From Micromonospora inositola (GTDB lineage Bacteria; Actinomycetota; Actinomycetes; Mycobacteriales; Micromonosporaceae), in the NCBI RefSeq assembly GCF_900090285.1, contig NZ_LT607754.1:806001-870000 (forward strand): 64,000 nucleotides of DNA. The letters are read 5' to 3'. Below, in pieces: positions 1 to 64,000 of this stretch (the stretch's first letter is position 1; each line of letters starts with the position of its first letter). The position numbers and the translations under genes are program-made. The notes beneath the pieces are model-generated. The model did not search any database. It was not told where the DNA came from and was given only the letters and a program-made list of their open reading frames with translations.

Positions 1-655
1 TCGGCTGCTCCGGAAAGAACTCGCCGTGCCGGCGCATGAACTCGGCGAACGCGTCGGTGGTGTCCTCGGCGCGGGCGTGCCGGGCCAGCAGGTCGTTGAG
101 GTCCCGCATCATCTCGGCGAGCTGCCGCTGGGCGGCCGGGTCGGCGGCGGCCCGCGCCGCGTCCCGCAGCCCGGCGAAGCGCTGCTCCAGCACCTCGCCG
201 CGGAGCCCGTCGAGGATCCGCTGGTACGTCTGCCGGGCCTCGTCGCTGGCCCACTGGTAGCCGGACAGCTCCTCCACCGCCCGGGCCGTCGAGCGGGGCA
301 GGTTGTCCAGCACCGCCTCGGCGAAGCGGGCGTCGTCGCCGTCGCGGCCGCGCAGCTCGTCCCGCTCGGCGGCGAGCGCCTGGTCGAGCAGGGCCCGGGC
401 CCGGGTCACCGCCCCGTCCAGGTCGCCCCGGCGCAGCGCGTCGCGGCGCAGCCGCCGGGCCCGGGCGGCCAGCTCGTCCAGGCCGCCCCGCCCCTGCGGG
501 CCCCGTCGCAGCAGGTCGCGCAGCGCCTCCCGGAGGCTGCCGCCGTTCAGCACCTCGGCGCCGACCGCGTCCACCGCGGCGCGCACGTCGTACGGCGGGG
601 CGAGCGGGTCGGGCCCGCCGCGCCACTGGCCGTACCGGAACCGGTTGCCGGCCAT
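1..655 (-). CDS. VWA-type partner of MoxR-like ATPase (partial, C-terminus off window)
   Basis: The start codon ATG lies two bases after the stop of the ATPase gene at 658-2112, so the two are translationally coupled. About 218 residues are visible, beginning MAGNRFRYGQWRGGPDPLAPP. They are helical and rich in Arg, Ala, Asp and Glu, with no signal peptide or membrane segment. A von Willebrand A domain with a MIDAS motif would normally follow in the C-terminal half, which lies outside the window, so the VWA assignment is inferred from the neighbour and the N-terminal style. Pairs of AAA ATPase and VWA protein usually remodel target complexes or help insert metals. The substrate here is unknown. 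Confidence 0.6.
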   Translation of the reverse strand, partial: MAGNRFRYGQWRGGPDPLAPPYDVRAAVDAVGAEVLNGGSLREALRDLLRRGPQGRGGLDELAARARRLRRDALRRGDLDGAVTRARALLDQALAAERDELRGRDGDDARFAEAVLDNLPRSTARAVEELSGYQWASDEARQTYQRILDGLRGEVLEQRFAGLRDAARAAADPAAQRQLAEMMRDLNDLLARHARAEDTTDAFAEFMRRHGEFFPEQP

Positions 656-657
656 GG

Positions 658-2112
658 TCAGCCCCGGCCGCCGTAGACGGTGCGACCCGACTCGGTGACG
701 TCCTTGCCGAGCCGGCGGGTCAGGTGCAGCCCCTCCAGGACGAACTCGACCCCGGCGGCGGCCTCCTCCGGGGTGGGCGCGTCACCCAGCCCGAGCCGGT
801 CGAGGACCTTGGCCAGCCCGTCCACCGGACCGACCTGGCGCAGCAGCTCGGCCGAGGAGACCAGCTCCCCGGTCTCGATCACAGTGCCCTCGGCGACCAG
901 CCCGGTGAACCCGGACAGGTCCAGCCCGGCGAGCCGGGCCCGGAACGTCTCGGCGGTGGCGGTGCGCAGCAGGTGGGCCAGCACCTCGATCTCCCGGCCC
1001 TCCTCGCCGCTCTCGAACTCCACCTTGCCACGCAGGGTGGAGGTGACGGAGACGGCGTCACCGACCCGGGCGACGGGCGCCTCGGCGCGTACCCCCTCGG
1101 CAGCGGGAGCTGCGGCGAGCAGGCCGGCGCGGCGCAGCGCGGCGGCGGCGACCGTCTCGGCGGCGGCGATGGCGAACCGGGCGGAGACGCCGGAGCGCGG
1201 ATCCACCGACGGCGACTCGCGGACCGCGCGGGCGAACCGGGCCAGCACCTCCAGCACGTGCTCCGGCACCTCGGCGACCAGGCCGGCCTCCTGCCGGATC
1301 AGCGCCAGCTCCAGCTCCAGGTCGACGGGGTAGTGGGTGCGGACCTCCGCGCCGAAGCGGTCCTTGAGCGGAGTGATGATCCGGCCCCGGTTGGTGTAGT
1401 CCTCCGGGTTGGCGCTGGCCACCAGGAGCAGGTCCAGCGGCAGCCGCAGCTGGTAGCCGCGGACCTGGATGTCCCGCTCCTCCAGCACGTTCAGCAGCGC
1501 CACCTGGATGCGTTCGGCCAGGTCGGGCAGCTCGTTGACGGCGAAGATACCGCGGTTGGTGCGCGGCACCAGTCCGAAGTGGATGGTCTCCGGGTCGCCG
1601 AGGGTGCGCCCCTGGGCGATCCGGATCGGGTCCACGTCGCCGATCAGGTCGCCGACGCTGGTGTCCGGGGTAGCCAGCTTCTCGCCGTACCGCATCGAGC
1701 GGTGCAGCCAGCCGATCGGCAGGTCGTCACCGGCCTCGGCGACCAGCGCGCGGGAGGCCGGGGTGAGCGGGTGCAGCGGGTGCTCGTTGAGCACCGAGCC
1801 GGGGATGACCGGGGTCCACTCGTCGAGCAGCGCGCCGAGCGAGCGGATCAGCCGGGTCTTGCCCTGGCCGCGCTCGCCGAGCAGCACCATGTCGTGGCCG
1901 GCGAGCAGGGCCCGCTCGACCTCCGGCAACACCGTGTCCTCGTAGCCGACGATGCCGGGGAAGCGGTCCTCGCCGGCGCGCATCCGGGCGAGAAGGTTGT
2001 CGCGGATCTCCTGCTTGACCGTGCGGTAGTGATGGCCGGACGCCCGCAGTTCGCCGAGCGTGCCGGGCAGGTCGGCGGGCGGGACCGGGGAAACCTGGTT
2101 GGGCGCAGTCAC
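658..2112 (-). CDS. MoxR/magnesium-chelatase-like AAA+ ATPase
   Basis: A 484-residue cytoplasmic ATPase. Walker A is GERGQGKT at about residues 79-86. A Walker B-like stretch (GIFAVNELPDL) is followed by sensor-type residues (LLLVASANPEDYTNRGR), as in the magnesium chelatase I/MoxR clade. The C-terminal third is a helical lid. It is longer than ordinary MoxR proteins of about 330 residues, including the other MoxR in this window at 48525. The GTG start at 2112 is chosen because homology begins soon after it; another GTG lies 14 codons upstream and neither has a strong Shine-Dalgarno sequence. The partner VWA-type gene follows directly. Confidence 0.85.
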   Translation of the reverse strand: MTAPNQVSPVPPADLPGTLGELRASGHHYRTVKQEIRDNLLARMRAGEDRFPGIVGYEDTVLPEVERALLAGHDMVLLGERGQGKTRLIRSLGALLDEWTPVIPGSVLNEHPLHPLTPASRALVAEAGDDLPIGWLHRSMRYGEKLATPDTSVGDLIGDVDPIRIAQGRTLGDPETIHFGLVPRTNRGIFAVNELPDLAERIQVALLNVLEERDIQVRGYQLRLPLDLLLVASANPEDYTNRGRIITPLKDRFGAEVRTHYPVDLELELALIRQEAGLVAEVPEHVLEVLARFARAVRESPSVDPRSGVSARFAIAAAETVAAAALRRAGLLAAAPAAEGVRAEAPVARVGDAVSVTSTLRGKVEFESGEEGREIEVLAHLLRTATAETFRARLAGLDLSGFTGLVAEGTVIETGELVSSAELLRQVGPVDGLAKVLDRLGLGDAPTPEEAAAGVEFVLEGLHLTRRLGKDVTESGRTVYGGRG

Positions 2113-2171
2113 CCGGCCAACGCTAGCGCGGTCGGTCACCCGGCCGCCCGCTTCGGACCAGATCATCCCAG

Positions 2172-3248
2172 TCATCCGCGGCCGCAGCGGCGGCAGACTC
2201 CCCGCCGGCGCAGGTGGTAGGCCAGCGCCGCCGCGCCGAGGGCGACCCCCCACAGCGGCCAGAACAGCATCGGCAGGGTGGTCAGGCTGAGGCCGCCCGC
2301 CATGGCCCAGAACCGCGGGTTGCTGACCAGCCCGAGGGAGGCGGCGGTGACCGAGACGGCGACCAGCCCCGCCGGGACGACGGCGAGCCCGATCGGCACC
2401 CGCCGACCAGCCAGGCCGATCATCCAACGCGGGAAGCGCTCCCCCCAGGGCCGGACCAGGCCGAGGGTGAGCACCGCGCCGACGGTGGCGAAGGCGCCCA
2501 GGCCGGCGCCGGCCCAGACCAGGCCGGTCTCCTGCATTTCGGCCAGGAAGTCCCGGGAGATCCCGAGCGGGATCCCGGCCGCCCAGGCGAACCGGACGGC
2601 CGCGTAGGTCACCGGGATCACGGCCGCGACCCCGGCCGCCCACCGACCCCACCGGGTCGCCGACGCCGCCGTGGTCCAGCCGCGCGGGTCGTCGCCGCGC
2701 CCACAGGCCAGGCAGGCTCCCGTGGTACGCCGCTGCCCGGCCAGCAGCGCCCCGGCCAGCAGGATCCCGCCGACCAGTGCCGCGCATCGGGCGAAGAGCG
2801 CCCAGGTGAAGATGTCGGCGTAGTCGACCGGGGGCCAGCCGAACGGGGCGCCGAGGATCAGCATCGGCGCGTAGCCGAGCACGATCAGCACCCGGGCGTC
2901 GGGCACCACGACGGCGAGGGCGAAGGCGAGCGCCCAGCCGTAGCCGAGCGGCAGGGCGCGGGGCAGGCCGCGTACCGTGCCGGCGCCGGTCATCACCAGG
3001 GCGGCGACCGCCCCGGCCAGCAGCAGCCCGGCGAACAGTGGGGCACCGACCGCGACCGGCACGAACCGCAGCAGGTTCACCCCGCCGCCGTGCGGGTCGT
3101 TGGCGCCGAACGGGTAGCCGGTGCCGGTGAGGGTGGCCACCAGGGCCAGTGCGCCCCAGCCACCCAGCCAGGCGGCGGCGAGCGGCGGGGCCAGGTCGAG
3201 TCGGAGCCGGCCGGCCCGCCGGGGTGGGGAATCGGTGGTCGTCGTCAT
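2172..3248 (-). CDS. polytopic membrane protein with two CxxC-GRG motifs
   Basis: A 358-residue integral membrane protein with roughly eight to ten hydrophobic segments from residue 18 onward. No enzymatic motif is recognised. Two short cysteine pairs stand out: CLACGRG in a central loop, and CRRCGRG at the extreme C-terminus. They resemble halves of a zinc ribbon and could be cytoplasmic metal-binding or redox sites. It lies 72 bases downstream of the response-regulator gene on the same strand, so the two-component pair may regulate or be co-transcribed with it. Function unknown. Confidence 0.75.
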   Translation of the reverse strand: MTTTTDSPPRRAGRLRLDLAPPLAAAWLGGWGALALVATLTGTGYPFGANDPHGGGVNLLRFVPVAVGAPLFAGLLLAGAVAALVMTGAGTVRGLPRALPLGYGWALAFALAVVVPDARVLIVLGYAPMLILGAPFGWPPVDYADIFTWALFARCAALVGGILLAGALLAGQRRTTGACLACGRGDDPRGWTTAASATRWGRWAAGVAAVIPVTYAAVRFAWAAGIPLGISRDFLAEMQETGLVWAGAGLGAFATVGAVLTLGLVRPWGERFPRWMIGLAGRRVPIGLAVVPAGLVAVSVTAASLGLVSNPRFWAMAGGLSLTTLPMLFWPLWGVALGAAALAYHLRRRGVCRRCGRG

Positions 3249-3320
3249 GGCTCCAGCCTCGGCCGCGACGGGCCGCCGCCCCTCCCCAGCGGTGTGGAAC
3301 CCGCTCCCCCACTGAGGGGA

Positions 3321-3971
3321 TCAGCCGGTAGGGACGACGAAGCCCGACTCGTACGCGGCGATGACCGCCTGGGTGCGGTCCCGGACGCCGAGCTTGGTCA
3401 GCACGTTGCCGACGTGCGTCTTCACCGTCTCGGTCCCGACCACCAGGTGCGCGGCGATCTCGGTGTTGGACAGGCCGGTGGCCATCAGCCGGAGCACCTC
3501 CGCCTCCCGCTCGGTGAGCCGGGCCGCCCGCAGCCCGTCCCCGCCCCGCCCGCCGTACGCGCCGGCGAGCTGCCGGATCGCCGCCGGGAAGAGCAGCGAC
3601 TCCCCGTTGGCGACCACCCGGACCGCCTCGACCACCTCGGCGGGACGGGCCCGCTTGAGCAGGAAGCCACTGGCCCCGGCGCGCAGCGCGTCGTAGACGT
3701 ACTGGTCGTTGGCGAAGGTGGTGATCACCAGGATCCGGGGCGGGTCGGCCGAGGTGGCGAGCAGTTGCCGGGTGGCCTGGATGCCGTCGATTGCCGGCAT
3801 CCGGACGTCCATCAGCACCACCCGGGGGCGCAGCTTCGCCACCAGGGGCGGCACCTCGGCGCCGTCGGCGGCCTCCCCGACCACCCGCAGGTCCGGCTGG
3901 GCGTCGATGATCGCCCGCAGCCCGACCCGGATCAGCTCGTCGTCGTCGACGATCAGCACGTCGATGGTCAC
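3321..3971 (-). CDS. NarL/LuxR-family response regulator
   Basis: A 216-residue DNA-binding response regulator. The receiver domain occupies residues 1-120, with the acidic pocket VDDDE near residues 8-12, the phospho-acceptor Asp55 in VVLMDVRMP and the conserved Lys in FLLKRA. The C-terminal LuxR helix-turn-helix (LTEREAEVLRLMATGLSN onward) occupies about residues 150-205. GTG 3971 is chosen over a start 8 codons upstream because GGAAGGGG sits just ahead of it and the receiver begins at once. It is encoded 58 bases after the histidine kinase, its probable cognate sensor. Confidence 0.93.
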   Translation of the reverse strand: MTIDVLIVDDDELIRVGLRAIIDAQPDLRVVGEAADGAEVPPLVAKLRPRVVLMDVRMPAIDGIQATRQLLATSADPPRILVITTFANDQYVYDALRAGASGFLLKRARPAEVVEAVRVVANGESLLFPAAIRQLAGAYGGRGGDGLRAARLTEREAEVLRLMATGLSNTEIAAHLVVGTETVKTHVGNVLTKLGVRDRTQAVIAAYESGFVVPTG

Positions 3972-4029
3972 CCCGCGCCCCCTTCCCGGCCGCACCGCGC
4001 CCCCCGCCCGGCCCCGGCGGGACCGCCCG

Positions 4030-5334
4030 TCACCGCGTCCCGCTCCGGGGCACCGGCAGGTGTACCTCCACCCGCCAGCGCCCGTCGTCCGGGCCGGCGG
4101 TCAGCCGCCCGCCGAGCAGCAGCACCCGCTCCCGCATGCCGTCCAGGCCGCGTCCGCCCCGCCCCGGTCCGGTCGTGCCGTGCAGGCCGTTGACCAGCTC
4201 GATCTCCAGACTCCGACAACTCCAGCTCGGCGCGTCTGACGCCGCGCCGGGACCTGGAGCCGTTGCCGGGCGCACGTCGACCCGCAGCGTCACCGGGCCG
4301 CGGCCGTGCCGGGCCGCGTTGGTCAGCCCCTCCTGGACGATCCGGTACCCCTCCCGGGAGACCGCCGACGGCAACTCCCCGACCGCCCCGGTGACCCGCG
4401 ACTCCACCGCCAGGCCGGCGGCCCGGGTGTCGGCGACCAGCCGGTCCAGCTGGCTCAGGGTGCGCTGTGGCGCGGTGCCGGCCGGTGCCCGTGCCCCCGT
4501 CTCACTCTCCCGGAGCAGCCCGAGCACGTGGTCCAGGTCGTCCATGGCGTGCCGGCTGGTCTCCTCGATCGCGCGCAGCGCCCGGCGGGCGAACTCCGGG
4601 TCGGCGTCGAGCAACTGCCGGGCGGCGCCGGCCTGGAGCGTCGCCACGGTCAGCGCGTGCCCGACGGAGTCGTGCAGCTCTCGGGCCAGGCGGTTCCGCT
4701 CGGCGAGCCGGGTGGCCCGGGCCTCCAGGGCGGCGAGCCGCTCCCCGTGGGACGGGCCGAGCAGCACCGGCGCCATCGACGCGGCGAGCGCGCCCAGCCC
4801 GGCCACGGCGTACCCCAGCCCGACCAGCAGCACCACCCCGGTCAGGGTCAGCCAGCCCGGGTGCCGCCCGGTCAGCGGGCCGACCGCGTCGCCCTCCGCC
4901 TGCCCGGTGTCGATGCCGAACTGCTGGGCGATGAAGACCAGCGCCATCGGGAAGGCGCTGATCGCCGCGAACAGCACCAGACCCCCGGTGACCAGGTGCA
5001 GGGCGATCCAGAGCGCGGAGCGCAGCCGGGTCTCCCGGTCGATCGGGTGGCCCGCCGCCGGTTCCGGCAGGTCGACCTCGAGCAACGCCCGGGCGGCGGC
5101 GATCTCCAGCGCCCGGCTCCCGCTCAGGAAGACCGGCACGGCCGCGATGACCGCGGCCACCAGCAGCAGCCCGATGGCCAGCGGCCGGGGTACGTCGTCG
5201 TTGGTCAGCAACTGGGCGAAGGCCGCCGCGAGTAGCGCGTACGGCAGCGCGAGCACCCCGCCCAGCAGCAGGAACACGGCGCGCCGCCAGGTGCTCCGGT
5301 GCACCAGCGGCCCCAACAGCCCGCGGATCGTCAC
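4030..5334 (-). CDS. membrane sensor histidine kinase (HisKA_3 type)
   Basis: A 434-residue sensor kinase. Hydrophobic segments near residues 18-42, 52-70, 108-135 and 162-190 form a membrane domain. The dimerisation and phosphoacceptor helix follows, with His221 in RELHDSVGHAL, then a HATPase_c domain with an N-box (IVQEGLTNAARHG) and a Gly-rich G box (GRGGRGLDGMRERV). This architecture is typical of NarX/DesK-like kinases paired with NarL-type regulators, and such a regulator is the next gene. The start is GTG at 5334. The input signal is unknown; no extracellular sensor domain of any size is visible. Confidence 0.92.
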   Translation of the reverse strand: MTIRGLLGPLVHRSTWRRAVFLLLGGVLALPYALLAAAFAQLLTNDDVPRPLAIGLLLVAAVIAAVPVFLSGSRALEIAAARALLEVDLPEPAAGHPIDRETRLRSALWIALHLVTGGLVLFAAISAFPMALVFIAQQFGIDTGQAEGDAVGPLTGRHPGWLTLTGVVLLVGLGYAVAGLGALAASMAPVLLGPSHGERLAALEARATRLAERNRLARELHDSVGHALTVATLQAGAARQLLDADPEFARRALRAIEETSRHAMDDLDHVLGLLRESETGARAPAGTAPQRTLSQLDRLVADTRAAGLAVESRVTGAVGELPSAVSREGYRIVQEGLTNAARHGRGPVTLRVDVRPATAPGPGAASDAPSWSCRSLEIELVNGLHGTTGPGRGGRGLDGMRERVLLLGGRLTAGPDDGRWRVEVHLPVPRSGTR

Positions 5335-5412
5335 GCGGCCATTCTCCCGCCGAGCGACGCCTGGTCGACTCCCCCACGTCGGGGAGATCGCCGCCCCCGG
5401 GTCGGGGAACGG

Positions 5413-5910
5413 TCAACGGTGCTCGTCGACGTACTTCCCCGGGTCCTTGTCCTGGAAGCGCAGGTTCCGGCCGTTCTTGTGCTCGCCGTAGAACTTCAGC
5501 CAGCGCGACCCCAGCTCCGCCCGCAGCTCGGCGCCGGCGTGCCGGCGGAAGTCGGGCAGCGCCTCGTCCTCCTCCTCGGCCAGGTGCTCGCTGTTCTCCC
5601 GGCGGGCCGTCCACACCGCCGCCCACCACTGGTCGGAGCCGACCGGATGCTTCTTGGCCTCGGCGATCGCGTCCCGGATCTTGTTGTGGTCGCCGACCGC
5701 GTCCTCGGTCTCGTCCTCGCCGTCGTCGCCGTGCTTCACCAGGTGCGGGTAGAGGATCGCCTCCTCCGCCTCGGCGTGGATGTCCAGGTGCAGCGCGAGC
5801 GCGTCCCAGATCGCCAGCAGCTCGGCGTCGTCCCGGGCGTCGTCGAGCCGGGCGAAGCCGCGCCGGAAGGCGGCGTGGTCGTCGAGGATGAGGGCGGTGA
5901 TGTCGTCCAT
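5413..5910 (-). CDS. hemerythrin HHE domain protein
   Basis: A 165-residue soluble protein starting MDDITALILDDHAAFRRGFA. It shows spaced His and Glu residues typical of a di-iron four-helix hemerythrin bundle: DDHAAF near residue 11, LHLDIHAEAEEAILYP near 45-60, and ENSEHLAEEEDEALP near 115. Such proteins bind oxygen, nitric oxide or iron, or sense redox state. GGAAGG lies 8 bases upstream of the ATG. An in-frame GTG three codons earlier is less likely. The gene follows an aldo/keto reductase stop by only five bases, so the two are probably co-transcribed. Confidence 0.9.
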   Translation of the reverse strand: MDDITALILDDHAAFRRGFARLDDARDDAELLAIWDALALHLDIHAEAEEAILYPHLVKHGDDGEDETEDAVGDHNKIRDAIAEAKKHPVGSDQWWAAVWTARRENSEHLAEEEDEALPDFRRHAGAELRAELGSRWLKFYGEHKNGRNLRFQDKDPGKYVDEHR

Positions 5911-5915
5911 GATGG

Positions 5916-6884
5916 TCACCTTCCGGTACGGGCGCGGACCAGCTTGGGCACCGCGGCGAGCCCGGTGATCGGGCGGAACTGTCGGGCCTCGGTGGACAGG
6001 GCGGCGTATTCGTCGTCGGTCAGGTCGATCTCGGCGGCGGCCGCGTTGCGTTCCATCTGCTCCACGCTGGATGCGCCGGGGATGGCCACCACGTTGGGGT
6101 GGCGCAGCACATGGGCCAGGGCGATCTGGCTGGGGGTGGCGTCGTGCGCGTCGGCCACCTCGCGCAGCGTGGCGATCAGCGCGGTGCCGCGGTCCAGGTT
6201 CTCCGGCAGGAAGTACGGGTTGGCCCGGCGCACCGCCCCGCTCGGCGGGTTCTTCGCGTCGTACCGGCCGGAGAGGAAGCCCTGCGCCAGCGGGCTGTAC
6301 GCGATGACGACCCGACCCGCCTGCTCCGCGTACGGGATCAGGTCCTCCTCCGGGCCGCGGTCGACCATGCTGTAGCGGACCTGGTTGCTCAGCACCCGGC
6401 GGCCCAGCGCGGCCTCGGCGAACCGCCAGCGGCGCAGATGGTAGTTGCTGACCCCTACCTCGCCGACCAGCCCGACGTCCTGGAGGACGCGCATGCCGCG
6501 CATGGTGGTGGTGTCGGCGACCACCGGGTTGGGCTGGTGCACCTGGTAGAGGTCGATGCTGCTGACCCCGAGCCGGGCGGCGGAGGCCACCGCGCGCTGC
6601 TGGACCACCGGGGCGATCGGCAGCACCGGGAAGATCTTGCTGGCCACCACGACCTTGGCTCGGTCGTCGCCGAGCGCCGCGCCGAGGATCCGCTCGCTGC
6701 GGCCGAAGCCGTACAGCTCGGCGGTGTCGAAGAGGGTGACCCCGAGCTCGAGCGCCCGCCGCACGATGTCCGCCGCCCGGCGCTCGTAGTCCGGGCCGTA
6801 ACCCCACTCCTTCGACCCGAACTGCCAGGTGCCCAGGCCGATCTTGGAGATGGGCTTGGGGGTGTCGAGCTGGACGAAGCGCAT
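5916..6884 (-). CDS. aldo/keto reductase
   Basis: A 322-residue NADPH-dependent oxidoreductase with the (beta/alpha)8 aldo/keto reductase fold. The tetrad residues are visible as FDTAELYG (Asp and Tyr), VASKIF (Lys) and YQVHQPNP (His). The C-terminal cofactor segment IPGASSVEQMERNAAAAE is typical. Start ATG 6884 (MRFVQLDTPKPISKIGLGTW) sits where the family begins; the open frame runs 21 codons further upstream but without family similarity. It is divergent from a second aldo/keto reductase at 7004 and upstream of the hemerythrin gene. The physiological substrate cannot be inferred. Confidence 0.9.
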   Translation of the reverse strand: MRFVQLDTPKPISKIGLGTWQFGSKEWGYGPDYERRAADIVRRALELGVTLFDTAELYGFGRSERILGAALGDDRAKVVVASKIFPVLPIAPVVQQRAVASAARLGVSSIDLYQVHQPNPVVADTTTMRGMRVLQDVGLVGEVGVSNYHLRRWRFAEAALGRRVLSNQVRYSMVDRGPEEDLIPYAEQAGRVVIAYSPLAQGFLSGRYDAKNPPSGAVRRANPYFLPENLDRGTALIATLREVADAHDATPSQIALAHVLRHPNVVAIPGASSVEQMERNAAAAEIDLTDDEYAALSTEARQFRPITGLAAVPKLVRARTGR

Positions 6885-7003
6885 GGCCTCGAAGCTACCC
6901 GGCAGGGCGGATCGGCACGCCCGTTCCGACGCCCGCGCCCTCCGCACTTCCGCCGCGACCTCTGGCCGCGGAGCCGCCCGGGGGCGGGGCTAGGGTCTTC
7001 GGA

Positions 7004-7993
7004 GTGACCTACCTTGCCGCCGATGAGCGCTACGACACCATGACCTACCGGCGCAGCGGACGCAGTGGGCTCCCGCTGCCCGCCATCTCGCTGGGGCTGT
7101 GGCACAACTTCGGGCCGGACCGCCCGTTCGAGCGGCAGCGGGACATCATCCGCCGCGCCTTCGACCTCGGGATCACCCACTTCGACCTGGCCAACAACTA
7201 CGGCCCGCCGCCCGGCTCAGCGGAGGAGAACTTCGGCCGGCTGCTCGCCACCGACCTCAAGCCGTACCGGGACGAGCTGGTCGTCTCCAGCAAGGCCGGC
7301 TATCTGATGTGGCCGGGCCCGTACGGCGAGTGGGGTTCGCGCAAGTACCTGATCTCCTCGCTGGACCAGTCGCTGCGCCGGATGGGGCTGGACTACGTCG
7401 ACGTCTTCTACTCCCACCGGTTCGACCCGGACACTCCCCTGGAGGAGACGATGGGCGCGCTCGACGCGATCGTCCGCTCCGGCAAGGCGCTCTACGTCGG
7501 CGTCTCGAACCACAACTCCGAGCAGACCGCCCGGGCCGCCGCCATCCTGCGGGACCTGGGTACGCCGCTGCTGATCAACCAGCCGTCGTACTCGATGCTC
7601 AACCGCTGGATCGAGGACGACGGCCTGCTCGACACGCTGGAGAACGTGGGCGCCGGCTGCATCGCGTACAGCCCGCTCGCGCAGGGCCTGCTCACCGACC
7701 GCTACCTCGGCGGCATCCCCGCGGACTCCCGGGTACGCACCAGCGTGTTCCTCAACGAGAGCGACCTCAGCCCGGAGAAGATGGCCACGATCCGGGCGCT
7801 CGGCGCGATCGCCGAGCGGCGCGGCCAGTCGCTGGCCCAGTTGGCGCTGGCCTGGGCGCTGCGCGACCCACGGATGACCAGCCTGATCATCGGCGCGAGC
7901 AGCGTGGCACAGCTCGAGGGGAACGTGGCCGCGCTGGACAACCTCGACTTCACCACCGAGGAGCTGGCCGAGATCGACCATCACCTGGGCTGA
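7004..7993 (+). CDS. mgrA: aldo/keto reductase, YghZ/MgrA-like
   Basis: A 329-residue aldo/keto reductase of the YghZ group, which reduces L-glyceraldehyde 3-phosphate and other aldehydes. It has the group's opening (YRRSGRSGLPLPAISLGLW), FDLANNYGPPPGSAEENFG carrying the catalytic Asp and Tyr, VSSKAGY with the Lys, and VDVFYSHRFDPDTPLEET with the His. It ends with the NADPH-binding IIGASSVAQLEGNVAAL. The start is GTG 7004. A TAGGGT sequence about 13 bases upstream could be the -10 of a near-leaderless promoter. It is divergently arranged with the reductase at 5916. The symbol follows common annotation of the subfamily and is not experimentally based. Confidence 0.88.
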   Translation: MTYLAADERYDTMTYRRSGRSGLPLPAISLGLWHNFGPDRPFERQRDIIRRAFDLGITHFDLANNYGPPPGSAEENFGRLLATDLKPYRDELVVSSKAGYLMWPGPYGEWGSRKYLISSLDQSLRRMGLDYVDVFYSHRFDPDTPLEETMGALDAIVRSGKALYVGVSNHNSEQTARAAAILRDLGTPLLINQPSYSMLNRWIEDDGLLDTLENVGAGCIAYSPLAQGLLTDRYLGGIPADSRVRTSVFLNESDLSPEKMATIRALGAIAERRGQSLAQLALAWALRDPRMTSLIIGASSVAQLEGNVAALDNLDFTTEELAEIDHHLG

Positions 7994-8083
7994 CCCGCGT
8001 TGTCGGACCGCGCCGTCAACGTCCGTCGCCGGACGGCCGCGACGGTGCGGTCCGGCGCACCTTCCCTCGGGGACTGAGCCGGC

Positions 8084-9022
8084 TCACCAGATCCGGCGGC
8101 GGCCGGCACGGTGGTTGCGTACCTCGCAGGTGCGGCCGACCGGCACGCTGCCGGCCCGGCGCAGCCGCATCCCGACGGTGGCCGCCAACAGCACGGTGAC
8201 CACCGCGGCGGCCCCGGCCACCAGCGGCCAGCGGACGCCGCCGAGGTCGGTCACCGAGGCCACCGGCACCCCGGCCTCCGCCGGGACGCCGGCCGCGCCG
8301 CCCGGCGCGGCGGCCGGTGCGAGGGCACCCGGGGTGGCCCGCTCGATGGTGGCGGCCGGACTGGCCGACGGGCCGCCGCGGGCGCCGGACGCGGTGCCGG
8401 AGGACGACCGGAAGACCACGTCGGAGCAGGAGTAGTACGTGTCCTGGGTGTCGGAGTTCTGCCAGATGATGTAGATCAGGTGCCGGCCGCTGCGCCCCGA
8501 CGGCAGCCGCCCCGGCATCTGGTACGCGCCGGCGCGGATCGGCGGGTCGGTGACCGTCAGGAACGGCCGGGTCTCCAGGTCGGCCCAGGTCAGCCGCCGG
8601 CTCGGGTCGTAGGAGGCGGTGGTGGCGTAGAGCCGGAACGTGCCCTTGTGCGGGATCGTGGTCCGGTACTTGAAGGTGTACCGGCCACCGGCGGTCAGCG
8701 TCGTCGCCGGCCAGTCGGTGCGGGCCAGGTCCAGCCCCCGGTACGCGGACAGCCCGCCGCTGCACAGCTCGCCGTCGGGGATCCGCTCCCGGTCCCGGCC
8801 GTCGATCCGGGCGACCCGGATGTTGTCCCACTCCCGTACCGCCGCACCGGCCGCGATCGCCGCGCGGCAGGCTGTCGTCGCCGCGTGGCCGCCCTCCGGG
8901 CCGCAGGCCGCCGCCCGGCTGAGCGGGTCGGTCGGTGCACCGTGCGCGGCGGCGGGCGCGGCGGCGAGCAGCAGGGTCGCGGCGACGACCGCGACGGCGG
9001 CGAGCATTCGGCGTACGGCCAT
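8084..9022 (-). CDS. AA10 lytic polysaccharide monooxygenase, membrane-anchored
   Basis: A 312-residue secreted copper enzyme. The signal peptide (residues 1-26, ending APAAA) leaves His27 at the mature N-terminus (HGAPTDPLSR), the hallmark of the histidine brace. His125 in TIPHKGTF is the likely second brace residue. The family C-terminal signature is present (SGRHLIYIIWQNSD, then YYSCSDVVF). AA10 enzymes cleave chitin or cellulose oxidatively. After the catalytic domain come an Ala/Gly/Pro-rich linker (about residues 200-255), one transmembrane helix (WPLVAGAAAVVTVLLAATV) and a basic tail, so the product should stay on the cell surface. No carbohydrate-binding module is seen. Confidence 0.88.
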   Translation of the reverse strand: MAVRRMLAAVAVVAATLLLAAAPAAAHGAPTDPLSRAAACGPEGGHAATTACRAAIAAGAAVREWDNIRVARIDGRDRERIPDGELCSGGLSAYRGLDLARTDWPATTLTAGGRYTFKYRTTIPHKGTFRLYATTASYDPSRRLTWADLETRPFLTVTDPPIRAGAYQMPGRLPSGRSGRHLIYIIWQNSDTQDTYYSCSDVVFRSSSGTASGARGGPSASPAATIERATPGALAPAAAPGGAAGVPAEAGVPVASVTDLGGVRWPLVAGAAAVVTVLLAATVGMRLRRAGSVPVGRTCEVRNHRAGRRRIW

Positions 9023-9259
9023 GTGATCGACCTCCCGGGCAGAGGTACGGGCGGGGAGCGGCAAAGGTTCGACGGTTACCCCGACGCGCGTCGGCAACGG
9101 GTCGACGACGCCGGCCGGGTGGCTGTTCTTCTCCCCGCGGCGTCTCGGCGGCGCGGGTCAGCCGAACGGTCGATCCGGTGGGGACGGTCCGGTCGGGGGG
9201 CGGCGGGCGGCCCGGGTCTGGCCCTACAGTAACCACACCCTGTGATCAAGGAGCGTCCC

Positions 9260-11443
9260 GTGTCCGAGCCGCCACCGGCGCCAGATTCCCCCCGGACCGC
9301 CCCGGCGGCCGGGCCGACGGGTGGCGACGCACCCGGCGACGCCACGCCGTACCTGCTCGTCATGCCCACCACAGACGGGTCGCCGCCCGACATCGTCTGG
9401 CCCGGCCAGGAGGGCCAGCCCGCCTGGGCAATCCCGGTCACCGTCCCGGCCGGCACGCGCGGGTACGCCGTCTTCCTGCCGCTGGTCCCGGCCCCCGCCG
9501 GCGAGGGGCCGGCCGCCCCGCCGCCCCCGGTCGCCCCCCAGGCCACGGCCGGCGCCCCGGTCATCCCCGCGCAGGTCGCGACGCCTGACGCCCCGGCCTC
9601 CGTCGCCGACGGCTCGGCCGAGCAGACGCCCCCGAACGCCCCGGAAACGGCCACCGCCGAGGGCTCCGCGCCCGCCTCGCCGGTGACCGCGCCGACATCC
9701 GCCGGGGCGACACAGCCCGCAGCGGCACCGACCGCCGCCGCCGCGGGGACGCCGTCCGGGCCCGCGCCGACCGTGCCGCAGCAGCGTCTCGTCCCGGGCC
9801 GCCCCGAGGCCGTGCTGCAGCCGGCGATCGGCCCGGGCGCCCCGACGGCGCCGTACGCCGGGCAGCCGGCGCCGCCCTGGGCGACCTTCCCGCCGCAGCC
9901 GGGCGCGACCTGGGCGCCCCGCCCGCCGGTGCCCCGGACCTCGTTCCTCGGCGCCAGCTGGCCGGGGCCGCAGCCGGCCACCGGTCGGGCCACCCCGCTC
10001 GCGGTGCTCGCCGGCGCGCTCGGGATCGCGTTCTTCGTCCCGCTGAGCCGGACCGGCATCGGCTGGTTCCTCGGCTGGCTCGTCCTGACCGCCGGCGTGG
10101 TCGCCGCGGTCCGGCGGGGCACCGCCGAACTGCCCCGCACCGAACGCCTGGTTCGCGGCGGTTGGGCGGTGGCGGCCCTGGCGCTGCTCTCCGTCCTCGC
10201 CTTCCGCAACGCCTGGTGGCTGGTGACGTTCTGCGTCCTCGGCGCGCTCGGCTGCGCGACGCTGGCCATCGTGGGCGGCCGGCTGGTCCGCTCGATCCTG
10301 TTCAGCCTGGTCGCCGCGCCGTTCGCGGCGCTCCGCGGCCTGCCCTGGGTACGTCGGCACATCACCGCCACCCCCGACACGGGGATGGTTCGCCGGGTGA
10401 CCGGTTCGGTCGTCGCGACGGTGCTGGTGCTGCTGGTCTTCGGCGGCCTGCTCTCCTCGGCCGATGCGGCGTTCTCCGAGGTTCTCGGCGCGATCGTCCC
10501 AGAGATCAACGTCGGTACGGTGTTCCGCTGGATCTTCCTGGCCGTGGTGGGCGCGCTGATCGCGGTCGCCGCCGTCTACACGCTGGCCGCCCCGCCGGAC
10601 CTGTCCACCGTGGACAAGCCGAGCAGGCGCAACCTCGGCCTGCTGGAGTGGGCCCCGGCCATCGGCGCGCTGACGGTGCTCTTCGCCGGCTTCGTCGTCG
10701 TGCAGTTCACCGTGCTCTTCGGCGGCCAGCGGCACGTCCAGAAGGTCGCCGGGCTCAGCTACTCCGAGTACGCCCGCAGCGGCTTCTGGCAGCTGCTCTT
10801 CGTCACCCTGCTGACCCTGGCGGTGCTCGGTGCGGTGAGCCGCTGGGCCAGCCGGGAACGCAAGGTCGAGCGCACCGTGCTGCGCGTCCTGCTCGGCCTG
10901 CTCAGCGCGCTCAGCGTGGTGATCGTGGTGTCGGCACTGTCCCGCATGTACACGTACCAGAAGGTCTACAGCTTCACCGGCGAGCGGATCTTCGTGATGG
11001 CGTTCGAGCTGCTGCTCGGGGCGGTCTTCCTGATGATCCTGGCCGCCGGGATCCGGTGGCGGGGCCGGTGGATCCCCGGCGCGACCGTGGGGCTGGCCGT
11101 GGTGATGCTGCTCAGCCTGGCCGTGCTCAACCCGGAGGACTACGCCGCCCAGCGCAACATCGCCCGGTACCAGCAGACCGGCAAGATCGACGCCTGGTAC
11201 CTGCGGGCGCTCTCCGCCGACGCCACGCCTTCCCTGACCCGGCTGCCGGACCCGGTACGCCGGTGCACGCTCAGCTGGGTCGACGACGACCTGGCCGAGC
11301 CCGACCCCTGGTACGCCTGGAACCTGGGCCGGTACCGGGCCCGTCAGGCCCTCGACCGGATCGGCGAGGACGCCGTCGGCGGGCCGAAGGACTGCCGGGC
11401 CGCGGATCAGTTCGACCTGCCCAAGAGCCGCCGTCCGCGCTGA
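9260..11443 (+). CDS. DUF4153/DUF4173-type polytopic membrane protein
   Basis: A 727-residue protein in two parts. Residues 1 to about 235 are a Pro/Ala-rich, probably disordered cytoplasmic region. The rest has about twelve transmembrane segments, with conserved-looking motifs YSEYARSGFWQLLFVTLL, YTYQKVYSFTGER and YAAQRNIARYQQTGKID that match the DUF4173/DUF4153 type. Function is not established for this family. GTG 9260 is chosen because AAGGAG precedes it by seven bases; an in-frame GTG six codons upstream lacks a Shine-Dalgarno sequence. It is divergent from the monooxygenase gene and convergent with the GH15 gene, with a shared terminator. Confidence 0.85.
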   Translation: MSEPPPAPDSPRTAPAAGPTGGDAPGDATPYLLVMPTTDGSPPDIVWPGQEGQPAWAIPVTVPAGTRGYAVFLPLVPAPAGEGPAAPPPPVAPQATAGAPVIPAQVATPDAPASVADGSAEQTPPNAPETATAEGSAPASPVTAPTSAGATQPAAAPTAAAAGTPSGPAPTVPQQRLVPGRPEAVLQPAIGPGAPTAPYAGQPAPPWATFPPQPGATWAPRPPVPRTSFLGASWPGPQPATGRATPLAVLAGALGIAFFVPLSRTGIGWFLGWLVLTAGVVAAVRRGTAELPRTERLVRGGWAVAALALLSVLAFRNAWWLVTFCVLGALGCATLAIVGGRLVRSILFSLVAAPFAALRGLPWVRRHITATPDTGMVRRVTGSVVATVLVLLVFGGLLSSADAAFSEVLGAIVPEINVGTVFRWIFLAVVGALIAVAAVYTLAAPPDLSTVDKPSRRNLGLLEWAPAIGALTVLFAGFVVVQFTVLFGGQRHVQKVAGLSYSEYARSGFWQLLFVTLLTLAVLGAVSRWASRERKVERTVLRVLLGLLSALSVVIVVSALSRMYTYQKVYSFTGERIFVMAFELLLGAVFLMILAAGIRWRGRWIPGATVGLAVVMLLSLAVLNPEDYAAQRNIARYQQTGKIDAWYLRALSADATPSLTRLPDPVRRCTLSWVDDDLAEPDPWYAWNLGRYRARQALDRIGEDAVGGPKDCRAADQFDLPKSRRPR

Positions 11444-11465
11444 CCCTGCCCCGGCGGAGTCGAGG

Positions 11466-11504
11466 AACGCCCTGGACCGGGATCGGCTCCCGCTCCAGGG
11501 CGTT
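11466..11504. terminator. bidirectional intrinsic terminator
   Basis: A perfect 11-bp inverted repeat (AACGCCCTGGA at 11466-11476, TCCAGGGCGTT at 11494-11504) with a 17-base loop lies between two convergent genes. Short T-runs border it in both directions. Confidence 0.8.
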
Positions 11505-11509
11505 TCGCC

Positions 11510-13336
11510 TCAGGGACGGTCGTCGAGGAGCTGGTCGAGGCTGACGGCGGTGCTGATCAGCGAGAGGTGGCTGAACGCCTGCGGGAAGTTGCCGATCTGC
11601 TCGCCGGTGGGCGCGATCTCCTCCGCGTAGAGCCCGAGGTCACTGCTGTATGTGAGCATCTTCTCGAAGGTCAGTCGGGCTTCGTCGAGCCGACCGGAGT
11701 ACGCGAGGGCCTGGACGTACCAGAAGGTGCACATGCTGAAGGTGCCCTCGTTGCCGCGCAGGCCGTCGGGTGAGGCGGCCGGCTCGTACCGGTAGACGAG
11801 GCTGTCGGAGACGAGTTCGGCGTCCATGGCCCGCAGGGTCGACTGCCACATCGGGTCGGTCGGCGACACGAATCCAACGCCGGGCATGGTGAGCAGCGCC
11901 GCGTCCAGGACGTCGGTCGCGTAGTGCTGCACGAAGGCACCGCGTCCGGGGTGGAAGCCGCGCGCCATGATCTGTTCGTAGATGTCGTTGCGGGCGTTCG
12001 CCCAGCGGGTGGTGTCGGCCGGCAGGCCACGGCGGTTCGCGAGGCGGATGGCGCGGTCGAGTGCCACCCAGCACATCAGTCGCCCGAAGGTGAAGTCCTG
12101 CCGGCCGGAGCGGGTCTCCCAGATCCCGTCCTCGGGTTGGTCCCAGTGGTCACAGAGCCAGTCCACGAGGTGCCGCACGTTCAGCCACCCCTGGTGCGAG
12201 CCCTGAAACCCGTGCCTGTCGGCGAGGTGCAGCGCGCTCATCGCCTCACCGTGGATGTCGAGTTGCAGTTGGCCGGCCGCGCCGTTGCCCACGCGCACCG
12301 GGCTCGATCCGCGGTATCCCTCGAAGTGGTCGAGCACCTCCTCGGTGAGATCGGGTGAGCCGTCGACCCGGTACATGATCTGGAGCGGCACGCCGGTCGC
12401 CACCGAGTCGCGGATGCGATCGTTGAGCCAGCCCAGGTAGCGGCCGGCCTCGTCCGTGAAGCCCAGGCCGAGCAGCGCGTGCACCGAGAGGGAGGCGTCC
12501 CGGACCCAGGTGTAGCGGTAGTCCCAGTTGCGCTCGCCGCCGATCTGCTCCGGCAGCCCGGCGGTGGGGGCGGCGATCAGCGCGCCGGTCGGCGCGTACG
12601 TCATCAGCTTGAGCGTCATCGCGGAACGCTCGACCATCTCCCGCCACCGGCCGGTGTAGCAGGAGCGGCCGAGCCAGCGCCGCCAGAAGTCGCGGGTCTG
12701 GTCGAGCATCTCCCACACCTCACCCGAACTGACCACGCGTGGCGGGCCAGGCGACGCTGTTTCCAGCACGACGCCACCGATTTCGCCCTCTCGGAGCGTG
12801 CCGATCGCAGACACGCCCTCGCTGGTACGCCGGATATACGTGTCGACCCCGACCTCGACCTCGCGGACGGGGTTCAGGGTCAGGCTGAGGCTGGGGGTGC
12901 GGTAGATGACGCCGTCCGGATACTCGTCGAGTTCGTGCGGATCGCGCCCGTAGTTGAACCGTGGTTGGCACTCGATGCGGAACCGCATCGTGCCGCGAAC
13001 GATCCGGATCACGCGGACCAGGCGGTGCCGGTCGGTGGCGCGATCTCCCGCGACAGGCATGAAATCCACGAGTTCAGCCACGCCGTCCGCGCTGAGAAAG
13101 CGGGTGATCAGGATGGGCGTTCCAGGCACGTACAGCTGTTTGCTCCGGTAGTCGACCCCAACGGGCGAAACCTGGAAGTACCCACCCTCGTGCCGATCGA
13201 GCAGGCCACCGAAGATGCTCGGCGAGTCGAAGCGGGGGGCGCAGAACCAGTCCAACGTCCCGTCTCTGCTCACCAGCGCCGCAGTCTGCAGGTCACCGAT
13301 CAAGCCGTGGCCCTCCACGGCCGGGTACGAGTCCAT
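11510..13336 (-). CDS. GH15 family glycosidase (trehalase/glucoamylase-like)
   Basis: A 608-residue protein. The N-terminal beta-sandwich (YPAVEGHGLIGDLQTAALV, DGTLDWFCAPRFDSPSIF) and the (alpha/alpha)6 catalytic domain (GGERNWDYRYTWVRDASLS, WLCDHWDQPEDGIWE, and LYAEEIAPTGEQIGNFPQAF with the likely catalytic acid Glu) are the standard GH15 layout. Actinobacterial relatives hydrolyse trehalose or alpha-glucans. There is no signal peptide, so it acts in the cytoplasm. ATG 13336 is preceded by GGGAG at five bases; a GTG eight codons upstream is possible. The gene abuts the tRNA-Ala element on its upstream side. Confidence 0.9.
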   Translation of the reverse strand: MDSYPAVEGHGLIGDLQTAALVSRDGTLDWFCAPRFDSPSIFGGLLDRHEGGYFQVSPVGVDYRSKQLYVPGTPILITRFLSADGVAELVDFMPVAGDRATDRHRLVRVIRIVRGTMRFRIECQPRFNYGRDPHELDEYPDGVIYRTPSLSLTLNPVREVEVGVDTYIRRTSEGVSAIGTLREGEIGGVVLETASPGPPRVVSSGEVWEMLDQTRDFWRRWLGRSCYTGRWREMVERSAMTLKLMTYAPTGALIAAPTAGLPEQIGGERNWDYRYTWVRDASLSVHALLGLGFTDEAGRYLGWLNDRIRDSVATGVPLQIMYRVDGSPDLTEEVLDHFEGYRGSSPVRVGNGAAGQLQLDIHGEAMSALHLADRHGFQGSHQGWLNVRHLVDWLCDHWDQPEDGIWETRSGRQDFTFGRLMCWVALDRAIRLANRRGLPADTTRWANARNDIYEQIMARGFHPGRGAFVQHYATDVLDAALLTMPGVGFVSPTDPMWQSTLRAMDAELVSDSLVYRYEPAASPDGLRGNEGTFSMCTFWYVQALAYSGRLDEARLTFEKMLTYSSDLGLYAEEIAPTGEQIGNFPQAFSHLSLISTAVSLDQLLDDRP

Positions 13337-13343
13337 CAGATCT

Positions 13344-13387
13344 CCCGCCCTCGCCGACACCGACTGCGGCGACTACCCGAGGGCGGG
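13344..13387. promoter_or_regulatory. inverted repeat in GH15 upstream region
   Basis: CCCGCCCTCG (13344-13353) and CGAGGGCGGG (13378-13387) form a perfect 10-bp inverted repeat separated by 24 bases, starting 8 bases upstream of the GH15 start codon. It may be a leader hairpin overlapping the ribosome-binding region or an operator. Confidence 0.4.
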
Positions 13388-13439
13388 CGGGACACACCTC
13401 GGCCCGGCGGTCCGACCTGGTACGGGGTGTCCCGGCCGG

Positions 13440-13469
13440 TGCGCCGCCTTGGCTACTCGCGTGGCTACT
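13440..13469. repeat. direct repeat copy 1 at element edge
   Basis: A 30-base sequence, identical to 13827-13856, containing GGCTACTCGCGTGGCTACT. Similarity continues leftward for about 45 further bases at lower identity (both have GGTACGG and GGTGTCC spaced alike). This copy lies outside the tRNA fragment at 13705, that is, outside the element boundary. Confidence 0.85.
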
Positions 13470-13667
13470 CAGCCCGCGAAGGTGCAACCGCGTACAAGAG
13501 TTCTCATGTCTTCCTTTCAAGTCGTGGACAGTCCGGAGCCAGCCCACGCCAACGCGCCCTCGGAAGCAGCCGTCGTCAAGGAATCACGGCCCCGGTCGAG
13601 TTCGAACCTATGACCGTTTTGTCCTCTACACAGCAAATCGCGGAGGTTTCCTACCCGAAGACGACGA

Positions 13668-13697
13668 AGGGCGCCCGTCATGTCTGACGAACGCCCT
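13668..13697. terminator. hairpin next to the tRNA-Ala fragment
   Basis: A two-part stem: AGGGCG (13668-13673) with CGCCCT (13692-13697), and an inner CGTCA/TGACG stem around a TGTC loop. It lies just downstream, in tRNA orientation, of the truncated tRNA copy. It is probably the original terminator of tRNA-Ala before the element inserted. Confidence 0.55.
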
Positions 13698-13704
13698 GAT
13701 CGTG

Positions 13705-13751
13705 AAGGGTGGAGCCGAGGGGACTCGAACCCCTGACCCCCACACTGCCAG
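13705..13751 (-). repeat. attachment-site copy: tRNA-Ala 3' fragment (left end of element)
   Basis: Forty-seven bases identical to 18628-18674. They contain the 3' portion of tRNA-Ala (acceptor 3' strand, T arm with GGTTCGAGTCCC, variable loop and anticodon-arm 3' side). After base 13751 the sequence diverges from tRNA (GAGCGGGCG instead of TGTGGTGCG), so this copy cannot form a tRNA. It is the expected footprint of integration by a tyrosine recombinase into a tRNA gene. Confidence 0.9.
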
Positions 13752-14008
13752 GAGCGGGCGAGGCCGGGTCAAGGTCACCGGACACTGCTCAACGGGTCCG
13801 CCAAGGTACGGCGGTGTCCGTCAGGATGCGCCGCCTTGGCTACTCGCGTGGCTACTTGACCCGCATCTCACCCTGCGTGCCGGTCCGTAGTGATCCTGAT
13901 CGGGGGCATCCTGGTCGGGCCAGGAGCGGTTGGGGGTCACCGGTGGGTGCCTTTCCTCCGGGTATGCGACTTCCAACCCGCCGGTGAGCCGCGGCTGTGC
14001 GGGCGACG
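13752..14008. other. non-coding left arm of the element
   Basis: No convincing gene. It contains the second copy of the 30-base repeat (13827-13856). A short frame in the opposite direction encodes VATRVAKAAHPDGHRRTLAD and ends soon after; it could be the relic of a recombinase 3' end, which normally lies next to the attachment site. Confidence 0.5.
13827..13856. repeat. direct repeat copy 2 inside element
   Basis: Thirty bases identical to 13440-13469. The two copies lie on either side of the truncated tRNA, 387 bases apart. This suggests two successive insertions at this tRNA gene, each leaving a similar recombinase-end remnant. Confidence 0.85.
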
Positions 14009-15235
14009 ATGAGCGGTATGGGGCATCGGGAAGGCGGTGTACAGGGTCAGGACCTGTTGCAACGTCGCGAGGACGTGCGGCAGGCCAACTTCCTGGAACT
14101 GTTCGTCGACCTGGTGTTGGTGTTCGCCCTGGCCGGGGTGGTCAGCCGGGTCGCGCGGGACATCGTCAGCGAAGACGTTGTCGTCCGATGGCGGTCGATG
14201 GCCTTCCTGCTCGTGCTGTCGCTGCCGCTGATGTGGTTGTGGATCACGACCGCGCACATCACCAGCTGGTTCGACCCCCGCCGCCGCAAGATCCAGTGGA
14301 TCGTACTGGCCAGTGCCTTCGGGCTGCTGGTCATGGCCTCATCGCTTCCGTACGCGTTCATCGGCCGCGGGTGGGCGTTCGTGCTGCCGTATGTGATCCT
14401 GCAGTGCGGCCGGCCGCTCATCCTGATGCCCGCGCTACGCGGACACCCCCTGCGGCAGCTTTATCGCCGGTCGGTGCTGTGGTTCGCGGCCTCGGCGGTG
14501 ATCTGGTTCGCCGGCGCGGCCGTCAGCGGCAGCGCCCGGGCCGCCCTGTGGGGGGCCGCCGTAATCGTTGACTTCGTCGCCGCGCAGCTGCGCTGGCCGG
14601 TACCGGGGATGGCCGGGCCGCCGGTCAGTGCGTGGGCCACGGACAGCCGCCACCACCTGCCCGAGCGCTACCAGCAGTTCCTGCTGATCGCCCTCGGGGA
14701 AACCGTGCTCGCCGTCGGCACCACGCTGACCAACCAGCCGGTCACCACGGCGACCGCCGCGGGGCTGGTGCTGGCGTTCCTGTCGACGGTGCTGCTGTGG
14801 CGCATCTACTTCTACCGCTCCGGCCAGGTCCTCGCCGAAGCCGTCGCCGCGGCGGGGAACCGGGACGCCGCCGGCCTCGCCATCGGCACTGCCCACGTCG
14901 TCATGGTGCTGGGCATCGTCGCCACCGCCGTCGGCTTCGAGATCGTACTGAAACACCCAGACGGCTCGCCGGAGCCGGCGTGGCTCGTCGCGATCCTCGG
15001 CGGTCCGGCACTGTTCCTCTACGGCCGCATCCGTCTGGAACGCGTCGTGTTCGACCGGCTTTCCATCCGCCGTGTCGCCGCCATCGCCGCCCTGGCGATC
15101 GCCGCCGTCCCCCTGAATTTCGCCCCGCCGCTGGCCGCTGCGGTCGTGGCCGCGCTCGTCCTGCTCGCCGTCGCCCTCGCCGACGCCCGCCACGCCGCCG
15201 GCCGTCCCCCCGAGGCCCCCTCCCCGGCGCACTAG
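14009..15235 (+). CDS. low-temperature-requirement A (LtrA) family membrane protein
   Basis: About 408 residues with roughly ten to twelve transmembrane helices. The opening RREDVRQANFLELFVDLVLVFALAGVV, the loop ITSWFDPRRRKIQW, and the segment RYQQFLLIALGETVLAVGTTL are typical of the LtrA family, named from Listeria growth at low temperature; its biochemical role is not established. The start is uncertain: GTG 13997, ATG 14009 and ATG 14018 are in frame and none has a strong Shine-Dalgarno sequence. It is the first intact cargo gene of the tRNA-Ala element and has ordinary high-GC codon use. Confidence 0.85.
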   Translation: MSGMGHREGGVQGQDLLQRREDVRQANFLELFVDLVLVFALAGVVSRVARDIVSEDVVVRWRSMAFLLVLSLPLMWLWITTAHITSWFDPRRRKIQWIVLASAFGLLVMASSLPYAFIGRGWAFVLPYVILQCGRPLILMPALRGHPLRQLYRRSVLWFAASAVIWFAGAAVSGSARAALWGAAVIVDFVAAQLRWPVPGMAGPPVSAWATDSRHHLPERYQQFLLIALGETVLAVGTTLTNQPVTTATAAGLVLAFLSTVLLWRIYFYRSGQVLAEAVAAAGNRDAAGLAIGTAHVVMVLGIVATAVGFEIVLKHPDGSPEPAWLVAILGGPALFLYGRIRLERVVFDRLSIRRVAAIAALAIAAVPLNFAPPLAAAVVAALVLLAVALADARHAAGRPPEAPSPAH

Positions 15236-15348
15236 GTCCTGTCTGACCCCGGCGTCATCAGTTCACCAACTACAGGTAGAGGTCGGCGGCAGCCCCTGCT
15301 CTGGCAGTCCGTCACCGAGCGTGAGCTGGGCAAAGGTCATCTTCGTTG

Positions 15349-15453
15349 TCAGGGCGTGTCCCCGATCCGCGTCACAGTCACCCGGTAGCTAGCACCGTCG
15401 GATGACAGGCGGCCCAGCGCATACCCCACACCTGCGACCGCCTCCGCCACCAG
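15349..15453 (-). pseudogene. possible remnant of a small conserved protein
   Basis: A 34-codon stretch (LVAEAVAGVGYALGRLSSDG, then ASYRVTVTRIGDTP and a stop) has good GC-rich third positions and reads like the C-terminus of a small soluble protein. Nothing upstream in frame looks coding. It overlaps no confident gene and may be debris of the element. Confidence 0.25.
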
Positions 15454-15506
15454 CTGCCGATCAGCAGGCTGGTCGACGACCGCACCTGGCCCGTACGCAT
15501 CCCGGC

Positions 15507-15650
15507 CCGCTGGTAGCCGCTCTGCGCCAGCACCAGCAACGCCAGCGGCAGGAGCTCGCAGCTCTCGGCGACGCCTGGGCAGACCCTCGGCTGGTCTTCG
15601 CGTCGACGACGGGCACCCCCGTAGATCACCGCAACGACACCCGCATTCAA
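15507..15650 (+). pseudogene. tyrosine recombinase (phage-type integrase) remnant
   Basis: A 48-codon stretch reads PLVAALRQHQQRQRQELAAL followed by GDAWADPRLVFASTTGTPVD and HRNDTRIQ. This matches the segment of actinobacterial integrases between the catalytic Arg region and the HxxR box (a typical form is PLVAALRxHxxxQ...GLVFxTxxGTPxDPRN). The catalytic Arg, HxxR and Tyr motifs are missing: upstream sequence is frameshifted and downstream sequence is unrelated. It is therefore a fragment of the recombinase that once moved this element, now unable to excise it. Confidence 0.75.
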
Positions 15651-16215
15651 GGCGCTCCTTGTGGCGGCCAATGTGCGATGCGAGGAGGTGGTCACCGCAG
15701 ACGGAGCGGTCAGTTTGGAAGAGCGCACTTAACCGACCGCGTTGCCCGAAACGCCTGCGGCCCGTGGCCGTACCGGTTGCGTCTCGGGCCCGCTCGTGAC
15801 CGCTACGCTCCACGGTTACTGGCCGATGGATGGCCCGAGAGACTTCCGGGCGCCACAGGCCTCGACCTGCTCCGCAACCAGGTCCTGCATGGCCCCAAAT
15901 GCCTCAATCCCCATGGAAGAAAGTGGCTTAAAGGGGCCGAACGGATATTAGGTGCGGGCCTACCTTCAGGATTCGTTACCTAAACGTGATATTCGCCGTC
16001 CGTGATCAACCTACCTCGGTTATGGCGATCAATACGGACCTATCGCTCGAGCTTCCGAAATTCCGTGACGCTGCGCAGCGGGCGTTTGCTTTGAGCTGGC
16101 AACGGTCGGGCACCCACACACCCTCCAACCCGATACGATCCGCGCCACCGTTGCCGATCGTCCGACTTCTATGGGCGGTCAGCGACACCCCTCTACGGCA
16201 AGGAGCAGTCAAAGA
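15651..16215. other. gene-poor interval of the element
   Basis: Sequence of visibly lower and more variable GC than the surroundings. Open frames here lack coding character. The last 20 bases hold the Shine-Dalgarno sequence of the protease gene. No hairpin or promoter was identified with confidence. Confidence 0.5.
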
Positions 16216-17790
16216 ATGGTCCGAGCGATGTATCGAAAGCGAACCTTGTTCGCCCACGCAAAGAAGCGCTGCGCGGTCCTCGCGACGATGGCCCTCTCAA
16301 TCGCGCTTGGCGCAGTCGTGAACGCCGCGCCGAGCTACGCATTTTCTCCTTCCGCCCCTATGGACCGCGAAAGCGTCCAGGAATCGCTTCACTACCTGAC
16401 GTCCACTTACGGCATTGATGAAGCTGAGGGCATGCGGCGTCTCCAGCTGCAAAGCGATGGCCAGGAGCTCGACCGCGTATTGAGAAAGGCGGAGCCCCAG
16501 ACCTACGGTGGAATGCTCCTTGACCAGGCCGCTGGAGGCGTGCTGGTTCTTTCGTTCACGCAGCCGGGGGCCGCAAGTTCATATGTAGCGTCGATGCCTG
16601 ATCGTCAACACGTCCGGGTCCGGCAGGTAAGGCACCCTCTCTCAGAACTCGACGCCATCAGCGCGCGGCTTTCCAAAAAGGTCCACGCCGGACCTAACGC
16701 CATCTTCCTGCCCGCCGTCGATGAGGAAGGAAACCAAGTTGTACTGGGGGAGCGCACCTGGGTACGCGACGCGAAGCGGGCAGGCACCTTCGCCCCCAGG
16801 CCATCGGATGTCGGTACTCAGCCGACAACCAGCTCGGCTGAGCGAGCGGCAGCCGTCGATGAGGAAGTAGCCATTGCGAACGCGGCTGCCGCGGCGGAAG
16901 GCGCGTCAGTCGCTCGGCGGGCCATGAAGCTCCCGCACCCCCTGTACACCCCTTATGTTGACTGGGGTTACTGCCACCCCCTTTACTGTAAAACTACCTA
17001 TGGTCCTATGCGGGGTGGCTTAAGGCTGAACATCAAGCGCGACAACGGCACTTGGGGTGGATGCACGAGCGGCTTCAACGTCCGCAGCCACGGCGGCGCC
17101 TACAACAACTGGGCTTGGGTGCTGACAGCAGGTCACTGTGTCGTCGGAAAGGCGAACAGCACCTACATCCACCACAACGGCTACAACATCCTCACACGGA
17201 ATCGAAATCTGGAATTCAACACGTTCCCTTACGACTACGCGATTCTGCCGTACATCAACGGCACCTACTCGCAGAGTTGGCTCGACAACTTCACTGGGAA
17301 GAATCGAATCCTGAAGTATTGCCGTAACGGCGGCCAGGATAGCGACGCGGACACACCGTGTGGCACCCAGGCCACCTCGGCCAACCAGTACATTACCGCT
17401 ACTCACACGCTATCCGAGATTAAATCCGGCTGGGTAGTGTGTGCTAGTGGGAGTGGATCCGATACCGCAAACTACCCTGAGTCCTACGGCAGTGGCGCCG
17501 GCGCCGGTTACCTGGTTGGCACCCGTTGCGGGAAGGTAATCGGAAAGGACTGGGCCATCAACACTGATATCTGCGCCCGAGCGGGCGACAGCGGTGGCCC
17601 ACTGTTCAGCCAGATTGACAGCACCGGCTACGGCATCTTGGAGGGAAGCCTGCAAACCCGCACTGGCGCGTGCTATGCAGGAGAGCAGAACAACTACATC
17701 CCGTTGAGCACCATCTTCAGCGATGTAAACTCGCCCTGGATTTCCAACGGTGGCTCGACCTTCGGTATCATCACTTCCTCCACGGGCTGA
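16216..17790 (+). CDS. secreted trypsin-like (S1) serine protease with long propeptide
   Basis: A 524-residue precursor. A signal peptide (basic start MVRAMYRKRTLFAHAKKR, hydrophobic LATMALSIALGAVV, cleavage after APSYA) is followed by a propeptide to about residue 235, then a chymotrypsin-fold domain. The catalytic triad is visible: His307 in LTAGHC, Asp340 in YDYAILPY, Ser459 in GDSGGPL. Several cysteines in the mature part suggest disulfides. AAGGAG lies 10 bases before ATG 16216. Codon use is less GC-biased than in the core genes (AAC/AAT, ACT, TAT common), consistent with acquisition with the tRNA-Ala element. Substrate unknown. Confidence 0.9.
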   Translation: MVRAMYRKRTLFAHAKKRCAVLATMALSIALGAVVNAAPSYAFSPSAPMDRESVQESLHYLTSTYGIDEAEGMRRLQLQSDGQELDRVLRKAEPQTYGGMLLDQAAGGVLVLSFTQPGAASSYVASMPDRQHVRVRQVRHPLSELDAISARLSKKVHAGPNAIFLPAVDEEGNQVVLGERTWVRDAKRAGTFAPRPSDVGTQPTTSSAERAAAVDEEVAIANAAAAAEGASVARRAMKLPHPLYTPYVDWGYCHPLYCKTTYGPMRGGLRLNIKRDNGTWGGCTSGFNVRSHGGAYNNWAWVLTAGHCVVGKANSTYIHHNGYNILTRNRNLEFNTFPYDYAILPYINGTYSQSWLDNFTGKNRILKYCRNGGQDSDADTPCGTQATSANQYITATHTLSEIKSGWVVCASGSGSDTANYPESYGSGAGAGYLVGTRCGKVIGKDWAINTDICARAGDSGGPLFSQIDSTGYGILEGSLQTRTGACYAGEQNNYIPLSTIFSDVNSPWISNGGSTFGIITSSTG

Positions 17791-17879
17791 CGCAACGCGG
17801 TGGGGAGGCCGGCCGGGCCTCCTCACCGCACCTGTGGGTTCGCGATCACCACACCCTGCCTCAAGATGGTGGCTCTGAA

Positions 17880-18323
17880 ATGCGTGTATTTCGGTACGTA
17901 ATGGCGGCACTAGGGATCATCGCGCTGACGTGGCTGACGGGCTTGACCCCTGGCGACACCTTCGGCGTCACTGTAGACCATTGCTACGTGACGTACGATC
18001 GACAGGAAAACCAGGAAAGTCGGTGCGTCGGCTACTGGACCCGAGCGGGTCAAACGGTCACCTCGGGGCCAATCTCCGGGGTTGACGTCGGCACGGATTG
18101 GCAGGCGCTAACTACTGATCCCAACTCAGAATATGAGTGGGAAGTCCAGATTCCGAGCAAAGCAAAGCACCCGTTCGCGTTGGCTGATACGTCGCGCGCC
18201 TACGCACTTACTGGTCCTGCGTTGCTAGTCGTGGCTGTAGGCGCAGCGTGCGGCGCTGCGGCAGCGGCCCTGTTGCTTCTGCAACGTCTTCGAAGAGGAA
18301 CTGCTGCGCCGGCCGCTAATTGA
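17880..18323 (+). CDS. small membrane protein with extracytoplasmic domain
   Basis: A 147-residue protein: one N-terminal hydrophobic segment (residues 3-24), an extracytoplasmic stretch of about 80 residues with two cysteines (DHCYVTYDRQENQESRCVGYW), and a second transmembrane helix near residues 107-132 followed by a basic C-terminus (LQRLRRGTAAPAAN). No family recognised. It starts 89 bases after the protease stop on the same strand, so the two may be co-expressed and could work together on the cell surface, for example as a protease-associated factor; that is speculation. A strong terminator follows at 18396. Confidence 0.7.
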   Translation: MRVFRYVMAALGIIALTWLTGLTPGDTFGVTVDHCYVTYDRQENQESRCVGYWTRAGQTVTSGPISGVDVGTDWQALTTDPNSEYEWEVQIPSKAKHPFALADTSRAYALTGPALLVVAVGAACGAAAAALLLLQRLRRGTAAPAAN

Positions 18324-18395
18324 GCGCTTGCAGATGAGGACACAGGATCCGACCGGCGGGGCCGCTTCCCCCGTGGCGGCCTCTCTACGAGGACG

Positions 18396-18434
18396 CCCCC
18401 GCTCGCCCTGCGCACGAACCAGGGCGAGCGGGGG
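18396..18434 (+). terminator. strong intrinsic terminator of the element's cargo genes
   Basis: A perfect 15-bp stem (CCCCCGCTCGCCCTG at 18396-18410 and CAGGGCGAGCGGGGG at 18420-18434) with a 9-base loop, followed by TCGTTT. It lies 72 bases after the last cargo gene. Confidence 0.85.
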
Positions 18435-18572
18435 TCGTTTCCACGGCCTGGGGGCGGGGCCCCGGCAAAGTCGTGAGTGTGTCCGACTTGAGGGGGTTGG
18501 TGTAGAGAGGACAGGCCGGGCCGTGATCTGGCATGGATCTGGCACGTCGACCGCTTGGAGGGTGAAACGACG

Positions 18573-18613
18573 GACGCCCTGGCCTTCACCGTCTCGGTGT
18601 TGACCAGGGCGTC
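18573..18613. terminator. hairpin downstream of tRNA-Ala
   Basis: GACGCCCTGG (18573-18582) pairs with CCAGGGCGTC (18604-18613), followed by TTTT on the plus strand. It lies 20 bases beyond the 3' end of the minus-strand tRNA-Ala and resembles the hairpin beside the truncated tRNA copy at 13668. Confidence 0.65.
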
Positions 18614-18627
18614 TTTTCGCCTATTTC

Positions 18628-18674
18628 AAGGGTGGAGCCGAGGGGACTCGAACCCCTGACCCCCACACTGCCAG
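18628..18674 (-). repeat. attachment-site copy within intact tRNA-Ala (right end of element)
   Basis: Forty-seven bases identical to 13705-13751. This copy is part of the complete tRNA, so the element lies between 13752 and 18627 and replaced the tRNA 3' end with its own identical sequence on integration. Confidence 0.9.
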
Positions 18675-18705
18675 TGTGGTGCGCTACCAGCTGCGCCACG
18701 GCCCC
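18633..18705 (-). tRNA. tRNA-Ala(GGC)
   Basis: A 73-base gene on the minus strand. The acceptor stem GGGGCCG/CGGCTCC has one G-U pair and discriminator A73. The anticodon arm is CCACA-CTGGCAG-TGTGG, with anticodon GGC. The T arm contains GGTTCGAGTCCC. The D arm has AGCTGGTAGC. CCA is not encoded (ACCC follows). The gene serves as the integration site for the adjacent element. Confidence 0.97.
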
Positions 18706-18794
18706 TTGCTGTCGTCCCGGTCGCCCGGGCACGCAGAGAACTATACACACGCCGGTCGGCATGGTCATCTCGCGGGGGGTCCCCTGCCCAGGGC

Positions 18795-19391
18795 TCAGTT
18801 CAGGGCCACGTCCGGGGGGAAGTGGGCCACCGCCGCCATCATGCCGCCCTGCCGGCGCAGCACCATCGGCCAGAGGTCGTCCGGCCGGTCGACGAAGGCG
18901 TCGCCGGGCAGCGCGTCGAGGACGAACCAGGAACCCTCCTCGATCTCCCGCTCCAACTGCCCCGCTCCCCACCCGGAGTAGCCGGCGAAGACCCGGATGC
19001 CGCCGATGGCGTCCCGCAGCCGCTCCGGATCCACCGAGAGATCGATCGTGCCCACCGCGCCGGAGACCCGGTGGAAGCCCTTCACCGGCTTGATCGGATG
19101 CCGCATCCGGGCCAGGCAGATGGCCGACTCCGGCTGCACCGGGCCGCCCTCGAAGAGCACCGCGGGGTGGCGGGCTAGGTCGCTCCAGTCGCCCAGGACG
19201 TCGGCGACCGCCACTTCAGTGGCGCGGTTGAGCACCACGCCGAGGGCGCCGCCGGGCTCGTGGGCGACCAGCAGCACGACCGTACGGTCGAAGTTCGGGT
19301 CCTTCAGTGCCGGAGTCGCGACCAGCAGCCGTCCGGTCATCGACTCCATGGCCCGACCACCGATCGTCTGCCCCTCCTGCATGTCGGACAT
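18795..19391 (-). CDS. YqgE/AlgH family protein
   Basis: A 198-residue protein of the YqgE/AlgH family (DUF179). Diagnostic segments are GRLLVATPALKDPNFDRTVVLL, HEPGGALGVVLNRATEV, LFEGGPVQPESAICL and VFAGYSGWGAGQLEREIEEGSW. There is no signal peptide, so it is cytoplasmic. The family's biochemical role is unknown; AlgH was named as an alginate regulator in Pseudomonas. A second ATG three codons in is possible. It is transcribed divergently from mtnP. Confidence 0.93.
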   Translation of the reverse strand: MSDMQEGQTIGGRAMESMTGRLLVATPALKDPNFDRTVVLLVAHEPGGALGVVLNRATEVAVADVLGDWSDLARHPAVLFEGGPVQPESAICLARMRHPIKPVKGFHRVSGAVGTIDLSVDPERLRDAIGGIRVFAGYSGWGAGQLEREIEEGSWFVLDALPGDAFVDRPDDLWPMVLRRQGGMMAAVAHFPPDVALN

Positions 19392-19533
19392 TCGTCACCC
19401 GCGCGCCGGGACAGGGAACCCGATGCCGTGGACCATCCGCGCTGTCAACGCCATGCCTGGCACCATAGCCTGCGCCCGGCACGGTGGCTAAGGTCTGACG
19501 GGCGGGTGATCGAACATGACCGAGGGAGTTTCG

Positions 19534-20337
19534 ATGGGGCCGACGGCCGAGCTGGCGGTGATCGGTGGATCGGGGCTCTACGCCCTGCTCGACGGCGCCA
19601 CCGAACACGTGCTGGAGACGCCGTACGGGGCGCCGTCGGACCCGGTCACCCTCGCCGAGGTGGGCGGTCGCCGGGTGGCCTTCCTGCCCCGGCACGGACG
19701 CGACCACCGCTACCCGCCGCACCTGATCCCCTACCGGGCCAACCTCTGGGCGCTGCGGTCCCTCGGGGTACGCCAGGTGCTCGCCCCCTGCGCGGTCGGC
19801 GGACTGCGGCCGGAGCTGGGCCCGGGCACCTTCGTGGTGCCGGACCAGCTCATCGACCGGACCAGCGGGCGCACCCAGACCTACTACGACCGGGGGGCGG
19901 TGCACGTCTCGTTCGCCGACCCGTACTGCCCCGTCGGCCGCCGCACCCTGCTCGACGCGGCGGCGGGCCGGGCCGTCCCGGCGGTCGACGGGGGGACGGT
20001 GGTGGTGGTCGAGGGGCCGCGCTTCTCCACCCGGGCCGAGTCCCGCTGGTTCGCCGCGATCGGCGGGTCGGTGGTCAACATGACCGGCCACCCGGAGGCG
20101 GTGCTCGCCCGCGAGCTGGCCCTCTGCTACACCTCGATCGCGCTGGTCACCGACCTGGACGCGGGCGTGGAGAGCGGCGAGTCGGTCACCCAGGAGGAGG
20201 TGTTCCGGGTCTTCGCGGAGAACACCGACCGGCTGCGCGGGGTGCTGCTGGACGCGCTGGCCGCGCTGCCCGCGGAGCGGGACTGCCCCTGCGGCCATGC
20301 GCTGGACGGGATCAAGCTGCCGTTCCCGCTGCCCTGA
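19534..20337 (+). CDS. mtnP: S-methyl-5'-thioadenosine phosphorylase
   Basis: A 267-residue cytoplasmic enzyme that phosphorolyses 5'-methylthioadenosine to adenine and methylthioribose-1-phosphate, in methionine salvage. Family motifs are IGGSGLY at the start, FLPRHGRDHRYPPHLIPYRA (phosphate and substrate loop), VEGPRFSTRAESRWFAAIGG and VNMTGHPEAVLARELALCY. GAGGGAG stands just upstream of ATG 19534, which is preferred over the ATG six codons earlier. A TAAGGT about 30 bases upstream may be a -10 element. Related purine phosphorylases are possible alternatives, but the His-rich loop favours MTAP. Confidence 0.92.
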   Translation: MGPTAELAVIGGSGLYALLDGATEHVLETPYGAPSDPVTLAEVGGRRVAFLPRHGRDHRYPPHLIPYRANLWALRSLGVRQVLAPCAVGGLRPELGPGTFVVPDQLIDRTSGRTQTYYDRGAVHVSFADPYCPVGRRTLLDAAAGRAVPAVDGGTVVVVEGPRFSTRAESRWFAAIGGSVVNMTGHPEAVLARELALCYTSIALVTDLDAGVESGESVTQEEVFRVFAENTDRLRGVLLDALAALPAERDCPCGHALDGIKLPFPLP

Positions 20338-20455
20338 CCGTCCGTGAGACACGGGAAGCGCCCGCCCTGGCTGCTACGCCCCGATAGATTCGGCTGGTCG
20401 GGGACTGATCATCGAGCCGTCTCCGGCGCAGCGCGACAGACGGAGGCAGCCGGCG

Positions 20456-22051
20456 ATGGCAACGGTGCGCGACACGACGTACAACCTGCTGCGCGACCTG
20501 GGCCTGACCACCGTCTTCGGCAACCCCGGTTCCACCGAGGAACCCTTCCTGCGGAACTTCCCGGCCGACTTCCAGTACGTGCACGCGCTGCAGGAGGCAG
20601 CGGCCGTGGGAATGGCCGACGGGTACGCCCAGGCAACCGGGAAGCCCGCGCATGTGAACCTGCACACCGCCCCGGGCACCGGCAACGGCATGGGCAACCT
20701 GGTCACCGCCTGGCACAACAAGACCCCGCTGATCGTCACCGCCGGGCAGCAGAACCGGGAGATGCTGCTGATCGAACCCCGGCTGGCCAGCCGCCAGGCG
20801 GTGGAGCTGGCCCAGCCGTACGTGAAGTGGAGCCACGAGCCGGTCCGGGCGCAGGACATCCCGGCGGCGCTGATGCGGGCGTACGCGACGGCGGTGCAGC
20901 CCCCGACCGGGCCGGTCTACCTCTCCCTGCCGATGGACGACTGGGACCGGCCGGCCGGCCGGCCGCCGCAGGTGCGCGGCGTGGCCACCCGGTACGCGCC
21001 GGACCCGGTGCGGCTGCGCGACTTCGCCGCCGTGCTGGCGGCCAGCCGCTCCCCGGTGCTGGTGCTCGGCGCGGCGGTGGACCGGGCCGACGCCTGGCCG
21101 GCGGCGGTCGCCCTGGCCGAGCGGCTGGCCGCGCCGGTCTGGTCCTCCCCGGCGCCGGAGCGGGCCGTCTTCCCCGAGGACCATCCGCACTTCCGGGGCG
21201 TGCTGCCGTTCGCCATCGAGCCGCTGGCGGAGGCGCTGCGCGGGCACGACACGGTGCTGGTGGTCGGCGCGCCGGTGTTCCGCTACTACCCGCACGTGCC
21301 GGGCGACTACCTGCCGGCCGAGGCGCGGCTGCTGCACGTCACCGACGACCCCGACGAGTCGGCCCGGGCCCCGGTCGGGGAGAGCCTGCTCGGCGACGCC
21401 GGGCTGGCCCTGACGGGCCTGCTGGACCTGCTGCCGGCGACGGACCGTCCCGCCCCGACCGCCCGCCCCGAGCCGGAGCCGCCGGCGGAGTCGAGCCCGC
21501 CGAGCGCGGACGCCCTCTTCGCCGCGCTGGCCAGGCGCTGGCCGACCGACGGGGTGCTGGTGCAGGAGTCCCCGTCCAACCTGTCCGCGCTGCGCCGCCG
21601 GCTGCGGGTCAGCCGACCCGGGTCGTACTTCACGATGGCCAGCGGGGGGTTGGGATTCGGGCTGCCGGCGGCGGTGGGGATCGCCCTGGCGGAGCGGGAC
21701 ACCGGGCGCGGCCGGCCGGTGGTGGCGGTGATCGGCGACGGGTCGTTCCACTACTCGGTGCAGGCGCTCTGGACCGCCGCCCGGCTGCGGCTGCCGCTGC
21801 CCGTCGTGGTCCCGGTCAACCACCAGTACGCGATCCTCAAGGCGTTCGCCGAGTTCAAGCACACGCCCGGGGTGCCCGCGCTGGACCTGCCCGGGCTGGA
21901 CGTGATCGCGGTGGCGCACGGTTACGGCTGCGCCGCCGAGGTGGTGGACCCGCTCGACCGGCTCGGCGACGCCCTGGGCACGGCCCTCGCCGCCGACCGG
22001 CCGACGGTGCTGCCGGTGCCGATCAGCACCGAGGTGCCGCGCATCCTGTAG
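20456..22051 (+). CDS. mdlC: benzoylformate decarboxylase-like ThDP enzyme
   Basis: A 531-residue thiamine-diphosphate enzyme closely following benzoylformate decarboxylase in length and layout. Ser26 (NPGSTEEPF), Glu47 (ALQEAAAVG) and His70 (NLHTAPGTGNG) stand at exactly the positions of the Pseudomonas putida active-site residues. The C-terminal cofactor motif is IGDGSFHYSVQALW with Asn 28 residues after the first Gly. However, the place of the second catalytic His of the Pseudomonas enzyme (RYHQYDPG) reads RYYPHVPG here, so His is absent at that position and present two residues on. GGAGG lies nine bases before the ATG. The true 2-oxo-acid substrate is uncertain. Confidence 0.85.
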   Translation: MATVRDTTYNLLRDLGLTTVFGNPGSTEEPFLRNFPADFQYVHALQEAAAVGMADGYAQATGKPAHVNLHTAPGTGNGMGNLVTAWHNKTPLIVTAGQQNREMLLIEPRLASRQAVELAQPYVKWSHEPVRAQDIPAALMRAYATAVQPPTGPVYLSLPMDDWDRPAGRPPQVRGVATRYAPDPVRLRDFAAVLAASRSPVLVLGAAVDRADAWPAAVALAERLAAPVWSSPAPERAVFPEDHPHFRGVLPFAIEPLAEALRGHDTVLVVGAPVFRYYPHVPGDYLPAEARLLHVTDDPDESARAPVGESLLGDAGLALTGLLDLLPATDRPAPTARPEPEPPAESSPPSADALFAALARRWPTDGVLVQESPSNLSALRRRLRVSRPGSYFTMASGGLGFGLPAAVGIALAERDTGRGRPVVAVIGDGSFHYSVQALWTAARLRLPLPVVVPVNHQYAILKAFAEFKHTPGVPALDLPGLDVIAVAHGYGCAAEVVDPLDRLGDALGTALAADRPTVLPVPISTEVPRIL

Positions 22052-22084
22052 CCGTCACCAGCCGGCGGGTCGGTCGGGCGCGGC

Positions 22085-23065
22085 TCAGCGCTGGCCGACC
22101 ACCAGCGGCGCGCCGGTGAGCACGTCGAGCACCGGTCGGACACCCAGCGAGGCCCGCAGCGTGACGGTGACCGGGTGGATGATCAGCTGGTCGGTGCAGG
22201 CGCCGGTCGAGCGGGTCACGCCCCCGCCGACCACCACCACGTCGTCGCGCTCCAGCACCAGCGGCGTGATGCCGGTGTCGCAGGCGCCGACGCCGAGCCG
22301 GTAGGTCAACCGCGCGCCCTCGGCCGGCGCCGCGAGGTCCTGCGTGCCGACCACGCCGTCGGGCGCCGGCCGGGTCGGCGCCACCCCCTCCGGTACGGCG
22401 GTGACCGCGCTCGGCGCGACGGCGAGCCGGGCCACCGGGGCCTTCAGCTCCGCCACGGTGAACAGCCAGGCCGGCACGTCGGCGACTCCCCGGCTGGTCC
22501 GTACGGGGGCGGCGCCCAGCCGCACGGCCGTCACGGTCAGCGGAATGCAGGCGCCCTGGTCGGCGGGGCTGCTGCTCACCCAGCCGTCCGGCCCGGGTTC
22601 GATGGTCGGGCCGTCCTTGGGCCGCCCGGGCCGCCCCGGTTCCTTCGGCCGGCCGGCGCAGGCCGGTGGATCGCCCTGGTCCAGCTGGGCGTACGCCTCG
22701 GCGGCACTGACCAGCGGCACCGGCAGGGTCCCGTCCGGGAACCGGACGGTGCCGTCGCCCGGCTTCGCGGTGGGCAGCTCGACCTGGTCGCGGTACCAAC
22801 CCGCCCGGAACGCCGCCTCGGTGTCGGGGCCGAAGCCGGGGTCGCCGGTCAGCACCGTGGCGTCCTGCAGCGGGATGTACCCGCTACGCCAGGCCGGGCC
22901 GGGGCGCCAGGCCTCGGCCACCTCGACGGCCCGCTGGCCGAACGCCTCCCAACGGTGGTCGGGACTGCCGGCGGACGGCCCACCGGCGGCCGGGCCGGAG
23001 CCGGCCGGGGCGCAGCCGGCGGCGACCATGAGGGGCAGCCCCAGCAGGGCGATCACGCGACGCAT
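22085..23065 (-). CDS. putative lipoprotein of unknown function
   Basis: A 326-residue exported protein. A lipoprotein signal (MRRVIALLGLPLMVAAGC) places the lipidated Cys near residue 18. A low-complexity Ala/Gly/Pro/Ser stretch follows, then a globular part with Trp-rich DHRWEAFGQRAVEVAEAWRPG and pairs of cysteines (PPACAGRP, QGACIPLTV, GACDTG, GACTDQ) that could form disulfides outside the membrane. No family recognised. It is convergent with mdlC, 33 bases apart, and begins 118 bases after the stop of the hemerythrin-like gene upstream. Confidence 0.75.
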   Translation of the reverse strand: MRRVIALLGLPLMVAAGCAPAGSGPAAGGPSAGSPDHRWEAFGQRAVEVAEAWRPGPAWRSGYIPLQDATVLTGDPGFGPDTEAAFRAGWYRDQVELPTAKPGDGTVRFPDGTLPVPLVSAAEAYAQLDQGDPPACAGRPKEPGRPGRPKDGPTIEPGPDGWVSSSPADQGACIPLTVTAVRLGAAPVRTSRGVADVPAWLFTVAELKAPVARLAVAPSAVTAVPEGVAPTRPAPDGVVGTQDLAAPAEGARLTYRLGVGACDTGITPLVLERDDVVVVGGGVTRSTGACTDQLIIHPVTVTLRASLGVRPVLDVLTGAPLVVGQR

Positions 23066-23183
23066 GCCCCTTGGACGCCGCGCCCGCCCCACCGGTTCCC
23101 GCTCGCACCCCGGGTTCGGCGGGTTCGACGGGCTCGGTGCAGCAGCACGCGGGCCGGGACGAGGCGCAGCGACCAACCAGCGC

Positions 23184-23654
23184 TCAGGTCTCCCCGCCCA
23201 GGTCTGCCTGGTACGCCTCCCAGAGCAGGTCGGCGCCGCGCTGCCGGTGCCGGTGCAGCGCGCGTAGCAGCTGCCCCGCCCGCCCGCACAGCTCCTCGTC
23301 CGGTACCCCGGGCCGCTCGGCGACGTGCTGGAGGGCGGCGATCGCCGTGGCGATGGCGGCGTGCTCCCGGGTGAGCAGCCGGACCCCCCGGTCCAGGCGC
23401 GGGGCGTGATGCAGCACCTCCGCGTAGAGGCCCGTGGGTCCCTCGGTGAGCCGGACGTGCTCGGCGAAGTCCTGCCGGACCGGACCGAGGCGGGTGATCA
23501 GCCGCTCGCGCCAGCGGGGTTCTCCCGGTGGCGCGGCGAGCGCCCGCGCGAGAGCGCGCACGTCGCCGAGGAGAGTGGGCCGGTGCTGGCGCGCGACGGG
23601 CGGGCGGACCGCCGCGACTACGGTCGACGGCGGCTGGATCGGACCGGTGACCAT
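23184..23654 (-). CDS. hemerythrin-like helical protein
   Basis: A 156-residue soluble helical protein. FAEHVRLTEGPTGLYAEVLHH, RLLTREHAAIATAIAAL and ALHRHRQRGADLLWEAY place His and Glu residues at spacings like a hemerythrin/HHE four-helix bundle, although not all iron ligands are obvious. GGGAGG lies just before ATG 23654, which is therefore preferred over the ATG five codons upstream. It is not closely similar in sequence to the other hemerythrin-like gene of this window at 5413. Confidence 0.7.
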   Translation of the reverse strand: MVTGPIQPPSTVVAAVRPPVARQHRPTLLGDVRALARALAAPPGEPRWRERLITRLGPVRQDFAEHVRLTEGPTGLYAEVLHHAPRLDRGVRLLTREHAAIATAIAALQHVAERPGVPDEELCGRAGQLLRALHRHRQRGADLLWEAYQADLGGET

Positions 23655-23772
23655 GGGCACCTCCCGCACTGCTGCGCTACCGCGTACAGCGATGGTGGAC
23701 CCGCCTGACCGCCCTGTCCAGGGCCGGGGAAAGCCTCATCTGCCCCATCCGCCCCAGCAGCCCCAGCAGTGC

Positions 23773-24432
23773 TCACCGGCCCAGCGGATTGCCCGCCATG
23801 GTGCGGAGCTGGCCGGCGAGGACGTGCGCGTCGGCGTCCCGGCCGTCGGTCGGACGCCCCGCCGTGATGGCGTCGGCGAGCGCCCGCAGCTCGTACGGTG
23901 GGAGCGTGGCCAAGCCCATGCCCTGCAACGGGACGGTGACCCTGCGGCCGGTCCCCCGGTCGCGAGCGACCACCGTCGGTACGCGGACCACCGCCTCCTC
24001 CCCGGCCCGGTAGCCGACGGCCCCGGCGGTGACCTCGGCGGTGGCCAGGTCGACGGTGCGGGTGCCCAGCGCGCCGCGGACCGAGGCCCGGGTCCCGTCC
24101 AGCCAGGCGGCGGTGCGCAGCACCCGCAGCACGAGGTAGAGCCCGAGCAGCACGAACGGGATGCCGCAGAGGCCGATGAACCGGCCGGGCCCCGGAGCTT
24201 CGGTGCTGCCGGACAGGTCCGGCGGGAGCATGCCGGGCGGCAGGTCCCGCACCTCGTCGTACGACGGGACCGGGTCGCCGAAGCCGGTCAGCCGGCGCAG
24301 GAGGTTGTCGGCGAGCAGCGGCAACAGCACGAAGACCGCCCCGAAGGCGCCGAAGAGCACGCCCACCACCGCCGTGAAGGCGCGTTGGCCGGGCGACGCA
24401 CCCACCGACAGGCGGACCTTCTCGTTCGTCAC
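23773..24432 (-). CDS. membrane protein of unknown function
   Basis: A 219-residue protein with two hydrophobic segments (residues 18-44 and about 86-108) separated by an Asp/Pro-rich loop of about 40 residues, then a soluble C-terminal domain with beta-strand character (TRTVDLATAEVTAGAVGYRAG, then EEAVVRVPTVVARDRGTGRR) ending in a helical DAHVLAGQLRTMAGNP. It resembles actinobacterial membrane proteins with a PH-like tail but I cannot assign a family. The start is GTG 24432. It lies downstream of the tmRNA terminator. Confidence 0.7.
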   Translation of the reverse strand: MTNEKVRLSVGASPGQRAFTAVVGVLFGAFGAVFVLLPLLADNLLRRLTGFGDPVPSYDEVRDLPPGMLPPDLSGSTEAPGPGRFIGLCGIPFVLLGLYLVLRVLRTAAWLDGTRASVRGALGTRTVDLATAEVTAGAVGYRAGEEAVVRVPTVVARDRGTGRRVTVPLQGMGLATLPPYELRALADAITAGRPTDGRDADAHVLAGQLRTMAGNPLGR

Positions 24433-24490
24433 AGGTCGCAGCCTAGGGCGCACAGCCAACATGCGCCCCGACCGGGGATGGAGACGACCG

Positions 24491-24520
24491 TGCGCCCCGG
24501 TCCAGGTCGACCGGGGCGCA
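24491..24520 (-). terminator. intrinsic terminator of tmRNA
   Basis: TGCGCCCCGGTC (24491-24502) and GACCGGGGCGCA (24509-24520) form a perfect 12-bp stem with a 6-base loop, 10 bases beyond the 3' end of the minus-strand tmRNA. Confidence 0.85.
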
Positions 24521-24529
24521 CAGTTCAGG

Positions 24530-24905
24530 TGGTGGAGGTGCCGGGAATCGAACCCGGGTCCTTCGCCGGTTTGTCAGGGCTTCTCCGAGCGCAGCTCGCT
24601 GTGCCTCTACTCGGCCCCACCGCTCACGCGAGCAAGTTGGTGTGACGGGCCCAGTCGCTGATTGATCTCGCCGCACGGACCCCGCGACCGGGTCCGGTTG
24701 GCCAGCCTTCTAGCTGATGCCGGCCATCTGGGTCGAAGGCGCTCCCAGGCCGACAGACTCACTACTCGCCTCAGGCGGCGAGAGCGAAGTCAGCGCGATT
24801 GTTCTTGGCGCTTATTGGTTTCCGACGAACGATTCTCGAGACGACGTCGGCTTCCTCGGCTCGCTTCCCCTGCCGCAACGTACGAAGTCGAAACCAGTCA
24901 CCCCC
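24530..24905 (-). ncRNA. ssrA: transfer-messenger RNA (tmRNA)
   Basis: A 376-base RNA including an encoded CCA. The 5' end GGGGGTG pairs with the 3' CACCTCC to make the tRNA-like acceptor stem. The 5' domain has the typical GGTTTCGACTTCGTACG, and the 3' T arm contains GGGTTCGATTCCC. The resume frame at 24774-24809 encodes AKNNRADFALAA followed by TGA, a normal proteolysis tag ending in ALAA. It rescues stalled ribosomes together with SmpB, whose gene lies 105 bases upstream. Confidence 0.97.
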
Positions 24906-25010
24906 TCGACGGGCCACCTTCGTGGTGGCACTGACAAGCCTAACGCCTGCCGCAACGGGTTTCATCCCGAGCCCCGGGCCGGGCGCGCCGACCGGGACAA
25001 AGCGAACAAA

Positions 25011-25490
25011 TCAGTCGTCCATGCCCTTGCCGCGCCGGCCGGCCACCCGGGCGATCTCCCGGTCCGCGTCCCGCTTGGCGAGGTCCTGCCGCTTGTCGTA
25101 CGACTTCTTACCCTTGGCCAGGGCGATCTCCACCTTCGCCCAGCCGTCGGAGAAGTAGACCTGCAGCGGCACCATGGTGAGGCCGCCCTCGCGGGTCTTG
25201 CCGATCAGCCGGTCGATCTCCAGCCGGTTGAGCAGCAGCTTGCGGGTACGCCGGGGCTCGTGGTTGGTCCAGGTGCCCTGGGTGTACTCCGGGATGTGCA
25301 TGCCGTGCAGGTAGAGCTCGCCGTCGCGCTCCTGGGCGAACGCGTCGACCAGCGATGCCCGGCCGGCCCGCAGCGACTTGACCTCGGTGCCGGTCAGCGT
25401 CATGCCCGCCTCGTACGTGTCGAGGATGGCATAGTCGTGCCGCGCCTTCTTGTTGGAGGCGACCACCTTGCGACCCTTTTCCCGTGGCAT
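25011..25490 (-). CDS. smpB: SsrA-binding protein SmpB
   Basis: A 159-residue tmRNA-binding protein. Core motifs are [58 protein letters not shown] and [32 protein letters not shown], with the basic C-terminal tail that enters the mRNA channel. ATG 25490 is preferred over an ATG three codons earlier because of the usual family start. It sits between ftsX and ssrA, a conserved actinobacterial arrangement. Confidence 0.97.
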
Positions 25491-25563
25491 CGGCGCCACC
25501 CCCTTCCGAATGACCCACGACCGGTGACCGGCCGCGGGGCGGAGATCATGCTACCCGAATGAC

Positions 25564-25607
25564 AAGGGCCCTCCCGCGCCGTTTATTCCTGGCGCGGAAG
25601 GGCCCTT
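25564..25607 (-). terminator. terminator after ftsX
   Basis: AAGGGCCCTCCCGCGCC (25564-25580) and GGCGCGGAAGGGCCCTT (25591-25607) form a long stem with one internal mismatch. It lies between the ftsX stop and the smpB start, so the ftsE-ftsX transcript probably ends here. Confidence 0.75.
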
Positions 25608-25625
25608 TCCAGAGCCGTGGGGTGA

Positions 25626-26501
25626 CTAGACCCGCAGGTAGAAGCGGAGCGTGATCCAGCCGGTGACCGCGCTGAACAGGGCGCCGACGCCGGCCATGAT
25701 CGGGAACATCAGCAAGAGGTCGCCCCAGGAGACCGGCGTGATCAGGCCCTCCAGGGCGGCCAGCGAGCCGCCGCCGCCGAAGTACTTCCCGGCCACCAGG
25801 AACGTCAGGGCGAGGATCGAGCCGATCAGACCGGCGACCACCGCCTCCAGCACGAACGGCGCCTGGATGAACCAGTTGGAGGCACCGACCAGCTTCATGA
25901 CCGCGACCTCACGCCGCTTGCTGTACGCGGCGACCTGGATGGTGTTCGCCACCAGGAGCAGCGCGGCGGCGGCCATGAACACCGCGATGACCAGCGCGAA
26001 GGTCTGGATGCCGGTGAGGACGCCGAAGACCTTGTCGAGCAGCTTGCTCTGGTCGACGATCTCGTCGACCCCCTCGGTGTCCTTGTACTGGTCGTAGATG
26101 TTCTTGTACTGCTCGGGGTTGACCAGCTTGAGCCGGAACGACTCGGGCAGCTGCTCCGGCTTGACCGCGTTCACCAGGTCCGGAGCGTCCTGGTACATCT
26201 CCTGGAAGCGCTTGTACGCCTCGTCCTTGTTGACGTACGTGACCTCCTTCACCAGGGGGTCGCTCTTCAGCTTGGCGTCCAGATCGGTGCGCTGCTGCTC
26301 GTTGACGTCGGTCTTCAGGAAGATCGAGACCTCGACGTTCTCGTAGTAGAGGTCCTTCATGTCGCCGACCTTCTGGAACAGCAGGCCGGCGCCACCCAGC
26401 ATGAACAGCGACACCGCCATGGTGATGATCATGGCGATGGTCATGGTGACGTTGCGCCACAGTCCGACCAGGACCTCGGACAGGACGTATTTCATCCGCA
26501 T
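25626..26501 (-). CDS. ftsX: cell-division ABC transporter permease FtsX
   Basis: A 291-residue membrane protein with four transmembrane helices: residues about 18-45, then after a large extracytoplasmic domain of about 120 residues, around 168-195, 218-243 and 262-285. The first loop contains SIFLKTDVNEQQRTDLDAKL, as in actinobacterial FtsX, which activates peptidoglycan hydrolases outside the membrane. GGAGG lies eight bases before ATG 26501; an ATG two codons on is an alternative. The ATPase gene ftsE is 70 bases upstream. Confidence 0.96.
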   Translation of the reverse strand: MRMKYVLSEVLVGLWRNVTMTIAMIITMAVSLFMLGGAGLLFQKVGDMKDLYYENVEVSIFLKTDVNEQQRTDLDAKLKSDPLVKEVTYVNKDEAYKRFQEMYQDAPDLVNAVKPEQLPESFRLKLVNPEQYKNIYDQYKDTEGVDEIVDQSKLLDKVFGVLTGIQTFALVIAVFMAAAALLLVANTIQVAAYSKRREVAVMKLVGASNWFIQAPFVLEAVVAGLIGSILALTFLVAGKYFGGGGSLAALEGLITPVSWGDLLLMFPIMAGVGALFSAVTGWITLRFYLRV

Positions 26502-26571
26502 CGGGTGTTCCTCCGGCTCTCCGGCATGAGGTGTTCGTCGTCAGGATGTACGGCAGGGGTGGAGCGCCGGC

Positions 26572-27252
26572 TCACCCGTAGACGCCGCGGGCCTGGTCGC
26601 GCACGATGCGGCCGCTCTCGATCTCGACGACCCGGCGACGCATCTGGTTCACGATGTTGGAGTCGTGCGTGACCATCACGACGGTCGTGCCGGTGCGGTT
26701 GATCCGGTCCAGCAGGCGCATGATCTCGACCGAGGTGTCCGGGTCCAGGTTTCCCGTCGGCTCGTCCGCGAGCAGGATCAGCGGACGGTTCACGAACGCC
26801 CGGGCGACGGCCACGCGCTGCTGCTCACCACCGGAGAGCTCGTGCGGGTAGCGGTGCTCCTTGCCACCGAGCCCGACCAGCTCCAGCACCTCGGGTACGA
26901 CCCGGCGGGCGACCGCCTTGGTCTTGCCGATCACCTCGAGGGCGAACGCCACGTTCTCGTACGCGGTGCGGTTGGGCAGCAGCCGGAAGTCCTGGAAGAC
27001 ACAGCCGATGGAACGCCGGAAGTGGGGTCGCTTCCAGGAGCGCATCGTCGTGACGTCCCTGCCGTTCACGACGACCCGACCCTTGTTGGGGCTGACCTCG
27101 TGCAGCAGCATCTTGATGATCGTGGACTTGCCGGAGCCGGATGGACCGATGAAGAAGACGAACTCGCCCTTCTCGATCGAGACGGACACGTTGTCGAGCG
27201 AAGGCCGGGACGCCTTCGGGTACGTCTTCGTCACTTGCTCAAGCTGAATCAC
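26572..27252 (-). CDS. ftsE: cell-division ATP-binding protein FtsE
   Basis: A 226-residue ABC ATPase. Walker A GPSGSGKS lies at about residues 36-43, the Q-loop is in [20 protein letters not shown], the signature is [16 protein letters not shown], Walker B is [14 protein letters not shown], and the switch His is in MVTHDSNIV. It couples ATP hydrolysis to FtsX. GTG 27252 ([12 protein letters not shown]) matches the usual FtsE start; the frame extends 12 codons upstream without similarity. Confidence 0.97.
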
Positions 27253-27370
27253 GGGTCGGAAGTCTACGCGGTGTAACCGGAGAGCCAAGCCCCCCGCCCC
27301 CCTGGAGCGAGTCGCGTCATCTATTTGGTGCCTGATGTGGAGATCGATGACGCGCTCCGCCCGCAGGTGA

Positions 27371-28492
27371 TCACGCAGCGTCGCCGGCCATCTGCTGCTG
27401 CTTGCGCCAGCGGATGCCCGCCTCGATGAAGCTGTCCAGTTCGCCGTCGAAGACCGCGGACGGATTGCCCGTCTCCTGCTCCGTACGCAGATCCTTCACC
27501 ATCTGATAAGGGTGCAGGACGTACGACCGCATCTGGTCGCCCCACGACCCGGCGGCTTCGGTCTTCAGGCCCGCCATCTTGGCCTGCTCCTCCTGGCGCT
27601 TGCGCTCCAGCAGCCGGGCCTGGAGCACCCGCAGCGCGGAGGCCTTGTTCTGCAGCTGGGACTTCTCGTTCTGGCAGGTGACCACGATGCCGGTCGGGAT
27701 GTGGGTGATCCGCACCGCCGAGTCGGTGGTGTTGACGCTCTGCCCACCGGGGCCCGAGGAGCGGTAGACGTCGATCCGCATCTCGTTCTCGGGGATGTCG
27801 ATGTGGTCGGTCTGCTCCACCACCGGCAGCACCTCGACGCCGGCGAAGCTGGTCTGCCGGCGGCCCTGGTTGTCGAACGGGCTGATCCGGACCAGGCGGT
27901 GGGTGCCCGACTCGACGCTGAGCGTGCCGTACGCGTAGGGCACCTTCACCGTGAAGGTGGCGGACTTGAGGCCGGCCTCCTCGGCGTACGAGGTCTCGTA
28001 GACCTCGGTCGGGTAGCCGTGCCGCTCGGCCCAGCGCAGGTACATCCGGAGCAGCATCTCGGCGAAGTCCGCCGCGTCCACGCCGCCGGCGCCGGCGCGG
28101 ATGGCGACCAGCGCCTCCCGCGAGTCGTACTCGCCGGAGAGCAGGGTGCGGACCTCCATCTCCTGGATGGCCTTGGTCAACCCGGCGATCTCGCTCTCGA
28201 CCTCGGAGAGCACCCCCGGGTCGGACTCCGCCTCGGCCAGCTCCAGCAGCACGCCGGCGTCGTCGAGCCGGGACCGGAGGCTGCCGAGCTTGCTGATCTC
28301 GCCGTTGACGTACGACAGCTGCGAGGTCACCTGCTGGGCCTTGGCCTGGTCGTCCCACAGGTCCGGCGCGGACGCCTGCTCCTCGAGCCGGGCCTTTTCC
28401 TCGTGCAGCCGGTCCAGGTTGAGGACGGCCTCGATGTTGCGGAGGGTGGCGTCGAGTTCCTTGAGCTGTTCGGCGTAATCGGCAGCGGTCAC
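27371..28492 (-). CDS. prfB: peptide chain release factor 2
   Basis: A 373-residue class I release factor for UGA and UAA. The SPF anticodon-like tripeptide occurs in [19 protein letters not shown], and the catalytic GGQ in [20 protein letters not shown]. The gene is one continuous frame with no programmed +1 frameshift near codon 25, unlike the Escherichia coli gene. GTG 28492 ([19 protein letters not shown]) is the expected family start, although TTG 28501 is in frame. It heads the prfB-ftsE-ftsX-smpB order common in actinobacteria. Confidence 0.96.
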
Positions 28493-28557
28493 GACAGACA
28501 AGCGTACTTGGCTCCGTGCGGTCCGTTCACCTCAGCCGCCCGACCCGCCGGGGCAGG

Positions 28558-29073
28558 TCAGCCGACCGGGGCGCTCTTGAGCCAGGACAGGGCGGCCTTG
28601 TGGTAGGCGACGGCGAACTCCAGCGCGCTGGCGTCGTAGGTGTCGCCTTCCTTCTTGGCGTTCTTCACCTGCTCCCGGACCGCCGCGAGGGCCTCGGTGT
28701 GGTACTCGTTCGCCGAGGCGTACAGGCTCTTCAGCTGGCTCGCCGAGTGCAGGTTGCCGAAGGCGATCCGCAGCGCGATCGGGTTGCGGATGGTGTCCCG
28801 CCCGGGATTCTCGGCCAGCCAGCGGGAAAATGTCCGTTTCCCGGCCGCGGTGATCGAGTACGGCTGACTCATCCGCGGCCCGGGCTTGCCGAGCCGCACG
28901 AAACCCCGCTCGGCCAGCACCGGCAACTCGCGGTAGACCTGACTGCGGGTCATCGACCAGTACGGCGCCAACCGCCGTTCAGCGGCGGCCATCAGCTGGC
29001 CGCCTGTCATCGGGCCCTCGTGCAGCAGGCCCAGCAGGGCCGCCGCCGTGGGGTTGACTCCGGATTCCGCCAT
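28558..29073 (-). CDS. PadR-family transcriptional regulator
   Basis: A 171-residue regulator. The winged helix occupies residues 5-85 (AALLGLLHEGPMTGGQLMAAAE, SQVYRELPVLAERGFVRLGKPG, YSITAAGKRTFSRWL) and a helical dimerisation tail follows, as in PadR/Vir-type proteins. ATG 29073 begins right at the domain; the frame continues 41 codons upstream without coding character. It lies between prfB and pruA on the same strand. Ligand and targets are unknown. Confidence 0.88.
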   Translation of the reverse strand: MAESGVNPTAAALLGLLHEGPMTGGQLMAAAERRLAPYWSMTRSQVYRELPVLAERGFVRLGKPGPRMSQPYSITAAGKRTFSRWLAENPGRDTIRNPIALRIAFGNLHSASQLKSLYASANEYHTEALAAVREQVKNAKKEGDTYDASALEFAVAYHKAALSWLKSAPVG

Positions 29074-29264
29074 GCCCTCTAAGCTGCCACTTTGCCGACC
29101 CGGCGTCCAGGATTTGCCGTTTTCGCCACCCGATGGGGCTTCCAATGTGCACTGTCGGCGGGCGACAGTCCGCCGAGGACCATCGATGCCCTCCACCGGA
29201 CGTCGATCCGGGGCCCGGCCGAGCCGCCGGTGACGCTCCGCGCGCCACCGGCGGCCGCCGCGGT

Positions 29265-30893
<1,629 letters not shown>

Positions 30894-30907
30894 CACAGGC
30901 TCCTGTG
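30894..30907. promoter_or_regulatory. palindrome enclosing the pruA Shine-Dalgarno sequence
   Basis: CACAGG-CT-CCTGTG, a perfect 6-bp inverted repeat with a 2-base centre, immediately precedes the pruA ATG. On the mRNA it reads CACAGGAGCCUGUG, so AGGAG is the core. It could be an operator half-site pair bound by a repressor at the start of the gene; the loop is too tight for a perfect hairpin. Confidence 0.5.
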
Positions 30908-31334
30908 CGATCTCGACGGCGGTGGCGAAACCGGACCCGCGGGCACCGACCGGACGGCCGGACGCCGGGCGCCGCGCGGTGAACCGGTCGCGGCGGCGGG
31001 ACCTGCGCCGATTCTTTCATGCGACCCCCCTCGGGCCACCCCACCCCGGCTTCCGCGCCCCACACCCGCCGCTCCTCTCGCGGATCATCGGGACGGACCA
31101 CCGCACAGCGGACCGTAGACAGGAACGGCCGCAGAGGCGGTGAACCGTCGGCTGGAAGGACAATATTCCTCCGATCCTTCGGTCACCGCCGAAGGCGCTG
31201 GGAGCGGCCGCTACTACGCCCGGCCGTGGGGGCGGCGGCGGGCGCGGAGGAGGACGGGCCCCGACGCGTACCCTGGAGGGCCGGTGACCTGCCCGGCCGT
31301 CGCGGCCGATCCGGCGTCCGTCGAAGGGGAGACG
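30908..31334. other. divergent intergenic region between pruA and a membrane-protein gene
   Basis: No gene seen. It should hold promoters for both directions. A TACCCT at about 31270, 65 bases before the plus-strand gene, is a possible -10. An open frame in register with that gene starts at 31140 but is low-complexity and not convincing as a longer N-terminus. GGAAGGACAATATTCCTCC near 31155-31173 has partial dyad symmetry around an AT-rich centre unusual for this chromosome. Confidence 0.4.
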
Positions 31335-32381
31335 ATGAGCAACCAGCCCGGCAGCTTCACGGCCGCGGAACCGGACCAGCCCACGGCCGCCCCGCCCGAA
31401 GAGGCCGCCCCGGTCGACGTGGCCGGCGAGGCCGTCGCGGCGCCGGTGGGCAGCGCACGGGCCACGTTCGCGCCCGGCGCGCTGGTGCTCGCGCTGGTGG
31501 CCGTCGGCTGGCTGGCGGCGATGCTCTGGTCGACCCGGGCCGCGATCCACTCGGCCGCGGCCGGCCTCACCGCGATCAGCCTCTCCGCGTACGCGCTGCC
31601 CGGCGTCATCTCGGCGGCGCTGGTCGCCGGCGCCGCGGTCGCCCTGGCGGTGACCAACCCGCTGACGCGGCGCACCGAACGCGCCACCCTGCGCTTCCTC
31701 GCCGCCGTCGGCGCCGGCCTGCTGGTCGGGTTGGCCGCCGCGGTGGCGATCAACCTGACCTACGCCGACAACGCGACCACCAACACGATCGCCGGCACCA
31801 CCGCGGCGGCCGCCATCATCGGCGGCGCGGTGGCCGGCGCCCGCAACGCCCGGGTGGTCGGCGCGATCGCGACCGCCGCGCTCGCCGCGCTGATCTTCGT
31901 GGTGGCCTTCAGCCGCGCCCGCGACCCGCTCTCCGACCTGTTCGGCGCGGGCGACACCCAGGAGTCGGTGGTCAGCGCCGCGAAGTGGGTCTCCCGGACC
32001 GAGTCCCTGCTGGTCGGGCTGCTCGCCGGACTGGCGGCCTTCGGCTACCTGACCTGGTCGCGCCGCCGGGCCCGCCGGGACCCGGCAGCGCCGCAGCCGC
32101 GCTGGCCGGCCTACCTGCTCGCCGGGGCGGGACCCGGCCTGCTCCTGCTGCTCACCGAGGTGATCATCCGGGTCGGCGGCCGGACGCTGCTCGACCTGGC
32201 CGCCGCGCTCAGCGACGCGGACGGGGTCGCGCAGACCGCGCTCGGCACCTCGCGGGTGGACAACGGCATCTGGGTGCTGTTCGTCGGGGCGCTGACCACG
32301 CTCATCGCCTTCGGCCGCACCCTCGGCCCGGCGGCCGGCGCGGACGAGGCCGAACCGGCCGAGGACGAGCCGGCCCGCTGA
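31335..32381 (+). CDS. polytopic membrane protein of unknown function
   Basis: A 348-residue protein. An acidic Pro/Ala-rich cytoplasmic N-terminus (about residues 1-45) is followed by roughly eight transmembrane segments rich in Ala, Gly and Val. No catalytic motif or transporter signature is recognised. ATG 31335 has a purine-rich AAGGGGAG just ahead. The C-terminal tail is acidic (DEAEPAEDEPAR). It converges with the DUF6912-type gene, whose stop is 30 bases away. Confidence 0.75.
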   Translation: MSNQPGSFTAAEPDQPTAAPPEEAAPVDVAGEAVAAPVGSARATFAPGALVLALVAVGWLAAMLWSTRAAIHSAAAGLTAISLSAYALPGVISAALVAGAAVALAVTNPLTRRTERATLRFLAAVGAGLLVGLAAAVAINLTYADNATTNTIAGTTAAAAIIGGAVAGARNARVVGAIATAALAALIFVVAFSRARDPLSDLFGAGDTQESVVSAAKWVSRTESLLVGLLAGLAAFGYLTWSRRRARRDPAAPQPRWPAYLLAGAGPGLLLLLTEVIIRVGGRTLLDLAAALSDADGVAQTALGTSRVDNGIWVLFVGALTTLIAFGRTLGPAAGADEAEPAEDEPAR

Positions 32382-32411
32382 GGTCCCCCGGCCGGCGGGC
32401 CGGGGCAGCGG

Positions 32412-32921
32412 TCAGGTGACCGAGCGGAGCAACAGGTCCAGCTCGGTCACGTCGTACCACTCCAGCTCGTGGTCCTCCGCGCCGTCGACGGTGAACTGGG
32501 CGTCCGGGTCACCGGCCTGCGCCTCGGCGACCACCTCGGCGGCGGCGGCCACGTCGTCCACCGCCTCCGCGCCGTCGACGTGGATCGCGGCGACCGCGGT
32601 CACCGGCACCGGCCCGGTCAACCGGACCAGGCTGGACCCGAGCTCACCGTCGACCCGATCGACCGCCGAGGCCGGCACGTCCAGCGAGACCACCACCCGA
32701 CGGCGGGGCGCTGCCGGGTCGGCCCGGAGCAGAAGCAGCGCGTCCTGCGCGGCCCGGGTGAAGGCGACGTACTCCAGCTCCTCCTCGTCACCCTCGGCGT
32801 ACCACTCGCGCAGCTGGGGGGTGACCGCGTGCGCCTCGCCATCGGCGAGTCCCTGCTCGCGCAGCCGCGACAGCATCGGGAGGGTCGCCGGCACGTACAC
32901 CCGGACAAGCTCGTCGGTCAC
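32412..32921 (-). CDS. DUF6912-type protein
   Basis: A 169-residue soluble acidic protein starting [20 protein letters not shown]. It has the actinobacterial layout with VRVYVPATL at the start, [32 protein letters not shown] in the middle, and the C-terminal [15 protein letters not shown]. The function of the family is unknown. It lies between the membrane-protein gene and the small HTH gene near secA, a neighbourhood that recurs in actinobacteria. Confidence 0.75.
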
Positions 32922-33097
32922 CGGTGTCTCCCCTGCTCAGACCCGGACCGACGGACGCCGGCCCCGGGCGCCGATCATGCCGTACGCCGTGACCGTCATA
33001 CACCTTGCACCCGCCCGGGAGAAGTTCCCCGCCGGTGTGTCCCGTCGGCCGGCGCCCGACCCGGCGGGGACGCGGCTGGGTCTGCGACGCCACTGAT

Positions 33098-33123
33098 GGC
33101 AAACTGAGGCAAACGACGTCAAC
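33098..33123. promoter_or_regulatory. 10-bp-phased GGCAAAC direct repeats upstream of the small HTH gene
   Basis: GGCAAAC occurs at 33098 and 33108, with a degenerate GTCAAC at 33118, so the units repeat every 10 bases on one face of the helix. They end 14 bases before the GTG of the helix-turn-helix gene at 33138. A matching pair stands upstream of the gene at 33447. They probably form a head-to-tail protein-binding site. Confidence 0.55.
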
Positions 33124-33137
33124 CCCGGGAGTTCGCC

Positions 33138-33365
33138 GTGGAGCCGAGGTTCCTGCTCCTGTCCGACGTGGCCGCGGAGCTCAACGTCTCGGACTCGCAG
33201 GTCTACCACATGGTGCGCAGCGGGGAGCTGCCCGCGATCAAGATCGGCGGCCGGGGCCAGTGGCGGGTCGAGCGCGCCCGGCTGGAGGAGTACATCCAGC
33301 AGAAGTACGCCGAGACCGCCGAATGGGTACGCGGAAACCCGCTCACCGACCGCGACGGCGAATGA
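33138..33365 (+). CDS. small helix-turn-helix protein, excisionase/BldC-like
   Basis: A 75-residue DNA-binding protein consisting of a single winged helix-turn-helix of the MerR/excisionase type: LLLSDVAAELNVSDSQVYHM (first helices), then VRSGELPAIKIGGRGQWRV (wing with GGRGQWRV) and ERARLEEYIQQKYAETAEW. It is similar in size and wing motif to BldC, a developmental regulator that binds direct repeats. The GTG start at 33138 lies just downstream of the phased GGCAAAC repeats, suggesting autoregulation. It is not in a mobile context, so an excisionase role is unlikely. Confidence 0.88.
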   Translation: MEPRFLLLSDVAAELNVSDSQVYHMVRSGELPAIKIGGRGQWRVERARLEEYIQQKYAETAEWVRGNPLTDRDGE

Positions 33366-33415
33366 CGCGGCATTGACGACGGACACTTCCCTGCCGGAAA
33401 CTGGAGACTGTCGGA

Positions 33416-33432
33416 GGCAAACGAAGGCAAAC
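33416..33432. promoter_or_regulatory. 10-bp-phased GGCAAAC direct repeats upstream of the Rv3235-family gene
   Basis: Two perfect GGCAAAC units at 33416 and 33426, with weaker units in phase at 33396 (GGAAACT) and 33406. They stop three bases before AAGGAG of the next gene. The same unit and the same spacing occur upstream of the HTH gene at 33138. Confidence 0.55.
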
Positions 33433-33446
33433 GCAAGGAGCAGAGG

Positions 33447-34049
33447 TTGAGGATGGTCGACACTCGCCGCCCAGCGGCACCGCGCCCGCCGGTCCGCCTC
33501 CGCCCCGCGCCACCGATAGACCCGCCGTGCGTCGACGAGGGCGAACCCTGGTTCCGCCCGGGCGCGGACCAGCTCACCCTCGACCTGTTCGACCCTCGCC
33601 GACGCGATCCCGGCCGCCCGGTGGGGCGCCACGTCGACGTCCGCCCGACCCCCGCCGGGCCCGGGCGCCGCGCTGGCGGGCCACCGGCCGCCGCCCTGGT
33701 CACCGCCACGCCGGCGGCCACCCGGGCGGCACACCGGTTCGTCCGCACCTTCCTGGAGATCGTCAACGGTTACCGGCCGCCCGGGCAGCTCCGGCCGCTC
33801 AGCGACCCCGCCGCGGCGACGGAGGTCGCGGCCGAACTCGCCCGCGCCGCCCAACGCGTCGGCCCGGTACGCCGCCGGTCGACGCGCCCGGTGCTCCGGC
33901 TCCGCCGGCTGCGCGTCTGCGAGCCACGGGCCGGGGCGGTGGAGGCGGCCGCGGTGCTCACCGGAGCCGGCGGCGCCAGCTGGGCGATCGCCCTCCGGCT
34001 GGAACACCGCCGCGGCAACTGGCTCTGCACCACCCTCCAGGTCCTCTGA
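33447..34049 (+). CDS. Rv3235-family protein
   Basis: A 200-residue protein with a Pro/Arg-rich N-terminal half and a conserved C-terminal domain (AAHRFVRTFLEIVNGYRPPGQLRPLSD, VCEPRAGAVEAAAVL, SWAIALRLEHRRGNWLCTTLQVL) of the type found as Rv3235 near secA in mycobacteria. Function unknown. TTG 33447 has AAGGAG at six bases; ATG 33453 two codons later is the alternative. It is convergent with secA across a strong terminator. Confidence 0.85.
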   Translation: MRMVDTRRPAAPRPPVRLRPAPPIDPPCVDEGEPWFRPGADQLTLDLFDPRRRDPGRPVGRHVDVRPTPAGPGRRAGGPPAAALVTATPAATRAAHRFVRTFLEIVNGYRPPGQLRPLSDPAAATEVAAELARAAQRVGPVRRRSTRPVLRLRRLRVCEPRAGAVEAAAVLTGAGGASWAIALRLEHRRGNWLCTTLQVL

Positions 34050-34099
34050 CCCAGCACCCCACGTCACAGGCCCCGTCGCAGCCGGGGGTGGAGACGCGG

Positions 34100-34131
34100 A
34101 CGGGCCCCGGCCGTTCCCGGCCGGGGCCCGT
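34100..34131. terminator. bidirectional intrinsic terminator
   Basis: ACGGGCCCCGGCC (34100-34112) and GGCCGGGGCCCGT (34119-34131) form a perfect 13-bp stem with a 6-base loop between the convergent Rv3235-family gene and secA. Confidence 0.9.
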
Positions 34132-34147
34132 CGTTGCTGCGGGTTGC

Positions 34148-37066
<2,919 letters not shown>

Positions 37067-37226
37067 GGATCAACGCTCCCCTAGACAGTCTCGAACCATC
37101 GTAGGCGCTCCGCCGCGGCGATGGTCACTGGTGGCGGCGGTCCGGGACAGCGAAACCGACATAACGCGCGGCCCACGCCCTGACCGGCGGTTATCGGGTT
37201 ACGCCCAACGCGAACGATCCGGCACG

Positions 37227-38393
37227 ATGGCTCGGATGGAGCCTGTGGAGATCACCGAGGACGGCCTGCTGCTGCGACCCTGGCGGGCGGAGGACGCCGA
37301 CGCGGTGCACCGCGCCTGCCAGGATCCGGACATCCAGCGCTGGACCACCGTACCTCGCCCGTACCTGCCCGAACACGCCCTCGGGTTCGTCACCGAGATC
37401 AGCGGCAGGGCCTGGGCGGACGGCACCGAGGCGCCGTTCGCGGTCTGCGACGCCGGCACCGGTGAGCTGCTCGCCTCGGTCGGCCTGGTCTCCGTCGACC
37501 GGGGTCTGGACTCCGCCGAGGTGGGCTACTGGACCGCGCCCTGGGCCCGCGGCCGGGGCGTCGCGGTGCGGGCCACCCGGGCGGTCGCCCGCTGGGCGTT
37601 CGACGCGCTGAAGCTGCGGCGGATCATCTGGCAGGCCGAGGTCGGCAACCACGCCTCCCGCCTGGTGGCGCTCCGGGCCGGCTTCCGGGTCGAGGGCGAA
37701 CTGCGACTGGCCCATCCGGCGGTCGACGGTCGCCCGGAGGGCTGGATCGGCTCGCTCTTCCCGGACGAACTGGCCGCGCCGGGCGAGCCCACGCCGGCCG
37801 GCCCGGACACCCTCCAGGCCCGCCGGGCCGCCGTCTTCGGCCGGCCACAGCCCGTCCTCTTCGCCACCGCCGGCGCCACCGAGCTGCGGCTGCGGCCGAT
37901 GGAGGAGCGGGACCTCGACGCGGTCGTGGAGACCTGCCGGGACGAGGACACCGTCCGGTGGACGACCGTGCCGCACCCGTACCAGCGCTCGCACGCCGAG
38001 GGCTACCTGCGCGACGTCGCCGGCGCCGCCTGGGCGCGGGGCACCGGCGCGTACTTCGCCATCGCCGACGCCCACGACCGGTACGCCGGCTCGCTCGACC
38101 TGCGGCTCTCCACCGCCGACCCGCTCGTTGCCGACGTGGGCTTCATGACCGCGCCGCACGCCCGCGGGCGCGGCTTCATGCCGGCCGCGCTGACCACGGT
38201 CAGCACCTGGGGTTTCACCACCCTCGGCCTGGCCCGGGTGGAGTGGCGGGCCAACGTGGGCAACACCGCGTCCCGGCGGGTCGCGGAGAAGGCAGGCTTC
38301 GTCTTCGAGGGCACCGCCCGCGCCGGCGTGCAGCACCGGGGCGAACGGCTGGACGCCTGGGTCGCGGCGCTGATCCCGGAGGACCTGACGTGA
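37227..38393 (+). CDS. tandem double-GNAT acetyltransferase (first of two)
   Basis: About 388 residues made of two GNAT domains of the RimJ/RimL type. Each has the entry LLLRPWRAEDADAV or LRLRPMEERDLDAV, an acetyl-CoA loop (APWARGRGVAVRATRA; APHARGRGFMPAALTT) and the late motif VGNHASRLVALRAGF or VGNTASRRVAEKAGF. These enzymes acetylate protein N-termini, antibiotics or small metabolites; the substrate is unknown. ATG 37227 or 37236 may be the start. The stop overlaps the next gene by four bases (GTGA), so the pair is translationally coupled. Confidence 0.88.
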   Translation: MARMEPVEITEDGLLLRPWRAEDADAVHRACQDPDIQRWTTVPRPYLPEHALGFVTEISGRAWADGTEAPFAVCDAGTGELLASVGLVSVDRGLDSAEVGYWTAPWARGRGVAVRATRAVARWAFDALKLRRIIWQAEVGNHASRLVALRAGFRVEGELRLAHPAVDGRPEGWIGSLFPDELAAPGEPTPAGPDTLQARRAAVFGRPQPVLFATAGATELRLRPMEERDLDAVVETCRDEDTVRWTTVPHPYQRSHAEGYLRDVAGAAWARGTGAYFAIADAHDRYAGSLDLRLSTADPLVADVGFMTAPHARGRGFMPAALTTVSTWGFTTLGLARVEWRANVGNTASRRVAEKAGFVFEGTARAGVQHRGERLDAWVAALIPEDLT

Positions 38394-39505
38394 CGCCGGC
38401 GGTGATCGAGTCCGACGAGGTCCGGCTGCGGCTGTTCCGCGACGACGACGTGGCGGGCACCGCGGCCGGCTGCGCCGACCCGCTCACCCAGCGGTTCATC
38501 TCCGGCCTGCCCGACCCGTACACCGAGGAGACCGCCCGCTGGTGGATCACCGAGGGCGCGCCCGCGGCCTGGACCGGCGGCGGCTGCGCGTACGCGATCG
38601 CGGATCCGGCCACCGACCGGCTGCTCGGCGGCGTCGGCCTGAGCCAGGTGGTGCACTACCGCGCGCAGGCGGAGATCGGCTACTGGGTGGCGCCGTGGGC
38701 GCGGGGTCGCGGCGTGGCGAGCGCCGCCACCCGCGCCCTCGCCGGGCACGCGTTCGCCACCGGGACCGCCCGGCTGGAGCTGCTCACCCACCCGGAGAAC
38801 ACGGCCAGCCAGCGGGTCGCCCTCGCTGCCGGCTTCCGGCACGAGGGGGTACGCCGGTCCGCCGGCCCGGTCCGTGGGGGTGGCCGGCACGACCTGATCG
38901 CCTGGGTACGCCTCGCCGACGACCCGACCGGACCGGCCGCCCGGCTCCTGCCCGACCTGCCCGACGGTCGGCTCACCGACGGCGTGGTGACCCTGCGCCG
39001 GCTGGGCCCGGACGACGTGGACGCGATGTACCGGCTGCACACCCGGCCCGAGGTGGTGGCGAACCGGGTACCGCCGGCGCCGCCCACCCGGGCGGCGATC
39101 GAGCGGCGCTGTCGGCGGGCGGAGAGCCACTGGCTGGCCGGCGCCTCCGCCGACTTCGCCGTGCTTGACGCGGCGACCGGCGCGGTGGCCGGCGGCTGCG
39201 CGCTGGTGTACGACGAACCGTCGACCGGCCAGGCGATGGTCGGCTACAGCCTGCTGCCGGAGGCCCGCGGCCGAGGGCTGGCCACCCGGACCGTGCGGCT
39301 CCTCGCCGGCTGGGCGTTCGGCGTCGGGCTGGCCCGGCTCTGGGCCGGCACCCGGCCGGAGAACCTCGCCTCCCGGCGGGTGCTGGAGAAGGTCGGCTTC
39401 CGCCGGGAGGGGCTCACCCGGGGCCGGCTCCCCGGCCCGGACGACACCCGGGTCGACTCCGTCCTGTACGGCCTGCTCGCCACCGACCTGCCGGCGGCGC
39501 GCTGA
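38390..39505 (+). CDS. tandem double-GNAT acetyltransferase (second of two)
   Basis: A 371-residue protein, again two RimJ/RimL-type GNAT domains. Acetyl-CoA loops are APWARGRGVASAATRA and LPEARGRGLATRTVRL, and the following motifs are PENTASQRVALAAGF and PENLASRRVLEKVGF. GTG 38390 overlaps the previous stop. The layout repeats that of the upstream gene, so the four domains probably arose by domain duplication followed by gene duplication. A perfect 16-bp terminator stem follows the stop. Confidence 0.88.
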   Translation: MTPAVIESDEVRLRLFRDDDVAGTAAGCADPLTQRFISGLPDPYTEETARWWITEGAPAAWTGGGCAYAIADPATDRLLGGVGLSQVVHYRAQAEIGYWVAPWARGRGVASAATRALAGHAFATGTARLELLTHPENTASQRVALAAGFRHEGVRRSAGPVRGGGRHDLIAWVRLADDPTGPAARLLPDLPDGRLTDGVVTLRRLGPDDVDAMYRLHTRPEVVANRVPPAPPTRAAIERRCRRAESHWLAGASADFAVLDAATGAVAGGCALVYDEPSTGQAMVGYSLLPEARGRGLATRTVRLLAGWAFGVGLARLWAGTRPENLASRRVLEKVGFRREGLTRGRLPGPDDTRVDSVLYGLLATDLPAAR

Positions 39506-39507
39506 GA

Positions 39508-39543
39508 CGCGGAGCCGTGGTGGTCGACCACCACGGCTCCGCG
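39508..39543. terminator. strong intrinsic terminator
   Basis: CGCGGAGCCGTGGTGG (39508-39523), loop TCGA, then the perfect complement (39528-39543). It lies between the convergent acetyltransferase and hpf genes. Confidence 0.9.
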
Positions 39544-39569
39544 GCCGGTGTGTCAGGAGTGGTCAGGGG

Positions 39570-40217
39570 TCATGCGTCGAGCGAGATGATCCCGTAGTCG
39601 TAGGCGCGCCGGCGGTAGACGACACTCGGCCGACCGGACTCCTTGTCCTGGAACAGGTAGAAGTCGTGGCCGACCAGCTCCATCTGGAACAGGGCGTCGT
39701 CGACCGTCATCGGCTCGGCGGGGTGCACCTTCTCCCGCGCGATGTGCCACGGCTGGTCGTCGTCGTACTCCTCGTAGCTGTCCTCGGGTCGTTCGGCCAC
39801 CACGGTGGCCGTCCGGCCGCCGTCGGCGAGCGCGGCCAGCGCGGGTTCGCCGAGATCGGCGACCGGCAGGCCCGCGGTGGCGGCGGCGACGGAGAGCGGC
39901 GCGTGCCGCCCCCGGTGGACCCGACGCCGGTCGGCCGCCCGGCGGAACCGGGTGTCCAGCTTGGCGATGGCCGCGTCCAGCGCGCTGTAGAAATCATTCG
40001 TGCAGGCTTCGGCCCGGATCACCGGACCACGTGAGACGCAGGTGATTTCCACCCGCTGGCAATGATCGGCCTGGCGCGGATTGCGCTCGTGGAACAACTC
40101 CACATCGACACGAATGAGCTTGTGGTCGTAGCGTTCGATCTTCGCGAGCTTCTCGGCTACGTGCACCCGGTAATGGTCCGGCACTTCGACGTTACGGCCC
40201 TTGACCACGATGTCCAC
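39570..40217 (-). CDS. hpf: long-form ribosome hibernation promoting factor
   Basis: A 215-residue protein. The N-terminal ribosome-binding domain (residues 1-100: DIVVKGRNVEVPDHYRVHVA, KIERYDHKLIRVDVEL, YSALDAAIAKLDTRFRRAADRR) is joined by a linker to the C-terminal dimerisation domain (KVHPAEPMTVDDALFQMELV, then GHDFYLFQDKESGRPSVVYR). It dimerises 70S ribosomes in stationary phase or stress. GTG 40217 has GGGAGG just upstream. It lies downstream of comF, as in mycobacteria. The upstream region contains an ACAGGAA inverted repeat. Confidence 0.96.
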   Translation of the reverse strand: MDIVVKGRNVEVPDHYRVHVAEKLAKIERYDHKLIRVDVELFHERNPRQADHCQRVEITCVSRGPVIRAEACTNDFYSALDAAIAKLDTRFRRAADRRRVHRGRHAPLSVAAATAGLPVADLGEPALAALADGGRTATVVAERPEDSYEEYDDDQPWHIAREKVHPAEPMTVDDALFQMELVGHDFYLFQDKESGRPSVVYRRRAYDYGIISLDA

Positions 40218-40360
40218 GTGACCTCCCTTGTTCGGACGGTCGTTCGGTCCGGTCACCCGGTCGGCACGCCTAGGAGATTCCCCGTTCGGCGTCGACCGGT
40301 TCAAGTACGGCTACGCCTCCTCTCACCGCCGGCGGCGGGTGGCAAGACCTCCTACCCCCG

Positions 40361-40388
40361 ACAGGAAAACGCTAACGCCTGTTCCTGT
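40361..40388. promoter_or_regulatory. inverted repeat ACAGGAA-N14-TTCCTGT upstream of hpf
   Basis: A perfect 7-bp inverted repeat, 144 bases upstream of the hpf start. On the hpf strand the same stretch reads GGAAC-N18-GTC, loosely like the GGAAT-N18-GTT promoters of SigR/SigH-type stress sigma factors. Confidence 0.35.
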
Positions 40389-40468
40389 GACAGTCACCCC
40401 TCGTTGTCGAGACCGCCCAGGAATTTTCACAGCTCGTACACCATGGGGTGAAACGGAAACACGAAGCG

Positions 40469-41179
40469 TCACCAATGGCGTCGTTTTTGCGTTGCGGCGA
40501 GCACCGCCGCGACGTTTGGCGTCATTCCCGCCGCGTGCAAGACCCGACTGGCCGCCGCCAGCGTCACCCCGGTGGTGACGATGTCGTCGAGCACCACCAC
40601 CGTGGTGTCCCCGCCGACCGGCGGCGGGGCGCCCAGGCGGCGCAGCCGGAACGCCGAGTCCGCCGCCGCGGCCCGGCCCGCGCTGTCCAGGGCGACCGAG
40701 TCCGGCCGCGGCAGCGCCCGCAGCGGCCGGAGCACCCGCACCGGCCAGCCCGCCCGGCGCAGCCGGGCCGCCGCATGGCCGGCCAACCGGTCGAGGTGGT
40801 CGCCGTACCGGGCCCGGGCCGCCGGCGCGGTGTCCGGCACCGGCACCAGGGCCACCGGCCGGGACCGGTCCACCGCCGCGGCCACCACCTCGGCGAGCAG
40901 CGCCCCCAGCGGCCGGGCCAACCCGTGCCGACCCCGCTCCTTGTACGCCAGCAGGCCCTCCCGCAGCGCCCCGGCGTACGGCCCCAGGGCCACGCAGGGC
41001 GGCAGGTCGGGCGGGGCCGGGATGGGACGGGTCGGGGCGGGACGCAACGATTCCAGCTCCCGGACGCAACCGGGGCAGAAGCCCTGCCGCGCACCCGAGC
41101 CCCGCGCGCCGCAGCCGGCGCACCCGGCCGGCAGCACCAGGTCGGTCAGATCCGACCAGAGCCCGCCCAGGTCCGGCAC
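40469..41179 (-). CDS. ComF-family phosphoribosyltransferase-like protein
   Basis: A 236-residue cytoplasmic protein. The N-terminal zinc-finger-like cysteines (LPAGCAGCGARG, QGFCPGCVREL) are followed by a type I phosphoribosyltransferase fold with the PRPP loop VVVLDDIVTTGVTLAAA near the C-terminus. Family members act in DNA uptake in competent bacteria, but in actinobacteria the role is unknown. The gene starts 7 bases after the lpqB stop, so it belongs to the mtrA-mtrB-lpqB transcript. Confidence 0.92.
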   Translation of the reverse strand: MPDLGGLWSDLTDLVLPAGCAGCGARGSGARQGFCPGCVRELESLRPAPTRPIPAPPDLPPCVALGPYAGALREGLLAYKERGRHGLARPLGALLAEVVAAAVDRSRPVALVPVPDTAPAARARYGDHLDRLAGHAAARLRRAGWPVRVLRPLRALPRPDSVALDSAGRAAAADSAFRLRRLGAPPPVGGDTTVVVLDDIVTTGVTLAAASRVLHAAGMTPNVAAVLAATQKRRHW

Positions 41180-41186
41180 CGGCGGC

Positions 41187-42980
41187 TCAGTACAGGAAGA
41201 ATGGGACGGTCGGGTTGGACGGCTTGACCCCCGCCGCGGGCGGCGTCACATCCAGCACCTGGTCCCGCTGGATGGTGCCGAACGGGTTGTTCCGGTAGGC
41301 GACCCGGTTGGCCTCGTACATGAAGGAGCCGGTGGGCAGCCCGGGAACCGGCCCGCCGGGATAGGCGGAGAGGTGGGTCACCCGGGCGCCGATGTCCCGC
41401 TTGAGCGCGGTCTCCAGCCCGCCGTCGACGGTGGTCTGGTAGATCGCCGGCCGCCCCTCCGAGCCGGCGAAGACCAGCTCGTTCTCGGCGTACCAGTCGA
41501 CGGCGGTGAGGCCGGTCAGCCGGGTGATCAGCCGGCGGGGCTGGCCGACGGTGACCACGCCACCGTCGAGGCTGACCACCGCGACGTAGAGGGCTCCGTC
41601 GACGATCAACGCGATCCGGTGCCCGTCGAGGGAGGCGGCAACTGCGGTCACCCGGCCCGGCACGGCGAGCGACACCAGCTCCATGCCGGCCTGGCCGTCG
41701 AAGCGGTAGAGCCGGTTGTTGTCGGCCACCACCAGGCCGTACGGGTTCTTCCGATCGAGGGAGCGGAGCCAGACCGGGCGGCCGAGCGAGGCGTACCAGC
41801 CGCTGTCGTTGAATTTGGTCACCGGGTTCGGGCCGGAGCCCACCCGCAGCCGCTGCCGCCGATCCGCCCCGGTCACCACCAGCGCGGCGAGGATGTCGTC
41901 CTGCGAACGGCTGAGCGCCGCCGAGACGACACCCTTGTTCTGAGCGGGACCCACCGGCACGGTGCCGCGGGACCCGCCGGGAAAGGAGAGCGGATGGATC
42001 GCGCCGTCGTAGACGCAGTACCGTTCCGGGCTCCCGCTGCTCGGGTACGTCGGGTGGTCCAGCCGTTCCTGTCTGACGTCGATGGTGAGCCGGTTCTGGT
42101 TCTGGATTCTCAGGTCGAGCTGCCCGTTCAGCTCCGGCAGCGACCAAGCGAGCTGGGTGCCGAGCCGGGCCAGCCAGGCGTCCTTGGCGCCCGGCATGTC
42201 CAGGTTGACCTCCCAGCGGCCGTCCGAGCTGGTGGCGTTGTTGATCAGGTTCGTGCGGTCGGGCAGCCGGCTGACCCCGGTGTCGAGCCAGTCGGAGGGG
42301 CCTCTGGCGAGCCACTTGATGACCTCGGTGACCTGCCGCTCGGCGGACATGGCCAGCGGCAGGTAACGCAGGTCGGGCACCAGCCGGCTCTGGTTGGAGT
42401 TCCAGAAGTAGATGGTGCGCGCGCGATAGTACGTCCGCAGGGCCTCGTCGCTGAGCAGCATGACGTTCGGCAGGTCGGTGATGAGCAGTCCCGGCTGGCC
42501 GGTGTCGGCCGGCCGGAGCCGGAACTGGTACGTCGTCTCGGTGGCCACCGGTGGCGCCAGGGTGCCGTCGGCCCGCAGCACGCCGACCTGCTGGACCTTG
42601 ACGGTGACCACGCTGGTGCCGTCGCTGTTCGGCGTGGCCTCCGGTTTCTCCCGGAGCCGGACGACGGTCAGCGCGACCTCGCTGTTCTGCTTCTTCGGGG
42701 GCAGGCCCTTCGCCTCTTTCGCGACGAACTGCGTGACCCGGCTGTACGCCTGCTCCCGCTCACCCGCCGCCGCGGCCAGGTAGTTGAGGATGAACTCCTT
42801 CGGGTCGCTGCTCGCCGTCTGGGTGACCGGCTGCGCGCCGCCACCGTTGGTGAAGCCGGCCCCCGCCGCCGGCCCGGGGCCGTCAACCTGGACGTCCGAG
42901 TCGGCCGGGATGCCGCAGCCGGTCAGCCCGGCGGGGAGGAGCGCCCCACCGAGCAGCGCCGCCAGCAGCCGACGCCTCAC
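41187..42980 (-). CDS. lpqB: lipoprotein LpqB
   Basis: A 597-residue lipoprotein with lipobox LPAGLTGC (lipidated Cys about residue 22), an N-terminal GerMN-like domain (about residues 60-330) and a C-terminal beta-propeller-like domain (for example SLDGHRIALIVDGALYVAVVSLDGG). LpqB interacts with the MtrB sensor domain in actinobacteria and tunes MtrA signalling. The start overlaps the mtrB stop by four bases. The order mtrA-mtrB-lpqB is conserved. Confidence 0.96.
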   Translation of the reverse strand: MRRRLLAALLGGALLPAGLTGCGIPADSDVQVDGPGPAAGAGFTNGGGAQPVTQTASSDPKEFILNYLAAAAGEREQAYSRVTQFVAKEAKGLPPKKQNSEVALTVVRLREKPEATPNSDGTSVVTVKVQQVGVLRADGTLAPPVATETTYQFRLRPADTGQPGLLITDLPNVMLLSDEALRTYYRARTIYFWNSNQSRLVPDLRYLPLAMSAERQVTEVIKWLARGPSDWLDTGVSRLPDRTNLINNATSSDGRWEVNLDMPGAKDAWLARLGTQLAWSLPELNGQLDLRIQNQNRLTIDVRQERLDHPTYPSSGSPERYCVYDGAIHPLSFPGGSRGTVPVGPAQNKGVVSAALSRSQDDILAALVVTGADRRQRLRVGSGPNPVTKFNDSGWYASLGRPVWLRSLDRKNPYGLVVADNNRLYRFDGQAGMELVSLAVPGRVTAVAASLDGHRIALIVDGALYVAVVSLDGGVVTVGQPRRLITRLTGLTAVDWYAENELVFAGSEGRPAIYQTTVDGGLETALKRDIGARVTHLSAYPGGPVPGLPTGSFMYEANRVAYRNNPFGTIQRDQVLDVTPPAAGVKPSNPTVPFFLY

Positions 42981-44725
42981 GACGTCACCTCCGCTCGGTC
43001 ACCGTCGGCCGGGCCGATCACCAGCGCGCCGGCGCTGCCCGGGCCGATGGCCAGCAGGCCGCCGTCCCGGGGGCCGCCGAACGGCAGCGTGGCGTCCGCC
43101 GGCACCAGCCGCAGCGGCGAGGTGGTCAGCCGGTCACCGGCCCGGGCCGGCAGGGTCAGCCGGAACTGGGCGCCCTGCCCCGGCGCGCCCCACGCCTCCA
43201 GCCAGCCGCCGTGCAGCCGGGCGTCCTCAAGGCTGATGGAGAGGCCGAGCCCGGTGCCGCCGGTCTGCCGGGCCCGTGACGGGTCCGCACGCCAGAACCG
43301 GTTGAAGACCAGCTTCTCCTCGCCCGGCTTCAGCCCGACACCGCGGTCCCGGACGGTGATCGCCACCGCGTTCTGATCCATCCCGAGGGTGATCAGCACG
43401 GGCTTGGCCTCGCCGTGCTCGACCGCGTTGCCGACCAGGTTGCGCAGCACGCGCTCGACCCGGCGCGGGTCCACCTCGGCGATCACCGGCGTGGCCGAGA
43501 TGTCCAGCTCGATGGTCACGCCGACCCGCTCGGCCAGGCCCGCGAGCCGGTCGGCCACCCGGTGCACCACCGGCACCAGGTCGGTCGGCTCGGAATCCAG
43601 CATGGCGAAGCCGGCGTCGAAGCGGCTGATCTCCAGCAGGTCGGTCAGCAGCTCCTCGAACCGGTCCAGCTCCGCCTGGAGCAGCTCGGCGCTGCGGGCC
43701 ACCGCCGGGTCGAACCCGTCCCGCTCGGCGAAGATCAGGTCGGCGGCCATCCGGACCGTGGTCAACGGGGTCCGCAGCTCGTGCGAGACGTCGGAGGTGA
43801 AACGACGCTGCAACCGGGACATCTCCTCCAGCCGGAGGATCTGCCGTTGCAGGTTCGTGGCCATCTGGTTGAACGAGGCGGCGAGCAGGGCAAGGTCGTC
43901 CTCGCCGTTGACCACCATCCGCTGGTCGAGCAGACCGGCGGAGAGCCGCTGGGCGGTCCGGGCGGCCACCCGCACCGGGGTCACCACCAGCCGGGTCACC
44001 AGGGCGGCGAGCAGGCCGAGCAGGAGCACCAGGGCGGCGCCGGTGGCGACCACGGTGGCCCGGGCGTCCGCGGCCGTGGCGTCCTGCCGGGCCAGCGGTA
44101 CGAGGTAGTAGAGCTCCACCTGACCGAACCGGGTCGGCACCGGCGAGCCGTAGACCAGGTATTTGGTGCGCTGGCCGGCGAGATCACCGGTGCGGATCTG
44201 GTGGGCGACGTGGCCGGCGGCGACGGAGGCCCGCAGCTCGCGGCTGATCAGCGGGCGGACCTGGACGTCCGGCGAGGTGCGCGGCTCGATGAAGCCCGTG
44301 AAGTTGTCGGCGGTGATGGCCACCACCACCCCGCTCGTCTGCGCGGGGTCACCGCCGGCCAGATAGTTGACCGTGCCGTCGATGGTGTCCTGGAGCTGCG
44401 CCTCCTGCGGCAGGCTGAAGAGGCCGAACTGCTTCGAGGCGTAGTCGCTGCCGTTGCGCAGCCGCAGCAGGACGTCGGTCTCCGCGTTCTCCAGCAGGAT
44501 GCTGGTGATCTTGTCGGCGATCAGGTACGCGAACCCGCCGACCAGCAGGCTGGACGCGACCAGGGTGATGGTCACCACTCGGACCTGCAACGACCGCCGC
44601 CAGGTCTGGTGCAGGCCGGCGACGAGTCGGGCCGACCGGCCGGCGAGGGCGCGCCAGAGCGCCCGTGCGGCGTGGAGCCGGCGGGACGCGACGGTCGGCG
44701 AGTCGGGGGGCGGGGAGGTCACCAC
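42977..44725 (-). CDS. mtrB: sensor histidine kinase MtrB
   Basis: A 582-residue membrane kinase. One transmembrane helix near residues 55-75, an extracytoplasmic domain to about 225, a second helix near 228-250, HAMP, then HisKA with the phospho-acceptor His in FTSDVSHELRTPLTTVRMAAD and HATPase_c with LVGNAVEHGEAKPV, VRDRGVGL and TGGTGLGLSIS. The C-terminal tail (about 60 residues) is unstructured. It phosphorylates MtrA and controls cell-wall and division genes in actinobacteria. Confidence 0.96.
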   Translation of the reverse strand: MVTSPPPDSPTVASRRLHAARALWRALAGRSARLVAGLHQTWRRSLQVRVVTITLVASSLLVGGFAYLIADKITSILLENAETDVLLRLRNGSDYASKQFGLFSLPQEAQLQDTIDGTVNYLAGGDPAQTSGVVVAITADNFTGFIEPRTSPDVQVRPLISRELRASVAAGHVAHQIRTGDLAGQRTKYLVYGSPVPTRFGQVELYYLVPLARQDATAADARATVVATGAALVLLLGLLAALVTRLVVTPVRVAARTAQRLSAGLLDQRMVVNGEDDLALLAASFNQMATNLQRQILRLEEMSRLQRRFTSDVSHELRTPLTTVRMAADLIFAERDGFDPAVARSAELLQAELDRFEELLTDLLEISRFDAGFAMLDSEPTDLVPVVHRVADRLAGLAERVGVTIELDISATPVIAEVDPRRVERVLRNLVGNAVEHGEAKPVLITLGMDQNAVAITVRDRGVGLKPGEEKLVFNRFWRADPSRARQTGGTGLGLSISLEDARLHGGWLEAWGAPGQGAQFRLTLPARAGDRLTTSPLRLVPADATLPFGGPRDGGLLAIGPGSAGALVIGPADGDRAEVTS

Positions 44726-44737
44726 AGTGTGACCAGG

Positions 44738-45427
44738 TTATCCGGTACCCGCCTTGTAGCCCACGCCCCGCACTGTGAGGATGATTTCCGGTCGCTCCGG
44801 ATCCGGCTCGATCTTGGCGCGCAGCCGCTGCACGTGCACATTGACCAGGCGGGTGTCGGCGGCGTGCCGGTAGCCCCAGACCTGCTCCAGGAGCACCTCG
44901 CGGGTGAAGACCTGACGCGGCTTGCGGGCGAGCGCGACCAGCAGGTCGAACTCCAGCGGGGTCAACTTCACCTCCTCGCCGTCCCGGCTGACGGTGTGCG
45001 CCGGCACGTCGATGGAGATCTGGTTGCCGGGTGGCCCGATGGTGAGCAGCTCCGGCGCCACGTCCTCGCCCCGGCGCAGTCGGGCCCGCATCCGGGCCAC
45101 CAGTTCCTTGGGCTTGAACGGCTTGACGACGTAGTCGTCGGCCCCGGACTCCAGGCCGAGCACCACGTCCACCGTGTCGCTCTTGGCGGTCAGCATCACG
45201 ATCGGCACGCCGGACTCGGTCCGGATCGCCCGCGCCACGTCGATGCCGCTCATTCCGGGCAGCATGAGGTCGAGCAGGACGATGTCGGGTCGGTTGTCAC
45301 GGAACGCGGCCAGTGCCCGTTCCCCGTCCGCGACGAAGGCGGGCACGAAGCCCTCGCTGCGCAGGACGATGCCGAGCATCTCGGCGAGCGCGGGGTCGTC
45401 GTCGACCACCAGTACCCGGGCTCTCAT
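44738..45427 (-). CDS. mtrA: response regulator MtrA
   Basis: A 229-residue OmpR-type regulator. The receiver has the acidic pair at residues 9-11 (VVDDDPAL), phospho-acceptor Asp53 (IVLLDLMLPG) and Lys in VVKPFKPKELVAR. The C-terminal winged helix begins near residue 130, with LTPLEFDLLVALARKPRQVF and the recognition segment DTRLVNVHVQRLRAKIEPDPE. It is essential or developmental in most actinobacteria. The 235 bases upstream carry a 21-bp tandem duplication at 45510. Confidence 0.98.
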   Translation of the reverse strand: MRARVLVVDDDPALAEMLGIVLRSEGFVPAFVADGERALAAFRDNRPDIVLLDLMLPGMSGIDVARAIRTESGVPIVMLTAKSDTVDVVLGLESGADDYVVKPFKPKELVARMRARLRRGEDVAPELLTIGPPGNQISIDVPAHTVSRDGEEVKLTPLEFDLLVALARKPRQVFTREVLLEQVWGYRHAADTRLVNVHVQRLRAKIEPDPERPEIILTVRGVGYKAGTG

Positions 45428-45509
45428 GGGGTTTATCGTTCCATCCCCGTTCGGTTCGGAGGGTTGGGCTTTACCACGGCACGGTACTGCTCAATAGCAA
45501 CAGGCACCA

Positions 45510-45551
45510 CAGATGCCGGGACGGAGAACGCAGATGCCGGGACGGAGAACG
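45510..45551. repeat. exact 21-bp tandem duplication
   Basis: Two head-to-tail identical 21-base units (45510-45530 and 45531-45551, each beginning CAGATGCCGGGACGGAG) lie between the divergent mtrA and 45663 genes, 83 and 112 bases from their starts. The identity implies a recent duplication or a doubled protein-binding site. Confidence 0.9.
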
Positions 45552-45662
45552 CGCGTGGCGCGCCGCCCGGCGTGCGGGTCCACCGGCGCAGGACCGGCCG
45601 TGCAACCATGATCCCCGGGTGTGCCGCCGCCCGCCACCACCGCCCGTCCGCCAGGAGTACGC

Positions 45663-46514
45663 GTGCCCGACGTCGGCCCGACCGCCGTGCTCCCGCGCCG
45701 CCCGCTGACGGTGGGTGAGCTGCTGGACTCGGCGGTCCTGCTGCTGCGCGGCCAGGCCCGGCTGCTGGTCCCGCTCGCCGGCCTGCTCGCGCTCGGCGAG
45801 CAGTTGCTGCTGCACCCGCTGCGGGTGCTGGCCGACGCGCGACCGCCGGAGTACTGGCTCGACGCCGGCCGGTTCGGCTGGTACTGGCTGCTGCTCGCGG
45901 TGGGCGCGGCCACCGAGGCGACGATCATCGCGCTGCTCGGCAACCCGGCCGCCCGGGGCGCCGCGGCGGCGCTGCTGGGCCGCCGGGCCGGGCCGCGCGA
46001 GCTGCTGCGACCCGCCGGCGCCCGGTGGGGGGCCACCGTCGCGATCGCGCTGGCGGTCGGGCTCGGCGTGCTGGTCGCGGCGCTGCTCGGGCCGGCCTGG
46101 TTCGTCGCGTACGGGCTGCTCGGCGCGGTCGTCCCCGCGCTGGTGGTGGACCGGGTCCCCGCGTACCGGGCGCCGCTGCGCGCGCTCGGGCTGGCGGTCC
46201 GCTCCGGCGGCCGGGCGGCCGGCATCCGGCTGCTCGGCTACGTGGGCTGGTGGCTCATCCGGCTCGGCATCGGGCTCGGCGTCTTCTACGGCCTCATGCT
46301 GCTGGCGCTGGTGGACCTGACCGACCCGGCGTGGGCCCTGCCGGTGGCCACAGCGGCGTGGGTCGGCGTGAACGCGGTCGCCTACCCGGCCCTGGCCTGC
46401 CTCGACGCGGTGCTGCACCTGGAGACCCGGATGCGGACCGAGGGCCTGGACATCCGGCTCGCCCGGTCCCCGGCCGGCACGCCGGAGCCCGTCCTGCTGG
46501 CGGTGCAGCGGTGA
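45663..46514 (+). CDS. membrane protein, first gene of the MoxR-DUF58 cluster
   Basis: A 283-residue protein with about six transmembrane segments. The soluble start PRRPLTVGELLDSAVLLLRG resembles glycerophosphoryl-diester-type/DUF7544-like actinobacterial membrane proteins, where a short amphipathic segment precedes the helices. AGGAG lies five bases before GTG 45663, which is preferred over GTG 45621. The stop overlaps the start of the DUF4129 gene (GTGA). It probably serves the envelope function of the MoxR cluster. Confidence 0.82.
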   Translation: MPDVGPTAVLPRRPLTVGELLDSAVLLLRGQARLLVPLAGLLALGEQLLLHPLRVLADARPPEYWLDAGRFGWYWLLLAVGAATEATIIALLGNPAARGAAAALLGRRAGPRELLRPAGARWGATVAIALAVGLGVLVAALLGPAWFVAYGLLGAVVPALVVDRVPAYRAPLRALGLAVRSGGRAAGIRLLGYVGWWLIRLGIGLGVFYGLMLLALVDLTDPAWALPVATAAWVGVNAVAYPALACLDAVLHLETRMRTEGLDIRLARSPAGTPEPVLLAVQR

Positions 46515-47149
46515 GCCGGTGGTGGACCGAGGCCGTCGCCGCACTCGGCGACCTCGTCCCGCTGCCGCTCGCCGCCCTGCTGCTGGTGCTCGCCGCCCTG
46601 CTGGCCGCGCTGGCCTGGTACTTCTTCCCGGCCTGGATACCCCGCCGGTTCCCCCGACTGCGGTTCCCCCGGCTCCGGTTCTCCCGGCTCCGGCTGCCCC
46701 GCTGGCGACTGCCCCGGCTCCGACTGCGCCGGCCCCGGCTGCCCCGCCGTCGACGCCGCCCCGCGCGGTCCGCCGGGGCGCCCGCCGTGCCCGCGCCCCG
46801 GACCGCCGAGCCGGAACGGGCGGCCACCGGGTACGCCTCGCTCGCCGACCGCCTCGCCGCCGAGGGCCGGTACGCCGAGTCGGTCCGGGAGCGGCTGCGC
46901 GACATGGTCCGCGAACTGGTCGCCCGGCGGGTGGTCGAGCAGCGGCCCGGGATGACCGTCACCGAGGTGACGGCCGCGGCGGCCCGGAACCGGCCCCGGG
47001 TGCACCCCGTCCTGCACGCCGCCGGGACGATCTTCTCCGATCTCTGGTACGCCCAGCGCCCGGCCACTCCCGAGCACGACCACCGGATGCGCGAGCTCGC
47101 CGACGACCTGCACCGGGAGCTGACCGCCGGGGGCGGTGACCACTCGTGA
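46511..47149 (+). CDS. DUF4129 membrane protein with basic pentapeptide repeat
   Basis: A 212-residue protein. One transmembrane helix (residues 17-40) is followed by a striking basic repeat at residues 44-84 (PRRFPRLRFPRLRFSRLRLP and so on, period five), then a soluble DUF4129 domain of about 120 residues (ASLADRLAAEGRYAESVRERLR, DMVRELVARRVVEQRPGMTV, HDHRMRELADDLHREL). DUF4129 proteins accompany MoxR/DUF58 systems. The repeat is encoded by imperfect 15-base tandem units and should bind membrane phospholipids or nucleic acid. Start and stop overlap the neighbouring genes by four bases. Confidence 0.85.
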   Translation: MSRWWTEAVAALGDLVPLPLAALLLVLAALLAALAWYFFPAWIPRRFPRLRFPRLRFSRLRLPRWRLPRLRLRRPRLPRRRRRPARSAGAPAVPAPRTAEPERAATGYASLADRLAAEGRYAESVRERLRDMVRELVARRVVEQRPGMTVTEVTAAAARNRPRVHPVLHAAGTIFSDLWYAQRPATPEHDHRMRELADDLHRELTAGGGDHS

Positions 47150-48524
47150 CCAGCACCGTCGCTCCGACCTCGGCCGTCGGCCATCCGCCCCGCCGCGCCC
47201 GCCGCCGGCACCGGGTGCTGATCCCGCTCGGGCTGGCCCTGCTGCTGATCGTGGCCACCCTGGTGGCCCACGCCGTCGACCAGCCCGACCCCACCGATCC
47301 GGGGTTCCTCTCCCCGGTCGCCACCGGGGACGACGGGGGCAGTCGGCTGGCCGAGGCGCTGCGCGGGCAGGGGATGACCGTACGCCGGGAGACCGACACC
47401 CTGCGCGCGCTGCTGGCCGCCCGGCCGGGTCCCGCCACGCTCTTCGTGCCGGCGCCGGAGCTGGTGCACCCGGACACCGTCGCCGCCCTGGACAACCTGC
47501 CCGCCGGCAGCCGCCTGGTGCTGGTCGACCCGTCCCGGCGGGTGCTGGAAGGGCTCGGCCTGCCGGTGACGCCCGGCGACCGCCGCTGGGCCACCCGGGC
47601 CACCTCCCCGGACGCCGACGGCCACCCCTGCGCCCTGCCCGAGGCGGCCCGCGCCGGCACCGCCGCCGCCGACCGGCAGCGGTACGCCACCCCGGCCAGC
47701 TGGTCGTCCACCAGCTGCTATGCCGGCGGGGTGGTTCGGGTGGCCTGGCGGACCGAGGTGGTGGTGATCGGGGCCGGCGACCCGTTCCGCAACGACCGGA
47801 TCGACGAGTACGGCAACCGAGCCCTCGCCACCGGGCTGCTCGGCGGACCCCGCCCGCTGGTCTGGCTCGACCTGGACGGCCCGGCGCCCGCACCGACCTT
47901 CGGGGACAGCAGCGACGGCGAGCCCGCCTGGTCGCCGTCGCCGGACGGCTCCGCCGGACCGAAGGGTGACGGCCAGCCGGGGAGCGGCGGCCAGCCGGGC
48001 CGGGACGGCGACCGTCGCGACGGCGGCCAGCCGGGCGACGACCGGGCGGGCGGCCCGCAGCCGCACCAGAACCCGCTCTGGGCCGCCTTCCCGGTCTGGT
48101 TCTGGGCGCTGCTCGTCCAGCTCGCGCTCGCCGGCCTGCTGATGGTGCTCTGGCGGGCCCGACGGCTCGGCCCGCCCGTGCCGGAGCCGCTGCCGGTGAC
48201 CGTCCGGTCCGCCGAGACCGTGCTCGGGCGGGCTCGGCTCTACCGGCGCGCGGGCGCCCGCGGCCCGGTCGCCGAGACGCTGCGCGCCGCCGCCCTGGAC
48301 CGCCTGCTGCCCCGGCTCAACCTGCCGCCCGACGCGCCACCCGCCGAGGTGGCCGCCCGGGTCGCCGCGCGCACCGGCCTCGCCCCCGACCGGGCGGCGG
48401 AGCTGCTCCACGGCGACGAGCCGGCCACCGACCAGGAGCTGCTGGAGTTGGCTCGCGCGCTGGACCGGCTGACCCGTACGGTCGCCACCCGACCCGACGA
48501 CCATCCGACCGAAGGAGATCCCCG

Positions 48525-48528
<4 letters not shown>
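47146..48528 (+). CDS. DUF4350 domain protein
   Basis: A 460-residue membrane protein: a cytoplasmic basic start, transmembrane helix (about residues 24-42), an extracytoplasmic DUF4350-type region (GGSRLAEALRGQGMTVRRET, LVLVDPSRRVLEGLGL, NDRIDEYGNRALATGLLGG), a Gly/Pro/Asp-rich linker of about 50 residues with repeated GGQPG units, a second helix near 310-332, and a helical cytoplasmic tail. It is coupled by four-base overlaps to the DUF4129 and MoxR genes. Confidence 0.88.
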
Positions 48529-49510
<982 letters not shown>

Positions 49511-49514
<4 letters not shown>

Positions 49515-50821
49515 CCTGGCGGGCGGCGCTGCTGCTCGGTGCGGGCGCGCTGACCCTGCCGGCCTGGCCGGCGCCGTTCCTGGGCGTGGCGGCGATGACC
49601 GGCCTGGTGCTGCTGCTCGTCGCACTCGACTGGGCGCTGGCCGCGCCGCTGCACGCGGTCGGCGCCACCCGCTCCGGGGACCGGACGGTCCGGCTGGGCG
49701 GCACCGCCACCGTCACGCTGCACCTGGCGAACACCTCCGGCCGTACGCTGCGCGCCCAGGTGCGCGACGCCTGGGTGCCGTCGGCGGGCGCCCGGCCGGA
49801 CGTACCGCCGGAGCGGGTGCTGCTGGTCGAGGCGGGCGACAGCGCCGCGCTGCCCGTCCGGCTCACCCCGGTCCGGCGCGGCGACCGGCCGGCGGCGGCG
49901 CTGACCGTACGCTCCTTCGGGCCGCTGCGGCTGGCCTTCCGGCAGCGCGCCGGCCGCCCCGGCACGCCACCGTGGACGCTGCGCGTGCTGCCCCGCTTCG
50001 ACTCCCGGCGGCACCTGCCCGAGAAGCTCGCCCGACTGCGGATCATCGACGGGATCCAGGTCACCCGGGGCCGCGGCCAGGGCACCGAGTTCGACACCCT
50101 GCGCGAGTACGTGGTCGGCGACGACGTCCGCTCGATCGACTGGCGGGCCAGCGCGCGCCGCTCCGACGTGCTGGTCCGCACCTGGCGGCCGGAGCGGGAC
50201 CGGCGCCTGGTGTGCGTTCTGGACACCGGCCGGACCTCCGCCGTACGGGTCGGCGACGAGCCGCGGCTGGACACCGCGATCGACGCGGCGCTGCTGCTCA
50301 CCGTGCTCGCCGCCCGGGCCGGGGACCGGGTCGACCTGATCGCGGCGGACGCGGCGGTCCGGGCGACGGTGACCGGCAGCGGCCGTCCCGCCCTGCTCTC
50401 CCGACTGGTCGACGCGGTCGCCCCGCTCCAGCCGGCGCTGGTGGAGACGGACTTCGAGCTGATCGCCGGTGAGGTGCTGCGCCGGGAACGGCAGCGCAGC
50501 CTGGTGGTGCTCTTCACCGCGCTGGAGGCGGGCGCGCTCGGCGAGGGGCTGCTGCCCGTGCTGCCCCGGCTCGCCGCCCGTCACCGGGTGGTGATCGCCG
50601 CGACCCACGACCCGGTGCTGACCGGGCTCACCACCGACCCGCCGAGCGGGCCGGACGGCGTGTACGCCGCCGCGGCGGCCTGGCGGGCGCTGGCCGAACG
50701 GGACCGGGTCCGCGCCGCCCTGGCCCGACACGGCGTGACCGTCGTGGACGCCCCCGCCGACCGGCTGGCCCCGACGGTCGCCGACACCTACCTGCGGCTC
50801 AAGGCGCTCGGCCAGCTCTGA
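49511..50821 (+). CDS. DUF58 domain protein
   Basis: A 436-residue protein. Two hydrophobic segments lie in residues 3-45, followed by a beta-rich domain, then the DUF58 core (GQGTEFDTLREYVVGDDVRS, then IDWRASARRSDVLVRTWRPE) and a VWA-like fold with DTGRTS. It is the usual partner of MoxR ATPases and related envelope factors. ATG 49511 overlaps the MoxR stop. Its last 23 bases overlap the 3' end of the convergent SpoIIM-type gene. Confidence 0.94.
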
Positions 50822-51788
50822 CCGGCTGTCTCGACGGGCTGGGCCGGGGGCGGGTGGCCGCGTACCGACCGAGCAGCAGCGCGTACGCCAGGAAGGCCAG
50901 CCAGACGGCGGCGCCGACCGCCACGCGGACGGCGACCGGCACGGGCGCCGGGGTCACGAACGCCTCCAGCAGCGCCGACACGGCGAAGAGGCCGACCAGG
51001 CCGACGGCGACCACGATGGCGGAGCGGCCCGCGGCGGCGACCGCCCGACCGCGACTGAGGTGCGCCGGCGGCGAGATCCACGCCCACCCGGTCCGCAGGC
51101 CGACCCCGGCCGCGACGAATATCCCGGTCAACTCCAGCAGCCCGTGCGGGGTGATCAGGCCGAAGAAGACGTCCGCCCGGCCGTAGGAGACCATCACCCC
51201 GCCGACCACGCCGACGTTCAGCGCGTTCTGCCAGAGCAGGTAGAACACCGGCACCACCAGCACGCCGGAGGCGAGGCACTGGGCGGCGATCCAGGCGTTG
51301 TGCGTCCAGAGGTGGAAGGCGAAGGTGGGCGCGGCGAACTCCGTGTAGTAGCCGGCGAAGCCGGAGTCCACCAGGTCGGCGGCGGCTTCCTCGCCGATGA
51401 ACGCGGCGGCGGTGTCCGGGTGCCCGGCGACGAACCAGATGAGGAACCCGCTGAGCGCGCTGAACGCCGTGGCCACCCCGCACCACCACGGCCAGGCCCG
51501 GTACAGGGCGGCCGGCAGATCGGCGACCACGAACCGGCGCACCGCCGCCCAGGAGGGCTGGGGTCGACCGGTGATCCGGGCCCGGGCCGCGAGCACCAGG
51601 TGGGAGAGGCGGTTGACCAGCGCCGGGTCGGGTGAGCGGCTGCGCAGCACGGAGAGGTGGGTGGCCGCCCGCTGGTAGAGCGCGACCAGCTCATCGACCT
51701 CGGCGGCGTCGAGCCGACGCCGGCCGGCGAGCTGTTCCAGCCGCCGCCACTCGGCGCCGTGCTCCGCCACGTAAGCGTCGAGATCCAC
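50799..51788 (-). CDS. stage II sporulation protein M (SpoIIM)-family membrane protein
   Basis: A 329-residue membrane protein of the SpoIIM/DUF95 family. A helical cytoplasmic N-terminus (EWRRLEQLAGRRRLDAAEVD, then ELVALYQRAATHLSVLRSRS) is followed by about seven transmembrane segments with the family's core (NAWIAAQCLASGVLVVPVFY, GLITPHGLLELTGIFVAAGVG). In mycobacteria the homologous gene also neighbours moxR2, DUF58 and RDD genes. It is convergent and overlapping with DUF58 and divergent from the RDD gene. The start is GTG 51788 (MDLDAYVAEHGAEW). Confidence 0.93.
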   Translation of the reverse strand: MDLDAYVAEHGAEWRRLEQLAGRRRLDAAEVDELVALYQRAATHLSVLRSRSPDPALVNRLSHLVLAARARITGRPQPSWAAVRRFVVADLPAALYRAWPWWCGVATAFSALSGFLIWFVAGHPDTAAAFIGEEAAADLVDSGFAGYYTEFAAPTFAFHLWTHNAWIAAQCLASGVLVVPVFYLLWQNALNVGVVGGVMVSYGRADVFFGLITPHGLLELTGIFVAAGVGLRTGWAWISPPAHLSRGRAVAAAGRSAIVVAVGLVGLFAVSALLEAFVTPAPVPVAVRVAVGAAVWLAFLAYALLLGRYAATRPRPSPSRQPVRAGRAP

Positions 51789-51829
51789 TCGTCCTCCCCC
51801 GTCCGGCGCCCATAGTGTTCACTGTCCGG

Positions 51830-52843
51830 GTGAGAGCGCAACCTCCCGCACCGGCGCGGGCCGCGGACCGGTGGGCCGACGCGGGCCTGGTCAGCGGCGA
51901 GGCGGTGGAGCTGGACATCCGGGCGGCCCGGCTCGGCTCCCGGGTGCTCGCCCTGCTGATCGACCTGCTGGCCCAGGTGGTCGTGGCGGCGATGCTGTCT
52001 GCCGGACTGTCCCTGCTGCTCCTCGCCCTGCCCGTCGCGATCGTGGACGCCGCCCTGGCGGGCGCGTTGCAGACGGTGCTGCTGGTCCTGGTGCTGGTCG
52101 GTTACCCGGTGCTGATGGAACGTTTCGCCGGCGGCCGGACGGTCGGCAAGCTCGCGGTGGGCCTGCGGGTGGTCCGCGCGGACGGCGGTCCGATCGGGGT
52201 CGGGCAGTCGCTGACCCGGGCCCTGGTGGGCGTCGCGGTGGAGTGGCCGGGGCTGGTGCTGCCGCTGCTGAGCTGGGTGGCGAGCGTGACGGTGATGCTG
52301 ACCGACCCGCGCGGGCGGCGCCTCGGCGACCTGGTGGCCGGCACGATGGTGGTGCACACCCGGGGCGCCGCGGTGTGGCGGCCGGTCCCGTTGGCCGTCC
52401 CGGCGCTGCTCGGTTGGGCGCACACCCTGGACCTGACCCGGTTGGACGATGGGCTGGCCCTGGCCGCCCGGCAGTACCTGGGCCGGGTGCACCAGCTGGT
52501 GGAGCCGGAGCGGGCCCGGCTGGGGCGCGCACTCTGGGCCGAGGTGGCCGGCGTGATCTCCCCGCCGCCGCCGTGGGCCGCGCCGGAATCCGTCTACCTG
52601 GCCGCGGTGCTGGCCGAGCGGCACCGTCGGGCCGTGGACCGGCTGCGCCGTACCCGCGGGGTCACCGCGGCGCTCTGGCCCGAGCTGACCGCGTCGCCGG
52701 TCGCGCCGCCGCCGGCGACGACCACGCCGGCGACGACCCCGACCGGGTTGCGGCCCGCCGCGCCGGCGCTCGCCCTCCCCATCCAGCCCGATCCGGTACG
52801 CGGGCAGCCCGCCCCGGTCGACGCCGAGCACCTGGCCGGCTGA
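51830..52843 (+). CDS. RDD-family membrane protein
   Basis: A 337-residue protein. The RDD domain occupies about residues 20-165: VELDIRAARLGSRVLALLIDLL begins the first helix, GGRTVGKLAVGLRVVRADGGP carries the conserved GKxxxGLRVV motif, and DPRGRRLGDLVAGTMVV closes it. A cytoplasmic Pro/Thr-rich tail follows. The role is unknown; some family members are ion antiporters. GTG 51830 or GTG 51815. It is divergent from the SpoIIM-type gene, 41 bases apart, so both share a promoter region. Confidence 0.93.
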   Translation: MRAQPPAPARAADRWADAGLVSGEAVELDIRAARLGSRVLALLIDLLAQVVVAAMLSAGLSLLLLALPVAIVDAALAGALQTVLLVLVLVGYPVLMERFAGGRTVGKLAVGLRVVRADGGPIGVGQSLTRALVGVAVEWPGLVLPLLSWVASVTVMLTDPRGRRLGDLVAGTMVVHTRGAAVWRPVPLAVPALLGWAHTLDLTRLDDGLALAARQYLGRVHQLVEPERARLGRALWAEVAGVISPPPPWAAPESVYLAAVLAERHRRAVDRLRRTRGVTAALWPELTASPVAPPPATTTPATTPTGLRPAAPALALPIQPDPVRGQPAPVDAEHLAG

Positions 52844-52865
52844 TCGGCGGCGCAGGGGGCCGGCG

Positions 52866-54185
52866 TCAGGCGAAGAGCGCGCGTCCCCAGTGGTCGGCGG
52901 CGTCGCGGACGCCCGGCGGGCAGGCGAACACGGCGCTGGAAACGTGCCGCAGGTACTCGTTCATCGCGTCATTCCGGGAGAGCCGGGTCTGGATCGGCAC
53001 GAACTGCTTGCGCGGGTCCCGCTGGTAGGCGATGAAGAAGAGGCCGGCGTCGAGCCGACCCAGACCGTCGGAGCCGTCCACGAAGTTGTAGCCGCGGCGC
53101 AGCAGGCGGGCGCCGTCGTTCTGGGTCGGGTGGGCGAGCCGGACATGCGCGGTCTCGGCGATCACCGGCTCCCCGTCGTCGCCCTTCGCGGCGAAGTCCG
53201 GCTCGTCGAACTCGTCGCCCCTGCCCAGCGGCGCGCCGCGGCCCTTGGTCCGGCCGACGATCTGTTCCTGCTCGGCCAGCGAGCTGCGGTCCCAGGTCTC
53301 GATCTGCATCCGGATCTTGCGGGTGACCAGGTACGACCCGCCGGTCATCCAGTCCGGCCCGTCGCCGGGCTGCGCCCAGAGGTGGTCGCGGAGCAGGCCG
53401 GCGTCCTCGGCCTTCAGGTTCGCCGTGCCGTCCTTGAAGCCGAAGAGGTTGCGCGGCGTGGCCTGGTCCCGCGAGGTCGACGAGGTACGCCCGAAGCCGA
53501 GCTGCGACCAGCGGACGCTGACCACGCCCATGCCGATCCGGGCCAGGTTCCGGATGGCGTGCACCGCCACCTGCGGGTCGCTGGCGCAGGCCTGGACGCA
53601 GATGTCCCCGCCGGAGATCTCCGGACGCAGCGCGTCCCCGGCGAAGTGCGGCAGGTCGGCCAGCGCGGGCGGTCGGCGGTCGGCGATCCCGAACCGGTCC
53701 TTGCCCCGGGCGTCGCGGAAGAGCGTCGGGCCGAAGCCGATGGTGAGGGTGAGCTGCGACGGGGGCAGCTCGAGCGCCTCGCCGGTGTCGTCCGGCGGCG
53801 CCTCCGGCATGCCACCGACCGCGCCGATCAGCCCGGCGTCCTTCCCGGCGGTCATCCGGGCGGCAGCCGCCGTCCACTCCTGCAGCAGCGCGACGAGTTT
53901 GGCCCGGTCCTTGGTGATCACGTCGAACGCGACGAAGTGCAGCCGGTCCTGGGCCGGGGTGGTGATGCCGGCCTGGTGCTCGCCGAGGAACTCCACGGCA
54001 CCGGCGGCGACACCCTCGTTCGCCTCCGCGTGATCCGAGCCGCGGACCAGCGCGCCCGCTCCGGCGGCGACACCGGCCACTCCGGCGACCCCGACGCCGG
54101 CCAGGGTGATGGCCCGGCGCCGGGACAGCTTGCCGCGCGGCGCGTCGGCGGCCGGCGCCTCGCCAGTGGTGTTCTGCTCGCTCAT
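52866..54185 (-). CDS. efeB: deferrochelatase/DyP-type peroxidase EfeB
   Basis: A 439-residue Tat-exported heme peroxidase. The twin-arginine signal is KLSRRRAITLAGVGVAGVAG (residues 19-40). DyP motifs are visible: the distal GFKDGTANLK with the catalytic Asp, the proximal heme His in ETAHVRLAHPTQN, and the Arg in TRKIRMQIETW. It oxidises or demetallates heme-bound iron for EfeUO uptake. GGAGG lies seven bases before ATG 54185. An in-frame ATG at 54212 overlaps the efeO stop and would add nine residues. Confidence 0.95.
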   Translation of the reverse strand: MSEQNTTGEAPAADAPRGKLSRRRAITLAGVGVAGVAGVAAGAGALVRGSDHAEANEGVAAGAVEFLGEHQAGITTPAQDRLHFVAFDVITKDRAKLVALLQEWTAAAARMTAGKDAGLIGAVGGMPEAPPDDTGEALELPPSQLTLTIGFGPTLFRDARGKDRFGIADRRPPALADLPHFAGDALRPEISGGDICVQACASDPQVAVHAIRNLARIGMGVVSVRWSQLGFGRTSSTSRDQATPRNLFGFKDGTANLKAEDAGLLRDHLWAQPGDGPDWMTGGSYLVTRKIRMQIETWDRSSLAEQEQIVGRTKGRGAPLGRGDEFDEPDFAAKGDDGEPVIAETAHVRLAHPTQNDGARLLRRGYNFVDGSDGLGRLDAGLFFIAYQRDPRKQFVPIQTRLSRNDAMNEYLRHVSSAVFACPPGVRDAADHWGRALFA

Positions 54186-54208
54186 CGCTGCACCTCCGGG
54201 GTTGGTCG

Positions 54209-55345
54209 TCATCGGGCGACGACCGCGGCGACCTTGCTGATCGGCTCGGCCAGGGCGTTGATGCTGTCGGACAGTTCCTTCAGCTCGGTCTTGCTGAGCT
54301 GGGTGTGCAGCTTCCAGCCGTCGCCGGCGCGGTGCTTGCCGAGCGTGGCCTCGACGTTGGCGAACTCGGTGTCGAGCTGCTTGACCAGCTCGGGCGAGCG
54401 CTGCTCCAGGGCGGGGCGAAGCGCGGCGATCGCCGCCTTCGAGCCCTCCAGGTTGGCGTTGAAGTCCCAGAGGTCGGTGTGCGAGTACCGCTCCTCCTCG
54501 CCGGTGATCTTGCCGCTGGCCACCTCGTCGAGCAGCGCCTTGGCACCGTTGGCGAGCTGGAGCGGGGTGAGCTTCTCGGCGTTGGCCTTGGCCACGATCG
54601 CCTTGACGTCGGTCAGCAGCTGGTCGGCGATCGGGCCGTCCTTGCTGATGTCGCCGGTGGTCCAGAGGTCCTTCTCGATCCGGTGGAAGCCGGTGAACTG
54701 CATACCCTCCTCGACGACCTCCTCCCGACCGTCGATCTTCGGGTCGAGGTCGCCGAAGCTCTCCGCCACCGGCTCGATCCGCTCCCAGTAGGTGCGGGCG
54801 ACCGGGTACAGCGCCTTGGCCTTGGCCACGTCGCCGGCCTTGACCGCGGTGACGAACTCCTCGGTCCTGGTCAGCAGCGCGGCGGTCTGGCTGGTGACGT
54901 ACCGCTGGTAGCTGGCGGTGGCCTGGCTCAGCGCGGCGTCCGGGGCGACGGTCGCGGCGGTGCCGCTTACCTTCAGCGCGCCGCGGATGCCGCGGCCGCT
55001 CATCCCGGGCTTGCAGGCCGTCTCGTACGTTCCGGCGGGCAGCGCGACGCGGAGCTCGCGGCTCAGCCCGGGCGCGATGTTCTCGACCTCGCCCATCACC
55101 CGGTCACCGGCGGCGTAGATGTAGAACTCGTTGACCTTGCTGCCGGAATTGGTCACCGAGAAGGTCGCCTGACCGGCGCTGAGCTCGTTGACGTCCACCT
55201 CGCAGGCGGTGTCGGTGGCCTTGACCTTCACCGCGTTGCCGGCCTTGGCGGCCTTCTTGTCGTCGGTGCCGCCGCCGCAGGCGGTAACGCCGGTGACGGT
55301 CAGCACGCCGGCGGCGGCGAGCACGACGAAGCGGGTGGTACGCAT
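54209..55345 (-). CDS. efeO: iron uptake protein EfeO
   Basis: A 378-residue lipoprotein. Lipobox VTGVTACG (lipidated Cys about residue 23), a cupredoxin-like domain (about residues 40-125) and a C-terminal M75-type helical domain with the metal-binding HxxE in FHRIEKDLW. It delivers iron to the EfeU permease. Encoded 73 bases after efeU on the same strand and followed by efeB, the complete efeUOB operon. Confidence 0.95.
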   Translation of the reverse strand: MRTTRFVVLAAAGVLTVTGVTACGGGTDDKKAAKAGNAVKVKATDTACEVDVNELSAGQATFSVTNSGSKVNEFYIYAAGDRVMGEVENIAPGLSRELRVALPAGTYETACKPGMSGRGIRGALKVSGTAATVAPDAALSQATASYQRYVTSQTAALLTRTEEFVTAVKAGDVAKAKALYPVARTYWERIEPVAESFGDLDPKIDGREEVVEEGMQFTGFHRIEKDLWTTGDISKDGPIADQLLTDVKAIVAKANAEKLTPLQLANGAKALLDEVASGKITGEEERYSHTDLWDFNANLEGSKAAIAALRPALEQRSPELVKQLDTEFANVEATLGKHRAGDGWKLHTQLSKTELKELSDSINALAEPISKVAAVVAR

Positions 55346-55418
55346 CAGAGCTGTCTCTCCTCGGAACAGGCGGATCAGGCGGATCAGGTGCGCTGGCGGG
55401 CGTCGGCCGGAGCGTCGG

Positions 55419-56333
55419 TCACGGGCTCGGCCGGGCGGCCGCCGTCGACTCGTCGGTCGCCGCCTCGCTGGCGGCGGCCGGGGCGCCTGCGGGCTTGGCC
55501 GGGGCGGCGGCGGGCTTGGCCGGGGCGGCCGGCTTGCGCAGGAAGAGCGCCAGCACCGGCACCGCGTAGGCGACCCAGGCGACCATCTCCAGCACACTCG
55601 GGGTGGCGGTGATGTTGAACATGCCGGCGAGCAGCGCCGCATACCAGGTGCTGGGGTCGAGCACGGAGGAGATGTCGAAGGCGTGGTTGTTCAGGCCGGG
55701 CAGGACACCGGCCTCCTGGAAGTCGTGCACGCCGTACTTGAGGATGCCGGCGGCGACCAGGATGAGCAGCGCGCCGGTCCAGGTGAAGAACTTGCTTAGG
55801 TTGATCTTCAGAGCGCTGCGGTAGAGCAGGAAGCCGAGCACCACGGCGGTGGCGATGCCGCCGGTCAGCGCGAGCAGCGGGCCGCGGCCTGCGCCGCCAG
55901 CGGCGCTCTGGGCGGCGGAGTAGAAGATCAGCGCGGTTTCCAGGCCCTCCCGGATCACCGCGAGGAAGGACATGCCGGCCACCGCGAGGGAGCCGACCGC
56001 GAGCGCGTCGGTGAGCTTGCCGCGCAGCTCACCGGCGATCGTCCGGGCGGCCTTGCGCATCCAGAAGATCATCCAGGTCACGAAGACGACGGCCGCCACC
56101 GAGGTGACCGCCTCGAACAGCTCACGGTCCTCGGAGCGGGCCAGCAGCGAGGTCGAGGTGTACTCGATCAGCCAGCCGAAGAAGACCGACAGCACCACGG
56201 CCAGGCCGACGCCGGCCCAGACCTGCGGCAGTCTGTCCCGCCGCTGCGACTTCACGAGGAACGCGACCAGGATGCTGACCACCAGGGTCGCTTCCAGGCC
56301 TTCCCGCAGGCCGATCAGGTACGTGGCAAACAT
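55419..56333 (-). CDS. efeU: iron permease EfeU (FTR1 family)
   Basis: A 304-residue membrane protein with seven transmembrane helices. Two REGLE motifs (LIGLREGLEATLVV near residues 6-19, LAVIREGLETALIF near 121-134) are the iron-translocation signature of FTR1/EfeU. The C-terminal 50 residues form an Ala/Pro-rich tail (repeated PAKPA) unusual in length. First gene of the efe operon. Two IdeR-like boxes stand 18-56 bases upstream of ATG 56333. Confidence 0.96.
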   Translation of the reverse strand: MFATYLIGLREGLEATLVVSILVAFLVKSQRRDRLPQVWAGVGLAVVLSVFFGWLIEYTSTSLLARSEDRELFEAVTSVAAVVFVTWMIFWMRKAARTIAGELRGKLTDALAVGSLAVAGMSFLAVIREGLETALIFYSAAQSAAGGAGRGPLLALTGGIATAVVLGFLLYRSALKINLSKFFTWTGALLILVAAGILKYGVHDFQEAGVLPGLNNHAFDISSVLDPSTWYAALLAGMFNITATPSVLEMVAWVAYAVPVLALFLRKPAAPAKPAAAPAKPAGAPAAASEAATDESTAAARPSP

Positions 56334-56350
56334 CGGTACTCCGTGATCAG

Positions 56351-56389
56351 TTAGGCACGCCTCAGTTAACTTAGGGCAGCCATACCTTC
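56351..56389. promoter_or_regulatory. tandem IdeR/DmdR-like iron boxes upstream of efeU
   Basis: TTAGGCACGCCTCAGTTAA (56351-56369) and TTAGGGCAGCCATACCTTC (56371-56389) match 12 and 13 of 19 positions of the IdeR consensus TTAGGTTAGGCTAACCTAA by eye. Their place before the iron-uptake operon supports Fe(II)-dependent repression. This is a known type of regulation, not tested here. Confidence 0.7.
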
Positions 56390-56504
56390 CTACTGATCCG
56401 ACCCGCCGTCAAGTCGTTCACGGCAACGTCACCCTGTCCACGGGGCATCCGGCAGATGACCGGCTGTGGCAGGATCCGGCCCAGCCCCTCAGACAGGAAC
56501 GACC

Positions 56505-56954
56505 GTGGCCGATGACCTCTTCACCCCCACCATCACCCCCGCCGCGTACGCCGAGCGCCGCCCGCCCTGGCGGCCCGGCTCGCTGGTCTACCCCGCGGTC
56601 TTCGGCGGGGCACTCGCGGCCACCGTGCTGGCCCTGGTCAACGCCCGCCGGCTCCGCCTGCCCACCGGTGCCGCCCTGGCGATCGCCGGCACCGGAGCGG
56701 CCGCCCTGGTCGCCCGGCTGGTGATCACCGTGGTGCTGCTCGACGGCCGCACCTCGGGGTCGGCCCGGCTGGTCGGGGCCCTCTCCGGCGTACTGGTCTG
56801 GGCGGTGGCCAACCTGACGCAGAAGGGCCGGTTCCGCACGTACGAGATGCGCGGCGGCGCGCCAGCCTCGCTGGTGAAGCCGGGGATCGCGGCGGCGCTG
56901 GGGCTCGGCATCGTCGAGGCGGTCCTCATCGTGGTCGCGGCGGCGCTCCGGTGA
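56505..56954 (+). CDS. small membrane protein of unknown function
   Basis: A 149-residue protein with about four transmembrane helices (AVFGGALAATVLALVNA, GAALAIAGTGAAALVARLVI, LVGALSGVLVWAVANL, GIAAALGLGIVEAVLIVV). No family recognised. AGGAAC lies five bases ahead of GTG 56505. Its stop overlaps the start of the TPR gene by four bases, so they are translationally coupled and may work together. Confidence 0.75.
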   Translation: MADDLFTPTITPAAYAERRPPWRPGSLVYPAVFGGALAATVLALVNARRLRLPTGAALAIAGTGAAALVARLVITVVLLDGRTSGSARLVGALSGVLVWAVANLTQKGRFRTYEMRGGAPASLVKPGIAAALGLGIVEAVLIVVAAALR

Positions 56955-57820
56955 CCGCACCGGTGGACCAGCTCGCCCGGGTGGTCGGCCTGCTCGAGAT
57001 GAACCGGCCGGAGCAGGCCTTGGAGGAGCTGGGCCGGCTGCCCGGGTCGGTGGCCACCGACCGGCACGCGTACCGGCTGCGGGCGCTGGCGCTCAGCACG
57101 CTGGACCGCTGGGACGAGGTGGCCGAGGTGGCCCGGCAGGGGCTGGCCGAGGTCGGGCCGGACGCCGAGCTGCTCGGCCGGCTGGGCGTAGCGCTCCGGA
57201 GTCAGGGCGCCTTCGCCCCGGCCGAGCGGGCGCTGCTCGACGCGCTGGCGCTCGAACCGCAGGACCCGTGGCTGCTCTGCCAGTACGCCGACCTCTGCGT
57301 CACGGTCGGCCAGACCGACAAGGCGAGCCGCCTGCTCGCCCGCGCCGCCGAGCTGGCCCCAGAGGACCCGGCCGTCTACGCCAGCCGGGTCCAGCTCGCG
57401 TACGCGCGCGGCGACGATCGGGCGGCCGAGCGGGTGGCCCGGGAGTTCCTCGGCCGCTACCCGGAGCACCCCGCGGCGCTGGCCGTGCACGGCGGTATCG
57501 CCGTGGAGCGCGGCCGGATCGTGGACGCGCACCGCTCCTTCGGCCGGGCGGTCGCCCACGACCCGAACGACCCGGACTACGCCGAGGCGGCCTGGGAGAC
57601 CCGCGTCTACACCCATCCGCTGCTGCTCCCGCTGCGGCCGCTCTACCGGCTGGGCATCCGCATGTGGCTGATCGCGGTGGGCAGCATCGCGGTGCTCAAC
57701 CTGGCCAAGCTCTACATCCCCGCGCTCGTGGTGGCGCTCGGCTGGCTGCTCTACTGCCTCTGGTCCTGGATCGCCCCGCCCCTGGTCCGCCGCCTGGTAC
57801 GCGGCCGGTGGCGGTCGTGA
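56951..57820 (+). CDS. tetratricopeptide-repeat membrane protein
   Basis: A 289-residue protein. Residues 1-210 are about six TPR-like helical repeats (for example AEVARQGLAEVGPDAELLGR, AFAPAERALLDALALEPQDP, RSFGRAVAHDPNDPDYAEAA). They are followed by two transmembrane helices (about 227-275) and a basic tail. It probably forms a membrane-bound scaffold with the preceding membrane protein. GTG 56951 overlaps the previous stop. Confidence 0.85.
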   Translation: MTAPVDQLARVVGLLEMNRPEQALEELGRLPGSVATDRHAYRLRALALSTLDRWDEVAEVARQGLAEVGPDAELLGRLGVALRSQGAFAPAERALLDALALEPQDPWLLCQYADLCVTVGQTDKASRLLARAAELAPEDPAVYASRVQLAYARGDDRAAERVAREFLGRYPEHPAALAVHGGIAVERGRIVDAHRSFGRAVAHDPNDPDYAEAAWETRVYTHPLLLPLRPLYRLGIRMWLIAVGSIAVLNLAKLYIPALVVALGWLLYCLWSWIAPPLVRRLVRGRWRS

Positions 57821-57866
57821 GCCACCCCGGTACGGCTGCCGTGAGGGCCACCCCGGGACGGCGGCC

Positions 57867-58019
57867 GTGAAGGGACTGCTGCCCTGGCTGGCCGTGCTGG
57901 CCCTGGTGCTGCTGCTCAGCGCCCTGCGGCTGCGCCCGCTGGCCACCGCCGTCTCGCTGGCCTGGCTCGCCTGGTGCGTCTGGACCTGGATCCGCCCGAC
58001 CCGCCGCGGCCCCGGCTGA
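57867..58019 (+). CDS. 50-residue membrane peptide
   Basis: A short gene: MKGLLPWLAVLALVLLLSAL, then RLRPLATAVSLAWLAWCVWT and WIRPTRRGPG. It has two hydrophobic helices separated by RLRP and a basic C-terminus, resembling the C-terminal membrane hairpin of the TPR protein just upstream. GTG 57867, with a weak GGGACGG ahead; it follows the TPR stop by 46 bases on the same strand. A terminator stem follows. Confidence 0.6.
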   Translation: MKGLLPWLAVLALVLLLSALRLRPLATAVSLAWLAWCVWTWIRPTRRGPG

Positions 58020-58053
58020 GGCCGCCCGGCCCGAGCTGACGCTCACCGGCCCT

Positions 58054-58080
58054 GGCCGGTGCGGCCATCCCGCACCGGCC
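58054..58080 (+). terminator. intrinsic terminator
   Basis: GGCCGGTGCGG (58054-58064) and CCGCACCGGCC (58070-58080) form a perfect 11-bp stem after the small-gene operon. Confidence 0.7.
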
Positions 58081-58136
58081 GTCGATTTCCACCGCCAGCG
58101 CCAGCGCACAACGGCCGCCCGACAGGCCGGAAATAC

Positions 58137-58174
58137 GGAACTGGGCCGGCCGCGCGTGCGGCCGACCCGGTTCC
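58137..58174 (-). terminator. probable ahcY terminator
   Basis: A 17-bp stem with two imperfect positions (GGAACTGGGCCGGCCGC, then GCGGCCGACCCGGTTCC), starting 10 bases beyond the ahcY stop. Confidence 0.65.
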
Positions 58175-58183
58175 GGGTGTCGA

Positions 58184-59683
<1,500 letters not shown>

Positions 59684-59935
59684 GGAAGCTCCTGTCGAAC
59701 GATGTGCTGCGCAGCCTTCCACCTTACGCTCGCGGGCGGATGGAGCACGGCCCGGTCGGCGGACAGCGCACGGGGCGGTCGGTCGTGGACGGACTTTCCA
59801 TCCACCAGCCGCCGCCCCGTGCATCCCCCCGGTTTGGTTCCCCCGCGCGTTACCGGACCTTCGTCGCGACAACGCTGCGCACCCATAGAGTCACACTGTG
59901 CAAGGGTCGCGTCAAGCTATTTCGGGAAAGTCGGA
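59684..59935 (-). promoter_or_regulatory. structured 5' leader of ahcY
   Basis: The 250 bases upstream of ahcY contain a strong hairpin whose arms GCACGGGGCGG and CCGCCCCGTGC (59768-59778 and 59812-59822) enclose an inner stem (GTGGACGG/CCATCCAC). On the mRNA it is preceded by GGGGGAACCAAACCGGGGGG. A TTGACG about 230 bases upstream of the start may be a -35 with a weak -10 18 bases later. No known SAH or SAM riboswitch is recognised. Confidence 0.45.
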
Positions 59936-59963
59936 CTTGCGCCGGATGCGGAGCGTGGGCAGA

Positions 59964-61115
59964 TCAGCACAGGCCGCAGGTGGCGACGTACGCCTCGCCC
60001 TCGCCGCCGATGATCAGCGGCCCGCCGGCCGCGGTCCCGATCGCCGCCTGCCCCGGCCCGAGGGTGACCGTGCCCACCCCGTCGTCCACGGCGAGTCTGC
60101 CGGCCCGGCAGAGCACCACCCGCGGCCCGGGCAACGCCAGCCGCACCTGCGGGGACCCCGCGTCCACCAGCACCCGGTGCAGCGCGAAGTCGTCCACCGG
60201 CACCGGCCAGGTCACCACCCCGGGCGCCACCCGGACCGGCGGGACCACCGGCTCGTCGAGCACCTCGAAGCGCAGCACCCGCAGCAGCTCGTCCACGTCG
60301 ACCCGCTTGGGCGTCAACCCGCCGCGCAGCACGTTGTCGCTGGCCGCCATGATCTCCACGCCGGCGCCCCGCAGGTAGGCGTGCAGGTTGCCGGCCGGCA
60401 TCCAGATCGCCTCGCCCGGGGCCAGCCGCACGTGGTGCAGCAGCAGCGCCACCAGCACCCCCGGGTCGGCCGGGTAGTCGACGGCCAGCGCGCGGGCCAG
60501 CACCGCGTCCGGACCGCCGGCCTCCGCCGCGAGCACGGCCGCGACCAGCCCGGCGCGCTCCGCCTCGGGCCAGCTCAACAGCAGGCGTACGGCCTCCCGC
60601 AGCCCCGCCGGCCCCTCACGCAGCGCGGCCACCACCGGCTCCAGCACGGGTACGCCGAACGCGGCGATCGCCGCGGCCGACTCCGCCGGGTCGCGGAACC
60701 CGCACAGCGCCTCGAACGGCGAGAGCGCGACCAGCAGCTCCGGCTTGTGGAACGGGTCGACGTAGTTGACCCGTTCCACGTCGGCGGCGTGCCCGGCCCG
60801 GGCCTGCTCGGCGTCCGGGTGGGCCTGCAGGCTCAGCGGGGCGTCGGCGGCGAGCACCTTGAGCAGGAACGGCAGCCGGGTGCCGAACCGGCCGACCAGC
60901 CGCTCACCGAGCCAGCTCGCCGGCTCGGCCACCAGCAGGTCGGTCAGGTCGACCGGTGCGCCGTCCCGGTCGACCGTGGCCGGGGCGCCCGGGTGGGCGC
61001 CCAGCCACAGCTCGGCCTCGGGGCCCGCGCTCGGCACCGGGCGGCCCTGCAGCTCCGCGATGGCGGTGCGGGAGCCCCAGGCGTAGTCCCGGATCCGACC
61101 CTGCAGCAGTTCCAC
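59964..61115 (-). CDS. manA: mannose-6-phosphate isomerase, type I
   Basis: A 383-residue zinc enzyme interconverting mannose-6-phosphate and fructose-6-phosphate, feeding GDP-mannose, mycothiol-linked and glycan synthesis. Zinc-site residues occur in SLQAHPDAEQARAGHA (Gln, His), NYVDPFHKPELLVAL (Glu) and WMPAGNLHAYLRG (His). The active-site motif SDNVLRGGLTPKRVDVDELL matches type I enzymes. GTG 61115 has GGGAG six bases upstream and lies two bases after the CDF stop. Confidence 0.95.
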   Translation of the reverse strand: MELLQGRIRDYAWGSRTAIAELQGRPVPSAGPEAELWLGAHPGAPATVDRDGAPVDLTDLLVAEPASWLGERLVGRFGTRLPFLLKVLAADAPLSLQAHPDAEQARAGHAADVERVNYVDPFHKPELLVALSPFEALCGFRDPAESAAAIAAFGVPVLEPVVAALREGPAGLREAVRLLLSWPEAERAGLVAAVLAAEAGGPDAVLARALAVDYPADPGVLVALLLHHVRLAPGEAIWMPAGNLHAYLRGAGVEIMAASDNVLRGGLTPKRVDVDELLRVLRFEVLDEPVVPPVRVAPGVVTWPVPVDDFALHRVLVDAGSPQVRLALPGPRVVLCRAGRLAVDDGVGTVTLGPGQAAIGTAAGGPLIIGGEGEAYVATCGLC

Positions 61116-61117
61116 GT

Positions 61118-62119
61118 TCAGCTCCCAGGATGGGCGGCCTGCTCGCCGGTCTCGGGCTGGGGCACCGCGGTGTGCGACGCGGCGCCGGTGCCAGCCTCGT
61201 CCGCCGCCGCGCTGTAGATGTCCGGCTCCAGGTAGATGACCCGGGCGATCGGCACGGCCGTACGGATCCGCGCCTCCACCGCGTTGATGCCCCGAGCCAG
61301 CGACTCGGCGCTGTCGCACGGCGACACGGCGATCTTCGCGGCCACCATCAGCTCCTCCGGGCCGAGGTAGAGCGTCTTCATGTGGATGATCCGCTCGACC
61401 TCCGGACCGGCCTTGACGGCCTGCTCGATCGCGGCCACCTCCTTCGATTCGGCGCCCTCACCGAGCAGCAGGCTCTTCGTCTCGATCGCCAGCGTGGCCG
61501 CGATGATCACCAGCAGCAGGCCGATCATGGCGGTGCCGGCGGCGTCCCACAGGCCGTTGCCGGTGATCAGGGTCATCCCGACGCCGAAGAGCGCGAAGAC
61601 CAGACCGATCAGCGCGCCGAAGTCCTCCAGCAGCACCACCGGCAGCTCGGGCGCCTTGGCCCGGCGGATGAACCGCAGCCAGGACTGGCCGCCGCGGATC
61701 AGGTTGGACTCCTTGATGGCGGTCCGGAAGGAGAAGCCCTCCATGATGATCGCCGCCAGAAGCACCGCGACCGGCACCCACTGCCAGCTCTCGATCGGGT
61801 GCGGTTCGGCCGCCTTGTGGTACGCCTCGTAGAGCGCGAAGAGGCCACCGAGGCTGAACAGCACGATCGACACGATGAACGCGTAGATGTAGCGCTCCCG
61901 CCCGTACCCGAAGGGGTGTTCGGGGGTGGCCTCCCGCTTGGCGCGGCGGCCGCCGAGCAGCAGCAGGCCCTGGTTGCCGGAGTCGGCGACCGAGTGGATC
62001 GACTCGGCCAGCATCGACGAGGAGCCGGTCAGCAGGAACGCGATGAACTTGGTGACGGCGATGCCGATGTTGGCCGCGAGGGCGGCGACGATCGCCTTCG
62101 TCCCACCGTTGGCGCTCAC
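61118..62119 (-). CDS. cation diffusion facilitator (CDF) transporter
   Basis: A 333-residue membrane transporter with about six helices. The family's metal-site segment is SSSMLAESIHSVADSGNQGL with Asp and His, plus the matching EDFGALIGLVFALFG in the fifth helix. A C-terminal cytoplasmic domain of about 90 residues follows. It probably exports Zn2+, Mn2+ or a similar ion. GTG 62119 overlaps the stop of the SIS gene (GTGA), and manA starts two bases after its stop, so it is locked into the mannose-phosphate operon; type I ManA needs zinc. Confidence 0.92.
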   Translation of the reverse strand: MSANGGTKAIVAALAANIGIAVTKFIAFLLTGSSSMLAESIHSVADSGNQGLLLLGGRRAKREATPEHPFGYGRERYIYAFIVSIVLFSLGGLFALYEAYHKAAEPHPIESWQWVPVAVLLAAIIMEGFSFRTAIKESNLIRGGQSWLRFIRRAKAPELPVVLLEDFGALIGLVFALFGVGMTLITGNGLWDAAGTAMIGLLLVIIAATLAIETKSLLLGEGAESKEVAAIEQAVKAGPEVERIIHMKTLYLGPEELMVAAKIAVSPCDSAESLARGINAVEARIRTAVPIARVIYLEPDIYSAAADEAGTGAASHTAVPQPETGEQAAHPGS

Positions 62120-63312
62120 TGGTTCGACAGCTCCTTCATTTCGGTGATGGCCGGGACCGCCATCGGGTCCAGCCCGTGTGCCAGGGCGAGGTAGACCGAG
62201 GCGAAGTCCGGCACCGCCATCAGCGAGGCGAGCCGTTCCAGCGCCGAGCCGCCCTCGGCGGTGACCACGTCGCAGCGCACGCCGCGCCGCTCGGCGAGCG
62301 TCTGCACGGCGTCGGCCCGACGCTCCTCCACCGCGAGGGGCTCGTCGGTGTCGTCCTCGGCGTTGAGCCCGCCGTCGCGCAGCAGCACCAGCCGCAGCCG
62401 GGTGGCGTCGGGGTCGTCGGTCTCGTCCCGGTCGGCGAAGATGTCCCGCTCCCCCTCGACCAGCCCGCCGAAGACGCCGTCGAGCAGGCCGACGCGACCG
62501 CGCCCGGCCTCGCCGAGCGCACCGGTGACCACCGGGTAACGGGCGTTGGCCGAGAGCGTGTCGCCGAACCGGCGGGCGGCCACGGTGGCCAGCGGGGACG
62601 AGCCCCAGACGATCGGGATCGAGCCGGCCAGGCCCAGGGCCAGCGACTTCGCCGGGTTGACGAAGGACTCGGCGGTGGGGCGGCACCGGTCGGCGTCCGC
62701 GTCGAGCCGGGCCGCGGTCTCGGCCAGGTCCGCCTCGTTGACCTTCACCAGCCCGAGCGTACGGGCCGCGAGCAGAACCGGCACGGTGAGCGCCCAAAGG
62801 CTGGCCCGGGCCGGGGCGCGCCGGGGCACCGGGATGAACGGCGCCCGGGCCCGCTCGGCCACCGACTGCAGCTGGGAGTCCGGCGCGCCGACGGCGACCA
62901 GCCGCGCGCCCCGCCGGTGCGCAGCCTCAGCGGCGCCCAGCGCCTCGGGGCTGCGGCCCGACGCGCTGACCGCGATGACCACGTCCGCCGCGCCGACCCA
63001 GCCGGGCACCCCGGCGCTGCGGTGCGGGATGACCGGCACCGGGCAGCGCGGGCCCGCGACCGTGGCCAGCACGTCCCCGGTACGCCCGGCGGTGCCGATG
63101 CCGGCGATGACGACCGCCCGCGGCCGCCCCTCGTCGGCGAGCAGGCTCAGGTTGGCCTCGGCGGCCAGCGCGGCCGACTCCCGCACCTGGGCACCGGCCG
63201 ACGCGGTGAACCGGAGCATGCCGCCCGGGTCGTGCTCGGCGAGCGCGTCCGGGTCGTCCAGCAGCGACTCGTCGGCGTGCCGGCGGCCGCTGACCCCGGC
63301 CGTACCCTCCAT
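62116..63312 (-). CDS. SIS-domain phosphosugar isomerase-like protein
   Basis: A 398-residue protein with two SIS halves of the bifunctional phosphoglucose/phosphomannose isomerase type (AVVIAGIGTAGRTGDVLATVAG, VIAVSASGRSPEALGAAEAA, and IPIVWGSSPLATVAARRFGD, TLSANARYPVVTG). A homologue is next to manA in mycobacteria (Rv3256c). The exact reaction is unproven. ATG 63312 overlaps the Trm112 stop; a GTG one codon upstream is an alternative. Confidence 0.9.
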   Translation of the reverse strand: MEGTAGVSGRRHADESLLDDPDALAEHDPGGMLRFTASAGAQVRESAALAAEANLSLLADEGRPRAVVIAGIGTAGRTGDVLATVAGPRCPVPVIPHRSAGVPGWVGAADVVIAVSASGRSPEALGAAEAAHRRGARLVAVGAPDSQLQSVAERARAPFIPVPRRAPARASLWALTVPVLLAARTLGLVKVNEADLAETAARLDADADRCRPTAESFVNPAKSLALGLAGSIPIVWGSSPLATVAARRFGDTLSANARYPVVTGALGEAGRGRVGLLDGVFGGLVEGERDIFADRDETDDPDATRLRLVLLRDGGLNAEDDTDEPLAVEERRADAVQTLAERRGVRCDVVTAEGGSALERLASLMAVPDFASVYLALAHGLDPMAVPAITEMKELSNQ

Positions 63313-63524
63313 CACCGCTGCGGCGCGGAGCCACCGCGCGCATTGTCCGCCGCGGGTCCGCCGCGCGCCTCGTCCAGCAGCAGCACCGGCACGTCGTCGC
63401 GGACCTCGAAGATCCGACCGCACTCGGTGCAGGTCAGGGTCTGGGCCTGCGGGTCGTAGTCGAGCGGGGCGTGGTGCGTGTCCGGGCAGGCGAGAATCTC
63501 GAGCAACTGCGGGTCCAGGGCCAC
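63312..63524 (-). CDS. Trm112-family protein
   Basis: A 70-residue zinc-ribbon-like protein: LLEILACPDTHHAPLDYDPQ followed by TLTCTECGRIFEVRDDVPVL. Two cysteines of the second knuckle and one of the first remain. Trm112 proteins in eukaryotes activate methyltransferases; in actinobacteria the role is unclear. The stop overlaps the start of the SIS gene, so they are translationally coupled. It is followed on its upstream side by 186 bases without a gene. Confidence 0.9.
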   Translation of the reverse strand: MALDPQLLEILACPDTHHAPLDYDPQAQTLTCTECGRIFEVRDDVPVLLLDEARGGPAADNARGGSAPQR

Positions 63525-63710
63525 GGCGCGGCTCCTTCCACGTATGCGGTCTCACCGGTCGGCGGTGCCGGCCGGCGCACGCGATCTTATCGGCGAACCC
63601 GGCCGGACACCGTGCCACGGAACCAGATCATCCGCCGCCCGGCGTTCCGCTCCTCACCACACCCAATCACCACGACTGAGCGTAACGGAGCACGGCGGCC
63701 CCGTCCGGGC

Positions 63711-64000
63711 TCAGCCGGGCAGGCGGGGCATGACGGTCGTGGCGTCGCCGCCGGCCGGCGCCGGCGGCTCGCCGCCGGGCTGCTGCCCACCGGCCGGGCC
63801 GCCGTAGACGTTGCCGGTGGGGCGGGGCGCCGGCGTACCGCCGTAGACGCCGGGGGCGGGTGGCTGCTGCCCGTACACCTGGCCGCTCGGGGTGCCGTAG
63901 GTGGTGCCGCCGGTGTTGCGCGGCAGCGGGACCTCCGGGTAGCCGGCCGGCTGCTGGTCGACCTTCTCCGCCCGGTTGCGGCGGACCAGCAGCACGATGA
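63711..64000 (-). CDS. C-terminus of a membrane protein with Pro/Gly/Tyr-rich tail (partial)
   Basis: The frame runs off the right edge of the window, so the start is unknown. The visible residues begin with a hydrophobic VLL, then RRNRAEKVDQ, and continue as a disordered tail with repeated VYG and TYG motifs (GTTYGTPSGQVYGQQPPAPG, VYGGTPAPRPTGNVYGGPAG). The basic segment after hydrophobic residues suggests a membrane anchor. Function unknown. Confidence 0.6.
   Translation of the reverse strand, partial: IVLLVRRNRAEKVDQQPAGYPEVPLPRNTGGTTYGTPSGQVYGQQPPAPGVYGGTPAPRPTGNVYGGPAGGQQPGGEPPAPAGGDATTVMPRLPG

Follow-up and report, generated by a model that had tools for sequence, protein, structure and literature searches.

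A 5-kb segment at the tRNA-Ala(GGC) gene of Micromonospora inositola as a probable fusion of stacked integrative elements

Genes between two copies of a tRNA-Ala(GGC) 3' end

In the window (the whole 64,000-nucleotide stretch of the M. inositola genome analysed here), ARAGORN places an intact tRNA-Ala(GGC) gene on the minus strand at 18631–18705 (Rfam RF00005, 65.7 bits), and an Rfam scan of positions 11000–20000 gave nothing else above the gathering score. An earlier note, made from the sequence, stated that the 47-base tail of this tRNA occurs twice, and the two copies are indeed identical (47/47, no mismatch). One is the attachment site within the intact gene (18628–18674, minus strand), consisting of the 3' 44 nt of the tRNA and three flanking bases; the other, an orphan attachment site (13705–13751, minus strand), lies at a spacing of 4,923 nt. 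When a 78-nt tRNA query was compared with the 6.7-Mb genome, all 47 bases were recovered only at these two copies, the remaining four matches being 77–83% identical.

Judged by their reading frames, three intact-looking genes, all on the plus strand, persist in the 5 kb of debris between the repeats, which holds no intact integrase. The first encodes an LtrA-family membrane protein (14009–15235; PF06772, E = 7e-74), with an ATG start at 14009 and a possible GTG start at 13997. From 13874 through the LtrA stop codon, DNA identity with genome G014 is 93.5%, and dN/dS for the gene is 0.24–0.49 against four relatives. It is followed by an integrase fragment, real as proposed earlier but tiny: an A-type relic of ∼45 codons (15521–15657, plus strand) that Pfam does not detect but that matches the C190 integrase relic of G014 with 78% identity at the DNA level. 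In G014, the sequence after that relic resembles the integrase C-terminus of the outer element in G067, a genome described below (77% identity over 31 residues).

The second gene encodes a secreted S1-family serine protease (16228–17790; PF00089, E = 3e-6) that appears to be streptogrisin-like, of the trypsin family. Its TAGHC, YDYA and GDSGGP stretches, which we take to be the catalytic H, D and S motifs, are kept in protease alignment A1. Homologues at E ≤ 1e-3 number 224 proteins, itself counted, while a PDB sequence search at E 0.001 found no match. The product of the third gene (17880–18323) is a small membrane protein in which two predicted helices flank a conserved DHCYVTYDR domain; it has six database homologues. 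The earlier note called it novel, and it has no Pfam match above the cut-off; among 300 family genomes, 22 matches occur in 21, including its own. An AlphaFold model predicts a helix-strands-helix arrangement, but with a mean pLDDT of 69 and a pTM of 0.38 it is too uncertain for a fold search. NCBIfam and PADLOC searches at E 0.01 returned nothing for any of the three proteins.

The LtrA gene contrasts in base composition with the protease/membrane-protein block, bearing out the claim of partly less GC-rich codons. GC is 0.709 for LtrA (third position, 0.90), 0.601 for the protease (0.71; longer ORF 16171–17790) and 0.599 for the membrane protein (0.61; longer ORF 17670–18323). A fixed operon of the latter two genes was ruled out by the rare pairing of their homologues elsewhere. 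A downstream membrane-protein homologue was found at 3 of 37 named protease loci, one in M. saelicesensis (E = 2e-45) and two in Hamadaea (weak, E = 4e-5 and 7e-5). Conversely, this protease adjoins 2 of the 21 membrane-protein loci examined for neighbours (those of the window and G095), out of 22 matches, four of the loci having only ∼1.5 kb of flank. The ORFs at 12479–13687 (402 aa) and 13709–13987 were dropped as genes, having no Pfam match.

Element ends and relatives at the same tRNA site

Next to the orphan repeat lies an A-type element left end (13752–13873, plus strand), with an arm-type repeat, GGCTACT..GGCTACT, at 13833–13855. It scores 171 against the left end of the outer G067 element and 152 against that of G016, compared to a null maximum of 44 in 820 shuffles. 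Next to the tRNA lies the right end of a B-type element (18505–18627, plus strand). This end comprises a B-type integrase truncated to its last codons at 18505, an arm repeat, GATCTGGCAyG, at 18525–18546, and a hairpin, T2, at 18573–18613. Its best typing score is 159 (null maximum 34); scores against other B-type right ends run from 60 down to 36, near that null maximum.

Among the matches listed, G067 is the closest at this locus, with 98% identity over 173 bp of tRNA and flank. Here an A-type (outer) and a B-type (inner) element are stacked at tRNA-Ala, and the GH15 flank is the one found in the window. The inner element is an actinomycete integrative and conjugative element (AICE) with genes for integrase, HTH_17, RepSA, FtsK and NUDIX proteins; together with the tRNA and flank it is 92% identical to 18505–18787 of the window. 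Of the outer element's integrase, the C-terminus only is left. Other relatives show further combinations. G016 has the A-left/B-right pair of the window with an intact 378-aa B integrase, other cargo and no inner attachment site; G078 has B-type arms at both ends and an intact integrase; and G085 has a D-type left end with a B-type right end. Orphan attachment-site copies share the contig of the tRNA in at least 13 of 78 genomes (10 near the tRNA; further out in G067, G051 and G084). In Micromonospora, elements of at least four end classes (A, B, C and D) use the 3' half of tRNA-Ala(GGC) as their attachment site.

The earlier note read the segment as one decayed element in tRNA-Ala. Three parts of that reading stand, namely integration at the tRNA 3' end, the lost recombinase and the three cargo genes; the single element does not, as the two ends match two classes, both stacked in G067, with a third class represented by an end in between. 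That no replication or transfer gene remains holds for the nine window frames scanned with Pfam, which gave no replication, transfer or excisionase domain. The segment has the tRNA 3'-end repeats of an AICE, while its integration functions amount to the ∼45-codon relic and the last B-integrase codons; the replication and FtsK-type transfer genes of the inner G067 element have no counterpart in those frames. Nor was the integrase-plus-mobilization set of an IME found in the frames scanned. Of the traits of a cis-mobilizable element (CIME), it shows the loss of integration and transfer genes and the retention of attL and attR, both 47-bp copies being identical; the arm repeats differ in class, which, with the lack of a close integrase in the genome, speaks against mobilization by a related element.

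Hairpins and older layers

A hairpin, T1, lies on the outer flank of the orphan repeat (13661–13704, minus strand; –28.5 kcal/mol, z = –5.2) and is probably a terminator. It is of the same type as A-type right ends, scoring 65–77 against five of them (null maximum 30), and 13661/13663–13751 is 93–98% identical to sequence that ends in an intact tRNA in G020, G009, G022 and G010. A relative of T1 directly abuts an uninterrupted tRNA-Ala in 13 of 78 genus genomes. The uninterrupted tRNA that the earlier note predicted is therefore found, although not with its predicted neighbours: no empty GH15-tRNA-yqgE site appeared in the genus genomes compared, where, in locus stretches of 1.4–18 kb, the window and G067 alone have GH15 beside the site, and the G067 site is occupied twice. 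Hairpin T2 is stronger (–40.1 kcal/mol, z = –7.3). Across 78 genomes the post-tRNA sequence forms a strong hairpin, yet falls into 15 sequence groups; hence each integrating element seems to supply its own putative terminator.

Farther out, 13402–13477 (plus strand) is probably an older A-type left-end remnant, with an arm-type repeat at 13446–13468 and no attachment site. Positions 13426–13477 and 13813–13864 form a direct repeat (83%), and the genome contains the exact 23-mer of the arm at two places. G067 has only 83 bp where the window has 13402–13660, and 13402–13704 as a whole is probably a remnant of an older element. Within the segment, the 128 bp at 15709–15836 (plus strand) are probably one end (G-type) of an integrative element of the tRNA-Gly type. 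Counting the copy in the window, this repeat is matched 45 times, and 21 of 61 genus genomes have it. Of 27 copies that were aligned, 6 run straight on from the 3' half of a tRNA-Gly; among these is the copy that forms the outermost attachment repeat in the tRNA-Gly(TCC) stack of M. inositola itself. An RNA or a MITE was set aside, as the tRNA-Gly junctions make an element end likelier.

Proposed history and alternatives

Because the arm-type repeats differ between the two ends and the intervening sequence contains no attachment site, we consider it likely that the segment is a fusion of at least two stacked tRNA-Ala elements, an A left end being joined to a B right end. The GC contrast between LtrA and the protease/membrane-protein block also counts in favour of this reading. 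Integration would regenerate the tRNA 3' half and add a new hairpin after the tRNA, so that the tRNA-side junction would stay usable; the next element would insert there, pushing older ones outwards. Here the first arrival would have been the A-type element, to which the left end, LtrA and the integrase relic belong, and the second a B-type AICE. Deletions may then have removed the A right end, the inner attachment site and the B left end with its backbone and integrase, with LtrA, the protease and the membrane protein remaining as resident genes. Several observations count against this reading: no inner attachment site or junction is left, so the deletion is something we infer; homology to B-type elements is limited to ∼123 bp and the tRNA, with scores to the other B-type right ends falling close to the null maximum; no empty GH15-tRNA-yqgE site was found; and the end pair of G016, with its intact B integrase and other cargo, could mean that a hybrid unit can exist.

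A single element with original hybrid ends, which later lost its backbone and integrase, would account for G016 and for the identity of both repeats over 47 bp. We regard it as unlikely, given that G078 has B-type arms at both ends, that A and B elements are separate in G067, that the mismatch in G085 is as expected from stacking and deletion, and that the left-hand integrase relic belongs to the A type rather than to the B type. It is quite improbable, too, that the segment is a cis-mobilizable element which, because both attachment copies are intact, could be excised as a unit once a cognate integrase enters the cell. Two identical attachment sites without an integrase of their own fit the definition in PMC5704250, and relatives carry intact B integrases at tRNA-Ala. 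However, the arm repeats differ in class, and arm sites are reported as essential for efficient pSAM2 recombination (PMC3364876); moreover, the nearest B-integrase match in the same genome is 52% identical and lies at tRNA-Gly(CCC). A plain tandem tRNA duplication, which needs nothing beyond a tRNA repeat, was ruled out by the partial copy, its flanks of sequence recurring at element ends elsewhere and the 13 uninterrupted tRNAs abutted by a T1 relative.

Such tRNA sites, stacking and relics are already known; the details here are new. AICEs such as pSAM2 and pACPL likewise combine a tRNA 3'-end identity segment (43 nt in pACPL) with adjoining arm-type repeats (PMC3364876), and the right end here matches that of the G067 AICE; unlike them, the segment has no int, xis, rep or transfer gene and has two ends of different classes. 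CIMEs and accretion, as outlined in PMC5704250 and PMC3146451 for Streptococcus elements and Dehalococcoides ssrA islands, involve att-bounded segments without recombinase or transfer genes, later elements stacking gene-proximally. The present segment shares these traits, but its arm types are mismatched and its inner attachment site is lost. Tandem AICEs in one tRNA gene, sometimes of different integrase subfamilies, are described in PMC3218068 (Frankia Fean5518/Fean5534, S. avermitilis Sav3708/Sav3728); those are two elements in tandem, whereas here two seem fused by deletion. The locus shows repeated overwriting of one tRNA site, each wave apparently bringing a replacement hairpin. It is the mismatch of the ends that reveals the probable fusion; a search for repeats alone would have reported a single element.

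Cargo associated with A-type ends includes LtrA in the window, ArsP/DUF1775 in G067, MsrA/MsrB, an epoxide hydrolase and a thioredoxin-like protein in G014, ArsR, MIP and LMWPc in G076, and another LtrA in G009. LtrA alone was ruled out as a mobility marker, as the M. inositola genome holds 38 LtrA loci, and literature searches found no paper on LtrA as island cargo. We find it doubtful that the A-type ends define integrase-dead cassettes of one family, mostly at tRNA-Ala, with conserved ends and hairpins, which would spread in trans or by accretion and prefer LtrA as cargo. Recurrence of LtrA as cargo is suggestive only, but the association offers a testable hint on a large and poorly understood gene family.

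Unlike ends of the tRNA-Ala(GGC) segment

The earlier note had claimed that a 47-bp piece of tRNA-Ala occurs twice in the window, and the copies at 13705-13751 and 18628-18674 are indeed identical. The repeat comprises the 3' 44 nt of tRNA-Ala(GGC) (18631-18705, minus strand) plus three bases, and a search of the complete 6.7-Mb genome with the tRNA recovered all 47 bases at these two places only. The closest relative at the locus, G067, is 98% identical to the window over 173 bp of tRNA and flank, and the GH15 gene in its corresponding flank is 92% identical to that of the window. Its site is occupied by two stacked elements, an outer one of 6.6 kb and an inner one of 20 kb. The left end of the window segment (13752-13873) is shared with the outer element (A-type). 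At its other end this element retains only the C-terminal 67 residues of an integrase, beyond which lie a GGCTACT arm repeat and a hairpin like T1 (13661-13704, in the left outer flank of the window). The right end (18505-18627) matches instead the end of the inner element (B-type), starting at the last integrase codons. This inner element has an intact integrase adjoining the tRNA and encodes HTH_17, RepSA, FtsK/SpoIIIE and NUDIX proteins.

In local alignments, the left end scored 171 against the G067 outer element and 152 against G016, with a next best score of 41 and a maximum of 44 among 820 shuffles. The right end scored 159 against the G067 inner element, 60, 57, 56, 51, 45 and 36 against other B-type right ends, and 50 against the outer flank in G016 (null maximum, 34). 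Mismatched ends were also seen in G016 (A left, B right) and G085 (D left, B right), C and D being classes defined by their ends alone. The seven remaining segments bounded by orphan tRNA copies appear to have matched ends, as judged by motif counts and by inspection of the flanks.

The integrase relic at 15521-15657 was assigned to the A-type because its relative in G014 precedes a C-terminus of the G067-outer type (77% identity over 31 residues). An intact integrase was absent from all eight loci opened that carry an A-type end or an integrase remnant on the T1/arm side (the window, G067 outer, G014 C190, G009 C3, G010, G061, G076 and G032). The G009 C3 integrase is 46% identical to the G067 C-terminus, and its class assignment is loose. 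In G016, an intact B integrase is paired with the A-type left end; the nearest B-integrase relative in the window's own genome is 52% identical and lies at tRNA-Gly(CCC). Tandem AICEs sharing one tRNA (PMC3218068), decay into cis-mobilizable elements with accretion (PMC5704250), stacked ssrA islands (PMC3146451) and the requirement of arm-type repeats for efficient recombination (PMC3364876) have been reported. The tRNA-Ala segment is a new, well-resolved case of phenomena already in print.

Empty sites and probable older remnants

We searched 81 genomes of the genus, 78 of which gave a usable tRNA stretch (G014, G047 and G087 were left out). By the earlier note, an uninterrupted tRNA-Ala flanked by GH15 and yqgE in a sister strain would confirm insertion. 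The tRNA-yqgE half of this arrangement is present in G020, G009, G022 and G010, where the window flank from 13661/13663 is continuous with an intact tRNA-Ala followed by yqgE, but GH15 is not beside these sites; it adjoins the site in the window and G067 only (stretches for the 13 genomes with T1 were 1.4 to 17 kb). These 13 of the 78 genomes, with a relative of T1 at the tRNA, form one group when the 60 nt beside the tRNA are clustered. In 10 of 78 genomes the tRNA 3' end recurs as an orphan (≤4 mismatches in 44) within the stretch covered, and such copies lie farther along the tRNA contig in at least G067 (two), G051 and G084 (three); these counts exclude copies on other contigs (G001, G015, G047, G081 and G103). 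The three in G084 span 113 kb (C1, 1599222-1712745), a very large stack.

Since T1 resembles A-type right ends and a second copy of the A-type left end, lacking att, lies to its left (13426-13477), we read 13402-13704 as the remnant of an older element. Integrase C-terminal remnants adjoin such hairpins in G076, G061 and G067 outer; G010 has an arm repeat and, judged by eye, an integrase-like fragment beside its T1-like end. The G067 counterpart between the flanks is only 83 bp. Alternatively, T1 may be a native terminator that A-type elements captured. Within the probable older remnant, 13598-13612 is a T-loop-like GTTCGAACC with weak, sub-threshold tmRNA matches in Rfam.

A dispersed 128-bp sequence at 15709-15836 probably represents an end of elements of a third class. 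It has 45 matches, the window included, across 21 of 61 genus genomes (copies include those in loci L054, L219, L222, L225, L234 and L243). By eye, six of 27 aligned copies directly continue a tRNA-Gly 3' half and the other 21 do not; one copy in the window's own genome forms the outermost of the att repeats stacked at tRNA-Gly(TCC). The edge of the sequence is sharp and falls at TCAGTTTGGAAG, which is the anticodon-loop region of tRNA-Gly.

Cargo and the distribution of LtrA

The LtrA reading frame is open (dN/dS 0.24-0.49) and matches G014 at 93.5% from 13874 through the stop codon. The match thus starts directly after the left end of the segment, G067 homology stopping at 13873. In G009 and G022 a relative has a chromosomal context common to both genomes, which makes capture of the gene probable. 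The closest relative (G014; L039, 3868-6044) adjoins a DDE_Tnp_1-associated transposase fragment, possibly the vehicle of the gene. The protease is of full length and belongs to an actinobacterial family of secreted S1 enzymes. The membrane protein, predicted to fold as helix-strands-helix (pLDDT 69), comes from a small protein family that was matched in 21 of 300 family genomes.

LtrA is greatly expanded in the window's own genome, with 38 loci (43 Pfam matches, four small pieces and one fragment being merged or dropped). Excluding the window gene, 3, 5 and 6 of 37 loci lie 3' of a tRNA within 2, 5 and 10 kb (expected 0.46, 1.08 and 2.04), counts reached in 299, 218 and 529 of 20,000 circular shifts. 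Similarly, 3, 4, 6 and 9 lie within 1.5, 3, 5 and 9 kb of an integrase (expected 0.92, 1.48, 2.14 and 3.46; reached in 319, 353, 131 and 37 of 4,000 shifts). Integrase matches occur ≤1 kb 3' of 14 of 55 tRNA matches. Besides the window, 4 of 31 LtrA regions contain a tRNA and 3 of 31 a tRNA plus orphan copy, although in one of these three (L264) the two repeats do not enclose LtrA; control regions (tRNA in 1/9, orphan copy in 0/9) are too few for comparison. At tRNA-Gly(TCC) (L257; G000:C1:3223000-3242500), two orphan 3' copies delimit segments with one LtrA gene each, and at tRNA-Gly(CCC) (L258; G000:C1:1815000-1834800) two LtrA matches lie between the tRNA and one orphan copy.

Among 77 other genomes, five have an LtrA homologue <5 kb from tRNA-Ala (in G076 it extends past the 5-kb limit), and no homologue falls wholly within 5-18 kb. 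At own-genome density, ~2 would be expected in the 375 kb concerned. All five belong to the 13 T1-flanked genomes (Fisher 6.5e-5). The five homologues represent three unlike LtrA lineages and are not independent by descent, G020/G092 (88% identical) and G009/G048 (94%) being near-copies. These data are suggestive, not proof, of LtrA as recurrent element cargo.

Hairpins 3' of the tRNA

Folding energies of -22 kcal/mol or lower were obtained for the 60 nt 3' of tRNA-Ala in 99% of 78 genomes and for 50% of 468 control segments drawn from those contigs, with medians of -31.1 and -21.9 kcal/mol; a -18 cut-off gives weak contrast (100% versus 76%). The window hairpins, T1 and T2 (18573-18613, beside the intact tRNA), have z scores of -5.2 and -7.3. 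As neither has a clear T-run or was called by a consensus terminator scan, we only infer that they terminate transcription. Single-linkage clustering of the 78 flanks gave 15 sequence groups at the chosen threshold, and integrating elements appear to have replaced the tRNA-Ala(GGC) terminator. The outer flanks of orphan copies reach -22 in 79% of 19 cases (median -28.5).
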